From Hesseltinella vesiculosa (taxonomy: Eukaryota; Mucoromycota; Mucoromycetes; Mucorales; Cunninghamellaceae), in contig MCGT01000020.1 of the NCBI GenBank assembly GCA_002104935.1, forward strand, positions 62,001 to 126,000: a DNA stretch of 64,000 nt, written 5' to 3'. The notes under the pieces were generated by a model. The model worked only from the letters and a program-made list of their open reading frames with translations, had not been told where the DNA came from and made no database searches. The translations under genes were made by a program, and so were the position numbers. Position 1 is the stretch's first letter. Every line of letters begins with the position of its first letter. Below are positions 1-64,000 of the stretch, piece by piece.

Positions 1-689
1 CATTGCAAATGCGCGTTTCTTTGGTGGCGATGTCTCCAAAGTCCCCAAGCTGGCCTTGACTGTTGGCGTTGCGTAGGCTCCTCCAAAGGAACCCCCCCCC
101 AAATCATTTAGGCTTAATATCTTCTTATGTTTGCTAGTACGGTGATGGATGCAAGAGAAGTGTTGGTGGTCATAACTGGCGCACATAAGAGTCTTGCTCT
201 GGCAAAATGTATTGAGGAAGGGGTAAATCACATGTGGACTGTGTCTGGTAAGTGAACAAGTGATTCCTTTGCCACCCCATCCCTCATCTGTCGTTTTCTT
301 CCTTTGACCGCAGCCATTCAAATGCATCCCAAGGGCCTGATCGTTTGTGACGAAGATGCCACCTTAGAATTACATGTCAAGGTCAGTAAGAATCACAAGC
401 ACTTGGAGATATGACTGATCCATTTTTTTTTTCGTAGACCGTGAAGTATTTTAAGTCTATTGAGCATGTTCACCATTCCATCATTGGACCACATAACCTT
501 GGATTGCAGGGCAATCTGCTGCGCAATATGGTCGACACAAATCAAACCGCCAAACGACGACGACGAATGATGCTTCAGAGTCTTTTGAACAATGACGACG
601 ATCAGGGTGAAATTTTATCCGATGACGACGAGAAACGAGATATCCTAGATGATATACATAGTAAAAGACCAAGAACAAACCAAGAATAA
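1..689 (+). CDS. nagB: Glucosamine-6-phosphate deaminase (3' part)
   Basis: Converts glucosamine-6-phosphate to fructose-6-phosphate and ammonia in the cytosol, in amino-sugar (chitin) catabolism. The 5' end lies outside the window. Four exons read through: 1-72, 138-247, 314-381 and 438-689. The spliced product contains ANARFF, LTVGVATVMDAREV, VNHMWTVSAIQMHPKGL and VKTVKYF, which follow the C-terminal half of the NagB/GNPDA family closely. After the family core comes an acidic and basic tail of about 70 residues (RRRRMM, NNDDD, SDDDEKRD) that is longer than in typical bacterial or animal enzymes; its role is unknown. Introns are GT-AG and the last carries a T run before the acceptor. Identity is near certain; only the start is missing. 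Confidence 0.95.
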
Positions 690-864
690 ACGACTGACAA
701 GAGCTTGAGTTTCAGTCTACTAAGAATTGGTCAAATTGTTTTCGGGCATTTGCTGCCCCCCCTCGGTTCCGCCGTCACAAATGTAAAAAAAATACTGGCC
801 TCGACTTTTTTTTTTTTTCCCTCTTTTCTCCCTTCTCTCAATTCTATATCCCCTTGATAAAACA

Positions 865-1278
865 ATGGTCAACCAAGCTTTTGTTAACGTATGCTCCACT
901 TCCTCGATTGAAACAAAGAAATAAAGCGGATCGGCTCAAGCATTTTATTTTTCTAGGTTGGTCGCTGGTCTGCTTTGGGCCTGGGTCTTGTTTACGGTTT
1001 CACTCATAACATCACTTTGAACAAGCAAGCCGAAGTACACCGCAAGGAAGAAGAATACCAACACAAGGAACATCTCATTCAACAAGCCAAGGCCGCTTAT
1101 GCCAAGCAACATGCTGCCAAAACTGAAAGCGCTGAATTAGGTACGATTTTATTGTACCTTGACTTTTTGTTTACAAGAATCTTACCCCTCTTTTTTTTTT
1201 CTTCTTTGCACTTGCTTAGATTTGGAAGATCCCAACTTTGATTTCGAAAAATACATTGCTCAACTCGAAAAGCAATAG
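865..1278 (+). CDS. ATP21: F1Fo ATP synthase subunit e
   Basis: Small inner-mitochondrial-membrane subunit needed for ATP synthase dimerisation and cristae shape. Three exons (865-888, 957-1140, 1220-1278) give about 88 residues, normal for the family. The N-terminal membrane segment VGRWSALGLGLVYGFTHN carries the family's glycine-rich dimer motif, and a charged coiled-coil-prone stretch (HRKEEEYQHKEHLIQQAK) follows. The start is the first ATG after the upstream stop, and the first exon encodes only eight residues, so the true start would be missed without splicing. The second intron ends in a T run. It lies between the deaminase and FIP1 on the same strand with no sign of co-regulation. High confidence. 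Confidence 0.9.
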
Positions 1279-1861
1279 ATCGATAGACTTTCGCACCAAA
1301 GAAAATGAACATCCCGTATCCCCCTCTTTACATTTAGTTTTTCCCCAACCTCGTCATAAAAGTGGAAGCTTTTTGCTCTTCTCAGCGATTTTTTTTTTTA
1401 CTGTTGTACCCTTACCTACATTTGTCATTTTATTGTGACGTTTTATAAGAAGGAGATCAGAAGCGCGTTTCAGTGGAGGTGACGAAGGTGAAGAAGAGAA
1501 TGAAAAACCACAGGGACCTCATTTCGGTGTGTGCCTTTTCTTTGTGGCGCTTGCTTCTCCCGTTGATTGCTTCTTCGGCTGTTAAGTTTTCCAACAGCAA
1601 AGTTGTAAAAAAAAATTAAAAAAAAAAGGATGGTTGAGACCTTGCACACCAATGAAGCATCAACTGGAACAGCAGGTAAAGCATGCGATATGCACGCAAG
1701 GAAGGCTCTGCTAAACAGACGTATCATTGAGTGCGAGGAACAGGCATAATTTTCAAAGACAGTCAGAATATCCACCAGCCTTCTTGGAAGGGTTTGCAGG
1801 TTTTTTTTTTTTCTCCTTTCCATTTTATTTTTTGCTGCTTCGTTCACCCATACATTTTATT
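1279..1861 (+). other. Gene-less stretch before FIP1
   Basis: I see no supported gene here. It holds the 3' flank of the ATP synthase gene, several A and T runs (for example near 1605-1628 and 1800-1812), and presumably the FIP1 promoter. A long minus-strand open frame exists but has low-complexity composition and no recognisable motif. Confidence 0.4.
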
Positions 1862-3191
1862 ATGAGCGCTCCTAACCAGCGAATGGAAGAGGACGACGTG
1901 GACGACTTTTTGTACGGTGCTGATGATCATGAAGGGTTCGGCACAACATCTCGACCGGCCACTAAAAAAGGTAAAGCACTTCGATGAATCGAAAACAGCG
2001 TTTCTCATGTGCATGCTCATATTCCTTCAATATGCGTAGTGGATGACGACGATGAAGAAATGATTGAAGACCAACCCGAAGACCAAAGGTAATCCATTCA
2101 CCACAACATAATTGCAGAGAAATAATGGCTCACGCTCCTCGTATTTTTTTTTCTTCTTCACTCACCAGTACATCGAATCAAAAAGGTCATGACATCGATC
2201 AAGCCATGGACGAGGAAGACAGCAGTGGCGATGTATGTGAGATTATATTTGCACACAAGAGGAATGGTGACCATACGATCGGCTCTGACACTCATTTGCT
2301 TGCTCCCATTTTTCTTGTATCGGTAGGACTTTGATATTATCCTCGACGGCGATGACGATGACGAACCCGACACCAAAAATACCAAGGAAGAACCAAGCTT
2401 GATTGGCGCTGACCAGACAACCAGCAGCCAGACGGAACAATCAGGCGATGCCCAAGCCACCTCTGCTGCCGCTGGCTCAACGGAGGAAACCACTAAATCA
2501 GAAGCTGCCTCGTCCAAACCTTTGAAAATCGCTCTGGAAGTTGTAGGTGAGTATAATGGCGAGCCTATCACCGAAGTCGATTTGGATACCAACTTTGAAG
2601 ACAAGCCATGGCGTAAACCCGGTGCTGACATCACAGACTATTTCAACTACGGATTCAATGAAGCAACCTGGCGTGCTTATTGCGCCAAGCAAAAGATGAT
2701 GCGCGAAAAAAAGGTAATGAATTGCAGCCAAAAAAAAAGACACTAATCACATTTTTCTGAATCGGACATAGCAATTTGATATGCAAGATTTCCTCGGTCA
2801 GTTTGATATGGCAGAGTTTATGAAAATGAACATGAATATGATGATGCCTCCCCCTGGTGCAATGATGGACAATGGCATGCCAATGCCAATGCCTGGCATG
2901 GGGATGCCTATGATGAATCCAATGATGGGCATGCCTCGACCCCCCTCCCTTCCGCATGGCAACCAATTCTCCCATGGTAATGGGCCTCCTCTTGGCGGCA
3001 ACATCAGCTCTGGTGGCAGCAGAGGCACTTATAACAACGACCATCAAGGACGAGATCGTGAAGGACGCGACAGAAGCAGAGATGGCCGTGATCACAGCGG
3101 ACGAACCGATGGCCGATCGTCGCACCACCACTCCTCTTCTCGCAACCGACACCCTTATTCCAGTAGCAGCCGCAGCAGCTCTCGCCGTTAG
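1862..3191 (+). CDS. FIP1: Pre-mRNA polyadenylation factor Fip1
   Basis: Subunit of the nuclear cleavage and polyadenylation factor that tethers poly(A) polymerase to the complex. Five exons (1862-1970, 2040-2088, 2169-2232, 2327-2713, 2772-3191). The N terminus is acidic ([26 protein letters not shown]). The diagnostic Fip1 motif [18 protein letters not shown] is encoded near 2600-2650 and is followed by [14 protein letters not shown]. The C terminus is Met/Pro/Gly-rich (many [13 protein letters not shown] repeats) and ends in an RD/RS-rich, histidine- and serine-rich tail, as in animal Fip1 rather than the short yeast protein. The start is the first ATG in frame with the acidic exon. Very secure. 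Confidence 0.95.
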
Positions 3192-3486
3192 ATTTCGATT
3201 CAAATCCCCCTTTTTTGTATATAAACAATCTATCACATCACTTTAAACTCTGGACGGAGGCTAACGACAGCGCCTTCGTCAGGACTGCATGAGTCTTTAT
3301 AACTTGACATGCCAGCATAGCAATTGACATGAATCCGTGCAGTGTTTTTTATTCGCATTTTTTTTTCTTAAAGGGAGTGTCCAATCGAAAGGGTATCATA
3401 AGCAAAGGGGGTGGAGAGCATCCTAGTAATTCAGGATGTCTGAAACACGTGGACCTTCAATATCATATAAGCCTGATGCCTCCATT
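3192..3486 (+). other. Convergent 3' flanks
   Basis: Short space between the ends of FIP1 and the convergent minus-strand gene. No gene or motif is seen; it must hold both terminators. Confidence 0.4.
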
Positions 3487-5525
3487 TCAAGCTGCTTTTG
3501 CAAACGTTGCATCGCTTCCACTTCCTCCTATGTGATATTTAAAAACGCTGTGAGCCACCGTAAAGTAAATCAACAGGATTGCCGAGCTTACAAAAAGAAT
3601 AGCGAGCAAATTAAAAAATGAACCGAAGCCAAAGATCCCTGTCCAATTCAAAGGGATTGTGCAGGACGCGAGTTCAATATGAGTCCAGTGGTTAGGTGAT
3701 CGTGCCTCAGTAGCAGTCAAGGTAATCTTATTTGTGACAAAGTGGAGACAAAAAACCTTGGATTTCTTAAACGTATCGTAGCGTGCGTTCTTCCAGCTCG
3801 CAGCCAACAATCGGAGTGAAGCAGCGCTACACTCGAACAACTTGATACTGTCGTCAATGGTATGAGCAGCGTTTTCTTCCGCTAGACCACTAAGTGTAAA
3901 AAAAACTGCTTATGAGACAATATCATAATTACTAAGATTCATGCCTACCTGGATGATTCTACGAGGATGATTTCCGCCAACTTGGGCGTGTCAGTCAGGG
4001 TTAGGGTTCCCAATGCATCCATAAACCGTGAGCCAGCCTTAAAAGAGTAATATTGCTCCTTCATCTTTACAAACTTGTTCGCCAGCGACTCCTTTTCGCA
4101 CCTGAAAAAATAAAATGAAATTTTAGATGAGCAGCGGCATTTAGTTTTGTTTCAACCCTTTACCACTGGAAGCTGACGAGATTCGTAACTTTTCCAAACG
4201 CAGACAGTGCAGGCACCAGCAGCTCAATGAAAGGAGTTCTCTCATGGCTATTCAGAGGGTTTGGGCAAAGACAATGCTTGTGATAGTTCGTCAAAATATA
4301 TTGCATGATAGACACCATCGACTTTGATGATCGAGGTAGTTTGGAGGTGCCATAGGTCCAAATTGTCGCCGGGAAGCTGTCAAAGTTTGCTGATGTAGCT
4401 GTTTGAAGGAATTGGAGACACCCTTCCATGGATTTCAAATGAGAAAGATTTCGATGATTGTTCAGGTTTTCTTTAAGCTCCGCATTGAGAGAAGCATCGC
4501 CGGAGGTAGTACATGATGTTGCAATTGTAACATGATCTTCGAAGGCTCCATGGTCGATCTTGGCCAGTTTGGGACGGCAAGGGCTTTCTGGCAATTTAGA
4601 CGGTGGATGAATAATAAAAACCTCTGTTCCCTTGTGGATAGCAAGATGGTCCTATCGAGTTGGCAAAAAAAAAAAAAAAAAAAAAATACGCGCGTCCGCA
4701 GTAAAACAATTATCAGTGACAGCTTCCATATCTTCTCAAAGGCTGTACCTTTTCCACAGCAATATAGTCATCCGGTAAAGAATTGTATGCTTCAAAGTCC
4801 AAGCGTGGTAGATCAGCTTCATCACCATCAATCAAGCGATCGATTGGTCGCTTTACCTAGTTTGTAAAGTGGTTTAGTAACTTGGGGTAAAAAGCGCTGA
4901 CTTTTGCAATGTTCTTTACAGGGAGGGACAAGTCGTTCTTTTCACGGGCAACGTCTTCATTACATTCTTTGTTGATCTATACGTTCCGCAAAGACAGTTT
5001 TTACTTGAGAGGGCCATATCAATTTTTGTAAATTATTTTACCTGCGGAGTCACATTATTATTCAAAGTTTTGATATTGTTGTTCGAATGTCGAAAGTCCA
5101 TGTATGTTTCAACTCTGCTTGACTTTTCCATAGTTGATTCTGGTTCATTTCGAGGGTTGGAAACAGCCGATCTCTTATCAGATTTTCCTGGTAAAGGCGA
5201 GGAAGGTGAAGGTGGCGAAGTGGAATCTGTGGCGTCATCTTCTGACGAAGGAAAGAACATCAGCAAAGCCTAAATATTAAAGTCTTCATTACTATCTCCT
5301 TTGCATTTTCGTGAATAAACTTACCTTTATATCATCCAAAAAGTCCAGTATGTTTTTAGAGGATTTCTTATAGCTTGATTCAGACAGGCGTGAATTGATA
5401 TCCAGCTTCATTCTTTCCAACAAGACTTGCAATGAGGCATGCTTGTCTTTAGATTTGTAGCTCTCAAGCGCAGCAGAAAGTCTCCATTCTTTAACCTTTA
5501 CCCCACGAAAATAAAACGAGCTCAT
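3487..5525 (-). CDS. Hypothetical protein, 545 aa, C-terminal membrane segment
   Basis: Not recognised. A clean seven-exon model reads through on the minus strand: 5325-5525, 5042-5269, 4920-4976, 4749-4856, 4164-4651, 3949-4101 and 3487-3889. All phases match and the total is 546 codons. The N terminus begins MSSFYFRGVKVKEWRLSAAL and is Lys/Glu/Ser-rich. A Ser/Pro/Asp-rich linker (SSEDDATDSTSPPSPSS) follows. The middle is globular-looking (KAGSRFMDALGTLTLTDTP, AASLRLLAASWKNARYDTF). One strongly hydrophobic segment (FFNLLAILFVSSAILLIYF) lies near the C terminus, so it may be tail-anchored. One donor and its acceptor share the bases GTAAAG, so the P/V junction of exons 3 and 4 could shift slightly. 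The unbroken reading over seven exons argues for a living gene. No function is proposed. Confidence 0.7.
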
Positions 5526-5814
5526 GGTAGCGATAAAGAATAAAAAGAGGAAAAGCATTTTTTTTTGTGTTCAGCGAGGCTTTGAACTCCGAGACTGACT
5601 CGGCTCCTCAAATCTGAATTGTGGAAGAGGAAAACACACCTCTTTCAGCTTTCGCTTCTTTGAGTAATGGAAAGGGTAATCTCATAGGGATAATGTAGTA
5701 TCTCATCCATAACAACAGCTATTTTCTTTAAGAGGTGCATTGTAAGCACCGATCACATCTAGTAAGCTTTTACATCTATGTTACATTTGCAGATGCTCTT
5801 GACTGGTTGTTTGG
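5526..5814 (+). other. Upstream flank, nothing recognised
   Basis: Promoter side of the 545-residue gene running into the tandem repeat. No feature seen. Confidence 0.3.
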
Positions 5815-6741
5815 AGACAAACAGACTATGTTGTGTTTGCCTCTTTGGTGTTGTGGAACGATGCTATGATTTGATTGTGCCAAAAGTGCCTGCCGAGGGC
5901 TGATTAAAGGTAATCTGATGATGTAAACCTTGGAGCGATGGTGATACCTCACCTCTTTTCTTATTTTTTTTTTTTGGTAGGAATGACACATCTGGCTCTA
6001 AATGCATCATTCGCCTCGGCTATGCTTTTGTGCACGTTTTTCAAATCGTTGGTTCCACAGTGGACCCACCAACGTTGGCATCACCTTCTCTGGCCCTCTG
6101 TTGCCTGTCAGGTTCTCTGGGAATCGCAGACTAGTTGCTTTCGCGTGCATTTGGCATTGCTTCCTTCTAACCTGGCCCTATTTTCCCTGTCTCTGGCAGG
6201 TTCTCTGGGACTCGCAGGTTAGTTGCTTTCGCGTGCATTTGGCATTGCTTCCTTCTTCTCTGGCCCTATTTTCCCTGGCAGATTCTTTGGGAACAAACAG
6301 ACTATGTTGTGTTTGCCTCTTTGGTGTTGTGGAACGATGCTATGATTTGATTGTGCCAAAAGTGCCTGCCGAGGGCTGATTTAAAGGTAATCTGATGATG
6401 TAAACCTTGGAGCGATGGTGATGCCTCACCTCTTTTCTTATTTTTTTTTTTGGTAGGAATGACACATCTGGCTCTAAATGCATCATTCGCCTCGGCTATG
6501 CTTTTGTGCACGTTTTTCAAATCGTTGGTTCCACAGTGGACCCACCAACGTTGGCATCACCTTCTCTGGCCCTCTGTTGCCTGTCAGGTTCTCTGGGAAT
6601 CGCAGACTAGTTGCTTCGCGTGCATTTAGCATTACTTCCTTCTTTTTTGACTCTGTTTTCCCTGGCAGATTATTTGGGAACAAGGAAAACTTGCTGTGTT
6701 TACGTATACGACCATGGAACAGTGCTTTGATTTGAATGTGC
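5815..6741 (+). repeat. Tandem repeat, 476-bp period, two copies plus a remnant
   Basis: The sequence starting AACAGACTATGTTGTG near 5820 recurs near 6296, a period of 476 bp, and the two copies are almost identical through their T-run segment and the CATCATTCGCCTCGG segment. A third, diverged start appears near 6668. The first copy also contains an internal duplication of about 90 bp (TCTCTGGGA...TTGCTTTCGCGTGC near 6115 and again near 6205) that the second copy lacks. Hydrophobic open frames run through it on the plus strand, but each is broken and none resembles a known family. Confidence 0.8.
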
Positions 6742-7290
6742 ACACATGCACTAAAGATTAATTTTGCAGGCACTTATTGCGCAATTGAAAAGAATTTATT
6801 CACGGCGCAAATAAAACGTGGTTGCCGCCAAATGCTGAATGTGGTAATTGGCTGTGAGAAAGTCCTACGTAATGGCGAGGGAGTGGTGATCTGGGTCTGC
6901 ATTCAAGGCAGTGGCGTCCAGTCGTTGTGTTTCTTCCTTGAGATTTGCTTATTCAGAATGTAGAAGCCAACCAAAATAAAGATTCTCCCCAAGACCGTCA
7001 TCCATGTGACCAAAACTGGCGAATTTTTATAGTGGACCTTTTTATAAGGAAAAAAAAGAAAAAAAGAAAAAACGGTAGCATGGCTCCTTCTGCCCCTTTG
7101 CAGAAGAAGCCAATGACTGAAGAGAGGCTGCTGCTGAAATCACGTGTAGATACAGTAATGTGGATTTCACAAAGTCATCTTGATCAAGAGTCATCACCAC
7201 CACGCCAAGAACGGAAAGAGCCACCGCTAACAATTTGGACAATTGAATAGAATCACCAAGCATCCAAATGGAAGATACGGTCAACTGGTT
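6736..7290 (-). pseudogene. Broken copy of the EamA/SLC35F transporter gene
   Basis: A rearranged duplicate of the 3' half of the transporter gene at 47763-49153, in the same orientation and including its 3' flank (GGCGCAAATAAAA near 6803 and 47702). It matches in blocks. The first, about 6740-7010, corresponds to 47630-47910. It then jumps to the intron region at about 7013-7100 (48207-48265), and then, after another deletion, covers about 7105-7289 (48340-48545). Several hundred bases of coding sequence are missing and the frame is lost, so no transporter can be made. The duplicated flank shows that this is a DNA-level segmental copy, not a retrocopy, since intron sequence is retained. Its upstream edge abuts the tandem repeat. 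Confidence 0.85.
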
Positions 7291-8291
7291 TTTTTTTTGT
7301 ATGGAACTGCTTCCCGGCAAAATTTACAAGGATTCGACACCTCAAATATCTAGCGGACCTCTCACCTTGCCTGTTTTCTTTAGGGTGATCCTCTTTGGGT
7401 ACCCACTTTGGTCTAGCAAAAACTGGCATCACCTGATGAACGTAAAAACCATTCATGCCTGCACGGAGATTCATCTCAGCCATCAAAAAGTACTTCATTT
7501 TTATTTTAGTAACGATGTGGGGAACTAGTGCCGCGGAGAAAATCTGTCAAATGGCAATTATACCGTACCTTTTCATTGGAAATAACGTGTAGTTCAAGTA
7601 TGAGTTCAGGTGTAATCGTGACGTTGAGTATACCGGTATCTACCAGCTTTGCACAAGCATATTCAATCATAGCGGTAGAAATCAATGCCAATGCTCTGTC
7701 AAACATTCCCATGCCACCCCGCCGTGTGGATTTTTGGTCTGATGTTACACGTGATCCCAAAAAAAGACCTAAAATACGAGGCACAGTTGCCCTGCTGGAA
7801 AAAATGATGAACTAAAAGAATGATGGGTTTTTTATGCAAGCCCAGATTTCTTGGAATTGAGGATGCGTTTAAAAAAAATGAGCATTGCTTTTCTCTTTTG
7901 TCTCGCTTCGGATTTGGCAGCGACTCATAGCGACCTTGGCCAGGACCCATTTCGTTGAACTGGGTCAAAGAGTATAATTCTCAAGGGGGGAAGAACTGCA
8001 AAAGGCAATGCCTGGAAAAGGGTCATGGAACAAGTGGAAGACCAGAACCCTCCAATGGAAAGGCCTCTTCCGATTGACTAAGAAGGTCGAGAAGAGCGGC
8101 TTTTTGATTTTTTACTTCCGTCCAGAAAACTTGGAAACTGAAACAGCTGGCTGGTTATTCGCTTAGAATTTGTTTATAAGCCCTATTCTGAAAATATAAA
8201 AAAAAAAAAAACGCTTTTAAATCTTTGACACTTTTTGATTCAGCACTAGGTTCTTCCGTTCTTGTTTCTAAATCAAAAGACTCATTCTACA
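7291..8291 (-). other. Unassigned remnants and sugar transporter promoter
   Basis: No gene is supported. A minus-strand open segment at about 7506-7784 contains MGMFDRALALISTAMIEYA and ILNVTITPELILELHV, and another near 7880-7968 begins MTQFNEMGPGQGRYESLPN. Both look like genuine protein fragments, but I cannot assign a family or join them. The last 300 bases before 8292 should hold the promoter of the plus-strand sugar transporter, with an A run just before the start region. Confidence 0.35.
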
Positions 8292-9894
8292 ATGTCACAA
8301 GTCGCCAAATCACAAGATACAGGCTTCAATTGGTACATGACCTTTTGTGCCGTGATATCTGCCTTTTCCGGGTTCCAAATTGGCTGGGCCATTGGTAAAA
8401 TGCTACTGAATTCATAAGTGAACGTCAGGGCTGACGTCAACCTTTTTTTCTAGGTGTTCCCAACATGCCAGCCAACACCATATCAAAGTGCCAAGGTGGT
8501 GATTCAGGTGGCCCTCTGCCTCCATGTCTACCAATGTCCCCATACACCTGGGGTTATACTGTTGCTGCTTACCCGATTGGAGGTATTGTGGGCTCCATCC
8601 TATCAAAATTCACCAATGCTCGTTATGGACGTCGTATTAATCTGATGACTGCTTGTATCTGGATGATATTTGGTAACCTGCTGTCGGCTGTCAGCGTGAA
8701 CGTCGTCATGGTAAACCTGTTTTTTTTTTTTTTCCCGCCAGCTCATCTTTTTTATCCCTTGAAAAGTATGCAGTAGGCCGTGCCATTGTAGGTCTCGGAG
8801 CTGGTATGTATGGTTCAGCCAATGCTATCTACATTGCCGAAATCACCACCAACAAAACCCGGGGTGCATTGGGCAGTATCTTTGAGTCGTTCCTGAATTT
8901 AGCAATTTTGCTGTCCCAGCTCTCCGGTCGTTATGCCAACTATGACCCGGTCTGGCGCATCCTCTGGGCTGTTTCTTCCGTCTTGGCTCTTGTGCAGTTC
9001 ATTTGCTTGTTTCTGTTCACTGTTGAAACACCTCGTCGCCTGTGCATGGAAAAGAAATACGACGAAGCCGCTGCATCTTTGCAAAAACTGCGTGGCAACG
9101 CCGACATTGAAGAAGAGTTCCAGCAACTGCTCGCTGCTCGCCAACGTGAAGAAGAAAATTCTGGCAAGCAACTGTCCATCTGGAACATCATCAGCGGAAC
9201 GGACAAGTTTATCCTGTGGCGCACTGTCATTGTCATGGTCTGTCAGGGCTACAATCAAGCTGGTGGTATCGGCCCTCTCTCTGTGTACTCTAAAAACATT
9301 TTCCTGGGTCTTTTTGACGGTGACGACTACATGGCTAGCAATCTTGTCAATGCAAACGGTTCTATCAAGGTGGCTGCCACATTCATTGCTATTTTCTTTG
9401 TGCACAAGGCTGGTCGCAAGAAACTGATGATGGCTTCTCTATTGGGCTGCACTCTCGGCTGCGTCTTGCTGGTCATTGGCGCTCACGGGCATGCTCTTCC
9501 TGGCTCCATCATTGGCGGCGCCTTGATCTTTACTGGCTTTTATTCATTTGGTTGTGGCACCATCCCTTGGTTTATTGCGCCTGAATTGGTGCCTCTACGC
9601 GGCCTGGCTTCTGCAACTGCTCTCGGAAGTGCGTCGAACTGGTCCATGAATTTCCTGTTTAACATCGTCTGGCCCCACATGAACACCGGTCTTGGCAACA
9701 ACGCCTTTGTTGTCTTTTGTGTGATCAATTTCGTGGGCTTCTTGTTCATGCTCTTCTTCTTGCCCGAAACCACTGGGAAGTCTCTGGATAGTCAATGTGA
9801 TGACAGAGAAAAAGACACCGAAACCACCGTCGAATCCAGCGCTTCCAGCCAAGGTGAAAATGAGAAGAAGCAGGTTGAATATGTTAGCAACTAG
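8292..9894 (+). CDS. MFS sugar transporter
   Basis: Twelve-helix plasma-membrane carrier of the sugar porter family; the substrate (probably a hexose) cannot be read from sequence. Exons 8292-8394, 8454-8710 and 8767-9894 give 495 residues, the usual size. Family marks include a TM1 segment (AVISAFSGFQIGWAIGVPN), the loop motif NARYGRR, VGRAIVGLGAGM, VETPRRLC in the place of the usual PESPR, the second GRK loop (KAGRKKLMM), and PETTGKSLD at the end of TM12. The third exon must start after an AAG acceptor at 8764-8766. The nearby CAG acceptor would put a TAG stop in frame, so the splice choice decides whether the gene works. A Ser/Glu-rich cytoplasmic tail follows. A solitary gene in a repeat-rich area. 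Confidence 0.92.
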
Positions 9895-10218
9895 ATTTTA
9901 CCCCACCCCACCCCCATCTATTCCACATCATCTCACTCCTCTTATGTACTACTTATCACCAAAGATCATAATAAATTTAACCGCTTATGCCCTGAACAAG
10001 ATTCATTTTGATCCTATGCCAATTCCCAGTTGTCATGAGTTGGCTGTTTCATTCCACTTAAACTTGATGATCACTTATTTGCTATGAATTGAAAGGTTAG
10101 GCAGAAATGGGACGCTGTTCTCCTTGTTTTAATTTGATCTTACTCACGTCAAGGTACTTTTTTTTAAAAAAAAAAAGATAAGAGGAAAGAAAGGACTCCT
10201 CTCCAAAAAATATTCAGG
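9895..10218 (+). other. 3' flank of the sugar transporter
   Basis: No gene seen. It includes a C-rich stretch immediately after the stop (9899-9915), likely 3' UTR, and A/T runs near 10155-10175. Confidence 0.4.
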
Positions 10219-10236
10219 TCACGGAATGCGGGCGGC

Positions 10237-10270
10237 ACCTGAAACAAAGGAGGGTTGCATGAAGCCAGGT
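10237..10270 (+). repeat. Palindrome-ended 34-nt motif (copy 1)
   Basis: Bounded by ACCTG and CAGGT with GAAACAAAGGAGGGTTGCAT inside. A near match with CCTGA...TCAGG ends lies at 38786-38817. Each lies just outside the N-terminal region of a Fanzor-family remnant, and each is followed by a run of T. It may be a terminal or subterminal element, or a transcript hairpin. Confidence 0.5.
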
Positions 10271-10309
10271 ACACTTTTCTTTTTTCTTTTTTTTTTTTTT
10301 TTATTTTCA

Positions 10310-11500
10310 AACGTAGTAATCATTCGCATATGATACTGAACAAGACTTATTACATCGCCTGGTTTTGGAGTACACGGGTCAAATGATCCGCAAGACCCAG
10401 CTTTCGACAACTGGCAAGGTATACACAACGAAAGCATTCATTTTTGTTTATTTGCTCGAAAATAGATCTTGTATTTCGTAACAGTGTGGAAGAGAAGGTC
10501 ATGCTATAGCATAGAGTCGTAATTGCGAGCATCATCATAAAGTCAGAGTAAGTTCCTAAAGTCACTTTCCACTTTCCTTCTGCAAGCGACCCACTCATTA
10601 GCTGGGAGATTGGAGGTATCCAAACGAAAATGTTCAAACGTCGGCTGGGTCGATCGACCTGATTTTTTCAGCACCGTCATCATTCATGCATTTGCGCATC
10701 CCTACAAATTTATCATATCGATCCAATTCCTCAAAACTGCTGTGTGGTGTCTGCGTTTTTTTTTTTTTTTTTTTTTTGAAAAAATAGTATCGACATCCAC
10801 CAGTTCGACTGATCATGTTGAGCAAACCAATATCAAAAACGAAAAGCAAGCCGTCGGTCGAAAACCCAAGCTAGTAATTACCAATCCCAACGCCATCATC
10901 AGGTTACACATCAAACCAACAAAAATCAGTAGTACAGCGACGTTAGGTCGAACCATCCTTGCAAAAGTATCTTTTGCCGACACGCCTCTTGTTTTGATGC
11001 CAAATGCTACTATGATCTGATGAAACAGCAATAAACATGGGCCAGCCCACTCTGCCATATCCAGCTTCGAAAACTACAAGCAAGTGCGACCAGACCATAT
11101 GACGGCAGTTCAACGGCATGTGACTGATGCTAGCCAACATTAACGTCAGCTATTCATACACTGTTGGACTGTTTATGAATCACTCATTCTCAGCAGCCTG
11201 AACGCATTCTAATCAATGGAAATGGAATGTTTAAGGTGCTCATTCTCTTACGCGGTGATAGAAATGTGGAAAGGTTTGAAGGAAAGCTTCCGCTCGAACT
11301 TCTTGGCCGTTCTACAAACCTCCAAGCTGCATTGGCTGTTGAGTAGGCTCCAAGGTCACAACGTCTGCAAGCACTGAGGATGATCGTCCAGCGGTCGATT
11401 AATTCCTGAGGAGTAATTGTGTGGTTCATAAACACGTCAAGTAGCACTTTTGTGCGAACAAGGGTTTGAAATTTTCCAATAAAATGCATTTCCTATTTTT
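10310..11500 (+). pseudogene. Degenerate fragment of the Fanzor-family gene (N-terminal half)
   Basis: Plus-strand relic of the gene family seen intact-ish at 36227-38709. Shared protein blocks, in order, are KAFIFVYLLENR (the other copy has EAFIFAVFLENR); CGREGHA, a CxxC/GH zinc knuckle; GRKPKLVITNPNA against SRKRKLEIANTDA; VRPDHMTAVQRHVTDAS against VRPNHILTLQQNVTDAS; and INGNGMFKVLILLRG against INGNGLYKVCMLLRG. Stops (for example after the ENR block) and frame changes are frequent, and the order is split by a foldback repeat at about 10595-10800. Nothing corresponding to the catalytic C-terminal half is present. It is older and more decayed than the 36-38 kb copy. Confidence 0.7.
10595..10800 (+). 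repeat. Foldback repeat fragment inserted in the Fanzor relic
   Basis: Contains the family signatures GGTCGATCGACCTGATTTTT, CATCATTCATGCATTTGCGC and ATCGATCCAATTCCTCAAAA followed by a T run, all shared with the full elements at 19920-20830 and 46660-47600. It splits the coding blocks of the relic, so it inserted after that copy arrived. Confidence 0.75.
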
Positions 11501-11639
11501 CGGATTCTCGTTCATCTCTACTGTATGTTGCCAGCCTCTTGGTCGCTCCCTCCGCTGTCTAAGAGAGTTTCAGTTTTAACCAAGGTCATTTCTCATCATT
11601 TTGTACTGGTATGCAAAAGTTGAGGTGGATTTATTTAGT

Positions 11640-11945
11640 ACAAATTTGCACTGTGAAATTTGATGAGAATGTCTGGGGGTCCCCTGATGAAAACGGCCAA
11701 TTTTTCGTTTTTTTTAGCTGGAGAATCGGAGGTTTCAAAACGAGAGTGATCAAAAGTTGGCTGGGCGACTCTTATTAATCGACCTGATTTTTTCAGCTCC
11801 AGCATCATTCATGAATTTGCGCCTTTGGTCAAAATTTCACATCCATCTAATCACTGACAAGTGATGTTCAAGGCTTGCTTTTTTTTTTTTCATTTTGAAA
11901 AAAAAAGGTACCATATTCAATCTCCGCTTCGCGCTTTCGATGCAA
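11640..11945 (+). repeat. Foldback repeat arm
   Basis: Starts with the outer-end sequence GTGGATTTATTTAGTACAAA, then GGGGGTCCCCTGATGAAAAC, GCTGGAGAATCGGAGG, AAAGTTGGCTGGGCGAC, CATCATTCATGAATTTGCGC and a T run near 11880. A single arm rather than a full inverted pair. Confidence 0.75.
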
Positions 11946-13030
11946 AACAGCCTGAAGATCCATAGCCATCTGTGAGGCTAAAGTGCAACCTTTTCAATGA
12001 AATCCTTCTCCAAGTCAACTTTCAAGGTCCCGGTTTGGTGATGAAGTGTTAATGCCTTGAGCACCTTGGTCAATACTGAACTTGACAAAAGTGAACCAAC
12101 CTGGTCAAGAGCTGATTGTCAATTTCCCTACTTGCACCAGCCTGGAATTGAAGGCAAACAGTTATTTTTTTATTTTTTAAAAAAAAGGGAGTATGTCGGT
12201 AAGATTATTGAGGGATCGGGTTGATATGGAAGTTTGCACGAGTGCGTAAAAGCATGAATGGTAATGGTAATAAATCATCGCGTCCATTGCGGAAGTTCTC
12301 ACAGCCAACTTTTAAGCTTGACGAACACGAAGATAGCTACATAATGAACTGTGCTAGAACAGTGGAGGTTGAATGAGGATGAAAGGAAGGAAAAATATAT
12401 TAAGCGTAGTAATGTGCTCTCCTGGCCGAGTTGGACGACCTTCGTCAAGAACGACATTGATCCAGGTGTTCATGAGACAGACACCTTTTCATCAAATCGG
12501 AACTTGTCCGAAAACATAAAAAAACAAAAAAAAAAAAAAAAAAAAGAGCACTATTTGTATATTTTTGTAGGGAAAAAAGGGGGGAAGAGAAAGAGAAATA
12601 TCTTGGACCACCAAGTGCTAGAATTGGCGGCGGGGCTCACCGAATGGCGTGAGATTACCATAGGTGAGCTGAACCTTAGGCTTGCGTTGGCGACGACGGC
12701 ATTCCTTTTTTCCGCCAACAGTATTCGCCTGCATGCAGGAATCAAAAGAAGCAACATTGAAGTGAGTCAGTCGACAGTCCTTTTTTATTTTTTATTTTTT
12801 CAACGAGGTACATACGATGCCGTCACGAGTGGGCAAGGGAGCAGGGGGAGGGTGCGAAGCTGGGTATGTACATAGAGACACATATGCAAGCGTCTTCCCT
12901 CCATATGTTATCATGGAGAGAATCTTGTCCTCTTGATCGTTGTCAAGGAAACGGCTAAATCTCTGTCACTGATCATGGAAGATTGCCATACGGAAATTGG
13001 TTAGCAATTTCTCAGGCACAAACAGATGGA
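11946..13030 (+). other. Unassigned accessory DNA
   Basis: No supported gene. It holds a very diverged foldback-repeat scrap (CACAGCCAACTTTTAAGC near 12300), an A run at 12525-12545, and short open segments on both strands without recognisable motifs (for example SNVLSWPSWTTFVKNDIDP near 12410-12470 on the plus strand). Confidence 0.35.
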
Positions 13031-13039
13031 CAACTTCTG

Positions 13040-13565
13040 TTGCCCTTCTTCTAGCCGTGCTAGCCCTTCCTCTGGCACTTCTGGCCCTGATGGCCATTCT
13101 TCTGGCATTGGTGGCCCTCACCCTAAACTGACTGGGGGAAACAAAGTCCCCATCGGCGAGCCACGACTCCAGTTTTAATTTGTTCAAAAAAAAAAGCAAT
13201 AAATTTTTTTGTGAGGATGACCATGTCGCTTAAGGAAAACAGAGTGCGGTTGCTATCATACGCCGCCTGACATCCTAAACGAAGAATGTGATGTTACTGT
13301 AGCGGTGGCTCCCTTGGCCCCTGGTGCTCTTGCGCTTATTGATCTTGGCATCTCATGTGCTTCTAATACCAGTGATAAAACATGAAGCGATCAGCCCATA
13401 ACAGCCACGACAAGTGCAATATCCCATTGATCAAGGTGGTGTTCATTGACAAATCCCTGGTAGATTTTCCCTCCGCTTTGTGAAAAAAAAAAATAAATCA
13501 GTCTTGATAGATTCCATATTCACAGCGCACCAGTTTCCCACCCCCTTATCTATACTGAAACCTCA
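13040..13565 (+). repeat. Direct repeat, copy A (LTR-like arrangement)
   Basis: A block of about 500 bp repeated directly at about 15290-15790 and, inverted, at about 41035-41440. It runs from a Pro/Ser-coding segment (TAGCCCTTCCTCTGGCA) through ATGTCGCTTAAGGAAAACAG to GATAGATTCCATATTCACAG. A more diverged relative lies at about 23590-23760. The two direct copies bracket the small basic-protein gene, like the ends of a non-autonomous element, but no primer-binding site or terminal TG/CA could be confirmed. Confidence 0.75.
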
Positions 13566-13692
13566 ATTTATTTTTTATGGAACATTCACCCTCGCTCTTG
13601 TCGCTGCTGCTGCTGTACGTCACGCGCCTCGGTCTCTCCCACCTTCACGCATTGTAAATTCTGTGGGAAAAATTTCCAATGCTCGTATTAAG

Positions 13693-13738
13693 CTAAATAT
13701 TTAAAGATTGATTAAAGGCTGGCGGCGCCAAAGAAGAG
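13693..13738 (+). promoter_or_regulatory. Conserved upstream box of the small-gene units
   Basis: A TATTTAAA-type A/T element (about 13698-13705) is followed by GGCGGCGCCAAAGAAGAG (13721-13738) and a T run, 50-60 bases before the ATG at 13784. The same box stands before both related units on the minus strand (about 42381-42402 and 42814-42836). Conservation with the start codon suggests a promoter or 5' UTR element. Confidence 0.5.
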
Positions 13739-13783
13739 TTTTTTTTTTCCTTCTCTTTCCTACCTTACACTTTTCTTTTTACA

Positions 13784-14080
13784 ATGACACGCCCCATTTA
13801 TCAAGGACTTCTTGATATATTTATGGAATCCAATAGAAGATATGAAGAGCGACAAGCGAGAGAAGCTGCTGTCGCTCCCAATGCCCAAGCTCAGGCTGCT
13901 GATGCTCCCAATGGCCCTGTCCCTGCGGCTCTCGTCGCACCTGCTTCTGCTGCTCCTTGGTCCTCGTCGTATGCCCCTGGCCCTGGCCCATCGACTGGGC
14001 CAGAAAAAAAAAAGCGAAAAAGAAACAAAAGCAACAAACGACGACGACGACAGCGTCAACAGCACCTTGCCCATGAATAA
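13784..14080 (+). CDS. Small basic protein of a repeated cassette (98 aa)
   Basis: Unrecognised, intronless. The protein starts MTRPIYQGLLDIFMESNRR, continues with YEERQAREAAVAPN, an Ala/Pro/Ser-rich middle (PVPAALVAPASAA, SYAPGPGPS), and ends in a very basic, NLS-like tail (KKKRKRNKSNKRRRRQ then RQQHLAHE). Related units with the same start, the same Pro-Gly-Pro segment and the same basic tail lie inverted at about 42488-42760 (broken by a TGA) and about 42170-42345. Another partial relative follows at 14579-14806. Repetition in several copies with a conserved upstream box argues that it is a real gene family carried by mobile DNA. A nucleic-acid-binding role is only a guess from charge. Confidence 0.55.
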   Translation: MTRPIYQGLLDIFMESNRRYEERQAREAAVAPNAQAQAADAPNGPVPAALVAPASAAPWSSSYAPGPGPSTGPEKKKRKRNKSNKRRRRQRQQHLAHE

Positions 14081-14578
14081 AGCAAAAAAAAAAAAAGCGC
14101 CCTGCCTCTCTGCCCAGTCTCTCTCTCTCTCCCTAATAAAAATAAAATGCAACTGAAATAAAAGTTGCCATATGTAATATACGAAGATGTAATTTTCAAC
14201 GACCATGGCGCCGATAACCAAACTGCATTGCCTGTGCGCTTTTCAAAATGGTCAAACATCGACTATGGCTATTGCGTTTGATATCCCCTTCCCTCCTCAA
14301 GTGTTTTTTCATACAGCCACCAAAAAATAAGCAAACGCCGCTACGCCTATCTCACCCCTTCATAATTTTCTTACCTCTTCTGCTTTTTTTTTTTTTTTAC
14401 TTGACACTTAAACTGGACGAAATCGATTGACGTATCCCATTTCTTTGCCTTGTTTAAAAATACTCATAAACTTTTCTTGAATAGAGCTGTCATAATTTAT
14501 GTTTTGCAGTCATAAACGCAGCACGAGCAGAAATAAAATGAAAAACTGGCGATCGCTGTCCGTTTATTAAGATCAAAT

Positions 14579-14806
14579 CGTCGCCATGAAGAGCGACAAG
14601 CCCAACAAGATCAGCTCCTCGCTTCTCCCGTTTGTTCTGTTGGTGGTTTTACTGGTGTTACTGCTGGTGCTGCTGGCCCTTCTGCTGGTGCTTCTGGTAT
14701 TCCTATCCATCATCGCCGTCAAGGCTTCAACCCTTTGGCGGCGCCCACCGCCCCTGCTTCAGCTGTGCCTGATGGCCCTGTTTACCGATTTTTAATTGTT
14801 TCTTAG
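14579..14806 (+). pseudogene. Truncated relative of the small basic protein gene
   Basis: A 76-codon open frame with no initiating ATG in frame. It begins RRHEERQAQQDQLLASP-like residues, matching YEERQARE of the 98-residue protein, then Gly/Ala/Ser-rich sequence (GVTAGAAGPSAGASGIP) and NPLAAPTAPASAVPDGPV. A long hydrophobic leucine-rich frame overlaps it, but that is the shadow of this one. The inverted copy at about 41440-41660 has the same frame and continues directly into the Pro/Ser segment of the direct repeat (LAISGPFSSPASPSSGIG), whereas here about 500 bp intervene. Confidence 0.5.
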
Positions 14807-15245
14807 AAAGCACGGCTGCAGCTGATTGATATGCTGCTCAAGCTTTGGAAAAAAGGAAAATCGCTCCCTGTCGACAAAAATACCCAGCACCATCTGTTGA
14901 CAAATGCTGCTGGTCCTAGCCCCACACAATCGTCTACGAACACGTCCTCCACGTTCAAAGCACCGTATCCTATCATTGGCTCTCCCAGGAATGGCAGGGC
15001 AGCATCTAGCGATATCTTCAACTCGCCTGCAAACTCACCGCAATCAAGTATGACCAGCTAACCTGTGGTCCCGTCTCCAGTTTCCTCATCTGCTTCGCCT
15101 TCATCTGTAGCCTTCAGGACGCTACCTGTATCTCCAAAGCGGACCCCTGGAAACGGTTCGTCCCATGGTATGTTTACTGCCACCAACCGCTCGACCGTCT
15201 TGATCTTGAACGCATTAGGTACAGGTTGGATAAAAAAAAAAAAAA
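14807..15245 (+). other. Extra segment absent from the inverted cassette copy
   Basis: Lies where the cassette copy at 40.7-42.9 kb is continuous, so it is either an insertion here or a deletion there. It has an open Ser/Pro-rich segment (KARLQLIDMLLKLWKKGKS, then STNTSSTFKAPYPIIGSP) interrupted by one TAA. It looks like a captured exon of an unidentified gene. Confidence 0.4.
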
Positions 15246-15289
15246 GAAAATCAACAGCTGCTTACCCTTCCGCTTAGTCATTAGTGGCC

Positions 15290-15790
15290 CTTTCTCTAGC
15301 CCTGCTAGCCCTTCCTCTGGCATTGGTGGCCCTCCCCCTAAAATTGCAAGGGAAACAAAGTCCCCATCGGTGAGCCACGACTCCAGTTTTAATTTGCTAA
15401 AAAAATAAAAGCAATAAATTTTTTTGTGAGGATGACCATGTCGCTTAAGGAAAACAGAGTGCGGTTGCTATCATACGCCGCCTGACATCCTAAACGAAGA
15501 ATGTGATGTTACTGTAGCGGTGGCTCCCTTGGCCCCTGGTGCTCTTGCGCTTATTGATCTTGGCATCTCATGTGCTTCTAATACCAGTGATAAAACATGA
15601 AAGCTATAAGCCCATAACAGCCACGAAAAGTGCAATATCCCATTGATCAAGGTGGTGCTCATTGACAAATCCATGATAGATTTTCCCTCCGCTTTGTGAA
15701 AAAAAAAATAAATCAGTCTTGATAGATTCCATATTCACAGCGCAAATGCTGCACATTTTCTCACCCGCTAAACAAAACTGAAACTTCTTA
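15290..15790 (+). repeat. Direct repeat, copy B
   Basis: Nearly identical to copy A at 13040-13565 over the ATGTCGCTTAAGGAAAACAG to CATATTCACAGCGCA part. Downstream, to about 16020, it continues as sequence that is also present inverted at about 40740-40920 (CTTGCTACAAGCCTCG, GATAG, GGCTCGTTTTCAGTCAC), so the shared cassette extends to about 16020. Confidence 0.75.
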
Positions 15791-16089
15791 ATCTCTAATC
15801 TTTTTTTTTTCTTTTCTTCCTCTTTTTATTTACACGTTATGAACATCAAATATCAGTTTACGTTGACCACTCCTTCTATGGAACTTGGCAAACACCTTGC
15901 TACAAGCCTCGAATGACGCGATAGAAAGTGGAATGGGCTCGTTTTCAGTCACGGTTCCATACTGTGGTTTTCAGCCACGCTGCCACTTTGCGGTTTTCAG
16001 CCATGCTGGTCCAATGACCCCCTAGGTACCGGTATGTAAAATAAAATGTGGCCGATGATCAGTGACTGACATGCTTCTAACGCTATTGT

Positions 16090-16720
16090 TCAGAAGAAAA
16101 CCCGCCGCCGCCACCGCCGCCTAAAAAAAGGCAGAAGAAGATGGCTCTTGGTCTGGCCGCCGTCTGGTAGAAGAAGAATCGCCCGCCAGCCCTGCTTGGC
16201 GGGAACACATGATTTCACAACATCCAAAAGAAGAAGCTGAAACGTTGGTTATGCGTAATCGAATCTTTGGCTCGATTGCTGGGGGATGTAGGTGCTTCGA
16301 GTGGAGGCTGAACTGTCATCGCTAACGGCTTTTTTTTTTTTTTTTTTTTTTTTTGCATAAGCGTTTGGTGATATCATGTACAAGGTGCCTCGTGACTACC
16401 AGATCAAGGTGTTTCCATTTATTCCTTACGAAACCTACCGAACCTTTGCTCACTACCGCCACTGCATCGTCAACTGTGACCGTACACCTCCATACCTGTC
16501 TTCCAAACACTTGACCAGCCATCATCAGCTTCAAAAGGGTGATAAATATATCATCATTGCCACCGATGGCCTCTGGGACGAACTGTCTTGGGACAATGTG
16601 CGGAGCAAGAATGGTGATCAAACCACTGCTACTCTGATAAGCCGCTGGGACAATGCCTGGAGCCAAGAACCCAATACTGCCAGACTTGATCCTGCTACTG
16701 CTGCTCTCTGCTGCTCCTAG
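16090..16720 (+). pseudogene. PP2C-type phosphatase fragment (pyruvate dehydrogenase phosphatase-like)
   Basis: Two coding pieces of a PP2C phosphatase. The first (about 16140-16290) reads SPASPAWREHMISQHPKEE then VMRNRIFGSI. After an intron-like segment with a 24-T run, the second (about 16365-16720) reads FGDIMYKVPRDYQIKV, NCDRTPPYLSS, HHQLQKGDKYIIIATDGLWD and ELSWDNVRSKNGD. FGD and DGLWDELS are family hallmarks, and the closest general match is the PDP/PTC group. The N-terminal half with the first metal-binding aspartates is absent, and the end lacks the DDMTV-like C terminus. It sits directly against the repeated cassette, suggesting capture. Not expected to be active. Confidence 0.75.
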
Positions 16721-16729
16721 CTCTTAACT

Positions 16730-18115
16730 CGTTTTTATTTTTCCTTAGTTTTCCTTCTTTTTCTTCGTTCGAATTTTCGAATTAAAAAAGAACCCTGAAA
16801 GGATTCTAATCGAATTACTGAGGTTTATATTCTGATCAGATTTTACAAAAGGAGACAAAACCAAAGCCCAATGACCATGCTAGAGGCCAACAATAATGGC
16901 GCTTGTAGGGGAGAGGGAACTATGTGCTGGAAATCATTGAGGTCAGCCTATGCGAAAGTTACCAGGCTAACTTGATAGAGCACCAAGTCAGGTAAGAGCC
17001 GACAAAGGATCAGATGCCAGCACTCCAACCACGCAGTGGAACGGCGCGGACAAGAGAGAAAAAAAGCGGTCATGAGTGTCGGGCACAAGGTCACAGTGGC
17101 GATAGATCGGAGGTGCAACCAAGATGTATAACATGCGACGAGGAGATTGGGGACGGAAAGTTACATGAAATGCCATTTGGAAAGGCGTGTTGTTGAAATC
17201 AGTGCCCAAGGCTTTCGTGAAGACAAACTGTAAACTCGGAGGGATCGAAGAGTTGATATTGGGCGGTCACAACTAGACAAGGATAGATGAATTAAGGAGA
17301 GCAACGGGATGGTGCCGGCAAACAGACCATGCGTCAAAACAGAGCAGGGAGATGCAGCTGAAGATCTAGCAGGGGACCAGAGCTACCTGGGAAGATGTTG
17401 AATACTTCCTGAAATGGGGAGGCGTCACATTTTCTTTGCTGCACCCAACAAATACCTCGGGTTCTTGGGCTTTTGCTAGAGAAGGGAAACAGGACAGTTG
17501 ATAAGTATAGCAGGTGTGATAATCGGCTTGTGCCACAGGAATTAAGGGAATAGGAGTGGCAGGCGGTGGAACGGTCAAGCTGCCTCAGGCAGAAGGATGC
17601 GCACCAAGACAAAGTTACGAACGAAAGGGTGAAAGAACGATACTTATTGATTTTGGAGAGGTGAGAGGTGAGAGCCAATGTGCTTGTATTGCTGGAGTTT
17701 GATGGGCTGCATCAAAAAGGGCGTGGCTGCCAAGCCGATATGTAGCCTTGGTTAAACGGGTTATAAGCAGAGAGTTGCTGTGGTGAAATGTAAACAGGCG
17801 TTGTAGTTGAGAATAAAGAGTGGGAGGTAGCGGATTGTGACGCAAGAAATACCAAAGCTGAGACATGATCAGTGCGTTCCAAATCGTAGTTCTCCCGGGA
17901 ATAGAAAGATTCCTGGATGAGTAAACTGCGCAAGTAGCGTTCTATTTTACTAATGAGCTCGACCAGGAAGCCAAAGAGTTGCTGTGGAGAGTGGGCAAGG
18001 AAGATTACAGGGTAGGCAAACGCCTAAGTATTGGCAATGCTGTGCTTCGATCGAGTTGTTGTGCAACGGGCCAGGTCGTTCTGGAGTGCAGGGTTAGATG
18101 CAAGCTAGGGGTTAG
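16730..18115 (-). other. Unassigned stretch
   Basis: No supported gene. Minus-strand open frames at about 17334-17930 (for example SLLIQESFYSRENYDLERTD, TTTPVYISPQQLSAYNPFNQ) look protein-like but cannot be joined or named. They could be the decayed 3' end of the coiled-coil gene just upstream on that strand. The first 70 bases (TTTTATTTTTCCTTAG, TTCGAATTTTCGAATTA) resemble stretches near 19750 and 45955. Confidence 0.3.
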
Positions 18116-18119
18116 TCCG

Positions 18120-18883
18120 TAAGGATGAACCGGGTAGGTTGGGTGGTGGATTTCACTGGCTGTTTGGCGATCTGTAAATGAGAACTCAAGTTTTCAAGAG
18201 CATCCCGCAGTTCGGGTGGAAGATATATCTCGACAGCGAAATCGTCTGGCTCTGAGATTGGGCCACTGACTGTCTGTCGCACCGTATTTGATCGTCCAGG
18301 CTCTTAAGTGTTCATAAGGAGAGGAGCTGGTAGGCGTCATCGACTATTCAGCAGGGGCAGGCTGTTCTAAGTAAATAGAGACGCCAGTAACGGCTTCAGC
18401 TAATGAATGTAAGGGCTTACTTTCTTCCCTCCTATTAAATTTGAGCTGCTTCCGAGCTCATCTAATTGAGAACGTAAAGCTTGAATGGTGTTATCTAATA
18501 AAAAAGTGAGTATGAAATGAACAAAAAAAAAAAAAAGAGAGAGGTTGCACCTTTCAGTGTAGGCTTGTATAAATCGTTGGAGTTGGTCAGAATCGGAAAG
18601 ATCATAGAGCGATAGGGTCATCCAATGAGAGCTGCTGCAAGAGGGAATCTGCAGCTACCTGATGGGGTTTTGCATTTTCGGCTACGAGTGCTTGAGATGA
18701 GTTCCTGCTTGTGTGACTTTTTGTTGTAATGCAAGCACTTGATGTTGTAGCTGTAACTGTTGCTTCCATTGAGCTTCCCGCCTTTCGTATGCCAGCAGCC
18801 GCATCTGTAGCGCTGCCATAAAAATACAGTACCATTAATATCGTTGACATCTCGTGGCATTTTGACTTACCATCGTTGGACAT
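18120..18883 (-). pseudogene. Remnant of a coiled-coil protein gene
   Basis: Minus strand. An ATG at 18883 with a 13-base first exon splices to LQMRLLAYERREAQWKQQLQ and HQVLALQQKV, a Gln/Leu-rich coiled coil. Further coiled-coil-like pieces follow (SDSDQLQRFIQAYTER, NTIQALRSQLDELGSSS), then EAVTGVSIYLEQPAPAE and a last block with SEPDDFAVEIYLPPELRDAL and LENLSSHLQIA. The pieces are in order but lie in different frames, with a TAG after about 45 codons and no consistent set of splice sites, so it appears broken. The arrangement of N-terminal coiled coil plus compact C-terminal domain is like kinetochore or other scaffold subunits, but I cannot name it. Confidence 0.4.
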
Positions 18884-19049
18884 GAGTTTTATTTTTAATA
18901 GATCGAGAAGGAAGGGCGTGGGAGGGCCTTAGCCGTGCTGATACGCTTTTTCCAAAAAAAAAAAGAAAAGAGAAGAATACACCACGCCCCTCTTTTTTTT
19001 TTTTTTTTTTTTGAAAAATGATTAGGCAAAAAATAAAAAAATTCAGCTC

Positions 19050-19386
19050 ATTGAGCATCTTGTCCAATGCCTCGTTTGATTTATACGTTGCCAAGGAAGC
19101 CGAGCGCTTCATGGACGAGGACAAATATTACTGATGGCAAGTCAAAGAAGGAGCCATGCAGGGCCCGCTTTATTTGGACCAGACCGAGAACGGCCAGGAA
19201 TTGGTGGTGTACCAAGGTGGGCCAGACGGCTATGGCAATCCTCACTTTTTGGCCACCAGTGAGCGGGAAGGACATGTCCGCTGTCTGGAGTTGCGACATT
19301 GGCCATGTGAGCCTGCAAAACGCAGGGAAATCGACACTTGCTTGGTGTCATTTCCAACACCCACAAACAAGCCGCCGATAACGTAA
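19050..19386 (+). pseudogene. Unidentified gene fragment interrupted by TGA
   Basis: Plus-strand frame reading ASFDLYVAKEAERFMDEDKY, then a TGA near 19133, then WQVKEGAMQGPLYLDQTENG, VVYQGGPDGYGNPHFLATS and VRCLELRHWPCEPAKRREI up to a TAA at 19386. The composition is clearly that of a real protein on both sides of the stop. The family is unknown to me. It has no convincing start and lies among repeats, so I call it a remnant. Confidence 0.45.
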
Positions 19387-19919
19387 CCTCCTTCAGCTTC
19401 TCTCTCATAAACGCAACCAACCACCCAGCGAGATGATTGTTCAACGCTGGACGAGGCAAAGTGTAAATAAAGCCTCCATATTATTTCTTACTACAATCGT
19501 ATCAACTTGGATCAACTTGAGATTCCATCACCAGAGAGCTCAGGTAGATCTACCCAAGCTGTGCTCTCAGAGTCTCTCGATGCATCCACATCGTAAATTA
19601 GATGTAACCCGATTGAAAGTTATTTTTTTTATACTGGTTTCACTAAGCATAACCTTCCATCTAGATTACTTTCTCTCATTTATGAGCTATAGCATCCTGA
19701 AAAAAAGAAATACTATACCGCAAACAAGCCAACTACCACGTTGAAACTACTTTTATTTTCCTCAGTCTCTTTTCTTCTTTGCTCGACTTTTCGATTATAG
19801 AAGTATGAATGATTTGAATGCTTTGTTTATTTCACAAATTTTATACAAGGTCCAATTTTTTTCCTATTCATGTTCTCTTTTTCTCTTTGCCAATCTGAAA
19901 AGCGTATTCTGCAAAGAAC

Positions 19920-20830
19920 TTTTGAAATCACTGGACTGGGATCGTCCCCTGGCAAAAATGGCCGATTTTTCATTTTTTTAAGCTGGAGAATCGGAGGTGT
20001 CAAAACGAAACTGATCAAAAGTTGGCTGGGTGATCTTTACCAATAGACCTGCGTTTTTCGGCACCATCATCATTCAAGTATTTGCGCTCTCGCCCAACAT
20101 TTCACATCGATCCAATCACTCGAAAGTGCTGTGCAGCGTTTGCTTTTTTTTTTTTTTTTTTCAAAGTCTAGAAAAATCTTGGATCGCCATATTCAATCTC
20201 CGCAAAATGCCTTTCGACTCCTGGCTGGTGCACTACAATCGATAAACAGTGACAGTCAATGTCATCGTCAAGCGCGGAATAATCAAATTGGCAACAGTAT
20301 TTCTTCATCAAATTGAAACTATGTATTTTTGGATTGTAATAGAGAAAGGTTGACCTTCGAACTGATTTAGACTTGCCTGCGGGCAACAAGCCAGGAGCCG
20401 AAAGGCACTGTGCGGAGACTGAATATGGCGATCCAAGTTTTTTCACCATTTTGAAAAAAATAAAAGAAATGCTACACAGCACTTTTGAGTGATTGGATCG
20501 ATGTGAAATATCGCACAAGAGCGCATATGCATGAATGATGTCGGTGCTGAAAATATGAAGTCAATTGGCGAAGGTCGCCCAGCCAACTTTCGATCACTTT
20601 CATTTTGACACCTCCAATTCTCCAGCTTTAAAAAAATGAAAAATCGGCCATTTTCGCCAGTGGACCCCTCAGGCCATCTGATCAAAAACCGCAGTACAAA
20701 ATTGCTCCATTTTCCTTTTTTTTTTTCAGCTGCTTTGGCTCCTCTATGATGGATTCCACGGATGACGAGAAAGACCCTTACGATCTCCGAATAGAAAAGA
20801 CCGGATGTGCAAAAGAAGCGAAGCTTTGCT
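19920..20830 (-). repeat. Full-length foldback element (copy 1)
   Basis: Two long inverted arms (about 19930-20230 and 20370-20700) flank a unique centre of about 130 bp. Arm signatures: GGCCGATTTTTCATTTTTTT, AGCTGGAGAATCGGAGG, CACATCGATCCAATCACT, a T/A run, then GGATCGCCATATTCA and TTTCGACTCCTGGCTGG; the second arm is their reverse complement. The whole element including the centre (ATCAAATTGAAACT, TTGGATTGTAATAGAG) and the tail to about 20830 (AGCTGCTTTGGCTCCT) recurs inverted at 46660-47600. No protein is expected; a 180-codon minus-strand open frame across one arm is fortuitous. Confidence 0.85.
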
Positions 20831-21172
20831 GTTATGCTACAATGACAGACATGATAGGCAATTATGCCAGGAATAAATAAAACGATTTCGTGCATGCTAC
20901 ATAGCAAATGCTCACAATGCTGGATGCCATGAGCTGAAGTAATCCGAGCAACAAGATAAATGTGTCGTATCTGAGATAAAATCATACCTAGAATTAAGAT
21001 ACAATGTCCGTGTTATCACAACATCAAGCTCATACCTTTTCTTTCCCATGCTCAATTTAATTCTCACTTATTTTTACAACCGTCCCTTTCAATTTGCAAA
21101 CTATGTCATTCTTGAAATAGATGTTTCATATCTTTAACAATATATACAACGGGAGCTAACAACGCCGAACAA

Positions 21173-23147
21173 TTATGCAGGCTTGAACAGATACGCTTGG
21201 CCAGCAACGTCATTGACAACAACAATGTTGCTCGTAGGGCTTGACGACATGGACACCAATTCCTGATCGCTGACCTTGACTTTACCTTGGAGAGACCCAG
21301 CTAGAACATTGTAACAGAACATATAGCCATCGTCTGTCAATGCATAGGCGAGGTCTCCATGGCTAGACAGCGCAGCGCACATAAAATCGGAGGAAGGGAC
21401 ATCTTTGCTGTTTTTGCCAAGATACTCTTGTGAGAATTTGTCCTGATTGATAAGGAGCACTGAGAGCGCTTTGCTCTTGTCGCAGACGATGACCCGGCAA
21501 GGATTTTGCGAGGAACCAGGGAGAGGCGCAAGCCATTGGACTGGGCCATTCCCTAGCGTGTTCAAAGTGTGCAGGCACGTGGCCGATTCGTTGCCCCAGA
21601 CCTGATAATAAAACGATAAGTCTAATTTTTTTTCCCATGAGGTGACGTGCAACACTTACCTTGATTGTGCCATCCGAGCTGCCAGAGAGAAGGCGACCTG
21701 CGCCCAAGTAGCGCACTGAATTCACCACCGCTGTATGCCCTGCAAGCTCAACCACAAGCTTGCCCGTCTTGAGATTGTGCAGCTTCACCAATTGGTCATA
21801 ACTTCCACTGGCGATCTCAGTGTCTTCGGCATTTATTGTCAGACAGGTGACACCCTGGCTGTGTGCAGGCGTGATCCGACGTTTGCATAATCCAGACTGT
21901 AATTTCCAAATCTAAAAACGAAAATTGAATGACACTCTTTGCACCAGCCAGTGACTTTTCCAGCCATCACTTACAGATATTTTGCCATTGGTGGCTCCAG
22001 ACACAAGGGTATCATCATCTGAGGTTGTGGCCAAACTTATCACAGATTCATCCATGCTCATCATCTTCTTTTCGGCCTGATACCGCAGGTCCTTACGAAG
22101 CTTTCCTTTTTGTACATTCCAGACTTCAATTAAGCCATCAACTGAGCCTGTGACCAAGGATTGGCCGTCATTTAGCAGTAACATACATTCGGCGTACATC
22201 TCTCCGCCTGGTACCTAGGAGAGAAATGGAAATTAGAATGATTGGAGTAAGTTTTTTTTTTATGCCACTCTATCATACGTACCTTGATAGTTTTATAAAG
22301 CTCGTTGGTAAATTGATCTTGATTGGATGCCCCAACCACGGTGGGATCGTCAACGCTGATACTGGTCGTTACTAATGGTTGACCACCAGCAAAAACATCA
22401 AACGAATTTCCTTCGCAAAGTCCTTGGTCCAACTGCCACTTGCGACCCTGATCCAAAAGCGTCAGAAGTCGTCCAGGTTCTGCAACCGTGACTTCGTTGG
22501 CCAAGGCTACGATGAAAAATAAAAAAAAAAAGTTTAGGACATTGACTTGAGCCTGCGCCTATGCTTCCTATCTCATTACTCTGAGCAATGACTTGACGTC
22601 GTTTTTCTTTGGACAGGCGACCGGGGTAGATGTCTTGGGCGTCAAGGATTGTTCGCGACAGCACGTGTTCCAAGTGAAGATAGCGTTCAGGCTGATGTTG
22701 TTTTAATAAATACATGGGCTGGGTTTGGCGTAAAAGCGATCGCGCTGCACTTAATTCATTCATCTCTGCCAGTTCTAAAATGATCTATTTCAAAAAGAGA
22801 GGATTCAAAAGTAAGTCTTCCTCCAAGTAAAACACGAAGGCGGAACTTGCATGTTCAAACAAATCCATCAGCTGCTTTGGTGGCACTTGTAAACGAATCA
22901 CCTGCTCCAACACAATGTCCCATTTGCCTTGCTGGATGTTTTGCAAAACAGCGTCTTTGCTGGTGATGGAATGGAGGGTGACGGTCGTTTCTTGCTCTAG
23001 TGCTGATTTCGTTTGATCCAAGCTGTTTTCTTCTAGGAATTGTAGCACTAGACGAATGACACTGCCAACAAGTATCAGGTTAGACTTTTATGTTACAGTT
23101 GCTGCAAAAAAAGCAACTTACTCTTCGGATTCTATTTCAATGGACAT
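21173..23147 (-). CDS. SMU1: SMU1 spliceosomal WD40 protein
   Basis: Nuclear splicing factor that works with RED in activation of the spliceosomal B complex. Seven exons on the minus strand (23122-23147, 22851-23061, 22580-22784, 22283-22506, 21975-22214, 21660-21911, 21173-21601). It starts [20 protein letters not shown] (LisH), followed by a CTLH part ([20 protein letters not shown]), then [20 protein letters not shown] and [16 protein letters not shown], all hallmarks of SMU1. Seven WD40-type repeats fill the C-terminal part ([28 protein letters not shown]) and it ends GQAYLFKPA. The intron at 22785-22850 begins with GC (GCAAGT) rather than GT, and joining there restores the conserved LFEHIILEL sequence. 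Very secure. Confidence 0.95.
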
Positions 23148-23846
23148 TTCAAACCAGCTGGGTAAGAAAAGAGGTAAGAAAAGAGGAAAAAAAAAAAAAG
23201 AAGAGCGTGCGCCCCAACCGAGCTGATATTGCTGACGTTCTGACTTTCTTCTTGTAATGAAATACTTGCTTGGCACCTTTTATTTTTGATAAGCATTTTG
23301 TTAAAATTTATGGATAAGCATAATAAAAGACAGAAACAACCTACCGAATCCTGTTCGGGGTCTTTCTCATCGAATTGAGAAAAGACGTAGAGTACGATCA
23401 AAAAAAAAAAAAAGTTGAATAAAAAAAAAGTACCCATCACTCTGAACACTGAGGTTCGCGATTGTGCTCGCATCCATCGTTCCCGCAGGTCCCTGTCAAA
23501 TGTCAATCTGTCCGGTGAAAGCCTCAACCCACTCAGTGAGTTACGACGCAAGTTTTAACTAGCTCAAATACACAATAAAAAAAATCTTGCTAAATTGACC
23601 ATGTCTCTTAGGGAAAACAGAGTGCGCTTGTTAGCATACGCCTGCCATTCCGGATGAAGAATGTGTTGTTCCTGTACTGGTGGCTTTATCCACCACACAG
23701 AAGCGACCATTCATTTGCTGACACAGGTCCTGTGCAAAACGTGTCGTAATGAATCAAGGAGCGCCGGTTTCTGGCGGCAAACCAAAAGCTGGACACTTTT
23801 TTTTTCCACTGTTTTTTTATTGGCTTTCTTTTTTGACTAGATCAAA
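23148..23846 (+). other. Flank with a diverged cassette repeat
   Basis: No gene. Upstream side of SMU1, with A runs near 23192 and 23402. At about 23590-23760 it holds a diverged copy of the direct repeat (GACCATGTCTCTTAGGGAAA, AGAATGTGTTGTTCCTGTA), showing that this repeat also occurs away from the cassette. Confidence 0.6.
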
Positions 23847-24161
23847 ATGGCAATCAAATTATCACCAGCAGGTAGAAGGTAATGCATTATTTTAGACCAC
23901 ATCCAGACTTGATCATCATATTGACACTACTGTTATGCTATTTACACGACAGATTAGCGACAATTATTGTCTCGACGCCCTTTGTCATTGTGACATCGTG
24001 GATCTTGTATAAACGAGGTAAAGGCTAGGCCTAGCTTAATGGGTTCAAGCTAACCCACTTTTTTTTGACTGCCAGTTGTCCTGGGTGAAGAACCTAGAGT
24101 CAGTGATGGCCGAGCCATTCGACCAAAAGGCGTCCAAGAAATCCAAGAGAAGAATCTGTAG
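23847..24161 (+). CDS. Small single-pass membrane protein (60 aa)
   Basis: Three tiny exons (23847-23878, 23953-24017, 24076-24161) join in phase to a 60-residue protein: MAIKLSPAGRR, a hydrophobic helix LATIIVSTPFVIVTSWILY, then KRVVLGEEPRVSDGRAIRP and a polar tail. One basic-flanked transmembrane segment with the R-residues before it suggests an organelle or ER membrane protein with a short tail. The pattern (helix, then LYKRxxLGEExR) looks conserved in type, but I cannot give a family name. The gene is easily missed because no exon is longer than 86 bases. Confidence 0.7.
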
Positions 24162-24815
24162 GCACACACCTCCTTCCTGCCCAATGACTTTCTGGAAAAT
24201 AACAACGGCGCAACAAATTTATATTCCCATCATGACTATCTCATCTATGCTATTTGCCATGCTGTAATATGAACAACTTCTTGCTGCAGACTTCATTCCA
24301 TATCTCCACCATGCCCACAAAATCCATTCACACCTACCTCTTCTGCGACTCTACTTCACCTTCTCCTTGGATGCCTTTCCCAGTTTACCGTTACCCAAAG
24401 GATCAAGCAAATACTGTACAGTAAAATAGAAACAAGTGACGTCGCCTTTACCTGATCAAAACGAAGCCGCAGTGCAAAACTCGCGGCTGTTCAAGTGTGA
24501 AGCGTTCCTAAATGAGTGCAGGTCCTTTGGCTTTGATCATTCCCCTTCTTTGCACCACATTGACAACCTTCACCAAAAATACACCGGGCTAACTAGATGA
24601 ACGCCAAGGGAAGGGGAGGTCTTGGCTTGTTTGTTTATTTTTTGGTGGGGTGGGTGGGGGGAGACTGGGAAGCAAAGCACAAGCTGCAAAAAATGATTTG
24701 ATTTCTTTGTTGCTTAGCTCGTGCTTAGGATTCCCTTTTTTAGATAAAATCAAAGTGCCCATTGGGCTGACATTGTGAACCAGATCCCGCAGATCTGGCG
24801 CGGGCGACCCAGCGA
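24162..24815 (+). other. Intergenic, nothing recognised
   Basis: No gene seen. It has a G-rich tract near 24640-24665 and short inverted or repetitive words, but no motif I can defend. Confidence 0.35.
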
Positions 24816-24865
24816 ATGAAAAGCTGCGATCATTACACCATTGCCTATTGTTCTCGCGGAGAGCC

Positions 24866-24874
24866 TATAAAAAA
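24866..24874 (+). promoter_or_regulatory. Probable TATA box of msrA
   Basis: TATAAAAAA lies 70 bases before the msrA start codon, the expected distance for a fungal TATA element. No other upstream element was assigned. Confidence 0.5.
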
Positions 24875-24935
24875 CGACGACCTTCTGGTATCACCTCTTT
24901 TTCCTTTTCATAAACTTTTCTCACTATTTACAATC

Positions 24936-25558
24936 ATGACCATTGAAATTGCTACCTTTGCTGCCGGTTGTTTCTGGGGAACTGAACATATTTACAATAA
25001 ACACTTCAAGAATATCCAAACTCGAGTGGGCTACACTGGCGGCCGTGGCGAAAACCCAAAGTACGAACTTGTTAAAACTGGCGTCACTCAGCATGCTGAA
25101 GCGTGTGAAATCCGCTTCAATCCTGAAGAAATCTCTTATGAATCGCTGGTAGAGTTCTTCTACAAGATGCATGGTAAGCTTCCTTACAAATGGAGAAGGG
25201 ACTCGTGACTCATTTTTTTTTCACACGGCTTAGATCCCACCACCATTGATGCCCAAGGTCCTGACATTGGATCTCAATATCGCTCAGCCATTTTTTATCA
25301 CAACGAGGAGCAAAAGAGAATTGCTGAGCAAGTAACTGCTCGGGTGCAACAAGAGCACTACCAAGGCAAATCCATTGTGACTGAGATCGCCCCTGCCAGC
25401 GCCTTCTTTGATGCTGAAGAATATCACCAGTTCTATTTAGAGCGCAACCCTAATGGCTACGCCGTAAGCAATCACTTGCACGCATTCCAAACTTATTATT
25501 GAGTTATTGATTTCTTCATCTTGTCTAACAGTGCCCTACCCACTACCTGCGTTGGTAA
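24936..25558 (+). CDS. msrA: Peptide methionine-S-sulfoxide reductase MsrA
   Basis: Repairs methionine-(S)-sulfoxide in proteins and free methionine, using thioredoxin as donor. Exons 24936-25173, 25234-25463 and 25532-25558 encode 164 residues, a compact MsrA. The catalytic motif GCFWGTEH places the nucleophilic Cys at residue 12. Other conserved parts are VGYTGG, VTQHAEACEIRFNPEEISYE, DIGSQYRSAIFYH and AEEYHQFYLERNPNGY. A late Cys in the last exon (CPTHYLRW) may be the resolving cysteine. No signal peptide, so cytosolic. The last exon is only nine codons including the stop. A TATA box lies 70 bases upstream. Confidence 0.95.
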
Positions 25559-25740
25559 AGAAAAGATAAAGTAACAAAAAAGATACCTCTCCTATCCGAA
25601 TGTAAAATATTCCCGTCAACCGGTCTTGAAATCGATCCATCAAATCTCCCAATCAATAAACAAATCATGTTCAACACTCCATATCCCCTTTTCTTAGTAT
25701 TTATTGCTATCCTTACAGCGAGTTTTACAATAATGACATA

Positions 25741-26148
25741 TCACTCCTTGTCTACTTCAGCTTCAGGGCCCTTGTATTCAAAATGCTCAAAATGCACCAC
25801 TTCGATGTTGTTGCCGTCAAGGTCGTGGAAAAAGGCAGCATAGTAGCCTTCGGCCCACGGGCGCAATCCAGGCTTGCCATTGCAGGTCGCACCAAGCGAC
25901 AAGGCCTTGGCATGAAAAGCATCAACAAGCTCACGAGAATCCGCGGCAAGACCAATGTGGGCATTCTTGGTGACCTTGTCTTCAGAGCAGCTACTGTGGA
26001 TTCCAAACGCCCATTGACCCCACGCGCAGAAATTACCGGGGATTTCATGGCTCTTTTCCCGACCGAGGACTTGCATCAGTTCATTGTAAAAGGCCTTGCT
26101 CTTCTCAAAATCCTTGACCGAAAGGCTGATGTGACTAAGAGTGCCCAT
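25741..26148 (-). CDS. VOC-superfamily (glyoxalase/bleomycin-resistance fold) protein
   Basis: Single exon, 135 residues, convergent with msrA. MGTLSHISLSVKDFEKSKAF starts the first betaalphabetabetabeta unit. AHIGLAADSRELVDAFHAKA and YYAAFFHDLDGNNIEVVHFE form the second, with candidate metal ligands His in LSHISL and Glu in NNIEVVHFE. Substrate and reaction cannot be assigned; members include glyoxalase I-like enzymes, dioxygenases and resistance proteins. The size and single-domain layout are typical. Confidence 0.85.
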   Translation of the reverse strand: MGTLSHISLSVKDFEKSKAFYNELMQVLGREKSHEIPGNFCAWGQWAFGIHSSCSEDKVTKNAHIGLAADSRELVDAFHAKALSLGATCNGKPGLRPWAEGYYAAFFHDLDGNNIEVVHFEHFEYKGPEAEVDKE

Positions 26149-26302
26149 GGCTAATTTTTGGTTTTTTTTTTTTTTTCAATGTTACTCCTATTTATAATTT
26201 CAAGGAATCATTGGCTGCTGCGGTTGCGAGGTCGTGTTTTGGTTGGCGTGACACAATGACTTGTTTTGTCAGTGGGAAAAAAACGAAAAACTAACCATTC
26301 AC

Positions 26303-26441
26303 AAAATAAACGAGGAGGTTCAGAAAATTCACGGATACAGACGTTACACTGAGCCTGGGATTGTCCAATAAAATCATTTTTCTGTTTTTGGAATTCTCAT
26401 CTAACGTCACCCTAACCCGGATACAAAAAAAAAAATGGGGG
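26303..26441 (+). repeat. MULE left terminal inverted repeat
   Basis: About 139 bp, reverse complement of 30175-30318 with differences mainly in the length of the A/T run and the G/C run at its inner edge. Confidence 0.85.
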
Positions 26442-26628
26442 GATGGAAAGGAAAAGCTCTTCTGGAAACAACAAATGGAAGCCGCTTTTTTTTTATTTCT
26501 TTTACCTTTTCCTGTTATTTCTTTCTCTTCGCTATTTGTTTAATATGACATCACACAACGTTACGCGCCTGGCTAATGCCTCAATCATGTCTAATGTTTT
26601 ATTAACGAAGCTCACCAAGGTAAGCTCA

Positions 26629-29600
26629 TTAAGGTAAAAAAAACGTATTCCTGTTGCTACCCCTCCAGGTTCTAGGTGTATTCGTAGCTCGCCTAGCTCG
26701 GTGCACGTCATCCAAGTACCGGTCTAAATCGTTGGCGGCGGCGAGGTCAAAACGCAAAACTTGTTCCTCCGGCATCACCTCACGGTATCTTTGAGACAGG
26801 GCTGTGATGTAGCTAGCCTCCTCATTAAGTACTTGATCTATCTGTCTTAGTTGTGTTGACCGTTCACCAATGCGCGATTCGATATCCTGAAGGGTACGAA
26901 TTGCCGCCTGGCGATCCTCATCCAAAGCTTGGAGCTGTTCTTGCACATTTTGGCGCACTTGGAGATGCGTGCGCTGCCTTTGCGTCGCGTCTCTCATGGA
27001 CCGTTCAAGTTGTTCAGCCGTCTCTCCGTCGGTAGGTACTCTGAGCTGGGGATTACGACGGCGTCTTGTAGAAGCGCGCGAGAATTCATCGTCAACAATA
27101 ACTTCAAAGCTTGTGCGTGGACCAGCAGAGGAAGAATGAGGAGAGGGTGCGTCATCGTCACTACTATCAATGATAATAATAGCTGGATCCTGTCGGTCGG
27201 TTGAAGTTCTCGACGAAGTTGTCCCTGCACGTGGTCGGCGGCGCGGTATTAAAAGAACATTGTCATCGGACGATGTTAGAGCAGTGCTTAATGGAGGTTG
27301 AAGAGGTGACGGAATCAGCGAGTTAGGAAGTGGTACAGGTTGAGGACGGGGAGGTTGTGGTAAACCAGAAAAGTCGATCGGTGGTGATCTTGGTCGGGAC
27401 ACCTCGGGGTTCTCACTAGGATCAACAACGAGGTTGGGCTCAAAAGTAGGCAGCGGCCTAAACGGAGCGGCGTTGTCACTCTAAAAAAGTTAGCCTTGCA
27501 ATATTTTTTTTTTGCTCAAATCCTTACAGGAATAAGTTGGATGTATGGAGGGAACTGGTTTCTTGTTATTAAGTACCTGCGAGGCAACAGCAAGCCTTCG
27601 CTGTTTCCATATCCATGGTCACTTCCAACAAGGTGCTTGCAGAGGAGAAAGCGGCTGTGGATAAAATATGGACAGCTGCACACCCAACGCCTAACATCCA
27701 CTTGGTATAGCTCATTTCGACCTTCAGTAATTTGGAGAGCATTCAACTTTCTCCATTCCGCTCTGAACTCATGTTCCCAAGAGGGCACAACTCGTCTATC
27801 AGCAACCTTTTGGTTGAATGACATGATAAGTCTTATGCATTGTCTTGAAATCATAATAAAAACCAAGTAGTCTGTTCTTGGTCGATTGTGATGATGCAGG
27901 TGAACCCTTGAGAAAAAAAAAAGATTGAGACTTTTTACTGAAAGTCATGTTTCTTTAAAATAAAAACCTTTTCAAGACGCGCCAGTGAGCTTCGACAAGC
28001 ATTGTTGTTTTGCCAGCGGGAATCGCATCTCTTGCGCTTCTTGCCCACTTGACCCATTGAGCTTCAGTGTACCAATGACTGTACAAGTAGATCCAAACAA
28101 ACAGTAAATTCATGTTACGACAAAAATCATAAATTTGCTGTGTAGCAAGTTGATGGATTTCAGTTGAAGAGAATGTGCGCGCTGGGCCTGAAATTTAAAA
28201 ATTAAAAAATGGTCAAATTTGGAAGGTCCTTGCTGATTTTTTTTTACCGTTGTTCAAGAAGATGGGAATGTGATGGTGAAAATTACTATGTTTTTCCATC
28301 ATTTCAGAGATTTGCTTCCTTATGACTTTATGGCAAAGTATCCCCGTGGTTGCAGCTTGGAAGTCATGCCGTACAAAGTTTACGTCAATGAATGGGAACT
28401 CATTTTGCGCTTGAGCTGGATTATAGTTGCGAAAGAGTGCGCCCCCTCTCGATGGCTTTGAGAGGTAATTTTCAACTGCTCTTTTGATGTGCCAGATACA
28501 CAGTCTTAATTTACGCTCGTCGAATACGTTTTGAATCGCAGTGATCTGACCACTGTCTTTGTCGCTGAATATAAAATGTGGGCGTAATCCATGCTGGTCC
28601 TTTAAAGCACGCAGGAACTGTTCGATAGCGTTAACTCGATAGGGAGTCAGGCTGTCCTCACGTTCATTGTTGTCGCCAGAATTTTCACCACTAGGCACAG
28701 CTGGTCTTGGACGTTTTACAAGAAGGTAAGCAACTGGGAACCCAGACCCCCTAACATTGGCAATTATAGCAAAGAGCTCGTACATTTCATGGTTGGTTTT
28801 GAATGTAGAGTCAATGTGGAATTCAGTTATTTCTTCCCTGTGTTCGCCCGTGCAAACTGAAAGGAACGGGGTGAAGAAACTGAAGTATTCATTTTCACCA
28901 TCGTCGCTGAAAGTTAACTACAGTAAATAACACCGAAATATAAGAAAAATAAATCACCGTTCAATGGCATTTTATTCGGCTGATTTTTTTTTGTATGGAA
29001 ATTCGCGAGGTGGCGTGATATAAAAAGGGCCATGACATACGATACAAATGCAGTGTATTATCCAATGCTCTTTTCCATCGTTTTTTTTCCTTACGATTGA
29101 CACTCTCTCTATCTCTCTCATTTTACCTGACCAAAATTGTCTTGAGTGCGCAGTTGCACAAGCCGCTGTGCTGATTGCAATGGCGAGAGTCCTTCAGTCC
29201 GATAGTATCGTACCAATGATTGCCGATGCCAATAGAAAACTTGGTCATAAGTTAGTCCAGCATCAGGAAACAGCCTGGACGCATCATTGTACACGTCAAC
29301 GGCATCACGACTAGGGGCTACGCTGTGAATATACCGTCTAACTTCAGGATCGACAGAGCGACGGTGTGATGTTTGCACAGGGTGGCTACTGTCTTCATGT
29401 CGTAAAGTGCAATGGATCCAGCGCTGGGGGACATCCACAAAACCGATAAGGCGACCACGGCAATCATAACTTGTGACCCTGTCATGCAATCGTTGGAGCT
29501 CAGACTCTACAGATTTACAAGTGCGATGAGCATTTTTCCTGATCGCCTTCCCATTTACCTGGAAGCTGATGTCGATACTCGATTGAGCTTGTACATGAGG

Positions 29601-30093
29601 CGTAAAAGGCGATAGCTGTGCGCCTTGAGGGATCATGAATCAGCTTCAAATAGAACATGAAGCCTGATATTTCATAGAGGTGGACAATGAAATGACGCAC
29701 AATGTCACCAACTGGTTCGTCGACAAGGTTGTCTGGAAGGTGTACATTGATAGGTAGGGCAGGGTTGTGACGGAACTGAACATAAAAATCGTCTAGCTCG
29801 TCCCAGTCAATCATTGCTTCAGATGGGGGAGATCGTTGGCGGGTGGCACTGTTTCGGCAGCGGATGCAAGTTAGATACCAGCATCTGCGTCCTTCAAATT
29901 GCACTAGAGGTCGTTTACACTTGCAATCACTACAGCGAGCAAAAGGCACTGGTTCAGGTACTGCCGGATCTGTTGACTCTAAGTGAGGGTGTGGTTCGGT
30001 CATTTGGAATCTGGACCCGCTTTCTGCGTTGTGCCTTGCAATAAAGCGTTCAACTGAGGAATTAGCCAGGCGCATAACATTGCGTGATGTCAT
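26629..30093 (-). pseudogene. MULE transposase, probably frameshifted
   Basis: Minus-strand transposase. The start at 30093 (MTSRNVMRLANS) leads into a zinc cluster (ARCSDCKCKRPL, WYLTCIRCRNS). A FAR1/FLYWCH-type DNA-binding part follows (YDCRGRLIGFVDVPQR, LRHEDSSHPVQTSHR), then the linker LTYDQVFYWHRQ. The DDE triad is visible: D in FHIDSTFKTN (about 28811), D in FIFSDKDSGQ (about 28560) and E in MLVEAHWRVLK (about 27990). A SWIM zinc finger follows (CSCPYFIHSRFLLCKHL, about 27640-27690). The last exon (26629-27482) encodes a Pro/Ser-rich tail with a SUMO-interaction-like motif (IIIIDSSDDD) and a coiled coil. Introns separate several parts. The two N-terminal frames overlap with a shift around 29560-29640 that I could not resolve with a normal intron, so this copy is likely inactive. 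Confidence 0.75.
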
Positions 30094-30174
30094 ATTAAAG
30101 AAATAGTGATGTGAAAAGAAAAAAAAAGAGTGATTCTATCTTGTGGCTTCCAGAAAAGGATGAGCCTTCACCCC

Positions 30175-30318
30175 ACCCCCCATTTTTTTTTTTTTTTGTA
30201 TCCGGGTTAGGGTGACGTTAGATGAGAATTCCAAAAACAGAAAAATGATTTTATTGGACAATCCCAGGCTCAGTGTAACGTCTGTATCCGTGAATTTTCT
30301 GAACCTCCTCGTTTATTT
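30175..30318 (+). repeat. MULE right terminal inverted repeat
   Basis: Reverse complement of the left TIR. It includes a T run at about 30183-30197 and ends CCTCCTCGTTTATTT before the presumed target duplication. Confidence 0.85.
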
Positions 30319-30327
30319 CCATTTCAC

Positions 30328-30884
30328 AGGGGTTTGCCATGAGGTGTTGTATTTTGTGTTGAAGCAACTGAGAAAAAAGAGCTCAAGACACCGTTACCCA
30401 TTTTACCTTGTCCTCCCCACGGCCTTGCCTTCTCAGCATGCTCAGCTCGATCTTCGAACCAATCATAATGTCCTCATTACTGTACTGTGATGCTCCACAT
30501 TACACTTCCATGACATGCGTGGCTGTGAGTGCGCTTTGACTGGTCTCGTCATTTTTTGCCTTTTTGACCTCTTTGGCAGAGCACATTTCAAACGCCGTTG
30601 GCGTCAAAACTCTGGCTCTGCACAAACAAAGCTCAGGAGCCTTGGTTGATATCTAATTCGGCTGATAGGCATTGCCTAGCACAGCGGCTGGCTTCATATA
30701 TGACATGCTGGTAGGCTTACGCATAGGAAAAAAAAGGGGGGAAGGTTTCACAACGGAGGCTGGCGAACCCGTAACCAACCAGCTTTTTAAGCTTGCATAA
30801 CTCACATTGGAGTACCATTTTGACTCCTTTCCATAAAACTGTGCTGGATTAATATTTAATATCGAGGCTCATATTGCCTGATAC
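30328..30884 (+). other. Unassigned, between the MULE and foldback repeats
   Basis: No gene recognised. Short open segments occur on the plus strand (for example FKRRWRQNSGSAQTKLRSLG near 30590-30650) but are too short to support. Confidence 0.3.
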
Positions 30885-31195
30885 TGTCTGTAGCCCTGCG
30901 TGAATCGGCCAGGAGTCGAATGCACTGTGCGTAGACAATCAAATTTTTTCTCTTCATTTTGAAAAAAAAATGCAATACTGCGACTTTGAGTGATTGGGTT
31001 GGTGAAAATTTAATGAACACTCAAATGCATGAATGATGATAGCGCTGAAAAAAATCAGGCCGACTGGTGAAATTGACTCCTCAGACTTCTCAGCTAAGAA
31101 AGACAACGGAAAAATCGGCCACTTTCGCCGCCCCCCCCCCAGGCGACCTGATCAACAAAAATCGCTCTAAATCAATCCACCTCAAATTGATCATA
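30885..31195 (-). repeat. Foldback repeat arm (inverted)
   Basis: Carries the reverse-complement signatures CAGGAGTCGAATGCACTG, GAGTGATTGGG, ATGCATGAATGATGATAGCG, AATCGGCCACTTTCGCC and the outer end AAATCGCTCTAAATCAATCC, then CACCTCAAATTGATC. This defines one outer end of the family. Confidence 0.75.
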
Positions 31196-31229
31196 TCAGT
31201 AAAAAAAATAAGAAATGCTGTTGGTTAAA

Positions 31230-31490
31230 AAATGCAGTTCTCTCAGACAATCGAGCGATGGGCTCGAAGGTGAGCTACTACTGTAATTTCTGTGCTGCAC
31301 TGGCAGGAATCGACCAGCGAAGCGGGGTCTGAGTACGGTTATCCAACAGTTCAAAAATATAAATATAAAAAGTAGCACGACACAGCATTTTTGAGTGGTA
31401 GGATCATTATGAAAGTTGCTTTCACAAGTGCGAAGAAACACGACCGATGATGCCGCTAAAAAATCTGACTACCGGATTTATTGATGATGA
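31230..31490 (-). repeat. Diverged foldback repeat scrap
   Basis: Faint family signatures: CACTGGCAGGAATCGACCAG, TTTTTGAGTGGTAGGATC, then ATGATGCCGCTAAAAAATC. Strongly diverged and probably old. Confidence 0.5.
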
Positions 31491-31664
31491 CTGCAGTCGG
31501 TGACAGAGTGAATGATAAAAAATAGAAGATGGCGTGTTGTTAAAGTTGCATGGGAGTGGATGAGTGGAATGCGTGCAATATAACACAATTACTATTGTAA
31601 GTTTGCTTGATTGGTGAAGGCAGTAGAAAGATGTTAAATGAGCTGGTATAGCCAATGTTTTTGC

Positions 31665-31895
31665 TCAGTTGACCTCCGGGATCGAGAGTGTGCTATTACG
31701 GCGATGAACTCGTTTTTTTTCGTCCCGTAAGCCAAGGTATAAACGGTGAAGTTGTGCAGAGATGGTGTTGTTGGCAGCATGGATGGCCACGCCCTTGTGC
31801 AAAAATGAGTCAAGGGCAGTGGTAGCCTCTTCTACATTGATCGATTTGTTCTCTTGGATTTTAAGATTCAAAGGTAATGGCTCGGTTGCTTGCAT
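31665..31895 (-). CDS. Small hypothetical protein (76 aa)
   Basis: Single-exon frame beginning MQATEPLPLNLKIQENKSIN, then VEEATTALDSFLHKGVAIHA and NNTISAQLHRLYLGLRDEKK, ending in a basic/Ser tail. The composition is that of a real protein with a helical, possibly coiled-coil core, unlike the surrounding repeats. There is a clean A-rich context before the ATG. It could be longer if the tail after DEKK belongs to an intron, since a T run-like feature (CGTTTTTTTTCG) occurs there. Family unknown. Confidence 0.45.
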   Translation of the reverse strand: MQATEPLPLNLKIQENKSINVEEATTALDSFLHKGVAIHAANNTISAQLHRLYLGLRDEKKRVHRRNSTLSIPEVN

Positions 31896-32504
31896 TATAT
31901 GGAGTTAAGGAGAAAGGGCAGCCGGAAGAAAAAAGTGTAAAAAAAAAAATCCATGCAACAAGCCACCTACTGCTTCTCAACTGCGCCCGGAGTTATAAAT
32001 TGCTGGGTAAGTTTAGACACAGGCGTGCGATGTCGAATGGAGAACAAATGAGAAAGCTACGCCAAGGTGCTCGTCTCCTTTATGCACACATGCCATCTGC
32101 GACAAAAAGAAAATCCATTCAATTAACATGGCGATGCAGCTATAGTCGTCGCTCAATTTTTTTATTTTTTTTTCAAAAACGGATTCGCGTTGTCCTTATT
32201 TTTTTTCTGTAGTACCTCTATCTTGACTGTGACTTTGGTTAACAATCGGAGTGCACAAGTTTAAGCAAAAGCAACTACAGTACCGGATATCCGCGGTACT
32301 CAGGCTTTTATTTAAGCCGTGAATAATTTTTTTAGCAGGAAAACTAATCCTTTTGCCACTTCCAAAGGTCCAACATTTTTAAGCTGCTTTTGGCAAGCCA
32401 AGCTGAGGAGAGTGACATTGAAAAATGCACGACATCGAAAGAAGTGATTACCAGCATTGGAACCGTTTGTAAAGGGTGATGTTGGCTTTTGGATTACTTT
32501 TTAA
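31896..32504 (+). other. Unassigned
   Basis: Likely promoter of the 76-residue gene, then A/T-rich sequence with T runs near 32158-32172 and 32197-32206. No gene seen. Confidence 0.3.
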
Positions 32505-32790
32505 TATCGAGGTTCGTATTCGGTGTTGGCCAGCTGCCGTGCGTGCACTAGCCAAGAATAAAAGGCATTGTGCGGAAATTAAATTTGACCACCAGTTTCT
32601 AAAAAAAAAAAAAAAAAAAAGATGCTACACAGCACGTTGGAGTGGTCAGATCGACCTGTTTGCAAGGGAACGCCAATGCATGAATGAGGGTGGTGCTGAA
32701 AAAGTCAAGTCGATCGGTGAAAGTCGCCCAGCCAACTTTCGATCAGTTTTATTTTGACACCTCCGATTCACCAGCGTAGCTTATTCTGCT
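32505..32790 (-). repeat. Foldback repeat arm (inverted)
   Basis: Signatures GAATAAAAGGCATTGTGCGG, an A run at 32600-32619, CATGAATGAGGGTGGTGCTG, AAAAGTCAAGTCGATCGG, CGCCCAGCCAACTTTCGATC and TTTTGACACCTCCGATTC. It abuts the 3' side of the NIPA gene. Confidence 0.75.
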
Positions 32791-33028
32791 GAGGCATTGT
32801 CCACGACGTGCCTCAGCACTGGTGTTAACTATCCAATCGTCCACGGCTGTGCTACAACCACAACTTCTTCATCAAACTCCATTGCAACTGTCATATCGTA
32901 CTATTCCATTACCTCGTAATTGCAATGTCGTTGACCGCTCTTTCTAAGCTGACTCTGTTTATTCCTCCTTTTGTGGCAGTATTTTTAGTGATGTGCACTG
33001 CACTGTGTTGTTCCGCAATTAATATGAA

Positions 33029-34243
33029 TCATGGGACAGATGATGCTCTATGGCGGGATATAGTACCAAGGTCTTCCTGTAATTGCCTTGAGAAAATGGC
33101 TACTTTTTCATCAAGATCCTTGGGTTGCTCCTCAGTGGCATGTGTAGAGGTGGCGGTTGCGGTGCTAGGACGTTTTGGATGTGGGATGGCGATGTTATGT
33201 GAAGCCATTGCATTGAGGAGATACACTCCAATGAAGATGATAAGAAAGCCGCAGATCAAAGTGGCAGTAGCAATGCCATCTGCGGTGTGCCAGCCTCGGT
33301 ACATGATAGCCGAGGCAAGGATGGTGGTGGTTGTGAAGGACACATAGTAGATGGGGGTAACGACGTTGGTTGAGTAGGTATCGAGGGCTTTGTTGAAGTA
33401 GTTGATTTGGATCAAAATGGATATAATACACATGATGGCAAATACGTAGGTTGAGGGCTGCAAGAATTGATTGTAGCCTTCGATGGTCAGGCGCACTGCG
33501 ATACCAAAAGCCTTGATGGTCATGATGGAGAGGGACCCCACTAGCGAGCATATTGACACATATACCAGGGGCCGATCCTTTCCCCACCGAGGCACAGCTT
33601 TCCAAATTAGTAACACAGTGGCCAAGATCACGCAAACAGTGTACACGATGAAACCTTTTTGTGTCATGCGTTAGATAATAAAATGAGTTTTGGCATTCCC
33701 AGCATGGCCGTTTTTTTTTGAAGTCAGTTACCAGGCTGCAGCATGTAATTGACCAATTCATCCACACTCTGGACCACAGGATCTTCAGGGGCATGCAAGA
33801 CTATGATCAAGGCTCCCAAGAGAGAGAGCAAGCAGCCAATGATACCGATCCTTGTTAATTTTTCTTTTAAAAGGGGAGATGCTAGAACAGCCCTAAAATT
33901 ATATAGCAAGCCTGTCACCTTTTTTTTTATGCATCCTCTTATGGAACGGTCGGTTTTTTCTTCATTATCACACTTACCAAACGACACTCAAGGCACCCAA
34001 GGGGGTAATCAAAACCGCTGGAGCAAATATATAGCCAACAAAGTTGAGTAGCTCACCGGATATCATGGTGATCATACCAACCCACCAAATCGGGTTTCGT
34101 AAATAACGATGGGAGTCAGAGGCATAGTGCCCTTCTTGGCTAGGCGTGCATCGTTGTAGCCCAATTTTCGTCAGCACAAATGATACCCCAATTAAGACGC
34201 TAGAACATATGGCGAGCAGCAGGCCAATGTATTTTGATTCCAT
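33029..34243 (-). CDS. NIPA-family magnesium transporter
   Basis: Multi-helix membrane protein of the NIPA group (DMT superfamily), which moves Mg2+ and related cations at plasma or endosomal membranes. Exons 33978-34243, 33732-33892 and 33029-33654 give 350 residues, typical for the family. Diagnostic parts are KYIGLLLAICSSVLIGVSFV, TKIGLQR, WWVGMITMISGELLNFVGYI, APAVLITPLGALSVV, LLKEKLTRIGIIGCLLSLLG, IVLHAPED and NYFNKALDTYSTNVVTPIYY. About nine hydrophobic segments can be counted. The C-terminal tail is Ser/Thr-rich and charged. The start chosen (MESKYIG) is the ATG directly before the first helix; an upstream open stretch is low-complexity Phe/Ser. Confidence 0.93.
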
Positions 34244-34749
34244 GAAGCCTGGGGAGAAGGAAGGGAAACGGGCGAAAAAAAAAAGAGAGAAGAGAAAGAA
34301 AAAAAAAAAAAAGAAAGGTCCAGGTGTCGAGGAATGACTTTTTTCATCAAGTGACATTGCAGAGAGAAAAAAAAAAGAGTCTGGAGGGGACCAAAAGAAG
34401 AAAAAAGGAGAAGGCAGAAAAAGGCCAGGGGTGATCATCGAAAGGGGTAGATGATAGAGAACGCTGCTCAAAACGAAGAAAAAAAAATCAGGATGAGCTT
34501 TATTAAAATTACTACTACGAAAAAATAATAAAAGGTTGAGTGATGTGGAGATGGCAAACGAAAAACCAAGGAATAGGAGAAAGGAGTGACAAGAGAAAAC
34601 AAAAAAGTAAAAAGGCAATAACGAATAAAGAAAAACGGTCAAGGTATTTTTGTTTCCAAGAAGGGGAAAGATGTATGAGAGGGGGAAGAGGAGAAAGGAG
34701 AGGGAAGGGGATAGAGAGAGCGCGGGAAAGGGAGAGGGGAAGGCTAGGG
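34244..34749 (+). other. Purine-rich intergenic tract
   Basis: Upstream of NIPA and downstream of RAC1 (minus strand). Almost pure G/A on the plus strand from about 34370 to 34740 (GAGAGGGGGAAGAGGAGAAA and similar). Long frames seen here are composition artefacts. The equivalent pyrimidine tract on the coding strand suits a fungal promoter or 5' UTR. Confidence 0.5.
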
Positions 34750-35643
34750 TTACAAAATAGTACACTTCTTTTTCTTCTTCGCAGGAGAAGTGGGGCATAA
34801 GACAGCACGGATTGCTTCGTCAAAGACATTTTTCAGGCCATTTTGAGTAAGAGCTGAACATTCCAAATACTTGACAGCACTAATATCCTTGCACATTTGC
34901 ATGCTTTGTTGGAAGGTGATAGGAGCCATATGCTTTTGACGGAGCTTGGCAATCGTTTCGGGGTCTTCACGCAAATCCAATTTGGTACCCACGAGGATAA
35001 TAGGCGTGTTGGGTGCATGGTGACTAATTTCCGGATACCACTAAATCGTAAAACAATGAGATAAGCATCCTTCTATCGCACTTACGACCCCCTGTCTCCA
35101 CAGCCTGTTTACCGCCCAAGCACATATTCCCAGCTTTATAAAATCCGAAACTTTACCTTGGTCTTGACATTTTCAAACGAAGGAGGGCTGACCAGTGAAA
35201 AGCAAATCAGGAAAACATCGGTTTGAGGGTAGGATAATGGTCGCAAACGATCATAATCTTCTTGACCCGCTGTATCCCACAAGCCAAGATTGATAGGCTT
35301 GCCGTCGACCATGACATTGGCTGAGTAGTTATCAAACCTAAAATATGAGATGAGCTTTCTCCACAACAACATGAAAAAAAAGGGCACGTGTTTTCGTGGC
35401 CAATTCAAAAAATAAACGCACTGTCTTGACTTACACTGTTGGGATATATTCACCAGGGAATGCATTGGTTGTGTATGAGATTAACAAACAGGTCTTGCCG
35501 ACAGCACTAGGTTATCATCATCATATGAATAAAAAAAAAAAAGAAAATAATAAAAAATTTCAGCTGGACGATTTAAACTTGATAAAAACATTGCATAATC
35601 CATTTTACCCATCACCAACTACAACACATTTGATAGATTGCAT
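34750..35643 (-). CDS. RAC1: Rac1 small GTPase
   Basis: Rho-family switch controlling actin, polarity and NADPH oxidase at the plasma membrane. Four exons (35609-35643, 35435-35506, 35157-35337, 34750-35040) give exactly 192 residues, the standard Rac length. It contains the P-loop GDGAVGKT (residues 10-17), switch [14 protein letters not shown], switch [22 protein letters not shown], the specificity loop GTKLDLRED and SALTQ. A polybasic stretch AKKKKK comes before the CAAX box CTIL, which should be geranylgeranylated. No changed catalytic residue is seen (Gly12 and Gln61 present). The exon phases and all motifs fit. Confidence 0.97.
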
Positions 35644-36226
35644 ATTGTAAAATACCAATGAAAAGAAGTTTGAAATAAAGAAATAAAAAAAGCAGAGGCA
35701 AAAAGGGACAAAGAAAAAGGGGGCAACAAAAAAACAGCAACTTTAAATTCATGATCCGACGCTCTTCACTACACCATTGGGCTCAGGTGCAGAATCTCCC
35801 GTCAGCCCGCCGCAATCAGTCCGAAAGACATTTGTGTACCTGCCACTAAATCCACTAAGTTTTTGACCGATTCACTGGAGACGACACTTCCGCGTCGACT
35901 GGCGGCAACAATTTTCTATACTATGTTGGTTTCATGATACACTTTATCCATTAACTAATGCCGCAGATAAAAAAAAAAAGACAAATGTCACAAGTCAAAA
36001 GCATGAATGTTGCAAGCCTAGGCAAAATGTCAGATGAAAGTAAAAACAAAAAAAAATGAGTAGCTGATAACAAGCAATTTTGTTCCTATGACTAAACTTA
36101 CCGTTTCTGGGAGTTGGAGCAAAAGAAGGAGATGTGATGAGTGCAAGTTGTTATCGAAAAAGCAAACGCTTACAGTTTTGATGAAAAACAAATTCGTGAC
36201 ACTAAAAGCTCTTTTGCAGCACATGG
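35644..36226 (-). other. Region 3' of the Fanzor remnant and upstream of RAC1
   Basis: No protein gene. Several A runs. It should contain the RAC1 promoter. Because Fanzor guide RNAs are normally encoded at or just beyond the 3' end of the nuclease gene, the part from about 36226 downward is where one would look for an omega-RNA and right-end sequence. I see no clear hairpin by eye. Confidence 0.3.
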
Positions 36227-37622
36227 TCAGGTGTCCTCAACGGCATCAATTAGCAGGGGAAGTTTCAGTCTGCCCGAGAGGGTGGGTTCTTGAGGATCGG
36301 TCATAGGCCTGTTGAGGATGGAGGGGCGGTGGCCATATTGGACGTCATGGGTTGCGATGGAGAGGATGTTGCGTGCCGCGTTGCGATCCCTGAGCCACAG
36401 TGTTCTTCAATTTTCGCATTTGAGAACTGAGTACGTCATTAGGTCATCTGCAGTCAAACGAGGTGAGGTGGTGGTGGTGACAGTGTTGGTGGTGACGATT
36501 GCTGACCTGAAGGTGGGTTGGTTCGAAGTTACAGTAGTGGTAAGGACAAGAAGCTGTAATGATCCGTCATCATCGTGCGTGCTGCTGCTGGAAACGGTCG
36601 TTCCAAGCACTCGGCCAGGTTGCTCTTCGTCCAGCTCTCCTCGTGTGGCCATGGTGTGCTTTGACGTGGTGATAATTGTTGTTTCTTCATGGGTGACCAA
36701 AGTATCAGTTGATGTGATTTCGGACAGGGTGGAAGGGTCGGAAGGGCACGGCGGCGAGACAAATGTTGTTGTTGAGGCGTGCGGCATGTGGAGAGCGCGT
36801 GGGTTCACCTGGACATAGGACAACGAGAGACTTGCGCAACGAGAGCACACTTGGAACGTCAGGTACTCGCCCACTTCGACCAGCAGCAAACGTAATCGGG
36901 TGTCTGTCCTTTTGAAGGCAGACTTGACTTTTTTGATAGGCTAGCTTGCGTCTTTTTCTCTTGAATACAGACGCACTGATGTTTGCTGCACCGTAAAAAA
37001 TGACAGGTAGCTTCCTGGCGTCACTGACCACAAATGCAGGTCACCATTTTTTCCCACTGCAGTAAAAAAAGAAAGAAAAAAAAAAGTGAGGCCTCAAACA
37101 ACTTTGTCTCTGAGACTCTGACGCTCTCTGCTTAACCTGTCTTACGCTGCAATTGGCTCAAAGCTTGTGATTCGACCAGGTGGGTCCTGCTGGTATTTAA
37201 GGCCACCATTGATGAGGATGTTCACAACTTCGTCATTTTGGATTTGGTTCTGGCGCCAGATGTTGAATTTGGCTTTGGCTAATCTGATCGAGGTATAAAA
37301 CTGTAACAGCTTCATCCAGTTTTCATTCAGGTATTCATGGTAGACACCCATGGTCGTAGGACACGCCGTTCGATAAGTTAGGGTTGCTGATTCCAATCGA
37401 TCGATCCCTGCCTTTCTTTTCCATCGCTGCATTTGCTTCTGGGCCATCAGGTTATGTCTTCGGTAGGCGGCGATGGTGTATGGCATTCTTCTGGCCATGC
37501 AGAATGGTCGAGCACAGCCTTCCAGTCAATAGTAGGACCATGTCGTTCCGGCTTCAGGGCAAAGAGCACATAGGATTCATCCACAAGCTTGTCACAATCC
37601 ACTTTGGTGGTTGAGTGGGCCA

Positions 37623-37656
<34 letters not shown>

Positions 37657-38709
37657 GGTAGAGTTAGCATTCCCGGATTCGCCATTCATCGCTCTTTTTT
37701 AGATAAGCCTTACATTCCACAAAGCAAAAGCACTAGAAATCGTATGTACGTTTTGAGTTTGGCCTCGAAGTGTTCATTTGTAGAATCGTTGTAGCTGGTT
37801 GCCATATGGTCCAAAGCACATTTGATTGTATTCGCGTCAATAGAACGAGGGGGCGGCGCAAACAGCAGAGACTGGGAACCAGGTTCTGCAGCCAATTCAG
37901 TTTGGAGGGAACCAAAATGGCCAAGAAGTTCGGGTGGGAGCTGCCCTGCAAATTCTTCCACGTTTTGGCCACCACGTAAGAGCATGCATACCTTGTATAG
38001 ACCATTACCATTAATAACAGTTCGCACGAATTGCCGAGGGTAGGTCAGGATAAAGTCGTTGACAAACGACCCAATACGATGAGCTGACGTAACTGTGGGC
38101 TAGCGTCTGTCACATTTTGTTGAAGAGTCAGTATGTGATTAGGTCGCACGGCCTTGTCAAAAGAGAGTTTTCTTGTATATTCCTCGTGATTTGGCAAGAT
38201 ATCGTCGTAGAACTGCTTTCTCCTTGCTGGATGTGTGATCTGGGTGTGGCATCAGTGTTAGCAATTTCTAGCTTGCGTTTTCGGCTGCCTTCTTTTTTTT
38301 TATCTTTTTAAATATTGGCTTGTTCATCACAATCAGCTGACTTAGCGGATGCCGATGCTTAAAAAAAAAACCAGAGTGAGCCACTTTCTAGAAGAGCACT
38401 GAAAGGTGCCTTTGGGAACTTACGTCCAGGTTCAAGATAATGCTCGCAAGCAACACTCTTTTTTGTAGCGTGACCTTCTCTTCCACAGCTATTACAAAAT
38501 ACAAATCTGTTTTCGAGAAAAACAGCAAAAATGAATGCTTCGCTTTTGTTGGAGTAGAACGTCCCTCGTCGGCTGGCTGCCAATTGAGTCATCAGGATAA
38601 TTCGATCTGTGGGATCCAGATCCAGGCGATCCATGTTGTCCAAAAGGCCATTTTTAGTATCGTATGTGAATGACGATACTACGTTTGTAAAAAGGTCTTT
38701 TGAAATCAT
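36227..38709 (-). pseudogene. Fanzor (eukaryotic TnpB-like RNA-guided nuclease), decayed
   Basis: Minus-strand gene in ordered blocks. A zinc knuckle comes first (CNSCGREGHATKKSVACEH, about 38470). Then VRPNHILTLQQNVTDASPQL, FVNDFILTYPRQF and INGNGLYKVCMLLRG (about 38000), a linker, and SYVLFALKPERHG (about 37560), where the family has its DPG-type RuvC-I motif. RRMPYTIAAYRRHNL and a helical block follow (MKLLQFYTSIRLAKAKFNIW), then KLPVIFYGAANISASVFKRK (about 36990). RuvC-II comes as VEVGEYLTFQVCSRC, then a Ser/Thr-rich insert of about 120 residues, and the RuvC-III site LWLRDRNAARNIL (about 36400) and a 35-residue tail. Defects: a frame change near 37500, another at an A run near 36940, Lys for the first Asp, and a TGA at the fourth zinc-ribbon position (36407). 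Identity as TnpB/Fanzor rests on RDxNAAxNI plus the zinc ribbon. Confidence 0.75.
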
Positions 38710-38785
38710 GATGAAAAGTCGAAAATGTAACAGGAAAGAAAAAGGTTCCAAAAGATTAAAGCTCCCTTCCGTTTTTTTTCAGGTT

Positions 38786-38817
38786 CCTGAAACAAAAGAG
38801 GGTCGCATGATATCAGG
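38786..38817 (+). repeat. Palindrome-ended motif (copy 2)
   Basis: CCTGAAACAAAAGAGGGTCG...TCAGG, matching 10237-10270 in the same orientation although the two neighbouring Fanzor-family relics point in opposite directions. Lies about 80 bases upstream of the Fanzor start codon. Confidence 0.5.
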
Positions 38818-39047
38818 TCTCTTTATTTTTTTTTATTTAAAAATAAATATCTTCGGATTTTAGTTGATTTTTTTTAGCAGGCAAAGCATTCGGGCGAACC
38901 GCCAAATTATTTTCAAGTGCGCGCGAAAGTAAAAATCAAGTGCATGCAAAAGTTAAATCTGCTGCACACAAGCCAGATATTTCATTGCAGTCAGGTGAAT
39001 CGCAAGAAAAAAAAAAAGACGAGGATATATAGAAAGGGAGCTGTTGG

Positions 39048-39312
39048 AATTTGGCCAGGCTGGAGCACACTGGCGTAGCTGGATTTTGGAAAGGTTGGAG
39101 TGCACTGGAGAGCACTGGAGCTGTTGGATCTTGGACAGGTTGGAGAGCACTGGAGTTGCTGGGTTTTGGACAGGTTGGAGAGCACTGGGGCTGTTGGATG
39201 TTGGACATTTGGATTTTTTTGGGCAGGCTGGAGAGCACCTGAACTGTTGGATTTTGGACAGTCGGATTGCTTTGGAAAAGGCTGGACTTTGGACATTTGG
39301 ATTGTGTAACTA
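39048..39312 (+). repeat. Minisatellite, unit about 42-45 bp
   Basis: Six or so imperfect tandem units built on CAGGTTGGAGAGCACTGGAG, CTGTTGGATTTTGGA. Both strands stay open because the unit is mostly a multiple of three; the translated repeats (for example SKIQQLQCSPT) are not evidence of a gene. Confidence 0.8.
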
Positions 39313-39359
39313 ACCCATAAAAATAAGCAAACCCCCTTTTCGCTACAAGAATGAATTTA

Positions 39360-39795
39360 GAGCAATTTTGCACTTCAGACTGCTTATTTTTTTTTTTTTT
39401 TTTGGAGACTGTCCTGGCTGCACGCAAGCCAATTCCAGCTTTCTACAAAATAATCCAAATACGGTATCCAAAATCGGATGTGATGTTGATGATTCAACTT
39501 GTACAAGAGCACCTGCTTTCGTTAATTACGAACTATCCTGTGTGCACCAGCCAGGGCAAAAGATACTGTATCGTGTGGAGATTGAATACGACAAACCAGT
39601 TTTTTTTTCCAAAATTAAAAAAAAAAGACTACGCTACACAGCATTTTTGCGTGATTCAATCGATGCATAATTTGGAGCGAATAATGTATGAATGATGATG
39701 ATATTGAAATATTCAGGTCAATTGGTGGAGGTTGCCCAGCTAACTTTCGATCACGTCCGTTTTAACACCTCCGATTCTCTAGTTAAAGGACCCCG
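39360..39795 (-). repeat. Foldback repeat arm (inverted)
   Basis: Signatures CACCAGCCAGGGCAAAAGA, GTGGAGATTGAATACGACAA, ACACAGCATTTTTGCGTG, ATGATGATGATATTGAAA, GCCCAGCTAACTTTCGATCA and TTTTAACACCTCCGATTCTC. Diverged; the inner part before 39540 is only faintly related. Confidence 0.65.
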
Positions 39796-40169
39796 CAGGC
39801 AATATGAACGAAAACACAATACATGCCTGGTCCAAATAAAAAGCGCCTCGAATTTCTCATACTCCTTGTAGATGGTGCTACGCCTATTTTCATTGCAGAC
39901 GTTACGATCAATGTCAACCTTGGGCCCTACCACTTCTGAGTAGCTGTGCAAGGCGCTGATGAGGGCTGGTCCTAGCTAAACGAGCAGGTCATGACACCTT
40001 GGAGTTGGTGTGTAAGCAGTGGACAGAGAGGTGAACACGCTCGTACCAAATTGAATTGGCAGTTGTGATATTGTTGCTGAAAACAGTAAGCTTTATTTCA
40101 ATCAGTATGCGGTGGAGATATCCATAACTTCATTTCAAAAAAAAAAAGGGGGGAGCGGGAAAGCAGTAT

Positions 40170-40715
40170 GCGTAAACAGGTAATGATGGGGGACAGTTTA
40201 TTTTTTTTATTTTTTTTTTTTCAGGAAGGAGGAGAGGGTTGGTTAGTAGCTTCCGCCATAACCGCTGGCTTGTTGAGGTTGTTGGGATGCATACGCAGAC
40301 TGGCCTTGTGCGGCAGAGGGTTGTTGGTATTGTTGAGCAGCGTAGCCATATCCAGAGCCGCCAGCATCGCCACCATAAGCTGAGTATCGTAGCTGCCGCT
40401 ACCACCTCAACCGAAGCCGCCACGATCAAAACTGCCGCGACCACAGAATAAAGCCAAGTCTTCCAACAGGGGGTCAATTGATTGATTAGTTTGACGGAGA
40501 ACATTGTTAAGTTCACAAGCTCGACGAGCATTGTCCATGGTGCGGACGCCACGGCCGGTACGGACCATACGAGAGGATAGTCATCCACGTTGGCAGGGAA
40601 ATCGTCATCCACGTTGGCAGGGAAATCATAACTGATAGACACCGCACGCTTGGTTGATTGGATATATTTTTGCGCGAGGATTGGCCATTTGCTTCCGTCA
40701 AACAAGTCGAGCTAT
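40170..40715 (-). pseudogene. DEAD-box RNA helicase fragment (Dbp2/DDX5-like C terminus)
   Basis: Minus-strand fragment of a DEAD-box helicase. ISYDFPANVDD matches the helicase motif before HRIGRTGR; here the sequence continues into a frame-changed RTGRG segment. After it come ARRACELNNVLRQTNQSIDP and LLEDLAL, the C-terminal extension typical of Dbp2/DDX5, then GRGSFDRGGFG and a Gln/Gly/Ser-rich end (YQQPSAAQGQSAYASQQPQQ then ASGYGGSY). A 24-bp piece encoding DFPANVDD is tandemly duplicated, and there are stops and frame changes. The N-terminal helicase domain is absent. It lies directly beside the inverted cassette, as the PP2C fragment does beside the other copy. Confidence 0.7.
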
Positions 40716-42169
40716 TGACAGTTTACACAGCGGAAGGTCCAGCAAGACCAGCGGGAGGGCTGGAGGCGGTTGGCCAGTGTGGCAGCACCGCAAAATAGCA
40801 GCATAACTGAAAACCACAATATGACAGGTGACTGAAAACGAGCCCCTTCCACTTGCTATCGCGTCATGCGAGGCTTGTAGCAAGGTTTTTCCATGTTCCA
40901 TGGAAGGAGTTGTCAACGTGAACTATTCTTTGATGTCCATAGCATGTAAATAAAAAAAAGGAAAAAAAAAAAAGAAAATAAATAGAAGTTCAGTTTTGTT
41001 TAGCGGGTGGGAAACTGTGCAGCATGTGTGTTGTGTATGGAATCTATCAAGACTGTTTTTTATCACATAACGAAGGGAATGCCACTATCAGGGATTTGTC
41101 AATGAACACCACCATGATAAATGGGATATTGCACTTTTCGTGGCTGTTATGGGCTGATCGCTTTCATGTTTTATCACTGGTATTAGAAGCACATGCGATG
41201 CCAAGATCAATAATCGCAAGAGCATCAGGGGCCAAGGGAGCCACCAGTACAGAAAAAAATACATTCTTCGTCCAGGATGGCAGGTGGCGTATGATAGCAA
41301 CCGCACTCTGTTTTCCTTAAGCGACATGGTCATCCTCACAAAAATTTTTATTGCTTTTTTTTTTTTAGCAAATTAAAACTGGAGTCTTTCCCCTTGCAAT
41401 TTTAGGGGGAGGGCCACCAATGCCAGAGGAAGGGCTAGCAGGGCTAGAGAAAGGGCCACTAATGGCAAGCGGAAGGGTAAGCAGCTGCTGGGGCGCCGCC
41501 AAAGGGTTGAAGCCTTGACGGCGAGGATGGATAGGAATACCAGCAGCACCAGCAGATGGGCCAGCAGCACCAGAAGTAACACCAGTAAAACCACCAACAG
41601 AACAAACGGGAGAAGCGAGGAGCTGATCTTGTTGGGCTTGTCGCTCTTCATGGCGACGATTTGATCTTAATAAACGGACAGCGATCGCCAGTTTTTCATT
41701 TTATTTCTGCTCGTGCTGCGTTTATGACTGCAAAACATAAATTATGACAGCTCTATTCAAGAAAAGGTTATGAGTATTTTTAAACAAGGCAAAGAAATGG
41801 GATACGTCAACCGATTTCGTCCAGTTTAAGTGTCAAGTAAAAAAAAAAAAAAAAAGCAGAAGACGTAAGAAAATTATGAAGGGGTGCGTTTGCATTTTAT
41901 TTTTATTTTTTGGTGCCGTATGAAAAAACACTTGAGGAGGGAAGGGGATATCAAACGCAATAGCCATAGTCGATGTTTGGCCATTTTGAAAAACGCACAG
42001 GCAATGCAGTTTGGTTATCGGCCGACCTTGGTCGTTGAAAATTACATCTTCGTATATTACAGATGGCTACTTTTATTTCGGTTATATTTTTATGAGGGAG
42101 AGAGAGATACTTGTTATTTTTGAAAGGGGGCGAGAGAGGCAGGGCGCTTTTTTTTTTTTTTTTTTTTTG

Positions 42170-42360
42170 CTTTATTCATGGGCATGTTGCCGTTGACGTT
42201 GCCGTCGTCGTCGTTTATTGCTCTTGTTTCGTTTTCGCTTCTTTGAAGGGCCTGGGGCTGGGGCTGGGGCCAGGGGCATACGACGAGGGCGAAGGAGCAG
42301 CAGAAGCAGCTGCGATGTTGGCGAGACGCTCTTCATGGCGTCATTGTAAAAAAAAAAAAG
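42170..42360 (-). pseudogene. Small basic protein unit, truncated
   Basis: Minus-strand relative of the 98-residue protein, with the Pro-rich part and the basic tail (KRKRNKSNKRRRRQRQ) but only a short N terminus. It has its own upstream GGCGCCGCC box at about 42381-42402. Confidence 0.5.
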
Positions 42361-42487
42361 TGTAAGGAAGGAAAAAAAAAACTCTTCTTTGGCGCCGCCA
42401 GCTTTTATTCAATTTTTAAATATTAAGCTTAACGAGCATTGGACATTTTTCCCACAGATTTACAATGTGTGATTTTTTTTTTTTGCT

Positions 42488-42760
42488 TTATTGGTGGGTG
42501 CGCCGTCGTTGTCGTTGTCCTTGTTGTCGTTTTCGGCTTTCGTTTCGTCGCTTGTTCTTGTTCTTTTTTAGCCCTGTTGAGGGGCCAGGGCCAGGGGCAT
42601 ACGACGAGAACGAAGGAGCAGCGACGGGAGCCGCAGCAGGGACGGGAGCAGTTGGGTCACCAACAGGAGGAAGGTCAGCATCTCTAGCTAGTCACTCTTC
42701 GTATCGTCGATTGGATTCCATATATATATCAAGAAGTCCTTGATATATTGGGCGTATCAT
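42488..42760 (-). pseudogene. Small basic protein unit with TGA
   Basis: Minus-strand unit starting MIRPIYQGLLDIYMESNRR, then YEE and a TGA where the plus-strand copy has CGA. Downstream the frame keeps an Ala/Pro-rich middle, SYAPGPGPSTG and a basic tail. One C-to-T change explains the stop. Confidence 0.55.
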
Positions 42761-42860
42761 TGTAAAAAAAAAAAAAATAAAGTGTATGGAAGGAAAGAGA
42801 AGGAAAAAAAAAAACTCTTCTTTGGCGCCGCCAGCTTTTAATCAATCATTAAGCTCAACA

Positions 42861-44220
42861 CGAGCATTGGACATTTTTCCGCATCTTGGATGGCTTGGAC
42901 AGGTTGACGTAGTCACCGGCCATAATACGCTCCAGGTTAGGCAATGTGAAGGCCATGGTTGTAGCAAACGTCACAACGCCATAATCCGCGCCAGTCATGA
43001 CTGATGATGCCAGCTCACCAGGGCTGGGACCGTGTTGCAGCGGTCGTCTTCCAAACGTGAGCTCTTGGTGATCGTAGAGGGTGGAGGCTGTGCTTTGACA
43101 GATGCTTTTTTGGTCTTCTTCCCGCCGCAAGCCTTAGTCTACAATGCTACATACAGTGAGTGATGGTGCTGCCATAGCACTTCAACGTAGAGCCAAGCTT
43201 ACCTTCATGCTCTTGTATTATTCCATTCTGCCGGCAGACAGGTCGTCCTGAATGGCGTGTTTCTTGGTGATCATATCCTAGCGATTTTGTTTGACCTGGC
43301 GCTCTATTTTGACTTGATGATAATACAGAGAAGACTTCCTGCTAGAGGCATCGTTCGACACGGTTTCGCTGCGGGCGATGTCCTTGGCGTGCGCTGCGAT
43401 TTTTGGGAAGCTACCCTGGTGACCTTGCTGCATTGATCCCGCTGACGTTCCAGGTCTTTTATATCGTTCTAGAGCTGCTGTTCGGCTTTGTCATCCAGAG
43501 GGGGATCGTCGTCAGATGCTGATACACGCCGTTGCTGGTACAATGACTGTTGCCTCAGCTTGATCGTCACGCCTTGAATGGCCACGTCCATGGCGGGGGA
43601 TATTTCAAAGTAGCCAAGGAAGTGGATCCCATTCGTCGCACAGGTGGCATCAATGATGCCTAAGTTGAAAAGTAGACCGATCGTTTCTCGCTTGTGGTGA
43701 CATGCGTTGGCTGCATTGGCAATGTCATTTGTCTTGAAGTCGATGTGTTTGCCAAAATGACCAAACCACACATGCACTGTCCAAGGACAGTGAGCAGGTT
43801 GTTCCGGACAATACCAAGGGTGAGGACTGCATTCGAAAGTGCGGGTATGCAGTCAGCGTCATGATTTCATTGCTCGTAGGATGATATTGAGCTGCAAGTA
43901 CTTGGGTGCATCGGCTGGGACAATGTATGACTTGACGGCATCGTATATCAGTTTCCTAACGCGTTTTTCGTGATCTTCCACGTCCAATTTTTTCGCGCGG
44001 GTGGCAAATTCAATGCCGGAAAACGACATGATGTTTCCACATAGAGGAGCTTCATGAGCACCCCTTGGAGAGCATGGATGCGGCGGGCGGTGGTATCTGT
44101 CAGTTTCTCAGTTTCGAAGCCCTCCAAGCCTTGCACATCAGCATCAAGATCATCATTTAAAGCTGTTTGATCACTATCACCCTTGAAATAAAAGAGGTCA
44201 GTTGCTCTACCTCAGCCGAC

Positions 44221-44252
<32 letters not shown>

Positions 44253-45888
44253 AATCCATGCTTACTAGTCCGTCATCATCAGAAGGGAATAGTACACTCG
44301 TATCACGGATCGGACAGGTCTCCATTTTCAGAACCCTCTGCAGATTAAATAAAAATGCAATTAAACCAAAGGGACGTCGAAGGCACTTGCAAAGGCTTAC
44401 CATTTTTTTTTCCAGAAAGTCGATCCTTCGCTCAATTCCAACCCTTCTTGTATCAGTCAATGTACCAGATCTGAGGGCCGTCCGCATCCTTTGAAGCTCC
44501 AATCGTTTAGATGTTCGGTTGTGATTGTACTGTTTCTTCAAGGTCATCATGGAGTCAATGTTGGCCTATTGATGAATGGGACCGGATGTCAGTATTGGCT
44601 TTTTTTTTGTGCTTACTTTTTGCATTTTCTTGGCTTGCTTTTGGAGGATAGCCTTCTTGATGGCCTGATATTTTTGCTCCCGTATGGGCACCAACCACAG
44701 TCGAAGAAGCAACCGAACCACATAGCGGACCCTTTTGACATAGCTTTCACCTTTGCAGATTTTCCGTAATGTGGTGTCAATATTGTTCAAGTAGACTGAA
44801 CGGATGTTTGCAGTCAATTGCTTAGAAGGAGGGGGGTGCGTCCAGTCCATGATTAGATGAACCCAGTTGGGGTGACCGTCTTTTGTTGCTTGTTGAGCGT
44901 TGCCAAATGTCGACGAATGCATAAACTGGATATGCTGAATGCCAAAAAGGTCCTTGACCAGATCAGCCTTCACTGGCGTTTGGCAGGTCACAAATTCATT
45001 ATTGGTCGACTCAATACTGACACGGCGCGCAAACTCAGGGATATGGCTGTGGATCGAGATCTTTTGGTTAGGTTTAACAGGACAGCGGTAAAAAAAAAAA
45101 AAAAGGTTAGATACCATTCCATTATGTTGACACTTGACTTCTACCTAGGCTTACCTTCTCCATACCACGCAACAAGTGGATTCGTTGTATACTTCATGTT
45201 GACAGACCAGAGAATCACGCACATGTCAAGCGAGTATACAGTTACTTCTTTTTGAGCCTGCTCGATCTCGTTGGTAAGACTTTCATAGGATGATAGGGTC
45301 TTGAGGGTTGGAGAAGCAGTGTGCGTAAAGAACGGTGTATTGGAAGGAAGCGCAAAAAATCGTCGCACAGTCAGGTGAGGAAAGCGTTGGACATGTTGAA
45401 CTTGGCTTGTCGGGAGGTAAATACGCAGAAAGTACTCGTGCGTCTGCTGGCAGACACACCAAGTGGTGTCCAGGTTCCTTCAACAGGTTCGGTAAGATCC
45501 ACTTCTTCATCACTAGACGGCTCCACAATAGCATCGTCAAGCAAGGCATCGTCATCACTGTCAAAAGTACAAACTTATTGGGTGGAAGAAGTGGCCAAGT
45601 CAGTTCATGAGGTGTCGACGCTGGTATGAGAACCAACAGGACCCACATACTTCAATGATGTACGTGCAATCTGTAAAGCAATGCCGGGAATATTGTTCCA
45701 GATCACATCATAAATCGTCTTGCCATTGGGCGTCAAATGTTGAGCGGCTGTCTTCCCATACAACTTTAGTCCAGTCGTGTAGATCTCGTACTTGTCATCA
45801 AGAATTTTGCGAGCCTCAGCATTGTGAATGAAGCAAGGCGTCACAGAGTTGCGTACAATGGTAACTGAATGATTGCTTGCGACATGCA
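42861..45888 (-). pseudogene. Decayed large gene with a RuvC-I-like motif (possible Fanzor relative)
   Basis: Minus-strand coding blocks in order: MHVASNHSVTIVRNSVTPC, KLYGKTAAQHLTPNGKTIYD, a Glu/Asp/Ser-rich stretch (about 45480-45560), SLDMCVILWSVNMKYTTNPL, FVTCQTPVKADLVKDLFGIQ, HPNWVHLIMDWTHPPPSKQL, VVRLLLRLWLVPIREQKYQA, RMRTALRSGTLTDTRRVG, AVKSYIVPADAPKYLQ, WFGHFGKHIDFKTNDIANAA, ATNGIHFLGYFEISPAMDV, and finally MTGADYGVVTFATTMAFTL near 42960. GxDYGxxT is like the RuvC-I site of some large Fanzor-type proteins, but no RDxNAA block follows because the sequence ends against the cassette at 42860. Stops and frame changes are frequent. Assignment to Fanzors is tentative. Confidence 0.45.
44222..44251 (+). 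repeat. Homopolymer of 30 T
   Basis: Longest single-base run noticed in the window, lying in a probable intron of the minus-strand decayed gene. Other long runs: A at about 4664-4686, T at 16331-16354, A at 62075-62098. Confidence 0.9.
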
Positions 45889-46655
45889 TTTTAAAAGCGT
45901 AACTGGTAAATTTAAAGGTAGAATAAAAGAGGAGCTAGAATTGGACGACATTTTTTTATTTTTTCCTCAGTTTTATTCGAATTTTCGAAGTAAAATAAAA
46001 GTAGGAATGCTTCTGATTGAATTTATTGCTGCGTTTACTAACAAATTTCACAACGAGGATTCCTTCGTCGTCGATGTCTGTGTAGCGATCGTGAAGGAAG
46101 TGGCCAATGAAGACGGTGAGAACGGCTTAGGGTCACACATGACATAGGGGTTGAGCAAGGAGTGGGAAGGCAGAGCGCTGCATAGGAGGCCAGTTGTAGA
46201 TCGATCCACGTTCAAGGAATCAAACGGACGACCGTTGAATCACATAGTTCCATCAGGCTGGAGCTAGGCGACAATGTGAGGCTATGCTGAAGGGAAGATA
46301 TTGAAGGGTGTGAGCCACAATAGCTCAGGTAGCTTCCAATGTCCAGGCATGTCCGGTAGTCCATAAAATAATAAAAACAAATCATCTTGTGATAAATACG
46401 ATATTCAAAGTGGTGTATATTTTTATCGCGATTGATTGAGGGAGAAGAAGAGAAAATAATCATGGACTTTTAATAATTTTTTACAAACAGCTTCATTACT
46501 CACCCTCTCTTTATCTGATAAAATCACAATACATACTGTATCATTAGAAATCCCTATTTATCAGCATTATAATGTAGTTTATTTCATATCAATAGGTGGT
46601 GTAGCAGAGAAGTTACACGAAGTTGAAAAAAAGACCATCCGACCAATTGTTTGAG
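45889..46655 (+). other. Unassigned flank
   Basis: No gene. Near 45955-45995 it holds TTTTTTCCTCAGTTTTATTCGAATTTTCGAAG-like sequence in pieces similar to about 16735-16785 and 19750-19800, which may be ends of an old repeat family. Confidence 0.35.
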
Positions 46656-46659
46656 TTGC

Positions 46660-47600
46660 ACAGAACGGCAATGCTTCGCATCCGGTCTTTTTTATTCGGA
46701 TACCATTAGGGTCTTTCTCGTCATCGGTCAAATCCGACATAAAGGAGCCAAAGCAGCTAAAAAAAAAAGGAACTGTTGGATTTTGGTCAGGGTAATTTTG
46801 TTGGCCTGGGGATCCCCTGGTGAAAATGGCCGATTTTTCATTTTTTTAAGCTGGAGAATCGGAGGGGTCAAAATGAAACTGATCGAAAGTTGGCTGGGCA
46901 ACCTTCGCCAATCGATCTCACATTTTCAGCAACGTCATCATTCATGCATTTTTGCTCTCGTGCAACATTTCACATCGATCCAATCACTTAAAACTGCTGT
47001 GCAGCGCTTACTTTATTTTTTTCAAAATGGAGAAAAATTTGGATCGCCATATTCAGTCTCCGCACACTGTCTTTCGGCTCCTGGCTTGTGCTCGCAGGGC
47101 AAATCTAAATCAATTCGAAGGGCAGCCCTTCTCTATAACAATCCAAAAATCCAAAGTTTCAATTTGATGAAGAAATACTGTCGACACTTTGATTATTCCG
47201 CACTTGATGGCATTGGCTGTCAATGTTTATCGATTGTCGTGCACCAGCCAGGAGTCGAAAGGCGCTGTGCGGAGACTGAATATGGGCGATCCAAGTTTAA
47301 CTCCATTTTGAAAAAAAAAAATGTAAACGCTGCACAGCATGTTTGAGTGATTGGATCGATGTGAAATGTTGTACAAGAGCGCAAACACCTCAATGATGAT
47401 ATTGCCGAAAAACGGAGGTCGATTGGTAAAGGTCACCCAGCCAACTTTTGATCAATTTCGTTTTGACAGCTCTGATTCTCCAGCTTAAAAAAATGAAAAA
47501 TCAGCCATTTTCACCAGGAGACCCCCAGGCGATCTGTTCAAAAATCACAGTGCAAAATTGCTCTAAATCAATCCACGCTAAATTTTGCACACAATACAAA
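46660..47600 (+). repeat. Full-length foldback element (copy 2)
   Basis: Inverted with respect to the copy at 19920-20830 and similar along its whole length. Arms at about 46790-47090 and 47225-47530 are reverse complements of each other (AGCTGGAGAATCGGAGG and its complement, CACATCGATCCAATCACT and its complement), with a centre of about 130 bp. The left edge carries an extra non-inverted part (TTCGCATCCGGTCTTTTTTA to GGAGCCAAAGCAGCT). The right outer end reads AAATTGCTCTAAATCAATCC. A 231-codon open frame across it is not a gene. Confidence 0.85.
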
Positions 47601-47762
47601 GATGATGGAAGAGCTAAAAGGCTAGTACGCATGCACTAAAAATTGATTTCGCTGGCACTTGATTTTTACTTTGTCATGCAATTGAAAAGAATTTGTTCAC
47701 GGCGCAAATAAAATGTGGTAACCGCCAAATGGCGAAGTCTGGTATTTGGCTGTGAGAAAGCC

Positions 47763-49153
47763 CTACGCAATGACGAGGGGGTGGCGATCTGGGTCTGCAT
47801 TCAAGGTAGTGGCATCCAGCTGCTGTGCTTCTTCCTTTGAGATTTGCTTATTCAGGATGTAGAAGCCAACCAAAATAAAGATGCTCCCCAAGACCGTCAT
47901 CCATGTGACCATCACGCCCGTCACCAATACATCCACCACAGCCACAACTGGAATCGTCAGCATAACACCGACAGCTGCGAAGACTGGACTGACCAAGGCA
48001 ATCACGCACATCATGCTTGCATTGTATACCACGCTCATCAGCCCGATTGCCGCAATCGTCAAAAAAGTGTGCAGGTCGGGCAGCTCAAACGGTTCAAAGC
48101 CAGTTATATGAAGGATAGGAATAGGGATCCAAAGTACTAGCAATGTCACGAGACCAATACCAGCCGTCATTACATTTGCAAACAGCACGGACGCATCAGG
48201 AGGCGTGGCGAATTTTTTATAGTGGACCTTTTTGTAAAGAAAAAAAAACGTTAGCATGGCTCCCTTGCCCCTTTTGGAATTTTGGCAGGCAGCTTACTTC
48301 GTAGTATCCATACGATAGGGCACTGCCTACGGCCACAAGAATGCCAATGACTGAAGAGAGGCTGCTGCTGAAATCACGTGCTGATAATGTGGAATTCACC
48401 AAGTCATCTTGATCCAGAGTCATCACCACCACGCCAAGAATGGAAAGAGCCACCGCTATCAATTTGGACAATTGAATAGAATCACCAAGCATCCAAATGG
48501 AAAATAAGTAGGCCCAAAAACAGCCGGTGTTGAAGATAACGGTCAAGGTTGACATGCTGATCAAGTTCACGCTGAGGTACCAAAGATAGGTCGGGACGGT
48601 GAAGAGGATGCTGAGGATCAGCAAGGTCCAAAAGCCAAACCAGATCGTGTGTGCAGGCAAGGGCTGTGATGGAAGTCGAGGCTGTTGGTCCAACGGAGGT
48701 CCCCGCACCTGTGTCTCCAACACTATCAAAGAGCGTTTCATGTGCTTATTACAGAAGCTCCAAGTGTCTCGTATTTGTTGCCCAAAATTAGGCTTTTCTT
48801 GCTGGTTCCGAGACCTCCAGTGTGAGCGAATCAATTCCAATATAAACTGTAATGGTCCCATGGCGATGTAAAAGCAGTGTCCAATGTATCTTGTTGAAAA
48901 AAAATAAAGACAGACATAGTTTGGGGTTATTAACAGCAAAATGCAGCCTCAAAAGGCATGTAGCTTACAAGATTAGATACGGCTTATGATAGCTTGATGT
49001 CTTTTGAACATACTGAGCCAGCTCTGTTTGCAAAACAAAAGAAAAAATGCAGATGATCAACATGGCGGTAGCCACGAACGAATTTGAGTAAGTCCGTACT
49101 TGAATGCCATGTTCATTTATCGGCAGGGCTTGATAGGTTGCAGAATTGGGCAT
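47763..49153 (-). CDS. EamA/SLC35F-type transporter
   Basis: Integral membrane protein of the drug/metabolite transporter superfamily, nearest in layout to fungal SLC35F5/Thi74-type vacuolar proteins. Exons 48969-49153, 48298-48889 and 47763-48227 give 413 residues (428 if the ATG at 49198 is used). Two EamA-like halves are seen: YLWYLSVNLISMSTLTVIFN, CFWAYLFSIWMLGDSIQLSK and IAVALSILGVVVMTLDQDD in the first, AAIGLMSVVYNASMMCVIAL, SPVFAAVGVMLTIPVVAVVD and SIFILVGFYILNKQ in the second. A charged loop lies between the first helices. Substrate not predictable. A broken segmental copy of its 3' half lies at 6736-7290. Confidence 0.85.
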
Positions 49154-49199
49154 ACGGAAAAGGTGGGTATCTTGGAATAAGAAAGGGTCAGTTGGCAAT

Positions 49200-50160
49200 G
49201 AAACAAGATGGTGACAAGGTAGAAAAATTAAAGTGTACAGAAACGAAGATCAAGGCAAAAGAAGAAAAAACTCAAAAACAGGCACTTTTTTCTTTTCAGG
49301 CCAGCGGAGTTTTTCTAATGACATCATCCATCTGCTGTTCCCCAGTTGCCATTTTTTTTATTTTGCGGGCAAGTCAGTTTTTTGGATCCGTTGACCTTTT
49401 GCTATGTAAGCCACTAACATGACGTGAACCGATGCCAGGGGCTGCTCCGAATGGTTACCTAAAGACTGTACTACCCAAAACAAAGAAGGTGCAAGCACCT
49501 CTGGCGCTATGCTCGCTGCCTTTTATTTGCTCACCTTTTTTTTTTTTTTTATCTCTCTCAGCATCCTTCAATTGCGCGCCATATTGTTCTAGTCTCGTAT
49601 TGAGCTTTACAATCAACGAAGCGTTTTCTGGTAACACCAGTGGCTCGAATTTAACGCTGGGATTTACATGCCAGCGTTATTCTCAGTTCTTTGTGCGAGT
49701 AAATCGCCTTTTTGTTAAGAGCTGATGCACCACCGACTGCTGTGGATCGGAAGGCTTTTGTTGTACCTGTTCATGTGAGTTTACATAAAGCAAACACATT
49801 GACTTACGTTTTTTTTTATCCTATGTACGCAGCGCCATTTCTCCAAGCTAGGAATTTATTATATAAGCGAATCACATAGTCACCCAACAACGCTCCTCCC
49901 CTTCCAGACTTGTTTTTGACCAGGCTTCCTCTGCTCACTGGTTGTAAGATGCTTCACCCATGCCTCCAATATTTGTTGTACTCACTTGTAGCACACCACC
50001 TCATCAGCATTTAAAGCGTCAGTCGAAAGAGGAAGCAAAACCACCGAAGCTCATGATATGACGAGTATATTTGGCTACCCGTGTGCTGCGCATGAGGTAC
50101 AATGTACATTGTTTAAACTGGAGATCCCTTGGAAATGTAAACTAGCATACAGTGTGACAC
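49200..50160 (+). other. Unassigned
   Basis: No gene supported. It includes a T run at 49536-49549 and A/T-rich spacer. If the Ty3/gypsy remnant downstream once had a left LTR it would lie here, but I find no copy of any part of it on the other side. Confidence 0.3.
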
Positions 50161-50169
50161 GTTCAGTTT

Positions 50170-51350
50170 CATTAATCCCATTTCTTTCCTATTGACATTA
50201 TCATGCAGGCCGCCTCAAGGTCGCTAGTGGACCCTGGGTTATCACCCCACCAACATCAACGTACGAGTACTCAACGCACAGACCACGCACATGGCAATCA
50301 ACCAAGCAGCCGAAGAGCGGGCCAAGCAGTTGGAAGACGCCTTCAAGTTAGTGTGACAACAGCTCGAAGTTGTCCAGAAACGCCAGACACAGGATTCAAC
50401 TAGTAAACGCAAGAGCAATCGTCCTGGCCACTCGGAGACAAGGTTTGGCTCTCCACGACAGGCCACTACGCACATACTTTCCAAGAAACCGGACGCGAAA
50501 TTCGCTGGACCTTTTGAAATTCTTCTCAAATGGGAAAGCGGGTCCAGCAACCTGGAAAATCCACCCGGGGGCAAGAAACCATGCCGCTTCTGTGGCAAAG
50601 ACTGGTACAACGGCCATCGCTGTGCAGAAGGCTACGCAATGCTTACTTAATGCGCGCAAGCCATTGCGAACGACATATGTTAGCAAAAGCAGCGTTGAAG
50701 ACCAAGAGCAGGACCTCTTGAATCCCATGGAGCTTGACAAATGTAAGCAATAGAAAGGAAAAGCGACAGAGATGGAAGATGAGTTTGCAGAAAATACACC
50801 CGGACTCACTGCTGCTACCAATCTCATATATTCCCTGCTGGGCAAAGGTGCTCCTTTCCGTTAGAAAGGCGCAAACAGCAGCACCCGCCGGTTTGCGAGA
50901 CTCTTGCACTATCAAGGACATCTTGGAACCCGCTCCTACAACGGCCGTCAGCTATTTTCAAACAGCACCAAGTCTGAAACGAAATCGTCGGTGGCCAGAT
51001 AGGAGGCTCATAGACGACTCCCAGAGCCGTATGAAGGCGAATACACTTTTCAGCACGCTTCAAGGACAACTCAACGCGGTTGAAATTGACTCGAACATGT
51101 CTCTTCTACATAGCGTTACTGGTGCAAATGATTCTCCAAATCCATACTTGACACCATACCACCAAAATATTGCCAGTTTGCTTATCTATTTTAAGAAATC
51201 AGACCAGGTACCCTTTTGCCTCCTTATCGACCCTACGATAGCGAAGGTGCCACTGTTCCATTTGGCCATGTCTACAATGTTTCACGTGTAGAATTGCAAA
51301 CCTTTTATGATTCTATTCAAGAAAATCACAAACTTGGTTATATAGCGACT
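50170..51350 (+). mobile_element. Ty3/gypsy retrotransposon remnant
   Basis: Gag-like part: NQAAEERAKQLEDAFKLV, a TGA, QQLEVVQKRQTQDS, FAGPFEILLKWESG and a zinc knuckle CRFCGKDWYNGHRCAEGYAM (about 50580-50640). Further on, LPPYRPYDSEGATVPFG and HVYNVSRVELQTFYDSIQEN, then HKLGYI (about 51210-51350), correspond to the start of gypsy reverse transcriptase. The protease region and the catalytic part of RT are missing or unreadable, frames change repeatedly, and no LTR pair is seen. An old, inactive insertion. Confidence 0.7.
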
Positions 51351-52740
51351 CACCATGGTCATGCTCTTCACCGTGGCAACAAACCTTTTATATTCGCCCT
51401 TATTCGAGACAACATTTGGGCCCAATAACCCACGTGCTGCCGATTTTCTCAAGTGTGCATTGCGGACGTCCCCTCTGCACAAAATCTTTCTGAAGAAAAG
51501 GCAATGTCAACAAAGAGATATTCTCAGAAATGGTCTTAATCAAGAGTTACTTTGACGACAAGTCTGGTCAGTCATTTGCGACGTGGTGCGGTTCGGCCAA
51601 GTTGGGCTTTACTGTATGAAAGCCCCGTCACAACGAAAATGTCAAAAGCATGATGAACAAAAGTCTAAGGCTCCGCGTTCTCTGGGTTCTCTCTCGACAG
51701 CATCGCCAAAAAATCGCTATATTTTCACTAAAAATTAACAAAACTGTTAACGAATATTTTCTAGTGAAAGAAAACGATAAAATTGACGAATTGAAAGCAA
51801 AAATTGTCGCTCATGAAAAAATAAATGAAATTCAATATACCATCGATATAGTAGTTCAAAGAAAAAATCAATATATATCCATTCTCTTTTAAAACTTATT
51901 CATCCGTGGGACATTACCTTGAAAATAATGCAGTGGTTCCGCTTTGAAATGATTTTAATTGGCTACAATGCACATGGTCACGGAAATGTTTTTACTCCAG
52001 AGGCACTATTGCTTTTTTGGGACGCGTAGACGACCAAAAATCCTCGTTCCTTTCTGAACTTGCAAAATTGAAATTGGCGAAATCGATTTGATAGGCTGGC
52101 ATTTTTGTCTACGTGCAGCCATACTTCTGACAGCGATGGCAAAACTTTATCTTTAGGCTACGCTTTTTTGACTTGGGACTTCTTTTTTTTTCAAAACAGT
52201 GCCCATCCGCAGGTTGACACTTTATTGCTAATGCAAGGCACGGCAAGCACAAAAATACAGCCATGTAACATCGAGAGCCTTTTATTATAGCGTACACCAA
52301 CCCCAAATGTCCAAGAGCTAGCCACCCCCTGGGCGACCATCCACATGAATAACCTAAGCGTTGGCTACTCTTTTTCCTCTTTTTCCTTTTTGCAACGTGA
52401 GATTTTTTTTTTGATCATATCAAGCGATCATGAGAATTGAAAGGCTTATTTGTTTTTAAGAATGGAAAAAAAGGCAGTTTTATTTTGAAAGAAAGAGTAT
52501 ATAAATATGAGATTCTATTCATTCAAGTGGAAGGGAAAGGAAGGAAGGAAGGAAAAGGAAGGAAAGGAATGGGAGAGGATGCGGGCAATGAGCTTCGATT
52601 TTTTTTTTCTTGTTTCTTACCCTTCACACCAACCATGCAAGCAGACCAGGTCACCTTGGCCAAGAGGTGCGGGTCAGCTTGCCAGAAGGTTGTCAAGGTA
52701 CTAGGGCCTGGATAGCCTCTGTAACCCTTTGGCTGCCTTC
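51351..52740 (+). other. A/T-rich unassigned stretch
   Basis: No gene. Distinctly A/T-rich from about 51700 to 52110. It may contain more of the decayed retroelement but nothing can be recognised. A G/A-rich tract (GGAAAGGAAGGAAGGAAGG) lies at about 52530-52575. Confidence 0.3.
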
Positions 52741-53045
52741 ACCCTTTTGATGGGACTTCACCCTCTTGATGGGGACTTCGCCATGGGGGACTTGCCCTAA
52801 CCTATTCCCTCTTTTCAAATTTTTGATGATGGGGAGATCATCCTTTTACCTATCCGGGCCTTTCACCTACTTGCTAGGACTTTCTTCGTCCCATCTTGAC
52901 AGGGACTTACCTGAATCCCTCTTTTCTATTTTTTTTTTTTTTTTGATGATGGGGTGATCATCTTCTTACCGGTTTTCCCTCAGACCTTCACCTACTTGCT
53001 AGGACTTTCTTTGCACCCTCTTGCTGGGGACTTGACTACCAAGGT
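52740..53045 (+). repeat. Imperfect tandem repeat, unit about 130-180 bp
   Basis: The words CCCTCTTTTC, TTTTTGATGATGGGG, GATCATC, CTTTCACCTACTTGCTAGGACTTTC and GACTT recur in the same order at about 52806-52910 and 52917-53030, preceded by short copies of TTGATGGGGACTTC. Noncoding in appearance. Confidence 0.65.
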
Positions 53046-53677
53046 TATCAAAGGCTAACAACAGGCTAAAATTACCAGTGAGCGTTGGTTGGTTACTTTA
53101 CTGGGCTGCTACTTACCTCTGGTACTGTTCCAACACACAACACATTAAACAATAAGTTAAAACGTGAGTAGCTGGACAAACAAGCGGCTGCTCATTGCCA
53201 ACATCCTTGAGAGGGGGTGGGGGGAAGGAGAAAATGGGAGAGGAAGGGGAGGAAGAGGAGGAAGGGAGAGAGATCTTGAGTCTTGACCAAGCCAGAAAGT
53301 CAGCCAAAAAATGTCAGTCAGCCAAAAGAAGACAACAGCCCAATGCTGTGTAAAGTGAAAGAGAAGCCGAAAGCGAAGCTGGCCATTTTATACTTTTTTT
53401 TTTTTTTGACTTTGACCACACTTTTTGGACTTTGACAACACTTTTTGGACTTGGGACCTATTCTTTTTTGAACCGGTGACAATAAGCGTCACGGAATCGC
53501 CATTCCTGTATTCACCGTCGCCAACGTTCAGAGAGAGATGACTCGTTCGCTGGCAAATTCGAGTTCTCTTCACGTTGAAGTGAAACCCAACCATTTATGC
53601 TTTATTGACAATCACTCTTGCTGTTCATACGTTCAAGATCGGTTTGAGGCAATTTATTAAAGACCAGTAACAACAAC
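53046..53677 (+). other. Unassigned, with a G/A-rich tract
   Basis: Contains a G/A-rich block at about 53210-53275 and direct repeats of ACACTTTTTGGACTTTGACA near 53415-53450. No gene seen. Confidence 0.35.
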
Positions 53678-54006
53678 ATGAGAACATCATTTGGATCGTC
53701 GATCAAGCATCTGGTATGTTGTCAAAAAAAAACCCCCCAAAGAAACGCGTACCTGTTTAAAAACAGAAACACTCACGATTTTCTATATGATAGCCCCCGA
53801 GCCAGTAAGCATAATTCAGCAAACAGTTGGCAAATGGGCTCATTTTTTTTTTTTTTTTTGCTAAGATCTCGGTCGGAACCACTGCCGCGGAAATGCCACC
53901 CACATCCTATGGCAACATTACCTCTTATCTAAAATTTCCACGCCTATACCCCGAGTACAAATCTATCAATGACGAATTGGTATCAACAGTCAAGCAAGTT
54001 CAATAA
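53678..54006 (+). CDS. Possible small two-exon gene (58 aa)
   Basis: MRTSFGSSIKHL (53678-53713) ends at a GT donor and, after an intron with a T run and CTAAG acceptor, joins in phase to 53866-54006: ISVGTTAAEMPPTSYGNITS, YLKFPRLYPEYKSINDELVS and TVKQVQ. The second exon has clear coding character. The 152-base intron is long for this genome and may hide a further small exon. Family not recognised. Confidence 0.4.
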
Positions 54007-54316
54007 AATATCATCATTTATGCTGACGAAGATAATCAACGACAACGCCCCTTTGATCACACGCCGTCTTTCACCCCAATTCTAGCCACAATCGTTGGAT
54101 GCTATCAAAAAGTTGAGTCGGCCAAGCGTTAGATTGCTGCTGGAACATTAAAGAAAAAATGGCCCTCGGCATCAAAAACCTCTATACCCTCACAGCACAG
54201 CACATACTGGTACATAATCAGGGGGGATTGATTCAACATGGCGCTCTTTTGTCGCCTATTTTTATTTACTTATTTACGAATATCAAGCGGATTTCGGGAG
54301 AAAAGGGTACAATAAC

Positions 54317-57300
54317 TTATTGGATATCACCGTGGATGGGTTCAACGGCCAAGGTAGGACCATGGGCATCTGGCTGTTCAAGGGCGGACTTTTGTTCAAG
54401 GGGATAGTTGCAGAGGATAGTATCTGAAAAAAAAAATAAAAATAAAAAAAAAGAGTCAGCGATCTTGGTCAAATGCATTTGAGGGCGATCTCTCCTTGGT
54501 GTGGTTTTTTGATCTACTTACCGGCTTGGATACCCTCGAAGCACACAAGTCCTGCAGCACAGTCGCGGGGAACCCAGTCACCGTGGACACAGGTCAACCA
54601 CTCAGCAGAGACTCCGGGGGCAGCACAACGTTGGGCACCAGCAGGGTTGCAACCTGAGCCAACAGGGGGCTGTTCAGGTTCGCTGGTGGGCTGGTGAGTT
54701 TCCTCAGGTTCGTCGGTAGGTTCTTCAGGTTCCTCATGTTCGTTGGTGGGCTCTTCAGGCGCTTCTGATTCCTCATGGTCGTTGGTGGGCTGTTCAGGTT
54801 CCTCAGGTTCGTTGATGGGCTGTTCAGGCTCCTCGGGATCATAAGGAGGTAGGTCAGGTACCTGAGAGAACACAGGACCGTCGGGCCATGTCTGGTTAGG
54901 TTCAGGGCTGGCATTCTCGGGCTCAGGGGTAGGCTGAGCAAGGCCTTCGTCGATGCGCATGAGCGTGGGTGTGTGCTCGGCGCTGCTGGATTCAGATGAG
55001 GTGGGCTCAGACGAGGTAGGTTCAGCAGAGGCGTGTTCGGCGCTGCTGGCTTCAGAGGTGGGCACAGCTGAGGTGTGATCAGCCGAGGTGGTGTGTTCAA
55101 CAGAGGTGGGCTTGGAGGAGGGAGTGTCGGCGGGAATCAAAGGGTGACTGTGCTCTTGATCGTGACCATTTCCGTTGCCTTGGCCATGTTCACTTCCGTT
55201 TCCATGCCCTTGATCGTTCCCATGCTCTTGGCTGTTTCCATGGCCTTCGCCGTTTCCATGGCCTTGATCGTTTTCATTCTCGCGGAGGAGGGTGGAGGGA
55301 GAGGCGGAGTGTGCGGGGGCTGAGGGATGAGCAGAGGGGTGGGCGGTGGGTTGGTGCTCATTGTATTCCAAAGAGAGGGAGGCGCCGAGGGAGAGGGACA
55401 AGGAGAGGCCAGGCTCTTCATTGTACTTGGCGGTGGCAAGGGTGGACATGGATGAGGGAAGGACGGAGGCAGAAGGGGTAGGTTGGGTAGACCACCACGC
55501 GCCTTGATGGAAGTCGACATGTTCATCCTCTTGGTTGAATTGAACGGTGGGCATGGGGGGGACATGCTCACCCGTCCACCAGGTGTTGGTGGGGTTCCAG
55601 GTTTGGCCAGGGGTCCAGTTGTTTTCGTTGTAACCTTGGGCGGAAGTGGTAGGCAGATCAAGGGAGGCAGACACAGTGTTGGAATGAATGGGGGCAGCTG
55701 ATGGCGATTGTTTGAGCGAGATCTTTGCCGACGCCTTAGGAGTGGGCTTTTTGGGAGGTGAAGGTCGGGTGCTGGGCAAAAGGGCAGTGCAGTTGATAGG
55801 AGGTAGGCGCAATGCTTGCTGGATGCTTTCGGTCAACTCGCCATTGTCTTGGTGGAGATCCCTGAAAAAAAAAATCAGGCTCACATTCTTTGCCCTGGTA
55901 CCATGACTCCTATTTTAAATCCCCTGTAGCCCCTGCGGCAACGTCGGGATTTTTTTTTTGTTTTTACCAGGCCATGACACCGCCAAGACCTTCGCACAGG
56001 GCATAGTTAACTTTGTGGCCAAGGGAGACAGGGTCATCATAGGAAATGAAGATCTTGGACTGGGAGTTGAAGAGCCAAGGGGTCTTGGAACGGTCATCCC
56101 AGAAGCGTTGCCAGCCATTACCAGGGGTGACGAGGTCGGGTTGGATCAGGCCTTCGGAACGTAGGTTGGACCATTTCCAAATGCCAGACACACCATCCAT
56201 ATCGGCAGCACAGAAGGGATTAGCCCAGTAGGCATCGTCCTTGTCGCCCTTGGGAGCACCAATTTGGGACTGTTGGAACTGCTGCGTGGGGTTGGAAGCC
56301 ATGTCACCCAAGGCTTGCATGGACCGGCCGTAAAAGGCAAGACCAGCGTTGATCTTTTCACTGGGTACACCAGCGGCCTTCCAAGAGCGGATGCCTAAAA
56401 AAAAAAAGGAGGTGAGTCGTGACCAAGCGAAAGGCGGTGAATACGTACTGTCAACATAAGAGAACTGATTGCCAGAAGCAGGGTCGGCTTCAAAAGGAGC
56501 GTTGGGTCCAGTGTTGTTAGCCCAAGCACCATTGATGTCTGGAGCAAAAAGAGGCCGGTGAGCAGGGTGTGGGTCCATTTTTTTTTTTTTTACCGTAGGT
56601 CATGAGGTTGATGTAGTCAAAGTAGGGGACAAAGTCGGACACGTCCTTTGCAGGTTCACCGTTACGAAGGAAAGGCTTGACATAAACAGCCATGGAGATT
56701 AACTTGCGATCTTGTGGGAAGCGTTGGTCCAATGACTGACGAAGCTCTTTCAAGAGCAACAACAGGTTGTCTGTGTCACTTTCATGAAAAGTGTTGCATC
56801 CAGTTGCTTGCTTGGCAGGATATTCCCAATCTGTTGATGAAAAAAGGTTGGCGACAGGCAGTGAGACAAAGGAGGCTTACCAATGTCAACACCATCTGTG
56901 TTGTACTTTTGAATAAAGTCCAGATTCCAATCAATGAAGCGTTTGCGTAAGTCGGGGGAGGCGACCATGGGACTGAATTCCTTGGACCCTGTCCAACCAC
57001 CGACTGACAACAAGACCTTTGTGTTCTTGGCATGAGCACCTTGCACCAATTGAGGCAAATAATTATCCACAGCCCAATCATCTTCAAAGTGAGGGGCACC
57101 ATCCACTTGGTTTTGGAGAGCAAAGGCTAGAGAGAAAGAGACAGGTTGGGCTTGTTTTCTTTTCTGGGTCAAAGGGGTTTACCATAATTGATGTGGGTGT
57201 ATTTTTCAAAGGAGATGCCGTTAATGGGAAAGTTGTTATAGAGCCAATTAGGGAAGTAGCTGTGCGTGCCATGTTGGATATGCAAAAAGAGAGTTCAGGG

Positions 57301-57503
57301 GAGGTGGAGCGGCATAAACAAAAAATAAAAAGAGAGAGAGAGATCGATGAGCACGGTAAAAAAGGGCCTAGACCCTCTTATTTGGGGGTTGTTGTCATTT
57401 ACCCAATAACCTTTTTGGAATTAACTTGCGTGCCTGAAGCAGTGTCAACTTGACAGGCACCCAGCATGGCTGCTGCCAACAAAATGCTAACAAATTTCAA
57501 CAT
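54317..57503 (-). CDS. GH18 chitinase with long Ser/Pro/Glu linker and C-terminal chitin-binding domain
   Basis: Hydrolyses chitin, acting at the cell wall or outside. Eight exons (57403-57503, 57183-57259, 56881-57126, 56594-56830, 56449-56538, 55968-56394, 54522-55861, 54317-54423) give 874 residues. The N-terminal signal peptide is MLKFVSILLAAAMLGA. The GH18 barrel follows: GYFPNWLYNNFPINGIS, LLSVGGWTGSKEF, catalytic DGVDIDWEYP with Glu as acid, YINLMTYDINGAW, FYGRSMQALGD and LGGVMAWDLHQDNGEL. Then comes a linker of about 350 residues with HGNGEGHGN-type and EEPEEPTNEHEE-type repeats and many Ser/Thr/Ala. The last domain is Cys-rich (CNPAGAQRCAAPG, WLTCVHGDWVPRDCAAG, ILC), like CBM19. The linker should be heavily O-glycosylated. 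Splice phases all fit. Confidence 0.93.
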
Positions 57504-58374
57504 GGTTTTCTCTCAAATTAAAAAAAAAGTGAAAAGAAAAAGAAAAGAAGAAAAGAAGCTGGGGAATGGCGGAGGGGTTTTAAGCACGAAAAAAAAAATA
57601 AAAAAGCTTTTGTGCCAGGAACACCTTGATCGTGATGATGGCACACGTTAAAAATGGTGACATTTTCTTTGTGACGAGGTTAAATTTTTTATTTAAAAAC
57701 GATAGAATTCAATGGGTTTCGGTGATAACAAATCAATAAGAGAATGCAGACTTTATGCCAATCCGAAAAAAAAAAAAAGGTGGTCCAGTGAAATTTCAAA
57801 TGATACCCCATTCTTGAAATTAATTTTGGCCGCCTAATCACACGTCGTTCTTTAAGAAGCCCCTAAAGGGAGCGAGGGGGCGGCAAATGAACAATGGAAG
57901 AAAACAAGGGTCGAATAGAAGAGAAAAACCTGCTTTTGGAACGAAGAGTGATGGTCCAAAATTGGCAATGACAAGAAGTCCTCAGAGCGCTCTTTTAACC
58001 TCCGTTCATTTTGCTTTTTGCCGTGATCGTCCCACTTTGAAAAGGTCTAGACTCAAAAGTCTACCAGCGCCATGTTTTCTTACACTTCTTTTTTACGCCT
58101 AACAGGATGCACCTCCCTCCCTCGATTACTTTTTTTTTTTTTGGACACCCAAAAGTATATATCGATCGAACTTTTTTTCTTTTCTCTTTTTCCTTTTCCT
58201 TTTCCACAGTTTAACCTTTTTTTATTCTTTTTTTCTTTATTTTTTTTTTTTTGCGTGTGATTGAGTATTGTTGTTGTGTAAAAAAAAAAGGAAAAAAAAA
58301 AAGCATTTGTATTTTTCTTCATTGTTATTTGGGGGGTCAACATTCGTCTTGTATTTTTGTTATTTTGACTTGTC
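57504..58374 (+). other. Divergent promoter region
   Basis: Space between chitinase (minus) and the Zn2Cys6 gene (plus). Rich in A and T runs (57580-57600, 57767-57778, 58129-58140, 58230-58250, 58280-58300). No gene is seen. The two genes could share regulation, but nothing specific is visible. Confidence 0.4.
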
Positions 58375-59069
58375 ATGGCTCATCATCATCGCAAGAAAAA
58401 ACCAATTGAATATTTTTTTGTGGATATCAATGACCCCAACTATTATAAACGAATCAAGGTGACCAGAGCTTGTTTATCATGTCGCAAACGTAAATCCAAG
58501 TAAGATACAAAAGGGTGGGGAACTCGGAGGCGGAATTTTTTTTTAACCAACGTCTTTTGGTTTCCTAAAAAAGATGCGACGTTGGTGTTCCGGGCACAAA
58601 GGCATGTTCGAATTGTACCAAACACAACAAACCATGTGAATTTGCAAAGTCCGAAGACAAAAAGACTTGGATGCCAATGCCAGAATCCAGCGTGTCGACT
58701 CCTTTATCCATGCCTTTACCAACGCCTCCCTCGGAGCGGGAATTCGATGATTGGATCCCGCCCAAGCATCAACAATCCACCTTTTCGCCTATTCTGGAAA
58801 TGCCTCCCACCGTGAACAATGATTTTCAAGCACAAGCCATCCAGCCAAGTCAATATGCCTTTTTGGATCCCACCTTTCCGCCTCCACTCTTTCCAAACAT
58901 TGATCACGCTGTTCCAACCAATGCTTTTGATTTACATGTCTCTCCTATTGTGGACTCGTCCCTTGCATCACCTTCTACAATTGAACAACCTCTTTACTTT
59001 GTGCATCTTTGTAAAAAAGACGGGGCTGGACCATGTGCTTTTGAATTTGTTTTTAATTTTGATACTTAG
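58375..59069 (+). CDS. Zn2Cys6 fungal transcription factor
   Basis: Nuclear DNA-binding regulator. Exons 58375-58499 and 58574-59069 give 206 residues. The binuclear zinc cluster is at residues about 33-68: CLSCRKRKSKCDVGVPGTKA then CSNCTKHNKPCEF, which shows all six cysteines with the spacing of the GAL4 family and is split by the intron. It starts MAHHHRKKKPIEYFFVD. After the cluster it is Pro/Ser-rich (PLSMPLPTPPSE, PPLFPNIDH) with no middle-homology domain, so this is a short member, possibly with an activation region. Target genes unknown. Divergently arranged with the chitinase. Confidence 0.88.
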
Positions 59070-59382
59070 CAACCCTTTCTCTTGGTTACCCTCCATATTT
59101 TTTTCCTATTCCCATTGTTAATGTCTCCTACCCATACTTTTTTTTTTAGCCTCGCGTCATGAATTGAAATAAAAAAAAAAAAATAATAGTCTTGATTTGG
59201 AAATTGGCCAGATCCGAGGTCCAATGTAGCCAAGAAAAAACTTGTCAGGAGCAAACTGTGGCTGACCAAGGCTTTCCCTTAATGTTGGCTCGCATTTGTA
59301 TTTTTTTTTATTCCCATTTCCATGGGGCCAGGCCGATGGCCTGAAGCGGTGATCGTCAAAAAATTTCCTGCTTCCTTTTGTT

Positions 59383-61237
59383 TTATTTGCTGTGGGAAGG
59401 TTGTTCATTTGTGTCGACGAATTCTTGGAGAAGCCCTGCCATACGAAGAATTTCCTTGTCCACTTGACCATCTTGTTGCCGCACACGCACGCCGGATCGA
59501 TGGACTGCCTCATTGGCGTCAAATTGCCATGCCTTTTTCTGCTGTTGCAAGGCATGTGGATCACCCAAGCCAAACACTTCCAGATCCACCAAATCAAAGG
59601 TGAGGGTCTGTTGCTGCAGAGGCCATTGTGTCGACGGTTCAAATGTGGGCTGGCTTGGGTAAGGCTCCAGTGAGAGCTGACCGGCCTGCAGACTGTTGTC
59701 CAGGAACAAGGTGGTGGGATGATCGCGGGACGGCGTGGCATAATTGGACAGGCCACCGAACCCGATGCCGAGATCGCCAAGGAAAAACGCAACTTGCTGA
59801 TGACGGCCAGTGGGTCGGGACACTTCGAAATGCGGCTGCAGCTCCACCAGGCGACATGACTCGGCACCCCAGTAATGACGTCCGTGCTTCCATGGCTCGG
59901 TGATCAACACCGCCATGATCAGATCTTCCATGTCCGTAGCGACTGTCCATTGGCCACGCAGCACCAGCAACGTCGGCCCCGAGTATTTGAACACCCGGTT
60001 TTCAAATCGATTCATCGCAAAGCCATCAAGATCGCCAGAATAAAGACGGTGCCATTGCGCTGTTGATGTCGATGCTTGGTCAGCCTGGGTGGTGTGCGAG
60101 GCCGTGAGAGACGTTGGCCGGTCTGGACGTGTGCTGGCCGATTTCGACGTTGTGGGCTGGATGGAGCGGAAAGTCCACGATAGCATGGTGCACAGGGTAT
60201 CGTTCAAAAGAGCTGATGTATCGGGGATGGATGGTTGATCGCCAGGCTGGATCAAAACGTGGGTGTCGCTGTCCATAGAGGTAAATCGGCTGTAGATAAA
60301 CGACTGGATCGATTGGCATAAAAAGGGGGCCTGGCGTTGTTTCCATTGAGTAAAGGCCGTGTTGCTGATCGTGTCTGTATCACCCATGCTATTCTCAGGG
60401 AAGAGGGTCAGTCATTTCCTTATTAATTTTCCTGAGCTTTGCCTTTGGACAAGGTCGTGGGCCAATTGCTGACAATGAGCAGCCATGTCCACATGAGGCT
60501 GGCGATGATGCTGTGCTGAGCAACTTTGGCTACCGATCCACAATGCCAAGCTGAGGAAGTGAACAAGATCGACACGAGGAATCGACAAGGTATCGGAGAG
60601 TAAGGTGGTCTGGGTGGGGTTGGCGCTGCCAGAGTCCACATCAAGATCGTCTGTAAAACTGATGCCAAGGTCTGCCAAGGACAAGCCCTGGGCTTGGGTG
60701 ACATGGTGGCGCTGGGGCGTAGGCTGTGGCTGGTCTTCCTCGACGGGTCCAGGAGGCTGTGCGGTCGGTCGTGGTAAGATGGCCAAGGCTTGGAAGAGCA
60801 ACATGTCAAACACATGCTGATCGTCGGTCATGGACTTGTCTAGTAGGCCGCTAGCCACGATCCACGCCGTGGAAAAGCCTGGCCAATCGAGCGGCACCGG
60901 CGGCGACGACAAACTGCATTCAGGATAGGCACCAGCATGCGAAAACACCTTGAAGAGCAGGATGCCGGCTTGCTCCAGATCAGCAGGCAATGCAAGATGA
61001 TTCTATAGCGAAGATAAGGCGACATGGTGTGGTTTCTCGTTTTCTTACCAAAAAGCTTTGCAGATCAACATGGGCTGATTCGTTGGAGGATGCTTTTGCC
61101 TTTTGAAACACTTCACGCAGTACTCTTCGCTCGGCTCGGGTTAGTAGGGAGAGGAGCGCATCTGGATGGTGTCCTTGCGTTGGGGTTTTCAGTGGTGTGT
61201 CATCTTTTTGGATTGCTTTTGACGATGACTGGCCCAT
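59383..61237 (-). CDS. RTC5: TLDc-domain protein, RTC5-like
   Basis: Likely acts at membranes such as the vacuole, where TLDc proteins bind V-ATPase. Exons 61049-61237, 60443-61002 and 59383-60388 give 584 residues. MGQSSSKAIQ begins with a Gly-2 N-myristoylation signal as in yeast Rtc5. A helical N-terminal part (LLTRAERRVLREVFQKAKAS, FSTAWIVASGLLDKSM) precedes the TLDc domain: RLYSGDLDGFAMNRF, YSGPTLLVLRGQWTV, ATDMEDLIMAVLITEPWKHG, FFLGDLGIGFGG, QQTLTFDLVDLEVFGLG. The second intron must start with GC (GCAAAG) to join the frames. TLDc identity is firm; RTC5 rather than MEAK7 rests on the myristoylated start. Confidence 0.82.
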
Positions 61238-61313
61238 GGAGAGGAAGAGAGTAAAAAGAGGGGGCTACCATTTTTTTTTTTTTTTCATAATTTCATGGTC
61301 CTCTTTTGTGATT

Positions 61314-61433
61314 CTATTGGGCGGCCAATGAAATTGCTTGCAGGATGCGACCAGGTAAATACAGAGGTCTGTAGAGCATGGCAAGGTGACTAAAAGTTCC
61401 CATCCACCGGTTCATTTGGTACTCATTGGATGC
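61314..61433 (-). CDS. Possible last exon of a small gene
   Basis: After a T-run plus CAG acceptor at 61434-61445 the minus strand reads ASNEYQMNRWMGTFSHLAML and YRPLYLPGRILQAISLAAQ to a stop. The composition is strongly protein-like and amphipathic, but I find no convincing upstream exon with an ATG before the divergent kinase start at 61642. It may be a short mitochondrial-type protein whose first exon is tiny. Confidence 0.4.
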   Translation of the reverse strand, partial: ASNEYQMNRWMGTFSHLAMLYRPLYLPGRILQAISLAAQ

Positions 61434-61641
61434 CTGAAAAAAAAGGTATAAGGATGAAATGTTAAGAAACCCTCTGAAAATATCCGACACCCATCGTTCC
61501 TGTAACCTGGGATTTTCCTTTTTGTTTTTGGTTCCTTTTTTTTTTTTTTTTTCCCTCTTTATCCATTCCCTTCTCTCTTCTTGTACCCATTCTCTCAACG
61601 AACAGGAACTATCCTAGCAATTGACGTGATATAAAAAAAAT

Positions 61642-64000
61642 ATGTCAGTGGAAACCGACCAGCTATTGAGGTCACCGGCACCTCAACGAAGGCAGCTGGT
61701 GACCTATGTTAGAAAGCCTTCCACTCGAACGTCACCCATTCTTTCCCCAGGCAATCGTCGACGTAAAGAGATCGGCGATTACTGGCTTGGTAGGACCTTG
61801 GGTAAAGGTTCTTCAGGTAAAAACAAATGAAAAACACGATACGACAAAATGTTGATTGGTTTATTCAATAGGCAGAGTGAAACTGGGCGTGCACAAGGTG
61901 ACAGGAGAAAAAGTGGCGGTCAAAATCATCTCCAAAGAACACCTGCAAAGCAACAGCTCCGTGGAAAAATCGGTCAAACGCGAAATTGCTGTGATGAAAC
62001 TTATTAAACATCCCAGCATTATGCGACTTATTGATGTCATTGATTTATCAGACGCCACCAATTTGTACAAAGTGAAAAAAAAAAAAAAAAAAAAAAAACG
62101 CGTTAACGATAAACTCACCTCTTTTTTTTTTTGCTGTTAGATACTTGATTCTGGAATATATCGAAGGCGGAGAATTATTTGAATACTTGATTTCACGAGG
62201 TCGCTTGACCGAGAATGAAGCTAGAAAGTATTTTCAACAAATCATCTATGCTTTGGATTATTGTCATCGTCATTTGATATGGTAAAAGAAAAAGAAAAAG
62301 AAAATGTGAAAAGCAGTAAAAGAAATATGAATTCTCTGTCTTGTAGCCATAGAGACCTGAAACCCGAAAATCTATTATTGGACAAGGCAAAAAACATCAA
62401 AATTTGTGACTTTGGCATGGCTTCTTTACAGCCTCAAGGCTCCTTGTTGGAAACAAGCTGCGGGTAAAATCAAGAAAAGTATATCTTCTCGGCATCTGAT
62501 TGTCCCTTTCCTTTTAGATCTCCACATTACGCAAGCCCTGAAATCGTGAATGTAATGAAAAAAAAAAAAAAAATACGGGGAATGAAAATAAAAACGCACC
62601 TGTCCCTTCTTTTTTTAGGGCATTCCTTACAACGGCTCTGCTTCTGATATTTGGTCCTGCGGTGTCATTCTTTTTGCTCTGCTCAATGGCCACCTGCCTT
62701 TTGACGATGACAACATGCACAACCTTCTTCAAAAAGTAACTTATTCCTCTCTTCCCAAGCAGAAGCTCACCTCCTCTCTTTAAAAGGTCAAGGATGGCAA
62801 GTATGACATGCCAACCGATATTTCCGAGGAAGCAAGAGATCTGATTGACAGAATCCTGGTCATTGACCCAAAAAAGCGTTTGACTGTAAGCCTACTTTTC
62901 ACCCCTGTCCCTCCTCCTCACCCCCCCCCCCTCTCAGATTCAACAGGTGCAGTTGCATCCTTGGTTTACCGTCGTACCACCTGCCCACCCTTCCATCTTG
63001 CCTGACCCACCAACCAGTAACGAAATCGGATGTCCCATCCACAACAGACACGAAATAGACGACCGGATCTTGGCCACCTTGAGAGATCTCTGGACCGACC
63101 TTTCGCAAGAGCAAGTCATTCAGGCCCTGCTGAGCTCGGAGTATGAATCGTCATTATAACTGGCTGGCCGCTCACTCCTTTTTTTTTCCAAAAGATACAA
63201 CATGCAAAAAGTCACCTATGTGCTCCTTCAGCGTCATGCAAATGATTACTGGCAAAAAGTCCATGATGACGAGATCCGTGCTGGTAATAATAGGCCTAAA
63301 AAAACGTGTTGTTCATCGCCCGCCTCGTTTTTAGTCACGTCACCTGCTAAACGTCGTCGACCAGCGACCATCTGCACCGTCATCCCTTCACGCAAGGAAC
63401 CTCTTGTAGGCTTGAATGAGATGGTGATGAAGATTGCTGAGGCTGATGTTAGAGACCCTTTGAGATTCGACAAGGTCAATACCGACCATGGCCGCCCCGA
63501 CACCTCACCCAGGCCAATGTCCCATCCTGGCCATGTCTCTGCCTCGGCCTCCCCCCAGGCTTGCTCCAGCCAACAGCGCCGATCCTTTCAACCAATGTCA
63601 CTGGCTGAAAAGGAAGAACCTCCCCTCCCGCCTGTACCGCCAAAACCTAGAATAATCCTGACCTCATCGCCTTACGACGGCCAACTAGCGACTCAAATCG
63701 AACCTCGTCCACATCCCACTGTCTCCATGCCGCCCCAGCCTCCAACCACAGCTCCTGCCTTCCGCCGTTCCCCCTTTGGCCATCAAGGTTACCTCTTTTT
63801 TTTTTTTTTTTTCTTGACCATCACTCATTTTTTCTGTGTTTTTAGAATCGCCAGCTGCACACTACCCGCTTCGACCCTCCCTACATCCTTCTTACATCCC
63901 GCCAATGCATACCCTTCCTTACCACCCAACCGGTCATCCCATACCGTACGCTTCCCAAGGTTATTACCCACATACGCTTCAATACCCATCCTATGAACCC
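61642..64000 (+). CDS. Serine/threonine kinase of the BRSK/Gin4/Nim1 group (3' truncated)
   Basis: Polarity and cell-cycle (morphogenesis) kinase. Ten exons start in the window (61642-61816, 61872-62064, 62141-62281, 62347-62463, 62518-62551, 62619-62735, 62787-62885, 62938-63140, 63195-63787, 63846 to the edge). The kinase domain begins at [18 protein letters not shown], with VAVKII lysine, [35 protein letters not shown], the activation loop [15 protein letters not shown] with the LKB1-type Thr, and [24 protein letters not shown]-like segment follows ([20 protein letters not shown]), as in BRSK/Nim1 kinases. The rest is a Pro/Ser-rich tail that leaves the window. Introns 2 and 5 contain A runs of about 24 and 15 bases. 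Confidence 0.92.

Follow-up and report, generated by a model that had tools for sequence, protein, structure and literature searches.

The window, by which we mean the whole stretch of 64,000 nucleotides of Hesseltinella vesiculosa DNA analysed here (C13:62001-126000), contains on its minus strand a decayed, insert-carrying copy of a Fanzor gene that spans from 37465 to about 36249 and is followed by a 3' flank resembling that of its paralog on contig C12 down to 35939. In the direction of the gene, the copy begins with the remnant of exon 4 (37148-37465), which runs from the RuvC helices to the GGxKY motif and was delimited by a tblastn match of C12 exon 4 (37489-37148, 73% identity, E=2.5e-54) and by the blastn boundary at 37465. 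The start of exon 5 (KLPVIFYGAANISASVF, 36930-37040, minus strand; tblastn match 37109-36930, 65% identity) is immediately preceded by an in-frame stop (37043-37041), and six-frame reading places its strand KLPVIFYGAA out of frame with the downstream part of the exon. The initial annotation had picked out a block at 36960-37030; it belongs to the same exon as RuvC-II and is read in a different frame. The next piece of exon 5 (36836-36934, minus strand; ORF reading and C12 alignment) carries the RuvC-II motif VEVGEY (36880-36863, with the Glu codon at 36868-36866) and the first zinc pair CSRC (36847-36836). It is followed by 139 open codons (36419-36835), including a Thr/Ser-rich insert of about 120 codons, that separate the zinc pairs according to six-frame reading and codon comparison with C12. 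At the second zinc pair (36407-36418) the window reads CEN (36418-36410) and then TGA (36409-36407), which replaces the fourth zinc Cys of the paralogs (C12 has CENC). From 36406 the sequence continues with RTLWLRDRNAARNIL, and the RuvC-III segment (LWLRDRNAARNIL) with the C-terminal tail occupies 36249-36406 (minus strand, tblastn to C12). The C12-like 3' flank (35939-36248, minus strand) perhaps reaches the right end of the element, the blastn match amounting to 84% over 35939-37465. The succession of VEVGEY, CSRC, Thr/Ser-rich stretch, CEN, stop and RTLWLRDRNAARNIL on the minus strand at 36880-36406 is thus as initially annotated. Exons read from ORFs at 34750-35465 (minus strand), which we take to encode a Rho/Rac-type GTPase, adjoin the dead copy downstream. 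A Pfam search with the window pieces alone gave no family above cut-off; the window locus was absent among 46 PF07282 matches, and the window exon had no PF07282 match.

Translated searches of the whole genome (27 Mb, 85 contigs) recovered paralogs on contigs C12, C85, C45 and C16, the last with two copies (C16a and C16b), and these ruled out a chance open reading frame as the origin of the match in the window. The closest paralog is C12 (77-79% identical): the insert exon of the window matched G000:C12:395014-395538 with 79% identity (E=8.2e-81) and the two C16 paralogs with 36% (E about 1e-15), and the upstream exon was 77% identical to C12, 70% to C85 and 44-45% to C45 and the two C16 copies. 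Counting only matches over at least 30 insert residues, and ignoring the copies in the inverted ends of the C16 and C45 elements, we found the insert sequence at 14 places in the genome, the window counted (102 matches; 140 of 148 candidates scored); a weak further match at C1:864445-864717 was left out of this number. The initial annotation had pointed to living copies elsewhere in the genome as a possibility, and the paralogs share the insert. In C12 the gene consists of five exons separated by four GT-AG introns (52-83 nt), and its deposited product is the hypothetical protein DM01DRAFT_1369914 of 1077 amino acids (called P0001 here). Read plainly, C12 has 1098 residues with one in-frame TAA in the N-terminal half; the deposited model is 21 codons shorter and therefore avoids this TAA through one further predicted intron, so that C12 would be unbroken only if the intron predicted in this model is real. 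C16a is frameshifted relative to C16b. The latter, starting at an ATG in its second block, remains open over 1086 codons (introns of 89, 89 and 61 nt; first exon uncertain), so that in one copy or more of this genome the main reading frame is unbroken. The product of the decayed C85 copy (P0002) scored 15.7 bits against PF07282, below the cut-off of 26.3.

Upstream of exon 4, tblastn and blastn comparison with the paralogs showed that RuvC-I with its DPG motif and the rest of the gene are absent from the window copy. In their place lies, at 37463-38724 on the minus strand, the N-terminal part of a second Fanzor family (family B, as opposed to family A, which carries the insert) with 86% DNA identity to C38 and a CNSCGREGHATKKSVAC knuckle at 38496-38446; a weaker match to family B (72.5%) extends to 38853. 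The best protein matches of the window ORFs above 37463 were 77-79% and 83-84% identical, at 86% on the DNA level. The blastn matches to the two families, B from 37463 upward and A up to 37465, overlap by 3 bp where the elements meet (37463-37465). Of the single unit initially annotated at 36227-38709, the insert copy from 37465 to about 36249 stands, and the part from 37463 to 38724 belongs to the other element. The extra N-terminal zinc knuckle had been assigned to the same lineage, so that knuckle, insert and RuvC blocks would form one unusual Fanzor protein. All three parts are indeed ordered on one strand and the junction lies between two Fanzor coding pieces; we nevertheless regard this reading as scarcely credible. 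The knuckle ORF matches the second Fanzor family at C38, C45:923k, C78:43k and C56:39k, and at C38 it continues into another Fanzor body, which shows STIDPG and CSTCRTVFERDRLA (CSTC...ERDRLA); at C45:923k it extends at least to the STNG block. P0001 and C16b have, by reading, another N-terminus without a knuckle, and a short remnant of exon 3 of family A (LFDGSKWPILAQKYIQSTKRAVS, 40636-40728, minus strand; tblastn 40705-40637, E=1e-4; blastn 79%, E=4e-15) is found beyond the family B piece. Among the three knuckle loci read (L080, L081 and L082) there was no second one with the same A-B join and an open frame. The knuckle as a part of the insert-bearing gene was therefore rejected on account of the junction at 37463-37465. 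In the simplest history, a B element would have inserted into an A element, and the DNA flanking the present join would then have been deleted on either side, which would leave the window copy without RuvC-I. The window copy cannot act as a nuclease: it has lost RuvC-I and an intact frame, has a stop in place of the fourth zinc Cys and takes its 5' part from another Fanzor family. A further, more decayed fragment of the knuckle-bearing family B, with pieces 66-81% alike, was seen at 10229-11338 of the window, mostly on the plus strand.

The description of the locus as a decayed TnpB/Fanzor-type nuclease was borne out by the paralogs, by the fingerprint residues and by a profile match. A general Fanzor motif is given in the consulted part of PMC3627910; the portion of PMC10711439 available to us names as Fanzor fingerprints a DPG motif and a Glu that precedes the ribbon by six residues, and as a feature of Fanzor1 a TDG motif in the WED domain. 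The fingerprint residues of P0001 are D654, E871 and D1031. DPG is found at RuvC-I (AVDPGDRD with D654 in P0001, GLDPGDRD in C16b; the window copy begins downstream of it), the RuvC-II Glu stands six residues ahead of the ribbon (E871 and C878 in P0001, EYLTFQVC in the window), and the RD of RuvC-III is part of RDRNAARNI in both the window and P0001. A C4 ribbon of the PF07282 type lies between RuvC-II and RuvC-III in P0001 and the C16 exon. RDxNAA does not stand by itself in this family, as RuvC-I, RuvC-II and RuvC-III are all alignable in the family A paralogs. The WED motif reads ITTDG in C16b, TDG at residue 565 of a relative from Gongronella butleri (P0008) and, one residue off, ITTNG in P0001. 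When a profile of seven paralog cores was compared with 25 PDB sequences, the Spizellomyces Fanzor1 SpuFz1 (8gkh) was the best match (E=5.7e-14); the Guillardia Fanzor1 GtFz1 ranked 8th (1.9e-4) and the Parasitella Fanzor1 PpFz1 19th (1.5e-3), with TnpB- and Cas12-type entries between. The profile alone matched, since single-sequence searches against solved structures, including one with the C16 exon as query, returned no Fanzor. The NCBIfam TnpB models gave 18 bits with P0001, far under their cut-off of 100. On these sequence features the family of the window locus is Fanzor1-type.

The insert sits inside the zinc ribbon, as initially proposed, and makes it far longer than in compact relatives. 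The zinc pairs are separated by 139 residues in P0001 and in the window and by 136 in C16, versus 19-22 in five compact genes of the same genome (L040, L019, L023, L017 and L037) and 18 in a Mucor lusitanicus protein, i.e. 136-139 versus 18-22 in six compact proteins; in P0004 the gap is 40. Compact and expanded ribbons thus coexist in one genome. Alignment with the five compact paralogs places the insert between CSxC plus about 10 residues and KLYSVxxCxxC. The TNB zinc ribbon profile of Pfam (PF07282, 60 positions, cut-off 26.3 bits) was passed by P0001 (36.3 bits) and by the C16 exon (38.8 bits), each in two stretches, the best one covering profile positions 39-60 in P0001 and 10-37 in C16; the insert would accordingly split the profile at about position 38 of 60. 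The spacing of 136-139 lies outside the published pattern CxxC-x(12,18)-CxxC, which is the search pattern of one study (PMC10711439, as far as the consulted part goes) and no definition, SpuFz1 itself having 34. The insert proper of P0001 comprises 123 residues (28% Thr, 41% Ser+Thr), overlaps the 120-residue segment in which the protein is richest in Ser/Thr and falls barely on the disordered side of a simple charge-hydropathy rule (0.429 versus a boundary of 0.440).

Because compact relatives do without it, the Thr-rich stretch might be an intron or non-coding DNA that is open by chance, the mature ribbon being compact. In the comparison of C12 with the window, changes in the insert were distributed 12/14/35 over the three codon positions (binomial p=1e-4) with a dN/dS of 0.26. 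C12 and C16 could be aligned in one frame over 119 codons with 37% amino-acid identity in the insert (63% and 52% in the flanks) and changes of 52/61/92 (p=4e-4), and the first C85 piece compared with C12 gave 22/19/37 (p=0.007). Between C16 and C51 the counts were 8/11/18 (p=0.04 in the binomial and 0.12 in the chi-square test), between C16 and C7 10/10/17 (binomial p=0.075), and between C16 and C45 1/3/6, which are too few changes. One of the seven comparisons, that of C12 with the second C85 piece (43 codons of a decayed copy), lacked a third-position excess (19/8/15, dN/dS 0.54) and would fit the intron reading. The dN/dS of the insert was below 1 in all of the seven comparisons where it was computable, a value that in decayed copies blends selected and neutral time. 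Furthermore, 417 nt separate the zinc pairs versus introns of 52-89 nt in C12 and C16b, and the deposited P0001 model keeps the insert as coding. The codon pattern and the deposited gene model led us to reject the intron reading, which we hold to be very improbable; judged by its codon pattern, the insert is coding sequence.

In a tree built from 18 cores with the insert removed, hand-chosen from the 38 loci searched (the L045 core being left out as a query), all five insert carriers lay on the same side of a branch supported at 85/94. Since this support is below the star level of the tool and came with a long-branch warning, the evidence that the insert arose once is moderate. As far as the sequences go, the ribbon insertion marks one Fanzor lineage, family A. 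It is likely that in this family the zinc loop lengthened from roughly 20 to roughly 137 residues by acquiring the Thr/Ser-rich segment.

Close to either end, the C16a, C16b and C45 copies have inverted repeats about 490 bp long; none were seen in the C12 stretch (L078). The repeats contain about the last 107 Fanzor codons, including part of the insert, and are 97% alike (1217-1698 and 5925-6410 in stretch L077; likewise in C16b and C45); the 3' part of the gene is thus present twice per element. No clear target-site duplication was found for the C16 and C45 elements, as the three gene-side ends share CACATTTATTTC and the other ends differ. A hairpin directly after the stop codon (L077 6247-6335) is conserved in eight copies, with z=-2.42 and an equally good fold in 3 of 200 shuffles. 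Compensatory changes were found in 0 of 30 pairs, which leaves the hairpin as a candidate guide-RNA (omega) scaffold only.

Taken as a whole, the locus is likely a dead Fanzor1-type fragment from a family in which a Thr/Ser-rich insert splits the TNB ribbon and whose live members would be RNA-guided nucleases. The fragment would derive from a transposon-like element of Hesseltinella vesiculosa carrying a Fanzor1-type gene of family A. In live members the two distant zinc pairs, with four Cys, would still close into one ribbon, and the insert would leave it as a flexible surface loop. The protein would act as an RNA-guided RuvC nuclease that cuts sites without its own element, as proposed for TnpB. 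The consulted part of PMC10432273 gives, for TnpB, a model in which cleavage of the element-free site leads to copying of the element back into it, and suggests the same for Fanzor.

SpuFz1 of Spizellomyces punctatus (8gkh) shares with family A the RuvC core, the Glu just before the ribbon, the Cys pairs and the RD after the ribbon. In the profile alignment it differs by having 34 rather than 136-139 residues between the zinc pairs and by the lack of a Thr-rich segment in this stretch. According to the consulted part of PMC10711439, some Fanzor1s reach about 800 residues largely via insertions in the REC1/2, RuvC and ZF domains; a ribbon insertion as such is therefore not new. For those with an enlarged ZF domain that part describes no Thr-rich segment, and their size of about 800 residues compares with 1077 for P0001. 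In the parts of main texts consulted on Fanzors, no description of a Thr-rich ribbon insert was found. Like family A, PpFz1 of Parasitella parasitica is a Fanzor1 from the Mucorales whose nuclease half contains about 100 additional residues; this FRI domain is, in the portion of PMC11423790 consulted, folded, located in RuvC, bound to cyclophilin via P614/P616 and detected by the authors only in Parasitella and Rhizopus. The family A insert, unlike FRI, sits between the zinc pairs (alignment and PF07282 split). From profile-match coordinates and a 394-residue fusion offset fitting SpuFz1, P614 of PpFz1 would lie some 200 residues before RuvC-III, which would place FRI outside the zinc ribbon.

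By analogy, the insert might serve a host protein as a docking or regulatory segment, with a role comparable to that of FRI, and might have been kept for that purpose. It was kept over deep divergence with shared positions, its dN/dS is below 1 wherever computable, and a lineage-specific insertion binding cyclophilin offers a known precedent (PMC11423790, consulted in part). Against this stand its low complexity, its lower conservation (37% versus 63% and 52% in the flanks between C12 and C16) and the lack of a known binding partner; a merely tolerated loop would look alike. We therefore consider such a role unlikely. The related picture of the family A ribbon as a split domain showing a selected Thr/Ser-rich arm, for example host-modified or host-bound, that would control nuclease loading or nuclear behaviour, appears doubtful as well. 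If it were true, it would mean, taken together with FRI and the low-complexity segments found after GGxKY in compact genes, that Mucorales Fanzors have repeatedly gained insertions facing the host, at various positions in their nuclease half. To return to the Thr/Ser-rich gain in a Fanzor1-type ribbon, the data suggest that the zinc ribbon near the Fanzor active site can take an insert about six times the usual loop length with coding constraint retained. For an enzyme class that serves in genome editing, the insert would point to a site where insertions are naturally accommodated, and its effect could be tested directly in this fungal genome, which has ribbons of both the compact and the expanded kind. 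Fanzors of this type would escape regular-expression searches that allow only a short spacing in the ribbon.

Outside Hesseltinella, P0008 (Gongronella butleri BC940DRAFT_30379) was, among the matches listed in the protein searches, the only long-collinear relative of family A from another genus. It is collinear with P0001 over residues 78-806, a stretch that includes RuvC-I and reaches the end of exon 4 (30% identity over 795 columns), and its gene model ends ahead of the zinc ribbon. In these searches the C12 query matched 1 of 7731 candidates, namely P0001, and the further searches gave at least 6 of 7996 and at least 2 of 7995 (the latter with E up to 0.01). None of 48 pattern matches in viral contigs was confirmed.

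Two other types of Fanzor were observed along the way. The compact-ribbon Fanzors L019 (2-1330), L023 (203-1327) and L017 (80-907) contain segments rich in Ala, Ser, Thr and Pro that lie between GGxKY and KWR, perhaps close to where FRI is found in PpFz1; with the ribbon insert, low-complexity insertions thus occur at two places in the gene family. Another Fanzor-like family, represented by L045 (1414-1944, minus strand) and L046, has a Lys-rich stretch, perhaps an intron, before the first zinc pair and reads RDVMAACN where others have RDxNAARN.
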